From: Lachnospiraceae bacterium
Lineage (GTDB): Bacteria > Bacillota > Clostridia > Lachnospirales > Lachnospiraceae
Length of the DNA stretch: 45,222 nucleotides
Assembly (NCBI GenBank): GCA_024684215.1
Contig: JAIKXH010000039.1
Coordinates: 1-45,222 of the forward strand
Direction: 5' to 3'
The position numbers were made by a program, and so were the translations under genes. Below the pieces are notes generated by a model that saw nothing but the letters and a program-made list of their open reading frames with translations, was not told the DNA's origin and made no database searches. Positions 1-45,222 of the stretch are shown piece after piece. Within the stretch, counting starts at the first letter, position 1. Every line of letters begins with the position of its first letter.

Positions 1-1
1 A

Positions 2-763
2 ATGAATATCATGAAAATTGCCATACCTTACGGCACAATCATGCTGTTTTATTTTATACTTTTATCGTACGGTCAGACTCTTGCTCAAAGCGTTGTCATG
101 GAAAAGGAATCAAAGCTTATGGATACCATGCTTGTTTCCGTAAGGCCTGAATCACTTGTTTTCGGAAAGCTTTTGGCGTCTATAGCCGCAGCTGTAATGC
201 AGATACTTATATGGCTCATTTCCTTGGTGGCCGGATTCAGTCTTGGCGCTTTGGTGCAAAAAATGTTCTTCCCGGGCGCAAAGCTATACCTTACAGTATT
301 TTTTGCCGGAATGAAGGATATTAATGTATTCAGGCCGATAAATGTCTTCCTTGCCATAGTATTTCTTATCCTCGGACTTGTACTTTATATGTGCCTTGCC
401 GCGATTGCGGGTTCAATGAGCAGCACTAAAGAAGATGTGGGAAGCAAGAGCTCTTTGTTCATTTTTCCTTTACTTATAAGCTTCTTTATTTTGATCGGTG
501 CGGGTGGTATAAACACGACAACAACTAAGACTTGGATGCTTATATTCCCGTTTACGTCGGCGATGATAATGCCTGCTAACGTAAGTCTCGGTCAGGTAAG
601 CCCTTTAATTATAATTTCTGCTCTTTTGGCATTTGTGGCGCTCATACTATTATTCGTAATAGGTGCGGGCAAAATTTATAAAATGATGTCTCTGTATAAG
701 GGCAATAGAATTTCTATTACAGAAGTTTTAAAAAGAACCTTTGCAGGAGATAAAAAAGCCTGA
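2..763 (+). CDS. ABC-2 type transporter permease, C-terminal part (5' end outside window)
   Basis: The reading frame is open at the window edge, so the true start lies upstream; 253 residues are visible. At least five hydrophobic segments are seen, at roughly residues 10-28, 55-80, 112-137, 150-172 and 200-222. The cytoplasmic stretch with EKESKLMDTMLVSVRP, followed by LVFGKLLASIAAA, is typical of NatB/YhaP-like ABC-2 permeases, where a short motif precedes the second half of the membrane domain. Such permeases work with a separate ATP-binding protein, presumably encoded just upstream, to export sodium, peptides or drugs; the substrate cannot be told. A hairpin with a T-tract (834-865) follows and could end this transcript. 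Confidence 0.75.
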   Translation: MNIMKIAIPYGTIMLFYFILLSYGQTLAQSVVMEKESKLMDTMLVSVRPESLVFGKLLASIAAAVMQILIWLISLVAGFSLGALVQKMFFPGAKLYLTVFFAGMKDINVFRPINVFLAIVFLILGLVLYMCLAAIAGSMSSTKEDVGSKSSLFIFPLLISFFILIGAGGINTTTTKTWMLIFPFTSAMIMPANVSLGQVSPLIIISALLAFVALILLFVIGAGKIYKMMSLYKGNRISITEVLKRTFAGDKKA

Positions 764-800
764 AATTGTAGAAATATGCCTAGATTTTGCGCATTATTAT

Positions 801-829
801 TTGCAATACCACTAAATATATGGTATACT
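801..829 (+). promoter_or_regulatory. Sigma-A-type promoter of the parE-parC pair
   Basis: TTGCAA at 801-806 and TATACT at 824-829 are separated by 17 bases, a good vegetative match. The predicted start near 836 lies at the foot of the palindrome 834-857, so that palindrome sits in the usual position of a repressor operator. Confidence 0.6.
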
Positions 830-833
830 AAAT

Positions 834-865
834 CGGTGTGAACAAATGTTCATACCGTTTTTTTT
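834..865 (+). terminator. Hairpin with T8 tract between the permease and parE
   Basis: A ten-pair stem (834-843 with 848-857, one G-U pair, AAAT loop) is followed by T at 858-865. It can end the upstream permease transcript. Because it overlaps the predicted parE start site, it might also act as a 5' hairpin on parE mRNA. Confidence 0.6.
839..852 (+). promoter_or_regulatory. Candidate LexA (SOS) box at the parE promoter
   Basis: TGAACAAATGTTCA contains a perfect GAAC-N4-GTTC core with the spacer AAAT, matching the Firmicutes LexA consensus CGAAC-N4-GTTCG except for the outermost base pair. It begins about 3 bases after the predicted transcription start. The same half-sites occur in the lexA control region of this window. 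The site is also the centre of a hairpin followed by eight T, so the palindrome may be kept for termination instead. Confidence 0.5.
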
Positions 866-888
866 GAATTAATTATTTAGGAGCAATT

Positions 889-2808
889 ATGGCAAAAGAA
901 GTTTATGACGCATCGAGCATAACCGTACTCGAAGGACTTGAAGCGGTAAGAGTCCGTCCCGGAATGTATATCGGTTCCGTTACAACAAAGGGCCTCAATC
1001 ATCTTGTATATGAGATTGTAGACAACTCTGTGGATGAGCACCTTGCCGGACACTGCGACAAAATATATGTAACTCTTGAAAAAGACGGGTCTGCAACCGT
1101 CTCAGATAACGGAAGAGGTATTCCCGTAGGTATGCATGAAAAAGGCATCAGTGCCGAGAGGCTTGTATTTACTACGCTTCATGCCGGCGGTAAATTCGAT
1201 AATTCTGCATACAAGACCAGCGGAGGACTTCACGGTGTAGGTTCATCGGTTGTAAACGCACTTTCAAAGCATTTGACTGTTACCGTCAAAACAGGCGGCG
1301 AGATATTTAAGGATTCTTATGAGAGAGGAATTCCCACTACAGAGCTTGTGAAGGGACTTTTACCTGTAGTCGGTAAAACAAGGGAGCATGGTACTACCAT
1401 TAATTTCCTTCCCGATGACGAAATCTTTGACAGGACGCGTTTTGCCGAAGCCGATATCAAAAACAGGCTTCACGATACCGCATATTTAAACCCCGATTTG
1501 ACCATTTATTATAAGGATTTGAGGGGAGAGAGTGCGGAAGAGATCACATATCATGAGCCGGACGGTATCGCAGGCTTTATACGTCATATGAACTCAAATA
1601 ACGAGACCGTTACTGACGTTTGCTATTTTTCCGGAGAATACGAAGGAATCTTTGTGGAATGTGCATTCCAGTATGTGAATGAGTTTCACGAAAATGTCCT
1701 CGGATATTGTAATAATATTTATAACTCCGAAGGCGGTACTCACCTTACCGGTTTTAAGGCACAATTTACCACTATTATCAATTCCTACGCTCATGAACTT
1801 GGTGTTTTAAAAGAAAAGGACAATAATTTTACAGGCGCAGATGTCAGGAACGGTATGACAGCCGTTATAAGTATCAAGCACCCGGATCCCAGATTTGAAG
1901 GTCAGACCAAGACGAAACTCGATAACCAGGATGCTTCAAAGGCTGTATCTAAGGTTACTTCCGACGAAGTTACAAGATATTTTGACAGAAATCTGGAGAC
2001 TTTAAAAAATATTATAGGATGTGCGGAAAAAGCTGCAAAAATCCGTAAAACAGAGGAAAAAGCCAAGACAAACATGCTAACTAAGCAAAAATTTTCCTTT
2101 GATTCTAACGGAAAACTTGCAAACTGCATTTCCAAGGATGCTTCAAAATGCGAAATCTTTATCGTAGAGGGAGATTCTGCAGGAGGATCTGCAAAAATGG
2201 CCCGTGACAGAAACTATCAGGCCATCCTTCCCATCAGAGGTAAAATTCTTAACGTTGAAAAGGCATCCATGGATAAAGTACTCGCAAATGCCGAGATTAA
2301 GACCATGATAAATGCCTTTGGATGCGGTTTTTCCGAAGGATACGGAAATGATTTCGATATTACCAAACTTCGCTATGACAAAATAATTATCATGGCCGAT
2401 GCGGATGTCGACGGTGCTCACATTTCAACGCTTTTACTTACTTTGTTCTACCGCTTTATGCCGGAACTTATATTTGAAGGTCATGTATATATTGCTATGC
2501 CACCTCTTTATAAGGCTATCCCGGGAAGAGGTCAGGAAGAGTATTTATACGATGATAAAGCGCTTGAAAAATACCGCAAAAATCATAAGGGAACCTTTAC
2601 GCTTCAGCGATACAAAGGTCTCGGTGAAATGGACGCCGAGCAGCTTTGGGAAACGACTCTTGATCCCGAGCGCAGACGTATGAAACTTGTTGAAATAGAA
2701 GACGCAAGAGCTGCTTCAGAGATGACTGAACTTCTCATGGGAAGTGATGTTCCTCCAAGACGTGCATTTATTCATCAACATGCACAGGACGCATTACTTG
2801 ATGTGTAA
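889..2808 (+). CDS. parE: Type IIA DNA topoisomerase subunit B (topoisomerase IV ParE-like)
   Basis: This 639-residue ATPase subunit powers strand passage by type IIA topoisomerases. The GHKL ATPase is at the N-terminus: E42 and N46 in EIVDNSVDE, D73 in the DNGRGIP motif, and the ATP lid GLHGVGSSVVNALS. A transducer domain with QTKTKLDN follows. The TOPRIM domain has EGDSAGG near residue 427 and the metal-binding DADVDG near 504-509, and the C-terminus has QRYKGLGEM. The ribosome binding site AGGAG is well placed. Subunit B sequences of gyrase and topoisomerase IV are hard to tell apart by eye. I prefer ParE because the partner at 3139 has no GyrA box and because a LexA-type box lies at the promoter. 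Gyrase proper would then lie elsewhere in the genome. Confidence 0.85.
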   Translation: MAKEVYDASSITVLEGLEAVRVRPGMYIGSVTTKGLNHLVYEIVDNSVDEHLAGHCDKIYVTLEKDGSATVSDNGRGIPVGMHEKGISAERLVFTTLHAGGKFDNSAYKTSGGLHGVGSSVVNALSKHLTVTVKTGGEIFKDSYERGIPTTELVKGLLPVVGKTREHGTTINFLPDDEIFDRTRFAEADIKNRLHDTAYLNPDLTIYYKDLRGESAEEITYHEPDGIAGFIRHMNSNNETVTDVCYFSGEYEGIFVECAFQYVNEFHENVLGYCNNIYNSEGGTHLTGFKAQFTTIINSYAHELGVLKEKDNNFTGADVRNGMTAVISIKHPDPRFEGQTKTKLDNQDASKAVSKVTSDEVTRYFDRNLETLKNIIGCAEKAAKIRKTEEKAKTNMLTKQKFSFDSNGKLANCISKDASKCEIFIVEGDSAGGSAKMARDRNYQAILPIRGKILNVEKASMDKVLANAEIKTMINAFGCGFSEGYGNDFDITKLRYDKIIIMADADVDGAHISTLLLTLFYRFMPELIFEGHVYIAMPPLYKAIPGRGQEEYLYDDKALEKYRKNHKGTFTLQRYKGLGEMDAEQLWETTLDPERRRMKLVEIEDARAASEMTELLMGSDVPPRRAFIHQHAQDALLDV

Positions 2809-2831
2809 ATATTTGATTAGTATTTACAATA

Positions 2832-3049
2832 GCCGAGTGCGCGTATGATAGTTTTTTTAAACGATTTAGCGAAGCGATTTGTGTAAGTTCTTTGCGAAAT
2901 CGCGTTGTCTCGTGCGATGTTTGAGTAGCTCGCACAGATATAGTGCGAGCGTTACGAGTTGCACGAGACCGATTTTGTACTTAGCAAAGAACTGAAACAA
3001 ATGTTAAGCGAAGCGATTAGTGTAAAAAACTATCATATGTGTGCTTGGC
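2832..3049 (+). repeat. 218-bp long-hairpin palindromic element between parE and parC
   Basis: This almost self-complementary block fills the 330-base gap between the two topoisomerase genes. The outer stem pairs 2832-2857 with 3024-3049: 26 consecutive pairs, of which five are G-U. Inner stems pair 2886-2895 with 2984-2993 (10 perfect), 2897-2902 with 2970-2975, 2908-2915 with 2961-2968 (8 perfect) and 2928-2935 with 2943-2950 (8 perfect, 7-base loop). Both arms also carry a direct repeat around AGCGAAGCGATT (about 2868 and 3007). There is no open frame of note and no strong T-tract, so it is not an ordinary terminator. It could be a REP/MITE-like palindrome or a structured RNA in the parE-parC transcript. 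Confidence 0.75.
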
Positions 3050-3078
3050 ATGGTAAATGATAATAATAGAGTAATACA

Positions 3079-3102
3079 GCATAGAATAATGCGATTCTAT
3101 GC
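3079..3102 (+). other. Small hairpin upstream of parC
   Basis: GCATAGAAT (3079-3087) and ATTCTATGC (3094-3102) form a perfect 9-bp stem with the loop AATGCG. No T-tract follows, so it is not a terminator. It ends 36 bases before the parC start and could protect the 5' end of a processed parC mRNA. Confidence 0.5.
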
Positions 3103-3138
3103 ATTTAGAATAATAAATACATTCATTTGAGGAAAGAA

Positions 3139-5379
3139 ATGAGTATGGAAGACCGTATCATTAAAACAGAATATTCCGAGGAAATGCAAAAGTCCTTTGT
3201 GGACTATGCCATGAGCGTTATCGTAGCAAGAGCACTTCCCGATGTCAGGGACGGACTTAAGCCGGTTCAAAGAAGAGTGCTGTATGATATGAGTGAGCTC
3301 GGCATCAAGTGGGATAAGCCTTACAGAAAAAGTGCCCGTATAGTCGGCGATACAATGGGTAAATATCACCCTCACGGTGACTCGTCCATTTATGATTCGC
3401 TTGTTGTTATGGCTCAGGATTTCAAAAAGGGACTTCCACTTGTTGACGGACACGGTAACTTTGGAAATATCGAAGGCGACGGCGCCGCTGCAATGCGTTA
3501 TACCGAAGCCAGACTTCAAAAGATAACTCAGGAAGCTTTTCTTTCCGACCTCGATAAAGATATTGTTGATTTTGTACCTAACTTCGATGAAACCGAAAAA
3601 GAGCCTTCGGTTCTCCCTGTAAAGATTCCAAATATCCTTGTTAACGGCTCAGAGGGTATAGCCGTAGGTATGGCTACAAATATACCTCCTCACAATTTGG
3701 GTGAGGTTATAGAGGCTACTAAGGCCTATATGCGCGATGAGAACATTTCTACAAAGGAACTCATGAAGCATATAAAAGGTCCCGATTTCCCCACCGGCGG
3801 AATCGTTATTAACAAAGACGAGCTTTTGGATATATACGAAACCGGCGCAGGTAAGATCAAGCTTCGCGGTAAGGTTGAAATCGAAAAAGCAAAAGGCGGA
3901 CATATTAACGTCGTCATCACCGAGATCCCTTATACTATGATCGGTGTCAATATTTCAAAGTTTTTATCTGATGTTGCGGCACTTTCCGAGACTAAAAAGA
4001 CTCAGGATATCGTTGATATTTCAAACCAGTCTTCAAAAGAGGGTATTCGAATTGTTATTGAGCTTCGCAAAGATGCCGATGCAGACAATTTTGTTAACCT
4101 TCTTTACAAAAAGACTCACTTAGAAGATACTTTCGGTGTTAACATGCTGGCCATCAGTGACGGCAGACCTGAAATCATGGGTCTTAAGGAAATAATCAAG
4201 GCCTGTGTTGATTTCCAATTTGAGGTTAATACCCGTAAATACAATAATCTTCTCGAACATGAAAAGGAAAAGAAGGAAGTTCAGGAAGGGCTTATCAAAG
4301 CCGTAAATGTAATTGACCTGATAATCGAGATTTTAAGAGGGTCAAAAGACAGACAGATGGCAAAAGATTGTCTTATGACCGGCAAGACCGACGGTATAGG
4401 TTTTAAGTCTAAAGAATCCAAGATAATGGCGAGCCAGCTTATGTTTACGGAGCGTCAGGCTAATGCAATTCTTGAAATGAGATTGTATAAATTGATCGGT
4501 CTTGAACTTGAAGCTCTTATCAAAGAGCATGATCAGACCATGTCAAATATCTACAAGTATGAAGATATTTTGGACAGAAGAGATTCTATGGCGACTGTTA
4601 TAATGCAGGAGCTTGACAGCATTAAAAAGGAATTCGGAAAGGCACGTAAAACCGTTATCGAAAACGGTGAAGAGGCTGTTTATAAGGAAAAAGAGTTTGA
4701 GGTAATGGATGTTTATTATCTTATGGACAGATTCGGCTATGCTAAGCTTATAGATAAAGCCACATACGAGAGAAATGTCGAAGCGTGTGAGAGCGAATTC
4801 AGATATTGCTTTACCGTAAAAAACAACGGACGTGTAGCAATGTTTACCGAAGACGGTCAGATGCATGTAATAAAAGCCTTAGACCTTCCTATGTCTAAGC
4901 TTAGAGATAAGGGTACTCCCGTAGACAATGTCACCAATTACAAAACAGAAGACGGCAATATAGTTTATGTTTGCAATATGGATGAAATGGTTTTGGGAAG
5001 GCTTTTATTCGCTACAAAAGGCGGACTTGTTAAGCTTGTGCAGGGACTTGAATTTGAAACGACCAGAAAGACCATTGCATCGACAAAGCTTGGTGACAAA
5101 GACGAAGTATGCGCGGTTATTCCTGTTACAGATGAGAAAAACATTATTCTAAAATCAAGAAACGGATATTTCCTTAGATTCCAGATTGAAGAGATATCAA
5201 CTTTAAAGAAGGTATCTCAGGGTGTCAGAGCTATGAAACTCGATGCAAAGGATAATGTTGAAGAAGTTTACATTACACATGCTCAGGACGATAAAGCAAT
5301 TGATCACAACGGTCATAGCATTGTTCTTAACACAATAAAGCTTCAAAAGCGTGATGCAAAGGGAACAAAAATAAAATAA
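3139..5379 (+). CDS. parC: Type IIA DNA topoisomerase subunit A (topoisomerase IV ParC-like)
   Basis: This is the DNA cleavage and religation subunit. The winged-helix domain has the motif HPHGDSSIYD, with serine kept at the usual quinolone-resistance position, and the catalytic tyrosine is in AAMRYTEARL (Y121 from the start chosen here). A tower and coiled-coil region follows, then a beta-pinwheel C-terminal domain from about residue 500. The GyrA box QRRGGKG, needed for gyrase-type wrapping, is missing where it would be expected near TYERNVEACESEF, which favours a ParC-like role. I chose ATG 3139 because the sequence TGAGGA lies just upstream; a TTG twelve bases earlier would place that ribosome binding site inside the gene. 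The length of 746 residues is short of typical GyrA (about 800-870). Confidence 0.85.
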   Translation: MSMEDRIIKTEYSEEMQKSFVDYAMSVIVARALPDVRDGLKPVQRRVLYDMSELGIKWDKPYRKSARIVGDTMGKYHPHGDSSIYDSLVVMAQDFKKGLPLVDGHGNFGNIEGDGAAAMRYTEARLQKITQEAFLSDLDKDIVDFVPNFDETEKEPSVLPVKIPNILVNGSEGIAVGMATNIPPHNLGEVIEATKAYMRDENISTKELMKHIKGPDFPTGGIVINKDELLDIYETGAGKIKLRGKVEIEKAKGGHINVVITEIPYTMIGVNISKFLSDVAALSETKKTQDIVDISNQSSKEGIRIVIELRKDADADNFVNLLYKKTHLEDTFGVNMLAISDGRPEIMGLKEIIKACVDFQFEVNTRKYNNLLEHEKEKKEVQEGLIKAVNVIDLIIEILRGSKDRQMAKDCLMTGKTDGIGFKSKESKIMASQLMFTERQANAILEMRLYKLIGLELEALIKEHDQTMSNIYKYEDILDRRDSMATVIMQELDSIKKEFGKARKTVIENGEEAVYKEKEFEVMDVYYLMDRFGYAKLIDKATYERNVEACESEFRYCFTVKNNGRVAMFTEDGQMHVIKALDLPMSKLRDKGTPVDNVTNYKTEDGNIVYVCNMDEMVLGRLLFATKGGLVKLVQGLEFETTRKTIASTKLGDKDEVCAVIPVTDEKNIILKSRNGYFLRFQIEEISTLKKVSQGVRAMKLDAKDNVEEVYITHAQDDKAIDHNGHSIVLNTIKLQKRDAKGTKIK

Positions 5380-5391
5380 AGAGGAAACATT

Positions 5392-5946
5392 ATGAGAGTA
5401 ATTGCAGGAGAATGCAGAAGCCTTCCTTTAAAAACTCCTGAGGGAATGGATACAAGGCCCACCCAGGACAGGATTAAAGAAACATTATTTAATATTTTGC
5501 AGGGTGATATACCCGAATGCGTATTTGTCGATATGTTCGCAGGCAGCGGCGGAATAGGCATTGAAGCCCTCTCGAGGGGAGCAAAAAAGGCATATTTTAT
5601 CGATAATTCCCAGGCAGCCAATATGTGCATTACCGAGAATCTTGCATTTACGAAATTGCAGGACCGTGCTATAGTATTTAAGTCAGATGTTTCTTCGGCA
5701 ATATTTAATATTTATGAGAAACATGTTGATATTATTTTTATGGATCCGCCCTATGAAAAGGGAATCGAAAAGAACGTTTTAGAGCTTTTAAACACAGTAA
5801 AATACTGCGACGAAGAAACTCTTATAATTATTGAAGCCGATCTGCATACCGATTTTGATTATGCGGAAAGTCTTGGTTATGAGATTTCTAGGGTTAAAGA
5901 GTATAAAAATAATAAGCATGTATTTTTACACAAAAAAGAGCATTAA
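5392..5946 (+). CDS. rsmD: 16S rRNA (guanine966-N2)-methyltransferase RsmD
   Basis: This 184-residue SAM-dependent methyltransferase modifies G966 of 16S rRNA during 30S assembly. The N-terminus [13 protein letters not shown] and the motif [16 protein letters not shown] are family signatures. The SAM-binding loop is [19 protein letters not shown] (about residues 45-64), and the catalytic DPPY motif is at 118-121. The length is normal for the family. It starts 12 bases after parC with a GAGG ribosome binding site, so it may be co-transcribed. It stands directly before coaD, a conserved pairing in Firmicutes. Confidence 0.93.
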
Positions 5947-5987
5947 TTTGCTCCAAAAGAGGCTTTAAGCTTCTTGGAGGTACTTTT

Positions 5988-6470
5988 ATGAAGAGAGCGG
6001 TATATCCCGGTAGTTTTGATCCTATGACATTAGGTCATTTGGATATCATTAAAAGAGCATCTGAGATGTTCGATATTCTTATTGTTGCGGTTCTTAACAA
6101 TAACCAAAAGAACCCATTGTTTTCAGTTGATGAGCGTGTTAAAATATTAAAGAAAGCAACCGAAGGCATGCCCAATGTTCAGGTTGATTCTTTTAGCGGA
6201 CTGCTTTGTGATTACGCTTCCAGGAACGATTTGCATGTTGCAGTCAGAGGTTTGAGAGCGGTTACAGACTTTGAATATGAACTGCAATTAGCTCAGACCA
6301 ACAGAGTCTTATCGGGGGGAAAGCTTGATACTATTTTCCTTTCTACATCGCTTGAATATTCTTATTTAAGTTCGTCGGGTGTAAAGGAGATTGCTTATTT
6401 CGGAGGAGATATAAGCAAGACCGTTCCCGATTATGTGGCCGATATGATACATGAAAAATATAAACAATAA
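5988..6470 (+). CDS. coaD: Phosphopantetheine adenylyltransferase (CoaD)
   Basis: CoaD transfers AMP to 4'-phosphopantetheine to make dephospho-CoA, the penultimate step of coenzyme A synthesis. The 160-residue length and the nucleotidyltransferase motif [12 protein letters not shown] (the TxGH signature, residues 14-17) are typical. So are the [17 protein letters not shown] helix and a C-terminal [13 protein letters not shown], equivalent to the second signature. A strong GGAGG site precedes the ATG. It follows rsmD by 41 bases. Confidence 0.96.
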
Positions 6471-6495
6471 TTTTAAGAAAGCTTAGAGAGAAAAA

Positions 6496-7080
6496 ATGGA
6501 TAGTCAGATTTTTCAAGTAATCGACGAAATGGAAGAATATGTGAGCAATTGTAAAGGAAAGTTCATGTCTTCCACGGAAATTGTTTGTAACAGGGACAAA
6601 ATGGAAGAGTTCCTGCGTGACTTAAGACGTAAAGCTCCCGAAGAAATCGATAAATGTCGCAAAATTATTGCAAGGCAGGAAGCAATTTATTCCGATGCCA
6701 AAACCAGAGCTAAAAAGCTTTTGGATGATTCGGTTGTTCAGTCTGATGAACTTGTTTCAGAGAATGTAATCATGCGCAGAGCATACGAACAGGCTGATGA
6801 AGTTATACTTATGGCTAAAAACCAGGCTCAGAATATTGTTGATACCGCTACTCAGCAGGCTAATGAGCTTCGCGATGCGGCTACTCAGTATATGGAAGAT
6901 GTTATGGTTTATTTAGAGAACATATTTGATTCTTCATCCAAGCAGGCTACCGAACATTACACAGGCCTTATCAACACTCTGAACACATATGCCGCAAACA
7001 TCAGAGAAGACCATAAGCAGCTGCATCCTGAGGAGGTTGAGGCACTTCCCTCCGAAAATGTAACTCCGGATCAGGAATAA
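6496..7080 (+). CDS. Conserved coiled-coil protein downstream of coaD, function unknown
   Basis: This 194-residue, soluble, strongly helical protein has no signal peptide or membrane segment. Residues 20-160 show heptad-like patterning rich in Ala, Gln, Glu and Lys, including AKNQAQNIVDTATQQANEL. It resembles proteins often labelled ATP synthase B/E- or V-ATPase subunit H-like on coiled-coil character alone; there is no evidence that it belongs to an ATPase. The YEQADEVILMAKNQAQ-type repeats also recall DivIVA-like filament proteins. It lies 25 bases after coaD and ends before a terminator at 7100-7134, so it is probably the last gene of the rsmD-coaD unit. Confidence 0.7.
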   Translation: MDSQIFQVIDEMEEYVSNCKGKFMSSTEIVCNRDKMEEFLRDLRRKAPEEIDKCRKIIARQEAIYSDAKTRAKKLLDDSVVQSDELVSENVIMRRAYEQADEVILMAKNQAQNIVDTATQQANELRDAATQYMEDVMVYLENIFDSSSKQATEHYTGLINTLNTYAANIREDHKQLHPEEVEALPSENVTPDQE

Positions 7081-7099
7081 ATCAATATTTGAATTCTAA

Positions 7100-7134
7100 C
7101 ACCGGTTTCGCAATTGTGGGACCGGTGATTTTTT
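7100..7134 (+). terminator. Rho-independent terminator after the coiled-coil gene
   Basis: CACCGGT (7100-7106) pairs with ACCGGTG (7121-7127), followed by ATTTTTT. It ends only 10 bases before the rsuA start codon. Confidence 0.75.
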
Positions 7135-7144
7135 AATTAATAGC

Positions 7145-7846
7145 ATGAGACTGGATAAATTTTTAGCTAACAACAATATAGGAACCAGGTCGCAGGTTAA
7201 AGAATATCTTAAAGGCGGCTCAGTAACGGTAAACGGTACTATCTGTAAAAAAGCCGATACTCCTATAAATGAAGATTCAGACATCATTTGTTTTAGGGGA
7301 AATCAGATTGTATATCGCAAGTTTATTTATATCATTTTAAATAAACCCGGTGATATAGTTACCGCTACAAGAGATAAAAAACTTCCAACGGTTATGGATT
7401 TAATTAAGCCGTTGCCCGCAAAGGATTTATTTCCGGTAGGAAGGCTTGACAGAGATACTACAGGGCTTTTACTTATATGTAATGACGGAGAACTGTCGCA
7501 TAAGCTTTTAAGCCCCAAATATCATGTAGATAAGACTTACCTCGTCGGAATGGAAAGAAAGCCCTCTATGAGCGAATTAGAGGCCTTAGAAAGCGGATTG
7601 GATATAGGAGATGATACCAAAACGCTTCCCGCTAAAGCTGTTCTTAGAGAAGACGGAATGCTATTACTTACAATACACGAAGGAAGATATCATCAGGTCA
7701 AGCGCATGCTTGAAGCCGTTGACAACAAGGTTACAAGCTTAAAGAGGATATCTTTTGGCAATTTAAATTTGCCCGATGATTTAGAAGAAGGAAAATGGAG
7801 AGAACTTACAGAAGATGAAATTCATGAGATTGTTTTCAGCAGATAA
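7145..7846 (+). CDS. rsuA: 16S rRNA pseudouridine synthase, RsuA family
   Basis: This 233-residue enzyme is expected to isomerise a uridine in 16S rRNA (position 516 in E. coli). It has an N-terminal S4 RNA-binding domain (MRLDKFLANNNIGTRSQVKE, residues 1-58). The catalytic domain carries the signature GRLDRDTTGLL with catalytic D102 and a later HQVKRML motif. The start is fixed by the S4 domain, which begins at residue 1. No convincing ribosome binding site is present: the T-tract of a terminator ends 10 bases before the ATG. The stop codon lies inside the next gene, which suggests translational coupling. Confidence 0.9.
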   Translation: MRLDKFLANNNIGTRSQVKEYLKGGSVTVNGTICKKADTPINEDSDIICFRGNQIVYRKFIYIILNKPGDIVTATRDKKLPTVMDLIKPLPAKDLFPVGRLDRDTTGLLLICNDGELSHKLLSPKYHVDKTYLVGMERKPSMSELEALESGLDIGDDTKTLPAKAVLREDGMLLLTIHEGRYHQVKRMLEAVDNKVTSLKRISFGNLNLPDDLEEGKWRELTEDEIHEIVFSR

Positions 7847-8396
7847 ATATAAAGGCGAAAAGAATTATATCAATAACCAAAGGACATATGAGATTTTAAG
7901 AACAATTCTTTTATTTGCGCTCAGTGCGGCCGTATATCTTATAGGATATTTAACCACACATTCCAATAAGAATTTATTAACGATTGTAGCTGTTTTAGGA
8001 TGCCTGCCTGCAGCAAAAAGTGCTGTAAATATGATCATGTTTTTAAGATTTAAGTCATGCAATAAAGTCGTTGCCGATGAGATAGAGACAAATATATCAG
8101 GGCTTGTAAACGCTTTTGACAGAGTTTTTACATCATATGAGAAAAACTATCCGATAGCTCACTGCGCAGTTAAAAGCGGCAGCATAATTTGTTTTACCGA
8201 AAAGGACGGATTTCCCGAAGAGGATTTTTACAAACATCTTAATACTTATTTAAAAGCCGAAAACCATAAAGATTTAACAATAAAAGTTTTTACCGATAAA
8301 CAAAAATATATCGAAAGACTTAATGCCATGAAGGAGCTTTCTTCAAACGGAAACGAAGAGGCCATCATGAATGTAATATTAAGCATTACTCTTTAA
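7815..8396 (+). CDS. Conserved membrane protein of unknown function
   Basis: The 193-residue product has two adjacent transmembrane helices near residues 27-45 and 49-66 (TILLFALSAAVYLIGYLTT and LLTIVAVLGCLPAAKSAV), then a soluble domain of about 125 residues. I do not recognise the soluble part. It overlaps the end of rsuA by 32 bases. Two ATGs (7815 and 7824) are possible and neither has a strong ribosome binding site, so expression probably depends on rsuA translation. It stands between two pseudouridine synthase genes, but nothing in the sequence shows an RNA-modification role. Confidence 0.7.
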   Translation: MKFMRLFSADKYKGEKNYINNQRTYEILRTILLFALSAAVYLIGYLTTHSNKNLLTIVAVLGCLPAAKSAVNMIMFLRFKSCNKVVADEIETNISGLVNAFDRVFTSYEKNYPIAHCAVKSGSIICFTEKDGFPEEDFYKHLNTYLKAENHKDLTIKVFTDKQKYIERLNAMKELSSNGNEEAIMNVILSITL

Positions 8397-8420
8397 TTCT
8401 TTTGCCATGGCGGAGGAAAT

Positions 8421-9494
8421 ATGCAGTCATTTATTATAGGCAAAAACCAGGCCGGTCAGAGATTTGATAAATTTCTCGTAAAATACCTTCCCGGTGCGCC
8501 TAAAAGTCTCATTTATAAAATGCTTCGAAAGAAGAATATAACGTTAAACAAGAAAAAATCTGACGGCTCTGAAATTCTGTCTGTTGGAGACAGTGTGGAG
8601 AGCTTCTTTTCCGATGAAACATTTGAGAAATTCTCGTCTTTAGGCGATTTTCCCAATTCAAATGTAATTAATGCAAATTCAATTAATGCATCAAAATCAA
8701 ATAATTCATCAAATCCAAGTATAAAAGCAGCAAATTTAAGTAAAACCGGTTCATTAAATTTTAATTCAAAAGACAGCAATAAAAAGAACATTATAAAACC
8801 AACGATTATATATGAGGATGAAAATATTTTAATTGCCGACAAACCGGCAGGACTATTATCGCAAAAAGCAGAGCCCGGAGATTACAGTGTAAACGAGTGG
8901 CTTATTGAATATCTGTTAGATAGCGGCAAGCTTACCAAAGAGGAATTAAAAACATTTAAACCGTCTACATGCAATAGATTGGACCGTAACACAAGCGGTC
9001 TGATTATCTGCGGAATAAGCCTTTTAGGGCTACAAAAAATGTCTGAGATTATTAGACACGGTAATCTTGAAAAGTATTATGTGACAGTTTGCCACGGAAA
9101 AATCGACAAATCCTTTAAAGCTGAAGGAATACTTATAAAAGATTCGGCAAAGAACAAATCATTTATAAAAAATATATCTGATGAAGATATGAAGGCAAAT
9201 ATAATCACTGATTTTAAGCCTTTAAAGTATAACGAAAGTGCAACTCTTTTAGAAGTTAATCTTCATACAGGTAAGCCTCACCAGATAAGAGCTCAGCTTT
9301 CCGCTTTGGGTCACCCCATTTACGGAGATAAAAAATACGGCGGCAATGATAAAGGCTTTAAGCATCAAATTTTATGTGCTTACAGGCTTGTTTTTCCCGG
9401 GCAGGACGTACTGGGGGATGATTTCAAATATTTAGCAAATAAAGAGATAAAAATTGATTTCCCTAAAGAGATCTTAAAGTTTGATTTAAGTTAA
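8421..9494 (+). CDS. 23S rRNA pseudouridine synthase, RluA/RluC family
   Basis: This 357-residue enzyme has an N-terminal S4 domain (about residues 10-62) and a RluA-type catalytic domain (about 126-355). The catalytic motif is CNRLDRNTSGL (D188), and the later HTGKPHQIRAQL motif is the conserved base- and RNA-contact segment. Between the two domains is a 50-residue Asn/Ser-rich, low-complexity linker (residues 72-122) not seen in ordinary family members; the related enzyme at 36222 lacks it. A GGAGG ribosome binding site precedes ATG 8421. The target uridine cannot be assigned; RluC-type positions are likely. Confidence 0.88.
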   Translation: MQSFIIGKNQAGQRFDKFLVKYLPGAPKSLIYKMLRKKNITLNKKKSDGSEILSVGDSVESFFSDETFEKFSSLGDFPNSNVINANSINASKSNNSSNPSIKAANLSKTGSLNFNSKDSNKKNIIKPTIIYEDENILIADKPAGLLSQKAEPGDYSVNEWLIEYLLDSGKLTKEELKTFKPSTCNRLDRNTSGLIICGISLLGLQKMSEIIRHGNLEKYYVTVCHGKIDKSFKAEGILIKDSAKNKSFIKNISDEDMKANIITDFKPLKYNESATLLEVNLHTGKPHQIRAQLSALGHPIYGDKKYGGNDKGFKHQILCAYRLVFPGQDVLGDDFKYLANKEIKIDFPKEILKFDLS

Positions 9495-9541
9495 TCTATA
9501 AGTTTGATCTTATGAATTTATATTATACTCGGAGGCAACAG

Positions 9542-10717
9542 ATGGAAAATTTTAGATATTACGCACCAACAGAGGTTATATTTGGGCAGGATACTGAAGA
9601 TAAAACAGGAGAAACCGCAAAAAAATATGGAAAAAAAGCTTTACTTGTTTATGGCAAGGGAAGCGTTGTTAAAAACGGATTGTTAGATCGCGTTCACAAA
9701 TCTTTAACGGAGTCAGGGATAGAATATAAGGATTTTGGAGGAGCCAAGCCAAATCCGACTTTAGATCACGCAAGAGAGGGAGTAAAAGAGGCTCTTTTAT
9801 TTGACGCCGATATGATAATAGGAGTCGGCGGCGGAAGTGCTATAGATACTGCCAAAGCCATCGCTCACGGCAGTGCCAATTCAGAGTACGACCTATGGGA
9901 TATATGGACAAAAAAAGTCCCTTTAAACAAATCTCTTCCTGTAGGCGCAGTCCTTACAATAGCCGCTGCCGGAAGTGAAATGAGCGATTCAGCCGTTCTT
10001 ACAAATGAAGAACTTGGCAAAAAAGCAGGTATCAATACAGATTTTAACAGATGCAGTTTTGCCATTGTAAATCCCAAGTATGGAGAGAGTCTTCCCAAAA
10101 ATCAAATCGCGGCAGGCGTTACAGATATAATGATGCATACTATGGAAAGATATTTTATTCCGGGTAGCAGAGCGGAAATGACTGACGAAATCGCAGAAGG
10201 GCTCCTTAGATGTGTCATTAAAAACGGAGCTGCAATTGTTGCCGATCCCAAAGATTATGATTCTATGTGCGAAGTCTTCTGGGCTTCAAGCCTTTCTCAC
10301 AACAATATTACAGAATGCGGCAGAGGAAAGGATTTCTCAGTGCATAAATTTGGCCACGCACTTTCAGCTAAATATGATGTAACCCATGGTGATTCTTTAT
10401 CAGCTGTTTGGGGAGCATGGGCTAAAGAGCTTTATAAAGAATCACTCCCCAGATTTGCACGCTATGCAAGAAGCGTATGGGGTGTAACAGAGTCTGATGA
10501 TGATAAAGCTGCTATTATGGGCATTGATAAAACAGTTGCTTTCTTTAAATCAATCGGTATGCCCACTTGCTTAAAGGACCTTGGTATTAATCCCAATGAC
10601 GATGATTTAAAAGAGCTTTCCATGAACGCGACCATGCAAGATACGGTCAAGCTTTCAAGAATCAGACCTTTGGATGCCGCAGAAGTTTATAAAATTTACA
10701 AAGCAGCTCTATACTAA
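9542..10717 (+). CDS. Iron-containing alcohol dehydrogenase (butanol dehydrogenase-like)
   Basis: This group III dehydrogenase reduces aldehydes such as butyraldehyde or acetaldehyde with NAD(P)H. The sequence has the N-terminal NFRYYAPTEVIFGQ, the nucleotide-binding loop GVGGGSAIDTAKAIAHG, TIAAAGSEMSDSAVLTNE and the metal-site region with HTMERYF and GKDFSVHKFGHALSAKYDVTHG. It matches YugJ/YqhD/BdhA-like enzymes in pattern and length (391 residues). I start at ATG 9542, directly after CTCGGAGGCAACAG; an ATG 30 bases earlier has no such site. The gene appears monocistronic: AT-rich repeats follow it. Confidence 0.92.
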   Translation: MENFRYYAPTEVIFGQDTEDKTGETAKKYGKKALLVYGKGSVVKNGLLDRVHKSLTESGIEYKDFGGAKPNPTLDHAREGVKEALLFDADMIIGVGGGSAIDTAKAIAHGSANSEYDLWDIWTKKVPLNKSLPVGAVLTIAAAGSEMSDSAVLTNEELGKKAGINTDFNRCSFAIVNPKYGESLPKNQIAAGVTDIMMHTMERYFIPGSRAEMTDEIAEGLLRCVIKNGAAIVADPKDYDSMCEVFWASSLSHNNITECGRGKDFSVHKFGHALSAKYDVTHGDSLSAVWGAWAKELYKESLPRFARYARSVWGVTESDDDKAAIMGIDKTVAFFKSIGMPTCLKDLGINPNDDDLKELSMNATMQDTVKLSRIRPLDAAEVYKIYKAALY

Positions 10718-10721
10718 TTTG

Positions 10722-10799
10722 ATGTTTTTTCTTGATAATTTTACTTGATATATTTTAATTGATATTTTATTGATTTTTTTACTTGATATTTATACTTGT
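10722..10799 (+). repeat. AT-rich degenerate short tandem repeats
   Basis: The 93-base spacer between the dehydrogenase and the TSUP gene is built largely from variants of TTTTACTTGATAT. The core TTGAT occurs five times, with spacings of about 12-17 bases. No hairpin terminator or clear promoter stands out. Confidence 0.55.
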
Positions 10800-10810
10800 A
10801 GGTTTAATTT

Positions 10811-11527
10811 ATGTGGCTTTGGATTATCGCTACCTTTAGTGCTTTTTTTATAAAAGGGCTGTGCGGGTTTGCAAATACGCTTATTTTTTCATCAATAATG
10901 GCATTTAATGCCAACAACATTAACATTTCACCCGTAGAGCTATTGCTCGGATATCCGGCTAATATAACTCTGGTATTAAAAAACAGAAAGTCCTTAAAAA
11001 AATCTGTTTTCATTCCTCTGACTATACTGGTTTTACTTGGATGCATACCCGGAGCTTTATTATTAAAAAATGTAAATGTCCGTTTCATCAAATTGCTGTT
11101 TGGTGCGGTTGTAATACTTATTGCAATAGAACTTTTACTTAGAGAATTAAATGTGATAAAGCTCAAAACATCAAAACTCGTTCTTGGAATCATAGGCCTG
11201 TTATCCGGTGTTTTGTGTGGTTTATTCGGAATCGGTGCGCCTCTGGCCGCTTATGTAAGCAGAGTGACTGCCTCGGAAGCTGAGTTCAAAGCAAATATCA
11301 GTGCTGTATTCATTTCCGAGAACACTTTTAGGATCATTTTATACAGCGTGATAGGAATTATTACACTTCCTGTACTAAAACAGGCTCTGTTGCTTATTCC
11401 CGTTATGGCGGCAGGACTATTGCTCGGAATGCTGTGCAGTAAACTTTTTAAAGATAGGGTTATTAAAATACTTATAGTTATACTTTTAATTATTTCCGGA
11501 ATAGTGATGATAATCAGGAATATTTAA
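10811..11527 (+). CDS. TSUP (TauE/SafE) family membrane permease
   Basis: This 238-residue polytopic protein has 7-8 hydrophobic segments. Two related motifs mark the internal duplication of the TauE/SafE family: FFIKGLCGFANTLIFSSIM near the N-terminus and GLLSGVLCGLFGIGAPLAAY near residue 134-153. Members move sulfite, sulfoacetate, taurine-derived anions or other organosulfur and carboxylate anions across the membrane. The substrate here is unknown, and no sulfur-metabolism gene stands beside it. A modest TAGG sequence lies upstream of the ATG. The spacers on both sides consist of short tandem repeats. Confidence 0.87.
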   Translation: MWLWIIATFSAFFIKGLCGFANTLIFSSIMAFNANNINISPVELLLGYPANITLVLKNRKSLKKSVFIPLTILVLLGCIPGALLLKNVNVRFIKLLFGAVVILIAIELLLRELNVIKLKTSKLVLGIIGLLSGVLCGLFGIGAPLAAYVSRVTASEAEFKANISAVFISENTFRIILYSVIGIITLPVLKQALLLIPVMAAGLLLGMLCSKLFKDRVIKILIVILLIISGIVMIIRNI

Positions 11528-11581
11528 TAAAAGTATTTTATAAAAGTATTTTATAAAAGTATTTAATTAAAGTATTCTATA
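11528..11581 (+). repeat. Tandem repeat of about 14 bp after the TSUP gene
   Basis: Four consecutive copies of a unit close to ATAAAAGTATTTT begin at the stop codon; each contains AAAGTATT. The last copy is degenerate. The repeat is too AT-rich to be a normal terminator. Confidence 0.65.
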
Positions 11582-11647
11582 TATGCATATAATAAAACTA
11601 TTTGATTCATAAGATTTCATTAAAAGATTTTGTAAGAGGTAATCTTT

Positions 11648-11827
11648 ATGTGGAAGATAAAGCATATATTTGACGGCGATTACGGATGTGAAGAATCCGC
11701 CGGTGATGAACCGATGGTTACCGTCACCCTCATTGATGAAAACGGCAAAGAAATTTATGAGCGTATTTCCGATAAATGGCTTACAGCCAACAATCTGGAT
11801 ATCGGCAGTGCTTGGCCGCAATCTTAG
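11648..11827 (+). CDS. Small conserved-type protein of 59 residues, unknown function
   Basis: ATG 11648 follows AGAGGTAATCTTT and opens a 59-codon frame ending with TAG at 11825-11827. The protein starts MWKIKHIFDGDYGCEES and ends NNLDIGSAWPQS. It is acidic and Trp-containing, and codon use matches the neighbouring genes, with G/C at many third positions unlike the AT-rich spacer before it. It has no membrane segment. The pattern suggests a compact beta-rich domain. It stands 40 bases before the CrtI-like oxidoreductase and could be co-transcribed with it. I do not recognise a family. Confidence 0.7.
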   Translation: MWKIKHIFDGDYGCEESAGDEPMVTVTLIDENGKEIYERISDKWLTANNLDIGSAWPQS

Positions 11828-11867
11828 ATCTTAGCTGTTTAGGAAATCATTTTAGAGGGGTTTATTT

Positions 11868-13508
11868 ATGATTGAAGATACAAAAAAGAAAATTGCTATA
11901 ATTGGTGGAGGCGTTGCAGGCCTTTGCGCAGGTATTTACGGTCAAAGAGCCGGATATGAAACTGCAATTTACGAAAAAAATTCTTCATTTGGCGGAAGTT
12001 GCAGCGGATGGTACAGAGAAGGATTTGCCATAGACAACTGTCTGCATTGGCTAACCGGTACTCAAAAAGGGACATTGACAAATGAACTGTGGCGAGATTT
12101 GGGTGTTATTACCGATGATACAAAGATAATAAAAAGAGATTATTTTTGGGCATCCGAGTATTACGGTCAGGTAGTACATCTTTGGCCGGATCCGGAAAAA
12201 ACAAGAGCGGAGATGCTTAATCTTGCACCAAAGGATGCCGAAGAAATCAATTCTTTTATAGATTTTGCAAAGATTGCAAATGATGCCGTAAGCTTTCCCA
12301 AAAACAATCCAAAGCAGATTGCGGAAAGTATAGGAAGCGTTACCAAGGTTATTCCGCCGAAGGACTTTCTTGTTAAATCCATGAGATATATGGGGCTTAG
12401 AAACGAAGATTGGGTCAAACGATTTAAAAGTCCCCTTATTCAAAAACTGATACTTGATTTTTGTCCCAAAGAATACGAGTCATATTGGCTCATTTTAGCT
12501 TATAGTTTTTATATTTCAGGAAACGGAGATTTGATTGAAGGCGGCTCAATCAAACTTGCTCAGATTTTAAGGGATAACTATATTTCATCAGGCGGTAAGC
12601 TCTATTTAAATACTCCGGTAAAAAAGGTTAAATTAGACAGAAAAGAATATATTAATTCAATAAAAGACGAAATAGGAAACATCATAAAAGAAATAACCGT
12701 TAGAAAAGCCTCGGGTATAGTGCTTGAAAGCGGTGATTTTGTAGATGCTGACTATATAATAGTTGCTTGTGATATCAATTATGCTTTTAACAATCTGATA
12801 AGCAAAAAATATGCACCTATAACCTTAAAAGAAATCTATAAAGACAGATTGAAATATACATTTTACAGTGCTTTTCAAGTTGCTTTTTCAGTGGATGATG
12901 AGTTTGATGTTGTACCGGATTCACTTACTTTTCCATGTGCGGAATTTGAGGTCGGATATCAAAAATACAACCGTATAGGCGTTAAAAATTACAGAAAATA
13001 CGGAGAATATATAGCTCCAAAGGGGAAAACGGTAATCCAAGTATCGCTTGATCAATATGAAAAAGACTGCAGATACTGGAAAAAACTTTATGAGACTGAT
13101 AAAAAGAAATACTCTGATACAAAGAAAAATATTGCTAATGCGATCCTTAATGAGATAGAAAAGAAATTCCCGGAATATGACGGTAAGATAAATATTCTTG
13201 ATATATGGACTCCGTATTCATATCTAAAGAGAAATAACGATACCAATGGTTCATTTATGAGATTTATTACGACAGCTTTGAGCGTTAACGCATTTTTGTC
13301 TCAGGAAATTTTAGGACTGGATAATGTCATACTTGCCGGTCACTATTTAAGATACCCGGGAGGGCTTCCCACTGCGGCTCAGACCGGTAAAGATGCTATT
13401 GAGATCATAAAAAACAAACAGGGTAAAAAGCTTTTTATAAAAGAAACCCTTAAAAAGATAGAAAAAGAGATTGCTACTGTCGGAAACGATTTGGTAAATA
13501 TGGTTTAA
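11868..13508 (+). CDS. FAD/NAD(P)-dependent oxidoreductase, CrtI/phytoene desaturase-like
   Basis: This 546-residue flavoprotein has an N-terminal dinucleotide-binding fold IAIIGGGVAGLCAGIYGQRAGY with acidic E at the end of the second strand (IYEKNSSFGGSCSGW). That is the signature of the phytoene desaturase / NAD(P)-FAD-dependent oxidoreductase group (COG1233-like). The C-terminal FAD-contact segment is AGHYLRYPGGLPTAAQTGKDA. No carotenoid synthase genes are nearby, and relatives in anaerobic Firmicutes are mostly uncharacterised; a lipid or isoprenoid substrate is only a guess. An AGAGGGG site precedes the ATG. recU follows after 14 bases. Confidence 0.87.
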   Translation: MIEDTKKKIAIIGGGVAGLCAGIYGQRAGYETAIYEKNSSFGGSCSGWYREGFAIDNCLHWLTGTQKGTLTNELWRDLGVITDDTKIIKRDYFWASEYYGQVVHLWPDPEKTRAEMLNLAPKDAEEINSFIDFAKIANDAVSFPKNNPKQIAESIGSVTKVIPPKDFLVKSMRYMGLRNEDWVKRFKSPLIQKLILDFCPKEYESYWLILAYSFYISGNGDLIEGGSIKLAQILRDNYISSGGKLYLNTPVKKVKLDRKEYINSIKDEIGNIIKEITVRKASGIVLESGDFVDADYIIVACDINYAFNNLISKKYAPITLKEIYKDRLKYTFYSAFQVAFSVDDEFDVVPDSLTFPCAEFEVGYQKYNRIGVKNYRKYGEYIAPKGKTVIQVSLDQYEKDCRYWKKLYETDKKKYSDTKKNIANAILNEIEKKFPEYDGKINILDIWTPYSYLKRNNDTNGSFMRFITTALSVNAFLSQEILGLDNVILAGHYLRYPGGLPTAAQTGKDAIEIIKNKQGKKLFIKETLKKIEKEIATVGNDLVNMV

Positions 13509-13522
13509 AAAAAGGACACTTT

Positions 13523-14056
13523 ATGCCTACATGGAAATCCAGAGGCCTCAGAGGTTCAACCCTAGAGGATATGATCAACAAAACTAATGAGAGATATTTG
13601 GAGAGCGGCCTTGCTCTTATACAAAAAATTCCGACTCCCATAACTCCCATTACCATAGATAAAGAGACAAGACACATTACGCTTGCATATTTTGATCAAA
13701 AAAGTACCGTGGATTATATAGGTGCGGTACAAGGAATACCCGTATGTTTTGACGCAAAAGAATGTGCAACAGATACATTTGCCCTTCAAAACATACACGA
13801 ACATCAGGTTCAGTTTATGATCGATTTCGAAAAGCAGGGCGGTATTGCGTTTTTCCTCATATATTATACAGGCAGAGACGAACTGTATTACCTCCCGCTC
13901 GAGATGCTTAGATTTTTCTGGGACAGGGCAAAAGAGGGCGGTAGAAAAAGCTTTAAACATGATGAATTAAATCCCGATTATATAATGCCCAAAAAGGCCG
14001 GAGTATTGGTCCCGTATTTGGATATGCTGCAACAGGATTTAAACGACAGAGAATAA
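13523..14056 (+). CDS. recU: Holliday junction resolvase RecU
   Basis: RecU cleaves four-way junctions during recombination and chromosome segregation in Firmicutes. The N-terminus MPTWKSRGLRGSTLEDMIN matches the family's basic, glycine-rich start. The nuclease core STVDYIGAVQGIPVCFDAKE holds the catalytic acidic residues and lysine, and HEHQVQFMIDFEKQGGIAFF is the conserved following helix. In B. subtilis the equivalent core reads FEAKE, so the catalytic position is Asp here. The length is 177 residues; typical RecU is about 170-200. It is not next to a class A penicillin-binding protein gene, its frequent partner. Confidence 0.9.
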   Translation: MPTWKSRGLRGSTLEDMINKTNERYLESGLALIQKIPTPITPITIDKETRHITLAYFDQKSTVDYIGAVQGIPVCFDAKECATDTFALQNIHEHQVQFMIDFEKQGGIAFFLIYYTGRDELYYLPLEMLRFFWDRAKEGGRKSFKHDELNPDYIMPKKAGVLVPYLDMLQQDLNDRE

Positions 14057-14089
14057 TCGATAATAATTTAACAATTTGAAGTATTTTTG

Positions 14090-14118
14090 TTGACAAATAA
14101 CCGCTAAGCCCGTATACT
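14090..14118 (+). promoter_or_regulatory. Consensus vegetative promoter of the histidine operon
   Basis: TTGACA (14090-14095), a 17-base spacer and TATACT (14113-14118) make a near-perfect sigma-A promoter. The start site would be near 14125, leaving a leader of about 77 bases before hisZ. Confidence 0.85.
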
Positions 14119-14145
14119 ATACCTAATTTAGCAAATTATCATTGT

Positions 14146-14184
14146 AACGCATTAGCACGGTAAAGCGTTTTTTGAATTTACCGT
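14146..14184 (+). promoter_or_regulatory. his operon leader with two competing hairpins
   Basis: AACGC (14146-14150) can pair with GCGTT (14165-14169), which runs into TTTTTT. Alternatively ACGGTAAA (14157-14164) pairs with TTTACCGT (14177-14184). Each stem uses bases in the loop of the other, so they interfere. No T-box specifier or AGGGTGGNACCGCG motif and no histidine-rich leader peptide is visible. The regulatory role is inferred only from folding. Confidence 0.4.
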
Positions 14185-14201
14185 CATTATGGAGATTAGC
14201 C

Positions 14202-15323
14202 ATGAACAACAAACTTTTACATACTCCCGAGGGCGTAAGAGATATTTACGGCAAGGAATATGATGACAAAGAATATATCGAAAAAAAACTTGGCGCGATG
14301 GTAGAAAGCTTTGGATATAAGGCAATTCAGACACCTACCTTTGAATTTTTTGATGTTTTTTCAAAGGAAGTCGGCACCATTCCGAGCAAAGAACTTTATA
14401 AGTTTTTCGATAAAGAAAACAATACTCTTGTTTTAAGGCCTGATTTTACACCTTCGATTGCAAGATGTGCCGCAAAATATTTCATGGAAAGTAATGAGCC
14501 CTTACGTTTTTCTTATCTTGGAAGCGCTTTTACAAGGACTGATTCTTTGCAGGGTAAATTCTCAGAGAGCACCCAGCTCGGAGCCGAATTTATAGGAGAT
14601 GATTCGGTATACGCTGACGGAGAAGTAATTGCTCTTGCCATACTTTCTCTTAAAGAAGCCGGTCTTAAGGATTTCAGAGTATCCATTGGTCATATCGATT
14701 ATTTTAAAGGGCTTTGTGAAGAGGCCGGCGTTGATGAAGAGACCGAGTATGAATTAAGAAGACTTATATCAGGTAAGAATCAATTTGCCGCCAAAGATTT
14801 GATTGAAGAAAAACAGATTGCTTCACCTTACAAGGAAAAGCTTTTTGGCATAGCTGATTCTTTCTCCGATTTGGACTCTCTTTCAAAAGCGAAAGAAAAT
14901 GTTACAAATGAGCGTTCAATAGCTGCCATTTCGAGGCTTGAGGATTTATATAACGTGCTTTGCAAATACGGCGTTGAAGAATATATTTCTTTTGATCTCG
15001 GAATGCTCAGTAAGTACAATTATTATACAGGCGTTATTTTCAGAGTATTTACTTACGGACTTGGAAGAGCGATTGTTAAAGGCGGAAGATATGACAATCT
15101 ATTAAGCCACTTCGGAAAGTCATCACCCGCTATTGGATTCGGACTTCAGATTGATGATATTCAGGAAGCTTTAAACAGCCAGGATATAAAAATTCCTGCT
15201 AAAGATGAACCCACTTATATTATCTACAATCCCGATGATTTAGAAGAATACGGAAAAGCTTTGTCTAAGGCTAATGAGCTTAGAAACAGCGGAAAATGCG
15301 TAATTCTCAACCCAAAAAGATAA
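14202..15323 (+). CDS. hisZ: ATP phosphoribosyltransferase regulatory subunit HisZ
   Basis: HisZ is a catalytically silent class II aminoacyl-tRNA synthetase-like protein. It pairs with short HisG to form the first enzyme of histidine synthesis and mediates histidine feedback. The 373-residue product starts LHTPEGVRDIYGKEYDDKEY. It has the class II motif 2-like segment NNTLVLRPDFTPSIARCAA and YLGSAFTR, and a GLGRAIVKGGRYDNLLSHFG motif near residue 285-305. ATG 14202 is chosen because TATGGAGATT lies just upstream; a TTG 30 bases earlier would read through the leader hairpin. It heads the his operon, 12 bases from hisG. Confidence 0.93.
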   Translation: MNNKLLHTPEGVRDIYGKEYDDKEYIEKKLGAMVESFGYKAIQTPTFEFFDVFSKEVGTIPSKELYKFFDKENNTLVLRPDFTPSIARCAAKYFMESNEPLRFSYLGSAFTRTDSLQGKFSESTQLGAEFIGDDSVYADGEVIALAILSLKEAGLKDFRVSIGHIDYFKGLCEEAGVDEETEYELRRLISGKNQFAAKDLIEEKQIASPYKEKLFGIADSFSDLDSLSKAKENVTNERSIAAISRLEDLYNVLCKYGVEEYISFDLGMLSKYNYYTGVIFRVFTYGLGRAIVKGGRYDNLLSHFGKSSPAIGFGLQIDDIQEALNSQDIKIPAKDEPTYIIYNPDDLEEYGKALSKANELRNSGKCVILNPKR

Positions 15324-15335
15324 ACGGAGATTAAA

Positions 15336-15980
15336 ATGAGTAACGACAGATATTTGACATTTGCCCTTGGAAAAGGACGTCTTGCTAATAAAACAATGGA
15401 TCTGTTAGAGCAGATCGGAATAAGTTGTGAGGAAATGAAAGATAAGGATTCCAGAAAGCTTATTTTTGTAAATGAAGACCTCAAATTAAAGTTCTTTCTC
15501 TCAAAAGGTCCCGATGTTCCTACATATGTTGAGTATGGAGCTGCAGATATCGGCGTGGTTGGAAGAGATACTGTTTTGGAAGAAAACAGAAATGTATACG
15601 AAGTCCTTGACTTAGGCTTCGGTAAATGCCGTATGTGCGTGTGTGGGCCTGCTTCTGCGGCAGATTTACTTCTTCACCATGAGAGGATCAAGGTTGCAAG
15701 TAAATACCCCAGAATAGCGCGTGAGTATTTCTATGAGAAAAAGCATCAGACTGTAGATATTATCAAATTAAACGGTTCTGTAGAGCTTGGCCCCATCGTA
15801 AATCTAACCGATGTCATTGTTGATATTGTGGAAACCGGATCGACTCTTCGTGAAAACGGGCTTACCGTTTTAGAAGAGGTTTGTCCTTTATCTGCAAGAA
15901 TGATCGTAAATCCCGTATCCATGCAAATGGAGGGTGAAAGGATCCGCGATATCGTAAGCAAACTAAAGAATATTATTTAG
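15336..15980 (+). CDS. hisG: ATP phosphoribosyltransferase catalytic subunit, short form (HisG)
   Basis: HisG joins ATP and PRPP to give phosphoribosyl-ATP. At 214 residues it is the short form that lacks the C-terminal regulatory domain and needs HisZ, encoded immediately upstream. Recognisable segments are TFALGKGRLANKTMDLLE at the start, EYGAADIGVVGRD, and the PRPP-binding loop VDIVETGSTLRENGL. The GGAG ribosome binding site overlaps the region just after the hisZ stop, which supports coupling. Confidence 0.96.
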   Translation: MSNDRYLTFALGKGRLANKTMDLLEQIGISCEEMKDKDSRKLIFVNEDLKLKFFLSKGPDVPTYVEYGAADIGVVGRDTVLEENRNVYEVLDLGFGKCRMCVCGPASAADLLLHHERIKVASKYPRIAREYFYEKKHQTVDIIKLNGSVELGPIVNLTDVIVDIVETGSTLRENGLTVLEEVCPLSARMIVNPVSMQMEGERIRDIVSKLKNII

Positions 15981-16068
15981 TATATTTATAATTCTGATTT
16001 AAAATTTTTATATAATGATTACCGATTTGAAATATTAAATCATGATCACTGTCATATGGAGATTAAAA

Positions 16069-17361
16069 ATGAAAAAGATCAAATTAACAAATGAAACAAA
16101 AAGTCAAATTTTGGAGACACTTCTTAAAAGAAGCCCGAGTCAGTATACCGAATACGAAGCTACCGTAAATGATATTATTTCTAATGTCAGAAATAACAAA
16201 AACAAAGCTTTATTTGAATACACAGAGAAATTTGACGGATATAAACTTACCGAAGAGAACATTTTAGTTACTAAAGAGGAGATTGAAGAAGCTTATAAAG
16301 CACTTGATCCCGCTTTAATCGACGTATTAAAGGAAGCTGCCGAAAACATCAGGGTTTTTCACGCAAAACAGCTTAGAAATTCATGGTTTGATTGTAAGGA
16401 AGACGGAAGCCTTCTCGGAATGAAAATAACCGCTATAGACAGAGCCGGCGTGTATGTTCCGGGCGGAAAAGCCGCTTATCCTTCCAGCGTTCTAATGAAT
16501 GTTATTCCCGCAAAAGTAGCCGGAGTACGTGATATAATAATGACAACCCCTCCCGGAAAAACCGGTTTGATAAATCCCGGAACTTTAGTTGCTGCAGATA
16601 TCGCCGGAGTTGACAGAATTTATAAAGCAGGCGGAGCTCAGGCAATCGCAGCCATGGCTTTCGGAACCGAATCAATTCCCAAGGTAGATAAGATAACAGG
16701 TCCCGGAAATATATTTGTAGCGCTCGCTAAAAAGGCAGTTTACGGACACGTAAGCATCGACTCAATCGCCGGTCCTTCCGAGGTTATGGTCCTTGCGGAC
16801 GAAACTGCAAACGCTCACTATGTAGCTGCAGATTTATTAAGCCAGGCGGAGCATGATGAGCTTGCAAGCGCAATTTTGGTTACCACTTCCGAAAAGCTTG
16901 CCGATGATGTAAATACCGAGATTGAAGGTTATCTGAAAAAGCTTGAAAGAGCTGAAATCATCAAGAAATCCTTAGACAATTACGGCTATATTCTTCTTGC
17001 GGATAATTTAAAAGACGGTATCGATGCCGTTAACGAAATCGCATCCGAGCACTTGGAGATTTTAACGGCAAATCCTTTTGATACTATGACAAGGATAAGA
17101 AATGCCGGTGCAATTTTCCTCGGAGAATATTCTTCAGAGCCTTTGGGTGATTATTTTGCCGGTCCCAACCACATTTTACCCACCAACGGTACTGCAAAGT
17201 TTTTCTCACCTGTAAATGTTGATGACTTTATCAAAAAGACCAGCATTATCTCTTATTCGAGAGAAGCTCTCGAAAAGGTACACAATCAGATTGAAATGTT
17301 TGCCAGAAGCGAAGGACTTACTGCTCACGAGAATTCTATTAAGGTTCGTTTTGAGAAGTAA
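16069..17361 (+). CDS. hisD: Histidinol dehydrogenase (HisD)
   Basis: HisD performs the last two oxidations, from L-histidinol to L-histidine, with NAD and zinc. The 430-residue protein has the family motif GVYVPGGKAAYPSSVLMNVIP, the NAD-site run AGGAQAIAAMAFGTESIPKVDKI and GPSEVMVLADETANA. The catalytic and zinc segment is SQAEHDELASAILV, with EHLEI later. I start at ATG 16069 after TATGGAGATTAAAA, a leader nearly identical to that of hisZ, instead of the ATG 27 bases upstream. The 88-base gap after hisG contains no clear terminator. Confidence 0.96.
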   Translation: MKKIKLTNETKSQILETLLKRSPSQYTEYEATVNDIISNVRNNKNKALFEYTEKFDGYKLTEENILVTKEEIEEAYKALDPALIDVLKEAAENIRVFHAKQLRNSWFDCKEDGSLLGMKITAIDRAGVYVPGGKAAYPSSVLMNVIPAKVAGVRDIIMTTPPGKTGLINPGTLVAADIAGVDRIYKAGGAQAIAAMAFGTESIPKVDKITGPGNIFVALAKKAVYGHVSIDSIAGPSEVMVLADETANAHYVAADLLSQAEHDELASAILVTTSEKLADDVNTEIEGYLKKLERAEIIKKSLDNYGYILLADNLKDGIDAVNEIASEHLEILTANPFDTMTRIRNAGAIFLGEYSSEPLGDYFAGPNHILPTNGTAKFFSPVNVDDFIKKTSIISYSREALEKVHNQIEMFARSEGLTAHENSIKVRFEK

Positions 17362-17437
17362 AAATACTGTATTAATGAAGTACGGAATATTTCGCTTATA
17401 ATACTCAATACAAAAATATATTTGAAAGGGTCGGATA

Positions 17438-18022
17438 ATGAGAACCTCTACAATCAAAAGAAAAACTAAAGAAACCGATATTAGTGTAAATCTTAATCTG
17501 GACGGAACCGGAAAAAATAATATTGATACAGGCATTGGCTTTTTTGACCACATGCTTGAAGGCTTTTCCAAACACGGATTTTTTGACCTTGATGTTAAAA
17601 TAGACGGTGATTTAAAAGTTGACGGACATCACAGCGTTGAAGACTGCGGAATTGTACTCGGAAATGCCATTAAGGAGGCCGTAGGAGATAAAGCCGGTAT
17701 CAAGAGATACGGTTACTTTGTACTGCCCATGGATGAGGTCTTGGTGCTTTGCGCCGTTGACCTATGCGGCAGACCATATCTTAATTTTGATTATGAATTC
17801 AAAGCACCTATGGTAGGAGATTTTGATACAGAGCTTGTTCATGAATTCTTTTATGCAGTTTCATATAGCGCAGCCATGAACCTTCACATTAAAGTTCTTG
17901 ACGGCGGTAATGCACATCATGTAATTGAGGCAATGTTTAAAGCATTTGCCAAGGCACTTGATATGGCCACAAGCAAAGAGGAAAGACTCGACGGCGTTTT
18001 ATCTACCAAAGGGGTTATCTAA
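17438..18022 (+). CDS. hisB: Imidazoleglycerol-phosphate dehydratase (HisB)
   Basis: HisB converts imidazole glycerol phosphate to imidazole acetol phosphate. The 194-residue, monofunctional form shows both manganese-binding repeats: GFFDHMLEGFSKHG with GHHSVEDCGIVLG in the first half, and HEFFYAVSYSAAMNLH with NAHHVIEAMFKAFAKAL in the second. There is no fused histidinol-phosphatase domain, as expected in Firmicutes. An AAGGG ribosome binding site precedes the ATG. Confidence 0.96.
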   Translation: MRTSTIKRKTKETDISVNLNLDGTGKNNIDTGIGFFDHMLEGFSKHGFFDLDVKIDGDLKVDGHHSVEDCGIVLGNAIKEAVGDKAGIKRYGYFVLPMDEVLVLCAVDLCGRPYLNFDYEFKAPMVGDFDTELVHEFFYAVSYSAAMNLHIKVLDGGNAHHVIEAMFKAFAKALDMATSKEERLDGVLSTKGVI

Positions 18023-18025
18023 ACC

Positions 18026-18054
18026 TTGAAAAAATAACGTTTTCTATATATACT
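18026..18054 (+). promoter_or_regulatory. Possible internal promoter for hisIE
   Basis: TTGAAA (18026-18031), a 17-base spacer and TATACT (18049-18054) start immediately after the hisB stop codon. They would give hisIE its own transcript in addition to operon read-through. Confidence 0.55.
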
Positions 18055-18079
18055 AAATAGTAATAATTGGAGTAAACAT

Positions 18080-19366
18080 ATGTTTATAAAAAAATTTGTG
18101 CCTTGCATTTATTTATATCAGACACATGCTGTAAGAGGTCTTGAAGATACTTCCGTCGTTGAGACAGACCCGCTAAGACTTGTCCATAAGTACATGGAGA
18201 GTAATGCAGATGAGATCATCGTTTTTGATATGTCTTATGATGATGAATCTCATGAAGAGGCTTTGGATATCATAAAGGAGATCTGTAAAGAGTCGGAAGT
18301 TGACGTTATCGCAGGCGGAAATGTAAAGCGTATGGAGGATATCAAAAAAATCCTTTATACCGGCTGTGCTAAGGCCATCCTTAATTACGACATACAGTCA
18401 AATATTGATATTACCGAAGAAGTTTCATTAAAGTTCGGTAAGGAAAAGATAATAGCTTGCTTTAACGATCCTTCGGTTATAGAAAACAATTCTGAAATTG
18501 TAGATAAGTATATTTCTTCCCTTATTTTAATGAATCCTCACAATATACGTGAGACCATTGCAATTACATCGCTTCCTTTTGTGGTATCGATCAATCAGGT
18601 AGCGCTTAATAAGCTTCTTGAGATTTTTGCATATCCGTCGGTTAGCGGAGTTACCGGCAATACCATTAATGACAATGCTGAAGAAATTCAGAATTTAAAG
18701 AATTTATGTATTGAAAATGATATACCGATCGTATCTTTGAAATCTGCATTTACCTGGGATATGTTTAAACTTGGTCCTGACGGCCTTGTCCCTGTTGTTG
18801 TACAGGATTACAGGAATGACGAAGTGCTCATGGTCGCATATATGAACAAAGAGGCCTTTGAGAATACTTTACTCACCGGTAAGATGACCTACTACAGCAG
18901 AAGCAGAGATGAATTGTGGCTTAAGGGCGAGACAAGCGGACATTATCAGTATGTTAAATCTTTAACTGCAGACTGTGATATGGATACAATTCTTGCTAAG
19001 GTATCACAGATCGGTGTTGCATGTCACACCGGAGCAAGGAGCTGTTTCTTTAATGAAATAACCAAAAAGGATTATTCAGAGCCTGATAATCCGCTTATGG
19101 TTTTTGAACAGGTTCTCGATATTATAAAGGATAGAAAGATTCATCCCAAGGAAGGCTCATATACCAATTATTTATTTGATAAAGGTATTGATAAGATCTT
19201 AAAGAAATTAGGAGAGGAAGCTACTGAAATAGTGATAGCTGCCAAAAACCCCAATGCCAATGAAGTAAAGTATGAGATCAGTGATTTTCTGTATCATATG
19301 ATGGTACTCATGGTTGAAAAAGGTGTTACCTGGGAAGATATTACCACAGAGCTTGCCAACCGATAA
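18080..19366 (+). CDS. hisI: HisIE (phosphoribosyl-AMP cyclohydrolase / phosphoribosyl-ATP pyrophosphatase) with N-terminal HisF-like domain
   Basis: This three-part protein has 428 residues; ordinary HisIE has about 200-220. Residues 1-222 look like a HisA/HisF TIM barrel: [20 protein letters not shown] at the start, then [21 protein letters not shown], like the GGG phosphate loop. The catalytic aspartate of HisF (PCLDV, D11) is tyrosine here (PCIYL, Y11), so the barrel is probably not a cyclase. Residues 225-325 are the HisI cyclohydrolase, with metal ligands in [10 protein letters not shown] and ACHTGARSC. Residues 340-428 are the HisE pyrophosphohydrolase, with [13 protein letters not shown]. 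It is the last gene of the his operon. hisA, hisF, hisH and hisC are not in this window. Confidence 0.9.
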
Positions 19367-19380
19367 TCAACAGGTAGTTT

Positions 19381-21261
19381 ATGAAAAATTTTTGGAATAC
19401 CAATCTTGCGCTTTCAGACGATATACTGATGAAGATTGAGAAGCCCGAGAGGTACATCGGGCATGAAGTTAATGCTGTATATAAGGACCCGAACGATGTT
19501 CGGGTTCGTTTTGTTATGTGTTTTCCCGATGTTTATGAGATCGGTATGAGTCATTTGGGTATCCAAATACTCTATGATATGTTTAATACTTTCGAGGATG
19601 TTTGGTGCGAAAGAGTTTATGCGCCCTGGGTTGATTTAGATGCTATTATGCGTGAGAAAAACATTCCTCTTTTTGCATTGGAATCGCAGCAGCCCATCAA
19701 AAATATGGATTTTTTAGGTATAACCATTCAATATGAAATGTGTTATACAAATATTTTGCAGGTACTCGATCTTTCCCGGATTCCACTTTTATCAAAAGAC
19801 CGCGGTGAGGATTGTCCTATTGTTATTGGCGGAGGACCTTGTACTTACAATCCTGAGCCTATAGCAGATTTCTTTGATATGTTTTATATCGGAGAAGGCG
19901 AAACCAAATACAGAGAACTTATGAATCTGTATGAGGAATGTAAGGATAAAAAGCTTGGAAGAAAAGAATTTTTACGAAGAGCCGCAAAAATCCCGGGTAT
20001 GTATGTTCCTTCTATGTACGAAGTGGCTTATAATGAAGACGGTACTATTAAATCTTTTACTCCGAAGGAAGAAGGCATCCCTGCCACTATTCTAAAAGAA
20101 GTGGTAAAGGATCTTTCGGATACATATTATCCCATGAAACCTGTTGTGCCTTATATTAAATGCACTCAGGACAGAATCGTTTTGGAGATTATGAGGGGCT
20201 GCATCAGAGGCTGCCGTTTTTGCCAGGCAGGAGAGCTCTACAGACCCGTTAGGGAAAGAGATGTAGAAGTCCTTAAAAAATATGCTCTTGAAATGATGAA
20301 AAACACCGGACATGAGGAGATTTCGTTAAGTTCTCTTTCATCGAGCGATTATTCTAAGCTTCCGGAACTTTTGGACTTTTTAATCGAAGAATGTTCAAAG
20401 AGGCATGTCAATATAACGCTTCCTTCGCTCAGAATAGATGCTTTTTCGCTCGACGTTATGAGTAAGGTTCAGGATGTTAAAAAGACCAGCCTTACTTTTG
20501 CGCCTGAGGCAGGAACTCAAAGGCTTAGAAATGTTATTAACAAGGGACTTACCTTTGATGACATAATAGGAGGCTCCACAGAAGCCTTTAAAGGCGGTTG
20601 GAATAAGGTTAAGCTGTATTTTATGCTTGGACATCCTTTTGAGACAGAAGAGGATATCAGAGGCATTGCAGAGCTTTCAAATGAAATAGCCGCTACATTT
20701 TTTGATGTGGTTCCCAAAGAAAAACGAGTAAACGGAAAGATTCAGATTACTGTAAGTACCTCGTTTTTTGTACCAAAACCGTTTACGGCATTTCAGTGGG
20801 CCCCGCAGTGCACTAAAGATGAGTTTATTTCTAAGGCATATTTTTGCAGAGGTGCCATTACAGAGCAGTTAAATCAAAAATCCATTAAGTATAACTGGCA
20901 CGATGCCGATTTAAGTGTACTGGAGGGTGTTCTTGCAAGAGGAGACAGAAAGATTGCTCCGGTTATACTTGATGTATATAAGCAGGGCAGCTTTTTTGAA
21001 TCCTGGACTGAGTATTACAAGCATGAAAGATGGCTTGAAGCGTTTGAAAGAAATAATGTCGATCCGGATTTTTATACAACCAGATTAAGACCCGATGATG
21101 AGATATTCCCCTGGGATTTCTTGTCCTGCGGTGTTAATAAATCATTTTTATTAAATGAGTGGCATAAGGCAAAGAGGGAGGAAATTACGCCAAATTGTTC
21201 TCAGAAATGCTCCGGTTGCGGTGGAGCACAGTTTGGTATTGGTATTTGTTTTGCGAGATAA
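19381..21261 (+). CDS. B12-binding-type radical SAM protein (TIGR03960-like)
   Basis: This 626-residue protein has an N-terminal cobalamin-binding-like Rossmann region (FPDVYEIGMSHLGIQILYDMF, then IVIGGGPCTYNPEP near 147-160). The radical SAM domain has its cluster motif CIRGCRFC at C274, C278 and C281. A cysteine-rich tail is found at the C-terminus (CSQKCSGCGGAQFGIGIC). This architecture matches the TIGR03960 family, usually encoded next to a TIGR03936 protein and an RNase G/E gene. Both partners are present here, but separated from it by an HD-GYP gene and surE. The substrate is unknown; a tRNA or rRNA modification is often guessed from the neighbours. Confidence 0.87.
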   Translation: MKNFWNTNLALSDDILMKIEKPERYIGHEVNAVYKDPNDVRVRFVMCFPDVYEIGMSHLGIQILYDMFNTFEDVWCERVYAPWVDLDAIMREKNIPLFALESQQPIKNMDFLGITIQYEMCYTNILQVLDLSRIPLLSKDRGEDCPIVIGGGPCTYNPEPIADFFDMFYIGEGETKYRELMNLYEECKDKKLGRKEFLRRAAKIPGMYVPSMYEVAYNEDGTIKSFTPKEEGIPATILKEVVKDLSDTYYPMKPVVPYIKCTQDRIVLEIMRGCIRGCRFCQAGELYRPVRERDVEVLKKYALEMMKNTGHEEISLSSLSSSDYSKLPELLDFLIEECSKRHVNITLPSLRIDAFSLDVMSKVQDVKKTSLTFAPEAGTQRLRNVINKGLTFDDIIGGSTEAFKGGWNKVKLYFMLGHPFETEEDIRGIAELSNEIAATFFDVVPKEKRVNGKIQITVSTSFFVPKPFTAFQWAPQCTKDEFISKAYFCRGAITEQLNQKSIKYNWHDADLSVLEGVLARGDRKIAPVILDVYKQGSFFESWTEYYKHERWLEAFERNNVDPDFYTTRLRPDDEIFPWDFLSCGVNKSFLLNEWHKAKREEITPNCSQKCSGCGGAQFGIGICFAR

Positions 21262-21283
21262 TAATTTTTAGAGGTAAAAAATT

Positions 21284-23707
21284 ATGAGTAACGTAGCAAG
21301 TGTCATTTTTAATTTTCTTAAGACTTACCAATTGGATTTCATGCTTGTTTTAAGCGGTGTCTGCGGAATTCAGACTATATTTGTTCTGATTTCAAAGGCT
21401 TTAAACAAACGCAGAAAACTTGCGCTGACGCTTATGAATATTAGTGCGTTTATCTTATTAAACGCAGACAGAGCGGCTTATATTTACAGGGGGAATACTT
21501 CCACCCTGGGATTTTACATGGTTAGAATATCCAACTTTTTAGTATATTTTATTACCATGTTTATAGTGATCTCATTTAACATGTATTTATCCGATCTATA
21601 TCTGGTTGAGGGGAAACTTAAAAAAGCACCTGTTCGTCTCATCATAAATTATTATTTATTTGCTGTCGGTACCGTGATGCTGATTGTTTCTCAGTTTACA
21701 GGTTTTTATTATTATTTTGACGAGCAGAACAGATATCAGAGATCCCCGGCAAATATTTTATGCTATGTGTATCCGCTTCTTATAGTTTTAATACAATCCA
21801 GCGTAGTTATACAATACAGAAAACTTGTAAATAAGATTGTTTATACCTCACTGATCTTATTTACGATCATTCCTTTGATAGCGTCTATATTACAGTTTTT
21901 TGCCTACGGTTTATCTCTTATAAACACGACTATTGTTGGAATGGTAGTTGTGGTATATGTTTTCTCTCTACTGGACATGAACAATACGGTTGCAAAAGCA
22001 AACGAGCTTGAAATCAGCCTGTTAAAAGAAGAAAAGAAAAAGATGCATACACTCTTTGAGCAGACTGCACAATCACTTGTTACCGCAATCGATGCCAAGG
22101 ATAAATATACACACGGTCATTCTACGAGAGTTGCGGAATACTCACTTAAACTCGCTAAAATGGAAGGCTGGAATGAGGATAAATGTGAAGAACTATATTT
22201 TGCTGCCTTATTACATGATGTTGGTAAAATCGGTATTCCCGATGAAATCATTAATAAAGTCGGAAAACTTACTCCTGCAGAATATTCAGAGATAAAAAAA
22301 CATACTATCTTAGGAAAAGAAATCTTATCCGGAATCACTCAGTCACCTTATCTGAGTATAGGTGCCAACTATCATCATGAAAGATATGACGGAAAAGGTT
22401 ATCCTGAAGGATTAAAGGGAGAAGATATCCCTGAAATAGCACGAATTATTGCTGTTGCAGATGCATATGATGCAATGACCAGTAAGCGTAGTTACCGCGA
22501 GCCGATACCTCAGTCACAGGTTCGTGAAGAAATCGTAAAAGGAATAGGTTTCCAATTTGATCCTAAGTATGCTAAAAACATGCTTCATCTAATTGATCTT
22601 GATTCTGAATACGAAATGAAGGAACGTGAAGAGATTAGAGAGCTTTCAGGAAAGGATTCTATCGATTGTCATTCTTATAAGAGTGATATTTCAGAAGGAA
22701 TTCTTTTAAATGATTATCCTGTAAAAATATGCTTTAACAGTAAGACCAGTAAAAAACATCCTCTTGAGGATTGTATTCCTACAGTACTTCTCTTTGATTC
22801 GCTTGATGCCAGAACTCACGAGCAGGATAATCTTGCAGAAGAAATGCTCTATTGCATATATGATGAAATCAGATTAGACGGACGTATACAGGAAGTCAGC
22901 TCCAGAATTACCAAAACCGTAGAAATTATCAATCCTGATTATGTCGATAAAAAATGGGTTATGGAAAACCTTTTAGGTATCGATTACACTGTCGAAGCTG
23001 TAAAATGTAAGGATCATGTACAGATTAAAATAGACAACAAATTTAAAAAGCTTACCATAACCATTGCTTTGCCGGATTCATCCAGATATGCATATATTGC
23101 ACTTACCGGTAAACACTGTAATATAACCGATGTTAATATTATCAAATCTGAATTTGAAGTTGGAGAGGACTATATTCCAAGAATTGCCGAAGAAATAAGC
23201 TTTTTAAATGTTCCTGAAGGAGATATTCCAAACATACAGATTAACTCCTGGAGAGGAGCAGCGACTGCAGGTATTCCTATCAAAGATGTGCTTAAAGTAA
23301 ACTATCACACCATGAGTTTACCCACCGCCAGACTTATTTGGCATTGCCCGTTTTTCTCTATCTATACATCTGAAGATGGTCAGGTTAACGGCCCCGGATT
23401 TAGAGAATTTGCTCTTATAAGAGTTGACGGTGAATGCTGGGACGAAGATAAAGTTGCAACCAACAAAACCGTTATAAACAGAAATGAAAAATTTGAGAAC
23501 TGGAATGAATGGAAGAAAAAACAAAAAGAAGGCGTTGATTGCTCTATAGAAATAAAAAGAAAAGGTAATACTATATATTTTGAAGGAACCAACACCGGTA
23601 TAGATATTAAGAACACAACAACTATTTTGGAAAATGTTGACAATATCTATTTTGCCATCACCGGCGATCAGTGCGTAATTTCAAATATACAGATTATAAG
23701 CAGCTAA
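21284..23707 (+). CDS. Seven-helix membrane HD-GYP phosphodiesterase with unassigned C-terminal domain
   Basis: The 807-residue product begins with about seven membrane helices (roughly residues 18-36, 46-62, 80-100, 120-140, 156-175, 184-204 and 211-230). A short coiled linker follows, and then an HD-GYP domain (about 255-440). The HD-GYP motifs are intact: HGHSTRV (277-283), HDVGK (311-315), HHERYDGKGYP (364-374) and ADAYDAMTSKRSYR (392-405). It is expected to hydrolyse cyclic di-GMP in response to a membrane signal. Residues 450-807 match nothing I know; two related segments lie at 601-620 and 786-805. A GAGG ribosome binding site precedes ATG 21284. Its insertion between genes that are normally linked suggests a separate regulatory job. 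Confidence 0.88.
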   Translation: MSNVASVIFNFLKTYQLDFMLVLSGVCGIQTIFVLISKALNKRRKLALTLMNISAFILLNADRAAYIYRGNTSTLGFYMVRISNFLVYFITMFIVISFNMYLSDLYLVEGKLKKAPVRLIINYYLFAVGTVMLIVSQFTGFYYYFDEQNRYQRSPANILCYVYPLLIVLIQSSVVIQYRKLVNKIVYTSLILFTIIPLIASILQFFAYGLSLINTTIVGMVVVVYVFSLLDMNNTVAKANELEISLLKEEKKKMHTLFEQTAQSLVTAIDAKDKYTHGHSTRVAEYSLKLAKMEGWNEDKCEELYFAALLHDVGKIGIPDEIINKVGKLTPAEYSEIKKHTILGKEILSGITQSPYLSIGANYHHERYDGKGYPEGLKGEDIPEIARIIAVADAYDAMTSKRSYREPIPQSQVREEIVKGIGFQFDPKYAKNMLHLIDLDSEYEMKEREEIRELSGKDSIDCHSYKSDISEGILLNDYPVKICFNSKTSKKHPLEDCIPTVLLFDSLDARTHEQDNLAEEMLYCIYDEIRLDGRIQEVSSRITKTVEIINPDYVDKKWVMENLLGIDYTVEAVKCKDHVQIKIDNKFKKLTITIALPDSSRYAYIALTGKHCNITDVNIIKSEFEVGEDYIPRIAEEISFLNVPEGDIPNIQINSWRGAATAGIPIKDVLKVNYHTMSLPTARLIWHCPFFSIYTSEDGQVNGPGFREFALIRVDGECWDEDKVATNKTVINRNEKFENWNEWKKKQKEGVDCSIEIKRKGNTIYFEGTNTGIDIKNTTTILENVDNIYFAITGDQCVISNIQIISS

Positions 23708-23735
23708 TACTAAATTAAACAAATTATATTTATTT

Positions 23736-24467
23736 ATGAGAAAAATACTGATTACAAACGACGATGGAATAAATGCAGACGGACTTATAAGACTCGCCAA
23801 AAGTGCTTCAAAACTTGGCAAGGTATGGGTTGTAGCGCCTCATGAACAAAAAAGCGCAGCTTCACATACTGTTACTTTGAGAAATCATTTAGATTTATAT
23901 CCTGTAGCATTTCCGGTTGAAAATGTTATTGCTTATTCATGCTCCGGTATGCCTGTTGATTGCGTTAGAGTCGGTATATTGAATATTATCGGAGAAAAGC
24001 CCGATGTTATATTATCAGGTATAAATCTCGGTTATAATGCCGCCTCCGATATACAGTATTCAGCTACTGCCGGAGCCGCTTTTGAAGGAGTTTTTCAGGG
24101 TATTCCTTCCATAGCATTATCCGAAGGTTTTACCGAAATACACGAAACCACAGACAGATATTTGGATGAGCTTTTATCGGAATATATTGATTATGATTAT
24201 ATTCCCGGACATATTATCAATATTAATTTTCCGGGATGCAAACTTTCTGAATGTAAGGGGATTTTAAGGAATCGGACTGTTTCGGAAGGTATGTTTTTTA
24301 AAGATACATATGATTTAAAAGAAAATTTACCTAACGGCGGAATGCGTCTTATGATTCACGGAACACCTACATATAGCGCCGAAGAAGGCACTGATTTCAA
24401 AGCACTTCTAGACAATTATGTATCCGTTGGTTATGTAAATAATATTGGATATGCAATTAAGCGATAG
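23736..24467 (+). CDS. surE: 5'-nucleotidase SurE
   Basis: SurE is a metal-dependent phosphatase acting on nucleoside 5'- and 3'-monophosphates and short polyphosphates. The 243-residue sequence has the N-terminal metal site ILITNDDGINADGL, APHEQKSAASHTVTL, the SGMPVDCVRVG loop and LSGINLGYNAASDIQYSATAGAA. These cover all the conserved active-site segments. The length is standard. No clear ribosome binding site is visible before the ATG; the upstream 28 bases are AT-rich. A degenerate tandem repeat separates it from the next gene. Confidence 0.92.
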   Translation: MRKILITNDDGINADGLIRLAKSASKLGKVWVVAPHEQKSAASHTVTLRNHLDLYPVAFPVENVIAYSCSGMPVDCVRVGILNIIGEKPDVILSGINLGYNAASDIQYSATAGAAFEGVFQGIPSIALSEGFTEIHETTDRYLDELLSEYIDYDYIPGHIININFPGCKLSECKGILRNRTVSEGMFFKDTYDLKENLPNGGMRLMIHGTPTYSAEEGTDFKALLDNYVSVGYVNNIGYAIKR

Positions 24468-24473
24468 TTTTAG

Positions 24474-24607
24474 CTGATAGATTTAATAATTTATTTCCAG
24501 ATAGATTTAATGATTATTTCCGGATATGATTAATAATTTATTTCCGGATAGATTTAATGATTATTTCGGGATAGAATTTTCAGATAGAATTTCAAGATAG
24601 GATTTTT
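24474..24607 (+). repeat. Degenerate 14-24 bp tandem repeats between surE and the next gene
   Basis: About seven copies of a unit close to ATTTCCGGATAGATTTAATG fill the whole spacer. The middle copies are almost identical and the last three are shortened to about 14 bases around AGATAGAATTT. The repeat runs up to the next start codon, whose ribosome binding site is therefore poor (AGATAGGATTTTTTAT). Confidence 0.7.
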
Positions 24608-24610
24608 TAT

Positions 24611-25345
24611 ATGTCAGATAATGCACAGATTTCTTACGATTACAGAGTAAGATTTTCAAAACACGGAGCAATCCGTTATATAGGCCATTTGGATGTAATG
24701 AGATACTTTCAAAAGGTTTTAAGAAGAGCTGAGGTTGATATTGCCTATACAAAAGGTTATTCACCTCATCAGATCACCACTTTTGCGCAGCCACTTGGCG
24801 TAGGCGTGGAGTCAGACGGTGAATATATGGATTTGAAATTAAACTCATATATTTCCTGCAGTGAACTAAAACAGCTTATAAATGAATATTCAGTACCTGA
24901 AATTCAGGCAATTTCCGTAAAAAAGCTTCCTGAAAAGTCCGGGAATGCTATGGCCAGCGTTGCTGCCGCTGAGTATTATATAGGTTTTAAAGAGGGAAGA
25001 ACACCTTCATGCCTTTTAGAGAATGATATTAATTCTTTAATTCAAAAGTTTTTAGAACAGGAATCTATAATACTTGTAAAAGAAGGAAAAGCCGGACTTA
25101 GAGAGGTCGATATAAAAGAAAGAATTTTTGAATTTTCATATGATAAGTCGGAAGAATGCTTTCATGCTGTTGTTGACGCCTCAAGCGGTTATAATATAAA
25201 GCCCCAGGCGCTTATCGAACTGTTTTTGAATTATCATAATGACAAAATGGCTGAAAATTCACTTATGATTTATCGTGCCGATACTTATACAAGGGATGAT
25301 GAAGGCAAATTAGTTTCAATGGGAGATATCGGTTTAGATGAGTAG
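24611..25345 (+). CDS. TIGR03936-family radical-SAM-linked protein (DUF2344)
   Basis: This 244-residue protein starts with the recognisable family pattern YRVRFSKHGAIRYIGHLDVMRYFQKVLRRAEVDIAYTKGYSPH, given here as two adjoining motifs: KHGAIRYIGHLDVMRYF and RAEVDIAYTKGYSPHQ. A mixed alpha/beta body follows. The family is nearly always encoded beside the TIGR03960 radical SAM protein, here at 19381, and is thought to assist it; its biochemical role is unknown. Its stop codon overlaps the start of the RNase G/E gene by 8 bases. Confidence 0.87.
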   Translation: MSDNAQISYDYRVRFSKHGAIRYIGHLDVMRYFQKVLRRAEVDIAYTKGYSPHQITTFAQPLGVGVESDGEYMDLKLNSYISCSELKQLINEYSVPEIQAISVKKLPEKSGNAMASVAAAEYYIGFKEGRTPSCLLENDINSLIQKFLEQESIILVKEGKAGLREVDIKERIFEFSYDKSEECFHAVVDASSGYNIKPQALIELFLNYHNDKMAENSLMIYRADTYTRDDEGKLVSMGDIGLDE

Positions 25346-26348
25346 AATCGTAGGTACTAGATCTGAAGTAATTAAATCAAATGAATTACATGAAGAACTG
25401 ACTTCAAATGATTCAAGACTTATTCTTATCGAAAAAAACGATAATACTATATATGCTTTTTATATCGAAAATGGACGATTGGCTAATGTGTATTCCATAG
25501 TCAGAGATTCTGATGAAGATAAAATAATTCTTTCCAGGGTAATTAACGTTAAAAATGATATTGGGGCTGTATTTGTAAAATTGGATGAAAACACAGATGC
25601 TTTCTGTAAAATCACCAATGTTCCCGATAGATATAAGCCCATAAAGCAAGGTGATTTACTTCCTGTAAAAATAATCTCTGATTCACAAAAAGGAAAACGA
25701 ATATCGGTAACTGCAAAAGTCGGTAAAAAACATTTACCCTTTGGTTATGAACATCTAAGTGCATACAATGTACTTTATGAGCCTGAGAACGGTCTTTGGG
25801 CTTTTATATGTAAAAGATTATGCATAGACGAAATAGGTTCTTTATTAACCGAATCAGAGGCAATTTATAACGAATTATCCGAATACACAGACAAGATAAA
25901 GCTATATAACGATGATAAAATATCTTTAAACAGTTTATATTCTTTAAAAACAAAGCTTAATGACGCTTTATGTCCCAAAATCTATCTTAAATGCGGCGCT
26001 TATCTGATAATCAATCATACAGAGGCCCTTACTGTAATTGATGTAAATTCCGGTAAAAAGATATCCAAAACACAAAGCAGCGATGACAATAATCTTAATA
26101 TAAATATAGAAGCCGCCGAAGAAATAGCTTTTCAGATGAAGCTGAGAAATATTAGCGGAATGATCCTCGTTGACTTTATAAATATGGAAAACGAGGAAGC
26201 CAAAGATACATTAATCAAAAAAATGACAGAATTTACTGAAATAGACAAGGTTACAACAAAAGTAATCGATATTACGCCACTCGGTATAATGGAAATAACA
26301 AGGCAAAAAACCGATAAACCCATATCTGAGCTAAATATTGAATTATAA
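25338..26348 (+). CDS. RNase G/E family ribonuclease, compact form without zinc-link
   Basis: This 336-residue endoribonuclease acts in rRNA maturation or mRNA decay. The N-terminal S1-like region (about residues 38-125) is divergent. The DNase I-like catalytic core keeps both metal-binding aspartates, D235 in TVIDVNSGK and D279 in MILVDFINM. It also has the family segment NINIEAAEEIAFQMKLRNISG. The CPxC zinc-link that follows the core in RNase E/G is missing: the protein stops shortly after EITRQKTDKPISEL. No frameshift explains this, because a terminator begins at the stop codon. Translation probably couples to the preceding gene through the 8-base overlap. Confidence 0.85.
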   Translation: MSRIVGTRSEVIKSNELHEELTSNDSRLILIEKNDNTIYAFYIENGRLANVYSIVRDSDEDKIILSRVINVKNDIGAVFVKLDENTDAFCKITNVPDRYKPIKQGDLLPVKIISDSQKGKRISVTAKVGKKHLPFGYEHLSAYNVLYEPENGLWAFICKRLCIDEIGSLLTESEAIYNELSEYTDKIKLYNDDKISLNSLYSLKTKLNDALCPKIYLKCGAYLIINHTEALTVIDVNSGKKISKTQSSDDNNLNINIEAAEEIAFQMKLRNISGMILVDFINMENEEAKDTLIKKMTEFTEIDKVTTKVIDITPLGIMEITRQKTDKPISELNIEL

Positions 26349-26370
26349 TGCATATAATCATGCATTTTTT
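26347..26370 (+). terminator. Terminator after the RNase G/E gene
   Basis: AATGCAT (26347-26353) and ATGCATT (26360-26366) form an AT-rich stem leading into six T. It overlaps the stop codon of the RNase gene and closes the long + strand block before the convergent recombinase gene. Confidence 0.6.
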
Positions 26371-26436
26371 GTCAGAGTAGTGTCATTTTACAGCGTTATC
26401 AAGGAAAAAGAATCAAAACTTAAAGTATTATATAAT

Positions 26437-27465
26437 TCATTCTTCAGAATCATTTGTAAGGTCTTTACGCCAGTTTCTGGTCCTATGAGACACAGATTCA
26501 AACGCTTTAGCATAAATATTTGTGGTATTCAGGCTAGTATGTCCCATTCGTTGCTGTAAAGCAAGAATGTCTCTTTCAACTCTGTAAAATTCCATGGCAA
26601 AGCTTGAACGAAGCTTGTGAGGGCTGATCGTTCCGGCTTTTTCAGGAAGCGCTGCATCAACATATTTAGGTACAATTTCTTGGATTTGTCTGATGGCAAG
26701 CCTTCGTCCCTGCAGTGTAACAAAGAGTGGCTCCTTGGGACCGCAGGAGAGTGGAGTAGTGATCTGTTTTTCGTCCATATAATCTTGAATATATTCTGCA
26801 GATTCATCGGAAAAATATATCTTACTCTGTTTACCGCCTTTTCTGGTAACCACAACAGAGCACTCATTTAAATCCAAATCACCATTGTCTATACCATTTA
26901 ATTCTGATACACGAAGGCCTGTATCGAGAAATAAGAAAATCATTGCTAAATCACGTTTTTCATAGTGTTTATGCCACGCTTGTTGCCTCGGAGATAAGCC
27001 GGTGCCATACATGATCGTATTTAATAATTTGTCCTGTTCTTCACTTGTTAAAAAAATAACATAGTCTTTTTCGGGAATTTTTATTTTTTGAGCACCTGAC
27101 ACCGGATTATAATCAACAGCTCTTATAGTATCCGTCAAATATTTATAAAATGATGAAACTGCAGATCTTGCACGAGCCGTAGCACGAATTTCATGTTCAT
27201 CAGAATATATTTCAAGGAATTTATCCATATCAGATGCCGAAATCTGTCCAAAATCAGACGGTTTAATATGCCTTTTTTCGAGAGTGCAAAAATAAGGGTG
27301 ATTTTGGATCATCCAATCAATAAAATGATTTAAATCGCGTGCATAGCCGATTCTGGTACTAAGAGCTCGTTCGTTTTTACGACCGATAAAATAATCCTGA
27401 CAAAATTCAGGTAATTCATCAACCAATGCAATTAAAACTGACGAGTCACGTTTTTTCTCGAGCAT
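26437..27465 (-). CDS. Tyrosine recombinase, XerC/XerD-like
   Basis: This 342-residue site-specific recombinase has an N-terminal SAM-like core-binding domain (about residues 15-120). The catalytic domain holds the full set of active-site residues: R185 in DTGLRVSEL, K212 in RKGGKQ, H283 and R286 in SPHKLRSSF, H309 in MGHTSLNTT and the nucleophile Y318. It is larger than typical XerC/D (about 300). No transposon, phage or excision genes lie nearby, so it looks like a resident enzyme acting in dimer resolution or another fixed inversion or recombination site. It has its own promoter at 27631-27659 and a GAGG ribosome binding site. Confidence 0.87.
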   Translation of the reverse strand: MLEKKRDSSVLIALVDELPEFCQDYFIGRKNERALSTRIGYARDLNHFIDWMIQNHPYFCTLEKRHIKPSDFGQISASDMDKFLEIYSDEHEIRATARARSAVSSFYKYLTDTIRAVDYNPVSGAQKIKIPEKDYVIFLTSEEQDKLLNTIMYGTGLSPRQQAWHKHYEKRDLAMIFLFLDTGLRVSELNGIDNGDLDLNECSVVVTRKGGKQSKIYFSDESAEYIQDYMDEKQITTPLSCGPKEPLFVTLQGRRLAIRQIQEIVPKYVDAALPEKAGTISPHKLRSSFAMEFYRVERDILALQQRMGHTSLNTTNIYAKAFESVSHRTRNWRKDLTNDSEE

Positions 27466-27630
27466 AATTTACCTCAAATAAAAATAATTTAAATTAGTAA
27501 TAAATATAAACAAAGAAACTTATAAATAATTTAAAGCAATGAAATACCAAACAAATTATAAACAAGTAAACGAGTAACAATAATTATGCGTATAAATTGG
27601 AATAAAGGCATAAATAAGGCCTATACACAT

Positions 27631-27659
27631 ATTATAGCACTTTTCGTATATAATGTCCA
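27631..27659 (-). promoter_or_regulatory. Promoter of the tyrosine recombinase gene
   Basis: Read on the - strand, TGGACA (27654-27659), a 17-base spacer and TATAAT (27631-27636). The transcript would carry a leader of about 160 bases, AT-rich and without an obvious fold. Together with the inverted repeat at 27701 this accounts for the 272-base spacer 27466-27737. Confidence 0.7.
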
Positions 27660-27700
27660 CGCAAAATATAAATTTAGCGCATACTTTACTTCGTAAATTT

Positions 27701-27732
27701 ATAAGCCCGGTTTCATCTCTCGCCGGGCTTAT
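27701..27732 (-). terminator. Inverted repeat at the end of dtd, likely terminator
   Basis: ATAAGCCCGG and CCGGGCTTAT form a perfect 10-bp stem with a 12-base loop, ending 5 bases from the dtd stop. No long T-tract follows on either strand, so termination may be partial. Confidence 0.6.
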
Positions 27733-27737
27733 ATATG

Positions 27738-28187
27738 TTACATAATATTATCAGAATCAAGAATAATTGTAAAAGGACCATCATTTAGCAATGATACTTT
27801 CATGTCAGCACCAAATCTACCGGTAGCTGCATCCGGAAATTCTTTTCTGACTTCAGAAACAATATAATCAAACATTTCACTTGCCATATCAGGAGCGCCT
27901 GCATCAGTAAATCCGGGTCTGTTACCATGTTTGCAATCGGCGTAAAGTGTAAATTGGCTGACCAAAAGCAAATTACCGTTAACAGCTTTTAAATCCAAAT
28001 TGATTTTATCGTTTTCATCATCAAATATACGCATTCCAATAAGCTTTTTAACCATTTTATCGGCTATTTGCCTGGTATCAGTACCCGATATACCAACAAG
28101 GACCAAGAAACCTTTATCAATGCTGCCTACAGTTTCGTTGTCAATATCTACCGAAGCGTTATTAACTCTTTGTATAACAAATCTCAT
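27738..28187 (-). CDS. dtd: D-aminoacyl-tRNA deacylase (Dtd)
   Basis: Dtd removes D-amino acids, and glycine from tRNA-Ala, to protect translation. The 149-residue protein has the start MRFVIQRVNNASVDI, the catalytic SQFTLYADCKHGNRPGF motif and a C-terminal NDGPFTIILDS holding the Gly-Pro pair of the chiral-proofreading site. The usual reading there is GPVT; here it is GPFT. The ribosome binding site AAGGA lies unusually far (about 14 bases) from the ATG. Confidence 0.95.
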   Translation of the reverse strand: MRFVIQRVNNASVDIDNETVGSIDKGFLVLVGISGTDTRQIADKMVKKLIGMRIFDDENDKINLDLKAVNGNLLLVSQFTLYADCKHGNRPGFTDAGAPDMASEMFDYIVSEVRKEFPDAATGRFGADMKVSLLNDGPFTIILDSDNIM

Positions 28188-28240
28188 GTTAAATAATCAA
28201 TTCCTTCTATTTCACTAATTTACAATGCATTTAATTCCGC

Positions 28241-29794
28241 TTATTTATTCTTTTTTTCGGCTTTCTTTGCCTTAATCTTATCTACTAGTTTTTGAACAAA
28301 AGGAATCTTAAACGAGTTCTTACCTTCTTTATCAAAAGGCTTTTTAGAGTCAGGAATAAACTCTTCCACTTCTCCTTCATCGTTCACTCTCACGAGATCA
28401 ACATAATCTTTCGTGTGATGAGGTAAATCCTTCTTTTTAAGTCTGTTTCTGGCCCATGCCTTGATTCCGGCATAAATAACTGCGAATATCGGAACACCTA
28501 TAACCATTCCGACTACACCAAAGAAACCACCAAACAAAGTGATTGAAAAGATTACCCAGAAACCTTCCAATCCTGTTGAATCTCCTAAAATTTTAGGTCC
28601 TATAATGTTTCCGTCAATCTGCTGCAATACCAAAATAAATATTATAAAGAACAAAGTATTTAACGGATGCATCGGATCAACAATAAATATAAGAAGTGCA
28701 CTGGGGATTGCTCCGATAAACGGACCAAAATAAGGAATTATATTGGTTACGCCAACAAACAAACTAATAAGTCCGGCATATGGTGTCTGCATTATAGTTG
28801 TACCTATAAAGCAAAGAATACCTATTATTACAGAATCAATAATTTTACCGCCAAAGAATCCAATAAAAGTCTTGTGCGTATATCTAAATGCATAGATCAC
28901 ATTGTTAGCAATTTTACGATTAAAGACTACATAGGTAAGTTTTTTACTGCGACCGGCAAATTTCTCTTTTCCGGCAAGCAAATAAATTGAAATAATCAAT
29001 CCGATTATAAAGTTCCATAAACCGCCAATGAATTTACCGAGGCTACCAATTACAGTTCCTAAAATAGGCAAAAGCTGATTTAAATCAATTGAGCCGTCAT
29101 CATTCATAAAAGGGACCAACGTAGACATGAAATCAAAAGATAAGATATCTCCGTTAATCCAAGATTCTATATTCTCGGATGAAACGCCGACCATCTTAAT
29201 TATGTTATTCCTTAACTCAGGATTATTATCAAGTGTTTTGTTAGCCCAAGTTTGAAAGTTAGAAACATATAAATCAAGGTTATCTACAATGTTTTTAATA
29301 GATGGAACTATCTGGCTTATCATCAAATAAACAATCCAGAATATTACAGCTAAAGCAAAAACTAATGTGATGAATATACAGATTCCTCTTATTAATTTAT
29401 CTCTCTTTTCACCCTTCTTGGCTTTAGTTTTATCAAATATCGGGGTAATCATCTTACACTCGACAAAATTGAGTATCGGAGTAAGCAAGTAAGCAATTAT
29501 CATTCCCCAAAATACAGGCTTCAATACATTGTTTAATGATTTTATAAAATCATAAACAACCCCTATATTTATCATAAGTAAATAAACTGCTATACATGCA
29601 ATGATGGTTACAAATCCGGTTAAACCCCAAAGAAAATATTTGTTATTAAGGAATTTCTTTTGAGAATGATAATCTTTATATATCCTTTTAGCGGTAGGTG
29701 AATCATTTGATCCGCCGGCGTTGTTGTCAGTGTTTAAGTTATCAGAATTATTTCCCTCGACAGGACCATTTAAATTAGAATTGAATTCTTCCAT
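28241..29794 (-). CDS. AI-2E family membrane transporter (PerM/YdiK-like)
   Basis: This 517-residue membrane protein has two N-terminal helices, a long central extracytoplasmic region and five to six C-terminal helices. The conserved C-terminal motifs are FFGGKIIDSVIIGILCFIG, TNIIPYFGPFIGAIPSALL and QQIDGNIIGPKILGDSTGL, all marks of the AI-2E exporter/PerM family. Members export AI-2 or act as sodium/proton antiporters; the activity here is not decided. The N-terminus has an Asn/Gly/Ser-rich tail of about 35 residues and the C-terminus a Lys-rich tail of about 65 residues. An AGGAG ribosome binding site is present. Confidence 0.88.
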   Translation of the reverse strand: MEEFNSNLNGPVEGNNSDNLNTDNNAGGSNDSPTAKRIYKDYHSQKKFLNNKYFLWGLTGFVTIIACIAVYLLMINIGVVYDFIKSLNNVLKPVFWGMIIAYLLTPILNFVECKMITPIFDKTKAKKGEKRDKLIRGICIFITLVFALAVIFWIVYLMISQIVPSIKNIVDNLDLYVSNFQTWANKTLDNNPELRNNIIKMVGVSSENIESWINGDILSFDFMSTLVPFMNDDGSIDLNQLLPILGTVIGSLGKFIGGLWNFIIGLIISIYLLAGKEKFAGRSKKLTYVVFNRKIANNVIYAFRYTHKTFIGFFGGKIIDSVIIGILCFIGTTIMQTPYAGLISLFVGVTNIIPYFGPFIGAIPSALLIFIVDPMHPLNTLFFIIFILVLQQIDGNIIGPKILGDSTGLEGFWVIFSITLFGGFFGVVGMVIGVPIFAVIYAGIKAWARNRLKKKDLPHHTKDYVDLVRVNDEGEVEEFIPDSKKPFDKEGKNSFKIPFVQKLVDKIKAKKAEKKNK

Positions 29795-29863
29795 TTGAAT
29801 ATCTACTCCTTTTTAAATCATTAATATAATTTTACTTAAAATGAAGTAGTTTTACAAGGAAAA

Positions 29864-30262
29864 TCAATGAATATCGGCAAAATATGGAACATATAATATC
29901 AGTCCGCCGGGTATAGCAGAATCTTGACTTATATGGTTTACTTCCATAATCTCCTTTTTTACCTCGCCAACAGATGAATAGAATTCTTCATCATAGTAAA
30001 CTTCAGCGAGATCGTCCAAAGTCATATCATATTTAAGCATGTCTGTTTTATAATATTTGCATTTTGAATCACTGCCCGCATTGGCTGCATTTGATGATAT
30101 CCCTTTGATAGCCATGGAAAGAAATACAACCATTGCAAACGTAATAAGTACACTTAAAATGAATCTTTTACGAATATAATATGCTTCTCTTCTCTTTTTA
30201 AAAACTGCATATTCTCTATCGGTCATCTCGGTTATTCTTTTCTTTGCGGAATATTTTCTCAT
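29864..30262 (-). CDS. YneA-like small membrane protein divergent from lexA (probable SOS cell-division inhibitor)
   Basis: This 132-residue protein has a basic cytoplasmic start (about 33 residues) and one membrane helix near residues 34-52 (FILSVLITFAMVVFLSMAI). An outside domain has the pattern YDMTLDDLAEVYY ... VNHISQDSAIPGGLILYVPY, which resembles a LysM-like fold. That is the layout of YneA, the LexA-controlled division suppressor of B. subtilis, which is likewise divergent from lexA. Similarity is structural and positional more than residue by residue. Its promoter spacer contains a LexA box, which supports SOS control. Confidence 0.72.
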   Translation of the reverse strand: MRKYSAKKRITEMTDREYAVFKKRREAYYIRKRFILSVLITFAMVVFLSMAIKGISSNAANAGSDSKCKYYKTDMLKYDMTLDDLAEVYYDEEFYSSVGEVKKEIMEVNHISQDSAIPGGLILYVPYFADIH

Positions 30263-30332
30263 AATCTTTCCTCAATTTGCCAATAATACAAAACTACTAT
30301 TTATCGTCGAACAAATCATTCATATCAAAGGG

Positions 30333-30443
30333 TGAATATTTGTTCGCAAACATTTGTTTGTATCTGCATTATATCGAACAGATTTTCGAAAGTCAATACA
30401 TTTTCTGAAAAAAATCGAACAAAATTTCGCGAAAACATGTTTG
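30333..30443. promoter_or_regulatory. Cluster of LexA-type operators between the YneA-like gene and lexA
   Basis: At least five 14-base palindromes follow the pattern CGAAC-N4-GTTCG with one to three deviations: 30333-30346 (TGAATATTTGTTCG), 30347-30360 (CAAACATTTGTTTG, directly abutting the first), 30375-30388 (CGAACAGATTTTCG), 30416-30429 (CGAACAAAATTTCG) and 30430-30443 (CGAAAACATGTTTG, abutting the previous one). A further half-site is at 30308-30312. The sites are paired without spacing, which would favour cooperative binding. They cover both divergent promoters. Confidence 0.8.
30368..30396 (-). promoter_or_regulatory. Promoter of the YneA-like gene
   Basis: On the - strand, TTGACT (30391-30396), a 17-base spacer and TATAAT (30368-30373). 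A LexA-type site (30375-30388) fills the spacer exactly, so repressor binding would block the polymerase. Confidence 0.8.
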
Positions 30444-30462
30444 CTTTTTTATTTTTTTATGA

Positions 30463-30468
30463 TATACT
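30463..30468 (+). promoter_or_regulatory. -10 element of the lexA promoter
   Basis: TATACT fits a -10 hexamer. The -35 is weak (TTGCTT at 30441-30446, 16-base spacer) and overlaps the operator at 30430-30443. Confidence 0.5.
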
Positions 30469-30481
30469 CTTTCTAGGCAAT

Positions 30482-30495
30482 CGAACGGAGGTTCA
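30482..30495 (+). promoter_or_regulatory. LexA box that contains the lexA ribosome binding site
   Basis: CGAACGGAGGTTCA has both half-sites intact except the last base, and its four-base centre GGAG is the Shine-Dalgarno sequence of lexA. It lies about 15 bases after the predicted start of transcription. Confidence 0.7.
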
Positions 30496-30499
30496 CATT

Positions 30500-31120
30500 A
30501 TGGCTAATTCAAATAAGATATCTGTCAAGCAGCAGGAAATTCTTGATTATTTAAAAGATGAAATACTTAAGAGAGGTTATCCGCCTACAGTACGCGAAAT
30601 TTGTGAGAAAGTTAAACTCAAATCCACATCTTCCGTACATTCTCATTTGGAGACTCTTGAAAAGCGCGGATATATCAGAAGGGATCCCAGTAAGCCGCGT
30701 GCAATCGAAATATGTGACGATTCATTTCAGATGGTTCGTACCGAGATGGCTTCGCTTCCCGTATACGGTAATGTAGCTGCGGGACAACCTATTTTTGCCA
30801 GCGATAATCTTTTGGATTACTTCCCTATTCCCGCTTCTGAGCTTCCCAGCGGTGAATCTTTTATATTAAATGTTAAAGGTGATTCAATGATCAATGCCGG
30901 AATTTTTTCCGGTGACAAGATTCTCGTTAATAAATGTGATACCGCCAATAACGGCGATATGGTCGTAGCACTTATCGATGATTCTGCGACCGTAAAGACA
31001 TTTTATAAAGAATATGATCATATAAGACTTCAGCCTGAAAATGATACTATGGAACCTATCATAGTTCCTGATTGCCAGATTTTAGGTAAAGTATTTGGAG
31101 TATACAGATTCTTCCATTAG
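30500..31120 (+). CDS. lexA: SOS repressor LexA
   Basis: LexA represses DNA-damage genes and cleaves itself when RecA is activated. The 206-residue protein has the N-terminal winged helix (YPPTVREICEKVKLKSTSSVHSHLETLEKRGYIRR, split here as YPPTVREICEKVKLKS and SSVHSHLETLEKRGYIRR). The Ala-Gly cleavage site is at A94-G95 in NVAAGQP, and the catalytic pair is S129 in GDSMINAG and K166 in ATVKTFYKE. ATG 30500 follows a GGAG site inside a LexA box. An upstream extension of the frame would run through the operators and has no coding character. It is followed by a strong terminator. Confidence 0.96.
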   Translation: MANSNKISVKQQEILDYLKDEILKRGYPPTVREICEKVKLKSTSSVHSHLETLEKRGYIRRDPSKPRAIEICDDSFQMVRTEMASLPVYGNVAAGQPIFASDNLLDYFPIPASELPSGESFILNVKGDSMINAGIFSGDKILVNKCDTANNGDMVVALIDDSATVKTFYKEYDHIRLQPENDTMEPIIVPDCQILGKVFGVYRFFH

Positions 31121-31189
31121 TTTATTATAGGTTCTATATTTGCTTTAATAATTTTAGGTACATATATAAATCAAAATTATCACACACAA

Positions 31190-31222
31190 AAAGCACTTAG
31201 CTTATATTAGGCTAAGTGCTTT
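31190..31222 (+). terminator. Terminator between convergent lexA and rsfS
   Basis: AAAGCACTTAGC (31190-31201) and GCTAAGTGCTTT (31211-31222) form a perfect 12-bp stem with a 9-base loop, flanked by A-rich and T-rich tracts. It can serve both convergent genes. Confidence 0.85.
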
Positions 31223-31308
31223 ATCTTTATCTTTATCTTTTTCTTTTTCTTTATCTTTATCTTTTTCTTTTTCTTTATCTTTTTCTTTTTCTTTATCTTT
31301 TACTTTAT
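31219..31308 (+). repeat. Hexanucleotide microsatellite, 15 units of CTTTAT/CTTTTT
   Basis: Fifteen contiguous 6-base units, nearly all CTTTAT or CTTTTT, start inside the 3' arm of the lexA terminator. One strand is pyrimidine-rich. No open frame uses it. Below it the spacer stays AT-rich to the rsfS stop. Confidence 0.9.
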
Positions 31309-31382
31309 CATTTGCTTATATCTTTACTTATACATTAATTTTGACTTTTATTTTAACTTATAAATGACTAAATAAATAATAT

Positions 31383-31736
31383 TTATAAGCTGTCTTTTTC
31401 AATATGTTTACCGTCTCGCCATATTCTTTCAAGATCATAAAGAGTTCTGTTCTCTTTATCAAATATGTGAACAATGATATCTCCAAAATCAACTAAAATC
31501 CAATTTCCGTTGTCATATCCTTCAATATGATTTTCAGGAAATCCCTCTCTTCCAAGCTTCTCTGTAACATTATCACAAAGAGCCTGAACCTGATTTTTAT
31601 TAGATCCACCTGCAATAATAAACAAATCTGCTATAACAGAAACTTCACTTATATCAAGGACGGAAATGGACTCTCCTTTTTTATCTTCCAGTGCATCGAT
31701 AGCAAGCTTTGCCATCTGCTTTACTCTATCTTCCAT
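31383..31736 (-). CDS. rsfS: Ribosomal silencing factor RsfS
   Basis: RsfS binds ribosomal protein L14 and blocks subunit joining when nutrients are scarce; it also helps 50S assembly. The 117-residue protein has the family segments KLAIDALEDKKGESISVLDI, FIIAGGSNKNQVQALCDNV and GWILVDFGDIIVHIF-like NWILVDFGDIIVHIFDKENR. I start at ATG 31736; the TTG codon just before it is less likely. It is the last gene of the rplU-to-rsfS run, 107 bases from yqeK. Confidence 0.94.
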   Translation of the reverse strand: MEDRVKQMAKLAIDALEDKKGESISVLDISEVSVIADLFIIAGGSNKNQVQALCDNVTEKLGREGFPENHIEGYDNGNWILVDFGDIIVHIFDKENRTLYDLERIWRDGKHIEKDSL

Positions 31737-31843
31737 CAAATATAACTCCCTTCATGCAATGACGTAATTATGTAATAACGTATTATGTAATAAATTAACG
31801 ATATAATAATCTAATAAATATGTTAAAACTCTTTATTCTAAGC

Positions 31844-32404
31844 TTATTTGTTGTAATAATCAAAAGTTTCCTTAGTCATTGGATCTACAGCTTTAGTGCC
31901 CTCGCCCAAATATTTGAGTGTATCCCCTAAAACGCGTTTAATGGCAGCGTCAATATCAGTAAAAGCAAGTTTTCTAACCTCATACATATTATCGAGCATT
32001 TTACGGTTTGGCTCTATATAATCGGCTATAAATACTATTTTTTCTAGCATAGTCATTGCCGGACGGCCGGTAGTATGCCATTTTATAGCATTTAAAACCT
32101 CTTCATCATCAACTTCATAAACTGTCTTTGCAAGATAAGCACCAAGTTTAGCATGTAATAATCCGGGATTATCTCGTTCAACATCGCTAACCGGCAAATC
32201 ATACTTTTCACAAAGTTTAATCTGTTCATCGCCCGGAATCCCCTTAGCACAATCATGTAAAAGACCGGCATAAAGTGCTTTTTCAATAGGCACATCATAT
32301 ACTATAGCAAGTGAAGCTGCAGTATATTCTACACCCTTTGTATGCTCGAATCTCTTACTTTCAAGTTCTTTTTCCAATAACTTTGTTATCTTTTTAAGTT
32401 CCAT
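31844..32404 (-). CDS. yqeK: HD-domain Ap4A hydrolase YqeK
   Basis: YqeK splits diadenosine tetraphosphate symmetrically to two ADP. The 186-residue HD protein has KRFEHTKGVEYTAASLA, the metal site GLLHDCAKGIP, a further KWHTTGRPAMT and FIADYIEPNR, all conserved in the family. In most Firmicutes nadD lies directly upstream and is sometimes fused; here the next gene upstream is yhbY, only 94 bases away, so nadD is missing from its usual place. An AGAGG ribosome binding site precedes the ATG. Confidence 0.94.
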   Translation of the reverse strand: MELKKITKLLEKELESKRFEHTKGVEYTAASLAIVYDVPIEKALYAGLLHDCAKGIPGDEQIKLCEKYDLPVSDVERDNPGLLHAKLGAYLAKTVYEVDDEEVLNAIKWHTTGRPAMTMLEKIVFIADYIEPNRKMLDNMYEVRKLAFTDIDAAIKRVLGDTLKYLGEGTKAVDPMTKETFDYYNK

Positions 32405-32498
32405 TTAAAAACCTCTAACTCACAGATAATGGATAAGCATCTTGGCAGATTAATAATAATTTCTTGCAAATTATCTGAGCGTATTAAAATCTTCCAAA

Positions 32499-32798
32499 TT
32501 ATCTGGGAAGAATAATTTTTGCATTCTCCTTAAAAGGCTTATAGAGAACGATTTTCTTACCTATTACCTGAACTACAGTTGAATGAGTCCTGTCAGCGAT
32601 AACTGAAGCAATATATCTTGCATCATCTTCGCAGTTTTTTAAAACATTAAGCTTAATAAGCTCATTATTATTAAAACATTCGCCGACAGCCTCAGTGATT
32701 TCAGGACTGGCACTTCCTTTTCCAATCTGAAAAACAGGATTAAGATTCATTGCAAGTCCCTTTAAATATGCTCTTTGTTTACTTGTTAACTCCATCAT
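32499..32798 (-). CDS. yhbY: YhbY-type RNA-binding protein (CRM domain)
   Basis: This 99-residue single CRM-domain protein associates with pre-50S ribosomal particles. The sequence LTSKQRAYLKGLAMNLNPVFQIGKGSA and the later GKKIVLYKPFKEN (given as separate motifs TSKQRAYLKG and NPVFQIGKGS) are typical. It starts with Met-Met; ATG 32798 is best spaced from the GAGG site. It lies between obgE and yqeK. Confidence 0.93.
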   Translation of the reverse strand: MMELTSKQRAYLKGLAMNLNPVFQIGKGSASPEITEAVGECFNNNELIKLNVLKNCEDDARYIASVIADRTHSTVVQVIGKKIVLYKPFKENAKIILPR

Positions 32799-32903
32799 AA
32801 CAATACCTCAATTTAGTCATAAAAGCCTTATAATATCAGTTATTAATATCTATAATTTATATCTGTAAATTATATCTATTTTTAATATCTAATAGGGTTA
32901 TAT

Positions 32904-34196
32904 TTATTTATAGTAGTCAAATGAATGACCATACATTCTAACAGTGTCACCGTCTGAAATACCCAGATTTTCAAGCTGTTCAAGCATGCCCTGATCCTTG
33001 AGGAAATCCTGGAAGAACTTAAATCCTTTTTCGGATTCAAGGTTTGTATATCCGAGCATTTTCTCAATTCTCGGACCTTCAATCACGTATTCACCGGTTT
33101 CATCATCATAATATACGGTATAGGGCTCATCACTGAGAGCAAGTTCAACCTCGGGATCAAATTCCTGCTCATAAGTAAGAGGTTCTCCACCAATGGTTTC
33201 GAGTTTAGCGCTAATAGCATATAAAAGCTCTTTTATACCCTGTCCCGTGACAGCACTTATAGCATATACCGGAATACCCTGTCCCTTTTCAAAGACTTCT
33301 CTTATCTTTTCTACAGGGTCTTCTCCATCTGCATAAATAGCATCTATTTTATTTGCAACAATGATCTGCGGCCTCTTGGCAACATCAGCATTGTATTTTT
33401 CAAGTTCATGATTAATGGCTTTAATATCCTCTATAGGATCTCTGCCCTCAGTACCGGCAGCATCTACTATATGGACCAAAAGCCTGGTTCTTTCAATATG
33501 TCTTAAGAATTCGTGTCCGAGTCCTATGCCCTCTGAGGCACCTTCTATAAGTCCGGGAATATCGGCAATAACAAACCCCTTCGCATCATCCATATCAACC
33601 ACACCTAAATTGGGATTAAGCGTAGTGAAATGATAATTTGCAATTTTGGGCCTTGCATTGGTTACTCTTGAAAGGAAAGTTGATTTACCTACATTGGGAA
33701 ATCCCACAAGTCCTACATCGGCAATAACTTTAAGTTCTAAGATAACTTCAAGTTCTTTGGCTTCCTGGCCGGGCTGCGCATACTTAGGAGCCTGCATGGT
33801 AGGTGTTGCATAATGCTGGTTGCCCTTTCCTCCGCGTCCGCCTTTTAAAATGACATATTCCTTGGTCTCTCCCGACATATCAACTATAACCTTACCGGAT
33901 ATAGCTTCCTTAACTACAGTACCCTGAGGAACCTTTAAAATAATATCTTCTCCGTCTTTTCCGCGGCAATTCTTTTTACCGCCTTCTTCGCCGTTTTGCG
34001 CCTTATATTTGCGTACATGACGAAAATCGACCAAAGTATTGAGGCCTTCATCAATTTTCAGTATAACATCACCACCGTGACCGCCGTCTCCTCCGTCCGG
34101 TCCACCGTTGGTAACGTATTTTTCTCGTCTAAAGGAAACGTGTCCGTCTCCGCCTTTTCCACTGATAATAACAATTTTAGCTCTGTCCGCAAACAT
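32904..34196 (-). CDS. obgE: GTPase Obg (ObgE/CgtA)
   Basis: This 430-residue GTPase acts in 50S assembly and the stringent response. It has a glycine-rich Obg fold (residues 1-158, with GGDGHVSFRREKYV and GGRGGKGNQHYATPT). The G domain follows, with P-loop GFPNVGKSTFL, G2/G3 IADIPGLIEGASEG and G4 NKID. The OCT domain (about 350-430) is present, as in other Firmicutes. An AGGAG ribosome binding site is in place. A terminator-like hairpin separates it from rpmA. Confidence 0.97.
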   Translation of the reverse strand: MFADRAKIVIISGKGGDGHVSFRREKYVTNGGPDGGDGGHGGDVILKIDEGLNTLVDFRHVRKYKAQNGEEGGKKNCRGKDGEDIILKVPQGTVVKEAISGKVIVDMSGETKEYVILKGGRGGKGNQHYATPTMQAPKYAQPGQEAKELEVILELKVIADVGLVGFPNVGKSTFLSRVTNARPKIANYHFTTLNPNLGVVDMDDAKGFVIADIPGLIEGASEGIGLGHEFLRHIERTRLLVHIVDAAGTEGRDPIEDIKAINHELEKYNADVAKRPQIIVANKIDAIYADGEDPVEKIREVFEKGQGIPVYAISAVTGQGIKELLYAISAKLETIGGEPLTYEQEFDPEVELALSDEPYTVYYDDETGEYVIEGPRIEKMLGYTNLESEKGFKFFQDFLKDQGMLEQLENLGISDGDTVRMYGHSFDYYK

Positions 34197-34226
34197 GATG
34201 TTAACTCCTTAAATAGCACAACCGGC

Positions 34227-34263
34227 AAAAAAAGACTCCAAACATTATTGAATGTCTGGAGCC
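34227..34263 (-). terminator. Terminator or attenuator between rpmA and obgE
   Basis: On the - strand, 34251-34263 pairs with 34234-34246 over 13 positions (two G-U) with a 4-base loop, followed by seven T. It would end most rplU-prp-rpmA transcripts and reduce obgE expression relative to ribosomal protein genes. Confidence 0.85.
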
Positions 34264-34273
34264 TTGTAATAAT

Positions 34274-34558
34274 TTACTGCTCTACGGGATAAACAGAAGC
34301 CTGCTTCTTGTCTCTGCCCTTTCTCTCGAAACGAAGTACTCCGTCAGTAAGTGCAAACAAAGTATCATCTCCGCCGATTCCAACATTCACACCGGGGTGA
34401 ATCTTAGTTCCGCGCTGTCTGTAGAGAATGTTTCCTGCCTTAACGAACTGTCCGTCAGCACGCTTAGCGCCAAGTCTCTTTGACTCGGAATCTCTACCGT
34501 TCTTGGTGGAACCAACACCCTTTTTATGAGCGAAAAACTGAAGGTTTAAATTCAGCAT
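34274..34558 (-). CDS. rpmA: 50S ribosomal protein L27 with cleavable N-terminal extension
   Basis: L27 reaches toward the peptidyl transferase centre. The 94-residue precursor has the Firmicutes-type extension MLNLNLQFF before [15 protein letters not shown]; the Prp protease cuts after F9 to expose the mature N-terminus. The body [20 protein letters not shown] is canonical. It follows prp by 4 bases, so protease and substrate are made from one mRNA. Confidence 0.97.
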
Positions 34559-34562
34559 TTTA

Positions 34563-34904
34563 TTATACCTCCTTAAAGTTTACTGTTAAATTCTTACTGT
34601 ACTGTTTGGCATATTCGCTAAGTGATAATACATACGAATCAACCAACAAAACCGAAGATTCTTTAAGTTCAGATTCAAAAATGCATCTGATAAATCCGGT
34701 TTCTTCATTCTCAGTAACCGTAAGCTTCTCGCCTGCGATTTCCGATAATCCGTTAATAACATTTGCTGTCAATGCGGAAATAGCCGCACATAGGATATCA
34801 GGTTCGGTTTTTCCAAATCGCTTTTTGGCGAATCCTGCATGTCCAAAACAAGTAAATCCCTTGTATGATCCATGCCCATCTTTTTCAAAAGTGACTGTAG
34901 TCAT
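34563..34904 (-). CDS. prp: Ribosomal processing cysteine protease Prp
   Basis: Prp (formerly YsxB) removes the N-terminal extension of L27. The 113-residue protein has the catalytic histidine in FGHAGFA (H22) and cysteine in [10 protein letters not shown] (C39), followed by the conserved helix [13 protein letters not shown]. The substrate site is present in the adjacent rpmA. It lies between rplU (3-base gap) and rpmA, the standard Firmicutes arrangement. Confidence 0.95.
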
Positions 34905-34907
34905 CTT

Positions 34908-35210
34908 TTAAGCCTCGATCTTGTCGATCTTAACCTGAGTGTAAGGCTGTCTGTGACCATTCTTCTTGTGATAGCCGGACTTTCTCTTATATCTGTAAAC
35001 AACAACCTTCTTACCGCGTCCCTGCTCTACTACGGTAGCAGAAACCTTAGCCTTGGCTGCGTCAGATCCGACAACAAGCTTTCCGTCACTTACTGCTAAT
35101 ACATCTAAAGAAACAGTATCACCTTCAGCTGCATCGATCTTCTCGATATTAACAAGATCGCCCTCTGAAACCTTATACTGTTTTCCGCCTGTTGCAATAA
35201 TTGCGTACAT
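34908..35210 (-). CDS. rplU: 50S ribosomal protein L21
   Basis: L21 binds 23S rRNA. The 100-residue product begins [14 protein letters not shown] and contains [24 protein letters not shown]-type residues, given as [18 protein letters not shown] start at codon ATG 35210 because AGGAGG is 10 bases upstream; the frame runs 21 bases further but that part is the leader. It is the first gene of rplU-prp-rpmA and has a strong promoter and a structured leader. Confidence 0.97.
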
Positions 35211-35355
35211 AAATAGGCACCTCCTTTTCATGATATGGCCATGAAGTATGCTTTCGGCCTGTTAAACGCTAACTACGGTGGTATCCTATAAAAGGACACA
35301 CTTCTACCTCATTAAGCGGCATACTCAAGTATCATAGCAGAGGTGCCTAATTATG
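35208..35355. repeat. 15-bp inverted repeat spanning the rplU control region
   Basis: CATAAATAGGCACCT (35208-35222, covering the rplU start codon and ribosome binding site) and AGGTGCCTAATTATG (35341-35355, inside the promoter) are reverse complements at 14 of 15 positions. One arm is upstream of the predicted transcript start. Confidence 0.7.
35211..35324 (-). promoter_or_regulatory. Structured leader of rplU (probable L21-type autoregulatory leader)
   Basis: The roughly 114-base 5' untranslated region folds on itself. AGTATGC near its start pairs with GCATACT near its end, enclosing smaller hairpins, and TTCATG/CATGAA forms a stem just before the AGGAGG site. Position, size and fold agree with the known ribosomal protein L21 leader class of Firmicutes. 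I could not run a covariance search. Confidence 0.6.
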
Positions 35356-35359
35356 TCAA
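35331..35359 (-). promoter_or_regulatory. Promoter of rplU-prp-rpmA
   Basis: TTGACA (35354-35359), 17-base spacer and TATGAT (35331-35336) on the - strand, close to consensus, with a start near 35324. Confidence 0.85.
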
Positions 35360-35417
35360 TCGATTTTTGTATATTTTCTATAAAAAAATCAGAATAAATA
35401 ATCGTAACTATATAAGT

Positions 35418-35446
35418 AAAAAGCTAAGTTGAATTAATTCTAACTT
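35418..35446 (-). terminator. Weak terminator after the cytidylate-kinase-like gene
   Basis: AAGTTAGAATT and AATTCAACTT (- strand) pair with one bulge, followed by GCTTTTT. The stem is AT-rich. Confidence 0.45.
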
Positions 35447-35465
35447 TTCTTAATCAAATTAGTTT

Positions 35466-36095
35466 CTAATTCTTCTTAAATGCCTCGAAATCTTCAACAT
35501 ACTGAGAAATAAGCTTTACGCATCCCTCAACTCCGAGTTTGCTGGAGTTAATGCAAAGATCATAGCTGTCGCTTCTTCCCCATTTTTTGGAAGTATAATA
35601 GTTATAATAACTCTGGCGCTGTTTATCCTTTTTCACCATCATATCACGGGCTTTTTTCTCATCTATATTAAAGCGCTCCATAATATGCTTAACTTTATAA
35701 TCGTCATCTCCGAAAATAAATAGTTTAACAGCATTAGGATTATCATTTAAAGCATAGTCCGCGCATCTTCCTACAATAACGCAAGGTCCTTCATCAGCGA
35801 TTTTCTTGATAGCATCAAATTGAGCCAAAAATACTTTATGGCTTATAGGCATATCAGAATAAGAAGCGGAATTATAACCAAAGGAATAAGTATCCATAAC
35901 AAGATTATAGAGGAAAGAATTAGTAGGTCTCTCGTCATGATTTTGGAGCATTTCCTCACAAAAGCCACTCTCTTTAGCTGCTCTTGTCAAAAGCTCCTTA
36001 TCATAAAAAGGAATACCTAAGTTTTCCGCAAGCTTTTCACCGATTTCTCTTCCTTCAGATCCAAACTGTCTGCCGATTGTAATTATAGTATTCAT
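35466..36095 (-). CDS. Cytidylate kinase-like family protein
   Basis: This 209-residue P-loop protein begins MNTIITIGRQFGSEGREIGEKLAENLGIPFYDKELL (shown as TIGRQFGSEGREIGEKLAE). The Walker A-like loop is GRQFGSEGREIG, where a normal cytidylate kinase has GPAGSGKST, and a later CVIVGRCADYAL resembles the strand before the base-binding site. This is the Cytidylate_kin2-type family, widespread in Clostridia and without a proven substrate. The lysine of the classic P-loop is absent, so kinase activity on CMP should not be assumed. Confidence 0.85.
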   Translation of the reverse strand: MNTIITIGRQFGSEGREIGEKLAENLGIPFYDKELLTRAAKESGFCEEMLQNHDERPTNSFLYNLVMDTYSFGYNSASYSDMPISHKVFLAQFDAIKKIADEGPCVIVGRCADYALNDNPNAVKLFIFGDDDYKVKHIMERFNIDEKKARDMMVKKDKQRQSYYNYYTSKKWGRSDSYDLCINSSKLGVEGCVKLISQYVEDFEAFKKN

Positions 36096-36221
36096 AAAAG
36101 CACCTGCCTTTCCGGGATAATAGTATTCCCGTGTTTGGTTATGCCATTATTATAATTTATTTTGCACAAATTTTCAATTAAAAATGAAAGTTTTTCGTGA
36201 AATTGATACAATTTATGCAAT

Positions 36222-37121
36222 TTACTTAAGTATTTCCAATAAATGAGTAAAATATTCGGGTAGCGGAGCGTCTGTTTCGATATACACTCCTGTTTTTGGA
36301 TGTACAAATCCGAGTATCTTGGCATGCAGACACTGTCCATTTAATTTAAAAGGAGATTTTATAGAACTGTATACATCATCACCCAAAAGCGGATGCCCTA
36401 TAGATGCCATATGGACCCTAATCTGATGAGTTCTGCCGGTTTCAAGCCTGCACTCTATATAAGTGTACTTTTCAAACCTTTTAAGTACTTTAACATGCGT
36501 AACCGCCTCTTTACCGCCATTTACAACAGCCATTTTTTTGCGGTCGTTAGGATTTCTGCCGATGGGTTTATCAATGACAAACTCATCCTCCTTTACATTT
36601 CCAAAACAAATGGCATGATAACGCCTGGTAATGGAATGTTCTTTAAGCTGCGCTGCTATACTGTTATGCGAAGCATCGTTTTTGCATGCGATTACAGATC
36701 CTGTGGTGTTCATATCGATACGATGAACAATTCCGGGCCTAAGGACACCGTTTATACCGGACAAAGACCCTTTGCAATGATACATTAAAGCATTTACCAA
36801 TGTGCCGGAATAATGCCCTGCTGCGGGATGCACAACCATATTCTTGGGTTTATTAACCACAATGACATCATCATCTTCGTAAAGTATGTCAAGAGGAATA
36901 TCTTCAGGCTGTATATCAGGCTCAGTAGCCTCGGGAATATCAAAATCAATTTCATCCCCTTCAGAAAGATTGTAGCTGGGCTTTACACTTTTCCCATTAA
37001 CAGTCACAAGTCCTTCTTTAATAAGCTTTGATATATATGATCTTGTAAGGTTTTGACAAAAAATGGGGAGGCATTTATCTATGCGTTCCCCATCCATTTC
37101 TTCTTCTACAATAATTTTCAT
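36222..37121 (-). CDS. 23S rRNA pseudouridine synthase, RluD-like
   Basis: This 299-residue enzyme has an S4 domain (about residues 10-75) and a RluA-type catalytic domain with GIVHRIDMNTTGSVI (catalytic Asp in HRID) and TGRTHQIRVHMASIGHPLLGD. It follows lspA with a one-base stop/start overlap (TAATG), the usual lspA-rluD pairing of Firmicutes (YlyB in B. subtilis). Likely targets are helix 69 uridines of 23S rRNA, by analogy only. Confidence 0.92.
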   Translation of the reverse strand: MKIIVEEEMDGERIDKCLPIFCQNLTRSYISKLIKEGLVTVNGKSVKPSYNLSEGDEIDFDIPEATEPDIQPEDIPLDILYEDDDVIVVNKPKNMVVHPAAGHYSGTLVNALMYHCKGSLSGINGVLRPGIVHRIDMNTTGSVIACKNDASHNSIAAQLKEHSITRRYHAICFGNVKEDEFVIDKPIGRNPNDRKKMAVVNGGKEAVTHVKVLKRFEKYTYIECRLETGRTHQIRVHMASIGHPLLGDDVYSSIKSPFKLNGQCLHAKILGFVHPKTGVYIETDAPLPEYFTHLLEILK

Positions 37122-37663
37122 TATTTATCCATATCTCTGTAGCGATTCTGCTTAAACTTAAGAAACTCTAAATCATTTTCCTTGTATACAAACAAAAACA
37201 TTATAAACAGTCCGATAACACCGATTACGACACAGCAATCGGCAAAGTTAAAAATAGGAAAATGAATAAGAACAAATGATATGAAATCCACTACATAATC
37301 AAGTCTGAAACGATCGATCATATTTCCTATTCCACCGGCAACAACCATAGCAAAGAAAACATTTGCAGGTATAAATTTCTTTTTAAGAGGAAGCTTAAAA
37401 AGAATAAAAACGATTAAAGCCATAAATATAAAGCCGACAAGTAAAATAAATATCTTTTGATTCTGGAGCATTCCGAAAGCGCTGCCCCTGTTTTCGAGAT
37501 AATCAAACTCAAGGACATTCGGAATAAGCACAAAAGCATCATTGCCCTTTAATTTGTTTACAACAATATTTTTGATAAACTGATCTGCAAATACCAAAAC
37601 AGCCAATATAATGCAGTCAATAATTATAATTAATTTTCTGGAATAATGATTGTTTTTTTCCAT
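37121..37663 (-). CDS. lspA: Lipoprotein signal peptidase (signal peptidase II)
   Basis: This aspartic protease in the membrane removes signal peptides from prolipoproteins. The 180-residue protein has four helices and the conserved boxes DQFIKNIVVNKL, ENRGSAFGML, GGIGNMIDRF and VVDFISF with FNFADCCVVIG. The two catalytic aspartates are in NMIDRF and FNFADC. I start at ATG 37663, preceded by TTGAGGAAAGAA; a TTG start 12 bases upstream would swallow the ribosome binding site, exactly as at parC. The C-terminal tail is basic. Confidence 0.95.
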   Translation of the reverse strand: MEKNNHYSRKLIIIIDCIILAVLVFADQFIKNIVVNKLKGNDAFVLIPNVLEFDYLENRGSAFGMLQNQKIFILLVGFIFMALIVFILFKLPLKKKFIPANVFFAMVVAGGIGNMIDRFRLDYVVDFISFVLIHFPIFNFADCCVVIGVIGLFIMFLFVYKENDLEFLKFKQNRYRDMDK

Positions 37664-37736
37664 TTCTTTCCTCAAACAAAACAGTTAAAATATTTTTAAA
37701 TTAAGCGTTAATTACTATATACAACAAACAAAGCAA

Positions 37737-38843
37737 TTAAATGCCGTTTTCTTCATCAAAATTTATCTCCGATAAAGCATCTAAAATCTCGGAATCAGTA
37801 ACTGTTGTATCAATAACAGCTTTTCCTATCTTTTTTAACAAAACAAATTTAATCTGTCCCGCATCCATCTTTTTATCGGATTTGGTAAGTTCCAGCACCT
37901 TTTTCATATCAAGCTTATCTATTGAAATAGGAAGATTAAAAGGAACGAACATATCTCTTATCTCATAATATTCATCCTTTGTGAGCATATCCTTTTTCCA
38001 TGAAATATAAGCGGCGCAAACGCTTCCCAAAGCTACACATTCCCCATGAAGAAGTTCAAAATTCATGAATTTTTCAATTGCATGACCAATGGTATGTCCG
38101 TAATTAAGAAGTGCTCTATCACCCTTTTCGGTAGGGTCCTTCTCTACAATAACTCTCTTAATATCACAGCTTCTGACAATCATCTCTTCAACTACCGCAG
38201 GATCCTTACCGCAGATTTCATAAAGATTGTCTATAAGCCAGGTATAAAAGAATTCATCACGAATAAGACCGTATTTCATAACTTCACCGAAGCCTGAAAA
38301 ATACTGCCTGTCGGGAAGCGTTTTAATGGTTGTCATATTCATATAAACAAGTCTCGGCATTTTAAATGCACCAACCATGTTTTTATATCCGTCAAAATCA
38401 ACGCCTGTTTTTCCGCCGATTGAACTGTCAACCTGAGCCAGTAAGGTAGTTGGAATCTGGATAAAATCAATACCCCTCAAATATGTAGCCGCAGCATAGC
38501 CGGTCATATCTCCGATAACACCGCCGCCTAAAGCAATCAAAACATCTTTTCTATCAAAGCGCTCTTCTATAAGAAATTTATACAATTCTTTGATATTATC
38601 CAAAGTCTTGTTTTCTTCACCGGAAGGAATAACAAACTTTACAGCTTTTGAAGCTACAGCTGAAACCATTTTAACTACAGAATCACCGTATAAAGGATCA
38701 ACGTTTGTATCGGTAACAATGCAAAACCTCTTACCCGATAGTTCCAAAGATGTTATTTCATCGTTAAGACCTTCAAAGGTATCAGTAAATACAATGTCAT
38801 AGCAGGGCTTTTTGTTGTAATTGACAGTCATTCTCTGTGACAT
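37737..38843 (-). CDS. aroB: 3-dehydroquinate synthase (AroB)
   Basis: AroB makes dehydroquinate, the second step of the shikimate pathway. The 368-residue protein has the NAD-binding GGGVIGDMTGYAAATYLRGI region (shown as GGGVIGDMTGYAAAT). It also has the conserved IPTTLLAQVDSSIGGKTGVD and metal ligands in LNYGHTIGHAIEK and HGECVALG. GGAG lies upstream of the ATG. No other shikimate genes are near; it stands between sepF and lspA. A terminator hairpin ends right before its ribosome binding site. Confidence 0.97.
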   Translation of the reverse strand: MSQRMTVNYNKKPCYDIVFTDTFEGLNDEITSLELSGKRFCIVTDTNVDPLYGDSVVKMVSAVASKAVKFVIPSGEENKTLDNIKELYKFLIEERFDRKDVLIALGGGVIGDMTGYAAATYLRGIDFIQIPTTLLAQVDSSIGGKTGVDFDGYKNMVGAFKMPRLVYMNMTTIKTLPDRQYFSGFGEVMKYGLIRDEFFYTWLIDNLYEICGKDPAVVEEMIVRSCDIKRVIVEKDPTEKGDRALLNYGHTIGHAIEKFMNFELLHGECVALGSVCAAYISWKKDMLTKDEYYEIRDMFVPFNLPISIDKLDMKKVLELTKSDKKMDAGQIKFVLLKKIGKAVIDTTVTDSEILDALSEINFDEENGI

Positions 38844-38854
38844 AATAAATCTCC

Positions 38855-38887
38855 AAAAAATGAGAACTTCCTTTTAGGAAGCTCTCA
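38855..38887 (-). terminator. Terminator between sepF and aroB
   Basis: A 12-pair stem (38876-38887 with 38861-38872) is perfect on the - strand when one G-U is counted; on the + strand that pair would be A-C. A 3-base loop and six T complete it. Confidence 0.8.
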
Positions 38888-38919
38888 TAGAATCGACCTA
38901 TATAAAATAAGTATAATGA

Positions 38920-39426
38920 TTAATTCTCAAAATCCTTTGCACCCATTCCGATACCGGAATCAGTGGTAGCTCCTGAAATATAAACAGCTTCGGGAGTGAT
39001 AACAAATACAAATTTTGAGATAGATTCAAAGTGAGCTTTAAGCGAATAACAAACACCGGTAACAAAATCAACAATTCTTTGAGCAAGAGCGCTGTTAATA
39101 CCCTCTAAATTAAGAACTACGCTTCTGCCTTCCAAAAGAGCATCAGCAATCTGAAGAGCTTCCTCAAAAGTAGTGGGCTTAATAACACAGACTTCCATAT
39201 TATTCATGTTTGTTCCTTTCTTTGAACTTGTATTCTTACCGGACATAGGAGATAAAAAGCTTCTGGTCTTTTTCTCACCATCGTTAAAATCTCCGGAAGC
39301 GGAATCAGATTTGCGAGATGACTTAGGCGCTACATCGTCATAATCTTCATATTCGTCATAATCATCATAATCTTCATCTTCATTGTTCATTTTAAAAGCA
39401 TTAATAATACTATCGAACTTACCCAT
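38920..39426 (-). CDS. sepF: Cell division protein SepF
   Basis: SepF anchors FtsZ to the membrane and shapes the septum. The 168-residue protein starts MGKFDSIINAFKMN, an amphipathic membrane-targeting helix, followed by an acidic Asp/Tyr/Glu-rich tract (about residues 17-34) and a linker. The SepF domain is at 80-160 (EVCVIKPTTFEEALQIADAL, VVLNLEGINSALAQRIVDFVTG). ATG 39426 follows TTGGAGGACAAG. It lies after yggS, the standard order of the division cluster. Confidence 0.95.
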   Translation of the reverse strand: MGKFDSIINAFKMNNEDEDYDDYDEYEDYDDVAPKSSRKSDSASGDFNDGEKKTRSFLSPMSGKNTSSKKGTNMNNMEVCVIKPTTFEEALQIADALLEGRSVVLNLEGINSALAQRIVDFVTGVCYSLKAHFESISKFVFVITPEAVYISGATTDSGIGMGAKDFEN

Positions 39427-39454
39427 CTTGTCCTCCAAAAATATATTTTACCGG

Positions 39455-40147
39455 TTAATTGTTGTAATTTCTCTCTCCGAAAATACCGGTTCCGACTCTT
39501 ACATAAGTAGCCCCCTCTGAAACAGCGACCTCGTAATCACCCGTCATTCCCATTGACAATTCACCCATAGAAATATTATCTGTGTTTTCGGCGTTCATGT
39601 CAACAAGCAATTGCTTTAAAGCGCTAAAATATCTTCTGTTTTCTTCGGGATTTTCCGTATAAGGTGCTACAGTCATGAGTCCCTTGATACAAATCCCGGG
39701 TAAAGAAGCTGCAGCTTTAACAAGTTCTCGGCTTTCATTAAGGCTTCCACCCCATTTGCTCTCTTCTCCGGAAGCATTAACCTCAATAAGAATATTTGAG
39801 ACAACACCGGCTTTAACCGATTCTTTACTTATCTCCTCTGCCAGCCTCAAAGAATCTACACTGTGTATCAAATAAACCTTACCAACGATGTATTTAACTT
39901 TGTTTCGCTGAAGATGTCCTATCATATGCCATCTGATATCATTTGGCATCTCGGGAATCTTTGTTATAAGCTCCTGTACATGATTTTCGCCAAAATCCCG
40001 GGCTCCCGCTTCATATGCTTCCTTAAGCATCTCCAAAGGCTTCGTCTTACTTACCGCAATAAGCGTAACCTCCTTCGGATCACGGCCGGCCCCCGTCGCG
40101 GCGTTATTTACTTTTTCAAGTACATTTTTATAATTTTCAGCTATCAT
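39455..40147 (-). CDS. PLP homeostasis protein, YggS family
   Basis: This 230-residue protein binds pyridoxal phosphate and balances vitamin B6 and amino acid pools (YlmE in B. subtilis). Recognisable parts are TLIAVSKTKPLEMLKEAYEAG with the PLP lysine in SKTK, DFGENHVQEL, WHMIGHLQRNKVKYIV, and the C-terminal LSMGMTGDYEVAVSEGATYVRVGTGIFG (in two parts: LSMGMTGDYEVAV and TYVRVGTGIFG). I start at ATG 40147, one base after the stop of the upstream gene. An upstream extension would overlap that gene by 57 bases. Confidence 0.93.
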   Translation of the reverse strand: MIAENYKNVLEKVNNAATGAGRDPKEVTLIAVSKTKPLEMLKEAYEAGARDFGENHVQELITKIPEMPNDIRWHMIGHLQRNKVKYIVGKVYLIHSVDSLRLAEEISKESVKAGVVSNILIEVNASGEESKWGGSLNESRELVKAAASLPGICIKGLMTVAPYTENPEENRRYFSALKQLLVDMNAENTDNISMGELSMGMTGDYEVAVSEGATYVRVGTGIFGERNYNN

Positions 40148-40148
40148 T

Positions 40149-41561
40149 TTACTTAGACTGACTGATGAACTGATCGTCTGATACATTGTCCGCATCCAGT
40201 GCAATATAGTCGTAATATCTCAGACCATATGCAGAATTGGATTTAACGATCGCATATTCATCATTTTGATAAAGAATCGTTATTTCTTTAAAGTCAGCAT
40301 ATCCTTTATTTATATTATAAACACCGATAAGTGAGCCCTTATCTTTAACTACAAAAGTGGTCTCATCACTGCCAAACAAAATATCTCCGGAGCTTAATAT
40401 AGAGTCGTCGACATAGTAAACACCGAGCTTTTCATCATAAGAGTACACCTCAAGGCTCACGGCACTCTTTGTCTTAGATCCGTCCTCACCGTATACCTGC
40501 ATCAAGACGGTATATGTATTATTGGCATTTTCGGTTACATAATCTTCATCAATCAGGAAAAACTCTTTTTCAGCTATAGAGCTTATAGGAATCTTAAGAC
40601 CGGTTTCGTCCCCGAGTTCCAGCTCAATATCCAAAAATCTCTCATTTACAAAAGTTATAAGAGAATTGGTAAATGAAAGACATAAATAATATCCGTCTTC
40701 ATTGTCCATAAGGGAAACTTTTCCCCAGCTTTCATATTGATTTTTTAGGAACTTGACCTTAATATAATCCTCGTTTAAAAGCTCTTCTCCCAAATCCTTA
40801 TCAATAGGAATAACCACGGACCAGTCTTCTCCAAGGTTAATCTTGTATACACTCTCATCGGCCCCACGAAGTTCATTTGACAAAAGCTGAGTTCTCTGAT
40901 AATCCTTCTCTTTAAACACATCCTTTGTAACCATCTCGGGGAGCATGCCTTCATAGCCGTCATACCAGTATGAAATAATGCCGGTATTTCCCGCATATAT
41001 ATATTTCAAACTGACCGCTTTAGTCGAATCCGAAGCCTGAGCCATATTATTTAAAAGCTTGGTATTAGAGAGCTTAAGTACGGTGTTTTTAAGAGAATAT
41101 TTGAAATTATAAATCTCACCGAAATCAGCAGGATTATAACCGTGAACAAAATTGATGATATCTGTTCTGAATTCAGAAAGCTCTTTATCGGTAAGAGAAT
41201 TCTCGCCCAAAGACAAAGACTCGATATACTCATTCAAAGTACCGGTCTCATCAACCGTGTAAACAAGGTCACCAACGGCAATACGCTGTCCTTCTCTTGC
41301 AAGATAATTGACATATCCGGGTGTTGTGTTGTTTACAAGTATTTCATCCCTTAAAACAACTCCTCTGTATATAGTACTGCTCGCAAGGGCACCTTGAGTA
41401 ACCTCATATCTGACAGTATGAGTCTTTCTAAGATATATAATGCCCACGATTATCACATATACCAGGATAAGGCAAAACAATATAAGAGTAATATTTACTT
41501 GTCTTTTCTTTTTAAAACGAAATATATTGTTTTCGCTGTTTTCGTTATTATTGGTAGCCAA
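40149..41561 (-). CDS. HlyD-like membrane-anchored protein in the division cluster
   Basis: This 470-residue protein has a basic cytoplasmic start, one membrane helix near residues 24-43 (ITLILFCLILVYVIIVGIIY) and a large outside part. Residues 50-108 (TIYRGVVLRDEILVNNTTPGYVNYLAREGQRIAVGDLVYTVD, i.e. GVVLRDEILVNN plus GYVNYLAREGQRIAVGDLVY) resemble the barrel-sandwich hybrid of HlyD-type adaptor proteins. No partner transporter is nearby. It sits directly before yggS and sepF, so a role at the envelope or septum is a reasonable guess. The only usable start seems to be TTG 41561; no ATG or GTG fits the N-terminus. Confidence 0.75.
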   Translation of the reverse strand: MATNNNENSENNIFRFKKKRQVNITLILFCLILVYVIIVGIIYLRKTHTVRYEVTQGALASSTIYRGVVLRDEILVNNTTPGYVNYLAREGQRIAVGDLVYTVDETGTLNEYIESLSLGENSLTDKELSEFRTDIINFVHGYNPADFGEIYNFKYSLKNTVLKLSNTKLLNNMAQASDSTKAVSLKYIYAGNTGIISYWYDGYEGMLPEMVTKDVFKEKDYQRTQLLSNELRGADESVYKINLGEDWSVVIPIDKDLGEELLNEDYIKVKFLKNQYESWGKVSLMDNEDGYYLCLSFTNSLITFVNERFLDIELELGDETGLKIPISSIAEKEFFLIDEDYVTENANNTYTVLMQVYGEDGSKTKSAVSLEVYSYDEKLGVYYVDDSILSSGDILFGSDETTFVVKDKGSLIGVYNINKGYADFKEITILYQNDEYAIVKSNSAYGLRYYDYIALDADNVSDDQFISQSK

Positions 41562-41588
41562 TGTACTAAAACCCGCTTAAATAATATT

Positions 41589-42581
41589 TTATGTGTTAAT
41601 CTCGTCAAGTAACGAATTCATGTTTTTATATAAAGAATCCGTTCCGTCCGATTTAAGCACCACGGAAATATAGGGCGCACCATTTACATCCTTGGATAAA
41701 AGAATCAGACAATGTCCCGCAGCCGTCGTAGTACCGGTTTTCCCCCCTATAACGGTAACATTTGAAGGTGGATTGTAAGAACCGTTAATATACCCATTGG
41801 TATTTTTAACAGGCAGTACAACTTCCTTACCGTTTTTATTCGTATAAGTAACATCAAATGATTGAAGAGAAATAATCTGTGTAAACTCCTCGTATTTAAT
41901 GCACTCATTAAATATCAAATATAAATCGTAGGCAGTTGTATAATGCTCGGGATCGGATAATCCGTGAGGATTCATAAAATGAGTACCGGTAGCCCCAATA
42001 CTTATGGCCTCCTCATTCATCATAGCCACAAATCCATCCACACTTCCGCCAATATTTTCTGCAATAAGAAGGGCAACATCGTTAGCCGAATACAAAAGAA
42101 GTATTCGAAGTGCCTGATATAAAGTCATAGAGTCTCCGGCAACAATGCCCGCAAGCTGAGCACCGGTCTCATTTATATTTACAGAATTTGTAGCGGTTAA
42201 AACCTGATCCATCTGGCCATGTTTTATAGCCACCAAAGCGGTCATAATCTTAGTAAGAGATGCGGGATAAAGCTGCTCTAACGCATTTTTTGAATAAACG
42301 ACCTCTTTATTGTTAATATCAAATAAAACCGCACTTTCGCAAGTTTCCAAATTAATCTCGCCATCACCCAAAAGATCATTTGTTGCAATACATAAAGACG
42401 ACGCAAATGCAGGCGCTTTTAATCCGGTTTCACCTTCGGATAAAGCTCCCATATTGTACGTTCCATACTCTCCGCTGTAGGGAATGGCTGCACACCCGCA
42501 AGAAAAAATCATGCATATTAAAGATAAAAACCCTGCAATAAATCTATATCGCAGGGCAGAAGGCTTATTTATACATCTCAC
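41589..42581 (-). CDS. D-alanyl-D-alanine carboxypeptidase (S11 family, DacF/PBP5-like), probable lipoprotein
   Basis: This enzyme trims peptidoglycan pentapeptides. The three active-site motifs are intact: SLTK (S108-K111), SAN (165-167) and KTG (281-283). The N-terminus has a basic start and a hydrophobic run ending [10 protein letters not shown], a lipobox-like site, so it may be lipid-anchored, whereas most S11 enzymes use a C-terminal helix, which is absent here. Length is 330 residues. The start is GTG 42581, overlapping the end of mgsA by 17 bases, which points to translational coupling. Confidence 0.92.
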
Positions 42582-42960
42582 GCCACTCTAAATCTCCTCT
42601 TTCCAAGGACTTAATAAGAAGCTCTGCACTGGCAAGATTGGTTGCCAGAGGAATATTGTTGGTGTCGCAAAGTCTGACTACAATATTTACATCAGGCTCA
42701 TGAGACTTAGGATTTAGAGGATCTCTAAGGAAAATAACCATATCTATCTGGTTGCACTCAATAAGCGCACCGATTTGCTGCATACCGCCCAAATGACCCG
42801 CCAAAGATTTATGTATGGTAAGATTAGTAACTTCTTCTATAAGTCTTCCGGTTGTGGCGGTGGCATATAGTTCATTTTTACTTAAAATCCCCTTGTAGGC
42901 TATACAGAAATTCTGCATAAGCTTCTTTTTTGCGTCATGCGCAATAAGCGCAATATTCAT
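42565..42960 (-). CDS. mgsA: Methylglyoxal synthase (MgsA)
   Basis: MgsA converts dihydroxyacetone phosphate to methylglyoxal as an overflow branch of glycolysis. The 131-residue protein has [28 protein letters not shown], the SGPxGG-like loop as [15 protein letters not shown], and the catalytic region [17 protein letters not shown]. Length is typical. It follows rodA by 17 bases with a GGAGG site, its normal place in Clostridia. Confidence 0.95.
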
Positions 42961-42977
42961 ACCCCAAATACCTCCGT

Positions 42978-44129
42978 TTAAAGTTTGGATAAATCATTAA
43001 AAATATAATCATCAACAGACGAGTTACCCCTTTTCGCCTGAGTACGAACGTTAATTACAACTCCCATCCCGGCAAACAAAGTGAGCAGCGAAGTAAGTCC
43101 GTAGCTTACAAAAGGTAAAGGTAAGCCGGTGTTAGGAATAATAAATGTCGCAACTCCGATGTTTATAAAGCTTTGAAATCCGATAAGTGCGCCCATAGAT
43201 CCACAAATGATGCTTCCTCCGACATCCGGAGCTCTGCGGCCCACTGCAATACATTCAAGAGCAATTAAAAATAGTAAAGCGATAATTGTGAGACTTCCTT
43301 TGAAACCGAATTCTTCACCGATAATTGCAAATATAAAGTCTGTCTGATCCTCTGAAAGGAAATTACCGTTTTTAACGGATGTAATCTCATTATTGCGATA
43401 TCCTTTGCCATCAAGCATTCCTGAAGCAATGGCCGTGACAGAATTTTGCTGCTGATAAGTCAAATCCGGATAAGACTCCGGATCCTGGAAAGCCCAAACA
43501 CGTTCCATCTGATATGATTCAATAAGAGTTGAATCAGGCTTTAGAGCAACAGACATGAAAATCAATGCCGCAGGAACTATGACAGCCAAAATTCCCAGTA
43601 TAATCCGGAACTTTAATTTACCGGAAAACATAATTGCGGCAAAGATAACAACAAGCATAATGGTTGTGGATAAATCGGGCTGTTCGAAAACAAGAGCAAC
43701 CGGCACTCCCATAAGCACTATACAAAGCAATATTATAGGAAAAGAATTAAATTTTTCTCTCTGTATCATAATAAACTGTGCGAAGAATAAAATCAATAAA
43801 ATTTTAGCTAATTCCGAGGGCTGAAATTTTATCGAGCCTATCATAAGCCACCTTTGAGCATTATGTGAAGATTCTCCGGTAAAAAGCACCAAAACAAGCA
43901 AAACCAGGTTGATAATATATATTACCCAGTAAAACTTTAAAATAAAGTGATAATCAACCAAAGAAGCCACTATCATAACAACCATTCCGACAATATAACC
44001 GAAAAGCTGCTTGTTAAAAAGGCCGGGCTGAGCACTTCCTACGGCAAAAACGCCTATAAGAGCAACTGCTGCTATCATTAATATTAATTTGAAATCATAA
44101 TCTCTGATTTTAAACTTTTTAAAGGGCAT
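42978..44129 (-). CDS. rodA: SEDS peptidoglycan glycosyltransferase RodA
   Basis: RodA polymerises glycan strands during cell elongation with a class B PBP. The 383-residue protein has about ten membrane helices. The family motifs are [21 protein letters not shown] (shown as [16 protein letters not shown]), [24 protein letters not shown] and [18 protein letters not shown]. It is called RodA rather than FtsW because it follows PBP2 and MinC in an elongation-type operon. The start overlaps minC by 11 bases. Confidence 0.92.
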
Positions 44130-44805
44130 AAACCTGCTCCAATACGGATTTATTTAGATTATCGAATACAAGCTCACCGTTTTGCATATAAACTATCTTC
44201 GGAGCGATTTTTTTGCGGAATCCCCACTTAGGCTTGGTATCGGGAACATATTTGGCAGGTCCGACACTGATAGCTTCCGCAGAAAGCTCAAGAGCAATAA
44301 CAAACGCGTCGGTCTCATCAAAATCAACGCCGGCATAAGCCTCGCCGTAAAGCCCTCCTAAAACTATTATGCTTCCGGAGCTTTTAACTACGCACCCGGG
44401 ATTAACATCACCAAGAATAACAATTCCGTCATCATATGAAAGCTTTTGACCGTCGGTTACACTGCCTCTGTAAAAATGGCCTGTATCCCCGGGCTTAACC
44501 ATATCCTGGATATGCTTAACAGCCTTTAAATAATGTTTATTATGGATTTCATCATCACAGACAATACAAATTACATTGAGATTGCAAGTAGTCCTTATAA
44601 TAGTGAGTATCTCAAATTCCTGCTCATCCGTAAGATTCTGGCCTTCTATGGCAAGTGCAACAGAGGCATCTCCGAAAAAGCTTCTGCCATCAGTAAACTT
44701 TTTGGTAAGATCCTCGCATATTTCCTGAAAAGTAGCTTCCGGATCAAGCATCAGTTTAATTCCGTCCTTAAAGCTTCTGATAACAACAGGCATCTTTTTA
44801 TTCAT
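44119..44805 (-). CDS. minC: Septum site-determining protein MinC
   Basis: MinC inhibits FtsZ assembly away from midcell. The 228-residue protein has the N-terminal MinC domain (MPVVIRSFKDGIKLML) and a C-terminal beta-helix (about residues 105-180) with DGIVILGDVNPGCVVKSSG and DAFVIALELSAEAISVG. The MinD-contact motif RSGQ reads TDGQ (117-120), and the next conserved R of the LRG turn is Y (LYG, 152-154). minD and minE, which normally follow, are absent; rodA comes next. I start at ATG 44805, seven bases after AAAGG. Confidence 0.9.
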   Translation of the reverse strand: MNKKMPVVIRSFKDGIKLMLDPEATFQEICEDLTKKFTDGRSFFGDASVALAIEGQNLTDEQEFEILTIIRTTCNLNVICIVCDDEIHNKHYLKAVKHIQDMVKPGDTGHFYRGSVTDGQKLSYDDGIVILGDVNPGCVVKSSGSIIVLGGLYGEAYAGVDFDETDAFVIALELSAEAISVGPAKYVPDTKPKWGFRKKIAPKIVYMQNGELVFDNLNKSVLEQVYAL

Positions 44806-44823
44806 AAACAAACCTTTCTGTAC

Positions 44824-45222
44824 TTACAATTCGTTGGTAATACCACCGTCGGGTGAATCGGCCGTACCGTCAATAAGATCCTCTTCATTTACAAGATCAA
44901 AGTAATATTTGTATACATCTCTTGCAAGCTGTGCAGCGTAATCGGACGAATAACCGAAAGGTATTCTGACCGCCATACCTATTTCCGGATTTTCATACGG
45001 TGCATAGCTGACAAACAGTGCGTGTGAAGGACGTGATGTAGTCTGCTGTGCTGTACCGGTCTTTCCGGCAACCTTTACGTTAATATCGTTAAAATATGAC
45101 TTGTTTTCAACAACCGCCCTCATGCCTTTGTGAAATACATCCCAATAATCGGAAGGTATATCGACAATATTTCTGACATCCGGCTCATTAACTGTAACCG
45201 AGTTTCCGTAAGCCTTTTGAGT
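44824..45222 (-). CDS. Penicillin-binding protein 2 (MrdA-like), C-terminal part (5' end outside window)
   Basis: This is the C-terminal 132 residues of a class B PBP transpeptidase; the frame is open to the window edge. The KTG motif is present in VAGKTGTAQQT, followed by HALFVSYAPYENPEIGMAVRIPFG, here SHALFVSYAPYENPEIG. The acidic tail ends ADSPDGGITNEL. It precedes minC and rodA, as PBP2 does in the mre/min/rod clusters of Clostridia. The SxxK and SxN motifs lie outside the window. Confidence 0.88.
   Translation of the reverse strand, partial: TQKAYGNSVTVNEPDVRNIVDIPSDYWDVFHKGMRAVVENKSYFNDINVKVAGKTGTAQQTTSRPSHALFVSYAPYENPEIGMAVRIPFGYSSDYAAQLARDVYKYYFDLVNEEDLIDGTADSPDGGITNEL

Follow-up and report, generated by a model that had tools for sequence, protein, structure and literature searches.

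The DNA analysed here (the window; 45,222 nt) is contig C128 of the 2.79-Mb genome of a Lachnospiraceae bacterium, and it carries a long hairpin between two topoisomerase genes. All mismatches of the outer stem become wobble pairs when one strand is read as RNA, and the original prediction offered three readings: a mobile palindromic repeat, an RNase III substrate setting the parE:parC ratio, or a structured RNA. We asked which of these the hairpin is, and which molecule its folding serves.

Structure of the parE-parC hairpin

The hairpin lies between a parE-type topoisomerase subunit gene (889-2808, + strand) and a parC-type gene, also on the + strand, whose ORF is listed from 3127, with a likely ATG at 3139, and ends at 5379; both genes were named from sequence, not by family search. 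No ORF of at least 100 aa covered positions 2832-3049. The outer stem was as first described, with 26 pairs between the 5' arm (2832-2857) and the 3' arm (3024-3049), 81% of them Watson-Crick. The five exceptions (2835/3046, 2838/3043, 2839/3042, 2841/3040 and 2843/3038) were all G-U on the + strand, with 2838/3043 reading U-G. In the predicted fold, the stem reached slightly further, to about 2821-3059: within the 5' extension (2820-2831, GTATTTAC..), positions 2821-2827 and 2829-2830 paired with 3050-3059 in the 3' extension (3050-3060, ATGGTAAATGA). Compared by eye, these two extensions are the likely counterparts of the end motifs ..GTnAC(A)GG and CCGTnACTnAG, respectively, of other copies.

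Inside the outer stem, the direct repeat AGCGAAGCGATT was found as predicted at 2868-2879 and 3007-3018. It was followed by two inner stems, GTTCTTTGC (2887-2895) with GCAAAGAAC (2984-2992) and GTCTCGTGC (2907-2915) with its 3' side at 2961-2969, and by a tandem G.A motif, conserved in the family described below, in which TGAGTA (2922-2927) lies opposite TACGAG (2953-2958). The predicted apical hairpin (2928-2950) was recovered, with 8 bp (2928-2935/2943-2950) and a 7-nt loop. All these features are given on the + strand.

Each strand folded far below its dinucleotide shuffles. RNA folding of 2820-3060 gave -106 kcal/mol on the + strand versus -61.9 ± 4.3 kcal/mol in 200 shuffles, none of which was as low (z -10.4), and -72 versus -40.2 ± 4.1 kcal/mol on the - strand (z -7.8). 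In a scan of the contig corrected for G+C (240-nt windows, 60-nt steps), the hairpin was the strongest fold outlier, at -7.2 sd on the + strand; the next non-overlapping outliers reached -2.4 sd on the + strand and -3.1 sd on the - strand.

A hairpin family restricted to one genus

A BLAST search of the host genome returned, besides the full copy, two shorter relatives, which had the loop sequence in common and arms that were different yet complementary. By eye, the short copies resembled a full element that had lost the segment flanked by the AGCGAAGCGATT repeats, and we infer that they are internal-deletion remnants. With a covariance model built from 15 copies (E <= 0.01), 71 matches were found in 14 of the 31 genomes of the host genus, four of them in the host, and none in the other 17. 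The possibility of a multicopy palindromic repeat, raised at the outset, was thus borne out. The elements measured roughly 220-280 bp.

Outside the genus, an exact core pattern was run against 84,980 species, each represented by a single genome. It returned 39 stretches, all in Lachnospiraceae MAGs and each on a contig equal in length to a genus contig already known; a scan of this kind misses diverged copies. The family model R1, applied with stricter filters to 392 genomes of the order, gave no convincing carrier beyond the host; the single match in another genus was weak (61 nt, E 3.7e-4) and was taken as chance. Neither the hairpin in the window nor eight family loci had a relevant Rfam match, and no description of this hairpin family was found in the open-access literature (PMC). 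Its members are small, non-coding hairpins dispersed between genes in rumen Lachnospiraceae, with no counterpart in the RNA-family library. MITEs and palindromic small mobile repeats are defined in PMC10969869, in its passage on such elements, as non-coding, multicopy, shorter than 500 bp and bounded by inverted repeats, all of which holds here, given the size, the 71 matches and the hairpin arms.

Several copies carried additional features. Compared by eye, copies of two species (L103 and L104 in G013, L094 in G005) had an accessory hairpin (ATGCTTCTTGA..TCAAG..GATAGC) at an identical position within the element, and another apical insert was common to copies of G014, G041 and G005. Copies of G009 and G013 had a conserved 3' tail (about TTAGTAAGTTAAACTnCAATTT) after the hairpin and repeated DNA upstream, so the repeated unit may exceed the hairpin in these two genomes. 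A hammerhead-like CUGAUGAG loop was considered and rejected by eye, since the loop differs among copies. A phage or plasmid origin was also considered and rejected; one copy had no match in PLSDB or INPHARED, and the core pattern had none in viral contigs.

Covariation and arm complementarity

Compensatory changes, which the original prediction expected of a structured repeat family, were found in 17 of the 33 core pairs predicted by RNAalifold in 20 of the 71 copies, picked for like architecture and aligned by sequence alone. In this alignment, 95.4% of the cells paired, and 81 cells were changed on both sides, versus 28.5 ± 3.9 in shuffles (none of 500 as high); a control with slid partners gave at most 13 double-sided changes. 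In helix 4, which corresponds to the 2907-2915 stem, five of the six pairs were changed on both sides.

The outer arms lie outside this 33-pair structure. Their sequence varied from copy to copy, with complementarity kept: the mean pairing score was 18.6 for a copy's own arms versus 6.4 for arms swapped between copies, and own outer arms beat all swaps in 42 out of 63 copies and reached at least the 95th percentile in 61. For the inner arm halves, own arms beat all swaps in 11 copies and were at the 95th percentile in 36 out of 63, a weaker advantage that is expected because the sequence is conserved there. Arms also changed faster than cores. Two copies of G013 (on C32 and C115), for example, had identical matched cores and different arms, with one paired change in common.

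Strand-specific selection

To read the wobble pairs across the family, arms were aligned on Watson-Crick matches alone, which puts G-T and A-C on an equal footing as mismatches. Over 65 copies, the + strand of the element showed 116 G-U against 25 A-C (80 other mismatches), with more G-U than A-C in 49 copies and fewer in seven. After hand removal of 16 near-duplicate or same-site copies, the counts were 85:19 in 48 copies. The excess was found in inner stems (56:7), beside the core (24:2) and in the middle of the arms (73:11), and was weaker low down, at 37:22 in the lowest arm zone and 26:14 beyond it. Looser windows gave lower ratios (164:60 with 90-nt windows, 235:105 over whole hairpins), because loops and chance flanks dilute the signal.

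Two other measures addressed the same strand. The + strand folded better than the - strand in 62 out of 63 copies with RNA parameters and in 61 with DNA parameters, versus 66 out of 121 in flanking DNA used as a control. The tandem G.A motif, YGAGYA/YRCGAG, was present on the + strand in 58 out of 65 copies and as its reverse complement in none; a second tandem G.A motif, CTTAGYRAG/CGAGCTTAG, was present in 27 out of 65.

The five wobble pairs at parE-parC had been attributed to selection on an RNA transcribed together with these genes. Selection on plus-strand pairing was upheld. Co-transcription was not, since the G-U to A-C counts were 40:7 in copies sense to their neighbours and also 34:11 in copies antisense to both neighbours. 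An excess in both orientations is poorly explained by read-through mRNA or by a mutation bias tied to host transcription, and suggests that what folds is the + strand of the element itself, as a single strand. One particular strand thus seems to have retained its capacity to fold, irrespective of the element's orientation. The best reading of these patterns is a working form consisting of the single plus strand, as ssDNA or RNA.

Genomic sites and turnover

Among the 71 copies, orientation relative to the neighbouring ORFs was -- in 21, ++ in 18, -+ in 7 and +- in 4; the other 21 were at contig edges. Hence, 39 of the 50 copies with both neighbours visible sat between co-directional genes.

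The parE-parC gap was readable in 27 genus loci, two further loci being cut by contig ends. In 24 of the 27, it measured 9-61 nt, too short for the element; in the host it holds the full copy, and the gaps of 108 nt (G041) and 132 nt (G006) resembled remnants by eye. Filled and empty versions of this site therefore coexist in the genus, and a device dedicated to the parE:parC ratio, as first suggested, is not supported, given the absence of the element from these 24 gaps. In G013, a copy was located beside the end of parE in the opposite orientation.

Two other junctions, whose gene names were likewise read from sequence rather than from a family search, showed how variable such sites are. At rfbB-rfbA, the G006 and G014 copies, whose cores were 99% identical, pointed in opposite directions with respect to the genes and had arms of different sequence. 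At pgk-tpiA, 16 of the 19 genus junctions tried were readable. This family occupied six of them, in one direction in G044, G007, G015 and G010 and in the other in G020 and G006. Clostridiales-1 RNA (RF01699) was present in three (G043, G014 and G009), and another significant hairpin in two: that of G041 matched the sister pattern described below, and that of G000 was alike by eye. The remaining five held short hairpins or remnants (three junctions) or 16-18 nt (two junctions), so that this site, too, was seen both empty (16 nt in G012, 18 nt in G040) and filled (251-315 nt with a family element). The pgk-tpiA flanks of G007 and G044 were 95-96% identical; the G015 element was nearly identical to that of G044 (core 0.98), and that of G007 differed from it (core 0.77, lower arms 0.41-0.45). 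At this junction, G002 (L234) had, by eye, the outer palindrome of the G020 element (L236) without its core, which may represent a deletion or a pre-insertion state.

The nearest relative by core was in the same genome for 27 out of 63 copies, versus 5.4 in shuffled sets (maximum 14). Such relatedness, together with inverted copies and different elements at one junction, suggests that elements arise, amplify, invert and replace one another. Several junctions held copies in two or more species, and in some of these the arms had undergone paired changes (by eye, on C95 of G000 and C27 of G014), a pattern that resembles lasting retention through selection. Host-level selection or an insertion hot spot would also give shared junction copies, vertical descent and repeated insertion not being separable everywhere. 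On the flanks that were read by eye, copy ends were fuzzy, and no target-site duplication or clean end was defined.

Search for a mobilising partner

Two candidate partners were set aside after comparison of carriers and non-carriers among these incomplete MAGs, as neither tracked the element: Y1_Tnp, the Y1 transposase domain, was detected in six of the 14 carriers and three of the 17 non-carriers, and RVT_1 in three and four of them, respectively. Y1_Tnp was thus present in 9 of the 31 genomes and was not found in eight carriers (G000, G021, G009, G022, G020, G010, G007 and G015). BLAST searches of seven copy-rich genomes returned copies known from the model, some of which matched in the core alone, and contig-edge pieces, with no half-copy away from a contig edge. 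At four loci, the genes between or beside neighbouring copies were also inspected as candidates; by eye they looked like housekeeping genes (ilvB/ilvD/leuB-, flhA/flhB- and groEL-like), along with an ATPase-like 404-aa gene.

Interpretation of the hairpin family

On balance, we consider it probable that the parE-parC hairpin is a full-length copy of a genus-restricted, non-coding hairpin family that is mobile, or was recently or formerly so, that works through its folded plus strand and that inserts at gene junctions. Counting against this reading are the failure of Y1_Tnp and RVT_1 to track the element, the ends and target duplications that could not be defined, the copies found at one junction in several species, and the weaker G-U excess in looser windows and in the lowest arm zone. 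The family is multicopy, folds in a strand-specific manner and lies in either orientation, and its sites display presence or absence and different elements at one junction. In the mechanism that we propose, the plus strand would work in single-stranded, folded form, as an intermediate that is most likely ssDNA but may be RNA, and a protein would recognise it through the conserved core, with its tandem G.A motif and apical hairpin. The folded form would then insert at gene junctions, often ones that already have a hairpin, and loss would occur by deletion between short direct repeats. The parE-parC copy would be one such insertion, and any effect on parE/parC mRNA a by-product.

An alternative that we regard as possible, if rather unlikely, is a dispersed family of structured non-coding RNA genes, in which every copy would express its plus strand as a trans-acting RNA, as Rfam supposes for Clostridiales-1 RNA. 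Plus-strand selection independent of the neighbours, the strong covariation, a tandem G.A motif that is conserved solely on the + strand and the accessory hairpins at fixed positions (by eye) are all consistent with it, and RF01699 is likewise multicopy in the genus. However, upstream promoter scores showed no significant excess over mirrored 3' flanks (60 copies, simple consensus scoring, Wilcoxon p = 0.085), no 5' flank was conserved beyond the arms (64 copies), and 17 of the 31 genus genomes had no match. Because no promoter was seen and the sites are indifferent to orientation, ssDNA appears slightly more plausible than RNA as the plus-strand form, a weak preference.

It is less probable still that the hairpin sets the ratio of neighbouring proteins in cis, by giving the operon mRNA an RNase III site or by stabilising it, the role originally put forward for parE:parC. 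The predominance of copies between co-directional genes would suit this role. So would the pgk-tpiA site, where 11 of the 16 readable junctions hold a long hairpin, as if one were useful there; these hairpins belong to two kinds at the least and probably to three. Yet the G-U bias did not follow the mRNA strand, as an RNase III substrate should, copies were inverted at one and the same junction, and most readable parE-parC gaps lack the element. Template-switch correction of quasi-palindromes keeps their arms complementary, and a passive DNA palindrome (a MITE relic) maintained in this way, without single-strand selection, would fit arms that change faster than cores (as in the G013 pair on C32 and C115, with its one shared paired change), but we consider it very improbable, since such correction should be strand-symmetric and yield neither the 116:25 excess of G-U over A-C nor a tandem G.A motif conserved on the + strand.

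The family is a bacterial case of a non-coding repeat in which strand-specific selection on folding is independent of host transcripts. This strand specificity makes the choice between ssDNA, RNA and a host function directly testable.

Comparison with known systems

The family resembles palindromic small mobile repeats. It is set apart from YPAL, NEMIS and REPINs by description only, and Clostridiales-1 RNA is the closest to it in host and sites.

YPAL (RU-2) elements of Yersinia are palindromic intergenic repeats of about 168 bp with target duplications of 3-26 bp (PMC2229807). As in the present family, filled and empty sites occur, and YPAL targets span or adjoin dyad symmetry. Besides the different host, the passages of that paper devoted to YPAL mention no strand-specific covariation or variable complementary arms, and they report target duplications, whereas none was defined for the Lachnospiraceae element. 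The Correia/NEMIS element of Neisseria is an intergenic stem-loop MITE with transcripts that are proposed RNase III substrates; as characterised in the same source, it is shorter (about 107 and 155 bp), and the selection on the Lachnospiraceae element is, in contrast, independent of mRNA direction. REPINs, which are associated with RAYT (TnpA_REP) transposases, are described in PMC3116915 and PMC8266576 as non-autonomous extragenic hairpins thought to move via folded ssDNA, TnpA_REP acting on single-stranded REP. Unlike the REP doublet outlined there, the present element has a conserved core and variable arms, and Y1 was not found in 8 of its 14 carriers.

The genus also contained a sister family of hairpins, recognised by the motif CTTAGYGA..GAGYTTAGTnCCGC, which had 35 matches in 12 of the 31 genomes (L243, L252, L253 and others); the reversed control pattern had none.

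Clostridiales-1 RNA (RF01699; Weinberg et al. 2010, PMC2864571) is an element of Clostridiales that is typed 'Gene; sRNA' in Rfam. Like the present family, it is structured, dispersed and multicopy, and it occupies the same pgk-tpiA junction in three genomes. Its sequence and structure are different: R1 did not match these three junctions, and RF01699 had no match at the Rfam gathering cut-off in the window or in the eight family loci. Within the genus, 28 of the 31 genomes had an RF01699 match at E <= 0.001, 25 of them above the Rfam cut-off, whereas none of 14 control genomes did. Counts at E <= 0.001 reached 27 in G011, with 22 in G003 and 7 in the host (4 above the cut-off). With so many copies, it looks more like a dispersed element than like a single gene. 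In three species, the second topoisomerase gene (gyrA/parC-type) had RF01699 adjoining its start (G000:C20:13239-13413, G014:C25:144853-145027 and G005:C111:33460-33634), so hairpin elements can occur at either kind of topoisomerase junction.

A broader and doubtful proposal is that this family, the sister family with its CTTAGCGA/GAGCTTAG motif and Clostridiales-1 RNA would all move as a folded plus strand, as ssDNA or as RNA with reverse transcription, through one shared machinery targeting junctions that hold hairpins, so that the elements replace and invert one another. If so, the 'sRNA' of Rfam would be a mobile element. More generally, Clostridiales-1, a catalogued 'sRNA', may be the same kind of dispersed element as the hairpin at parE-parC.
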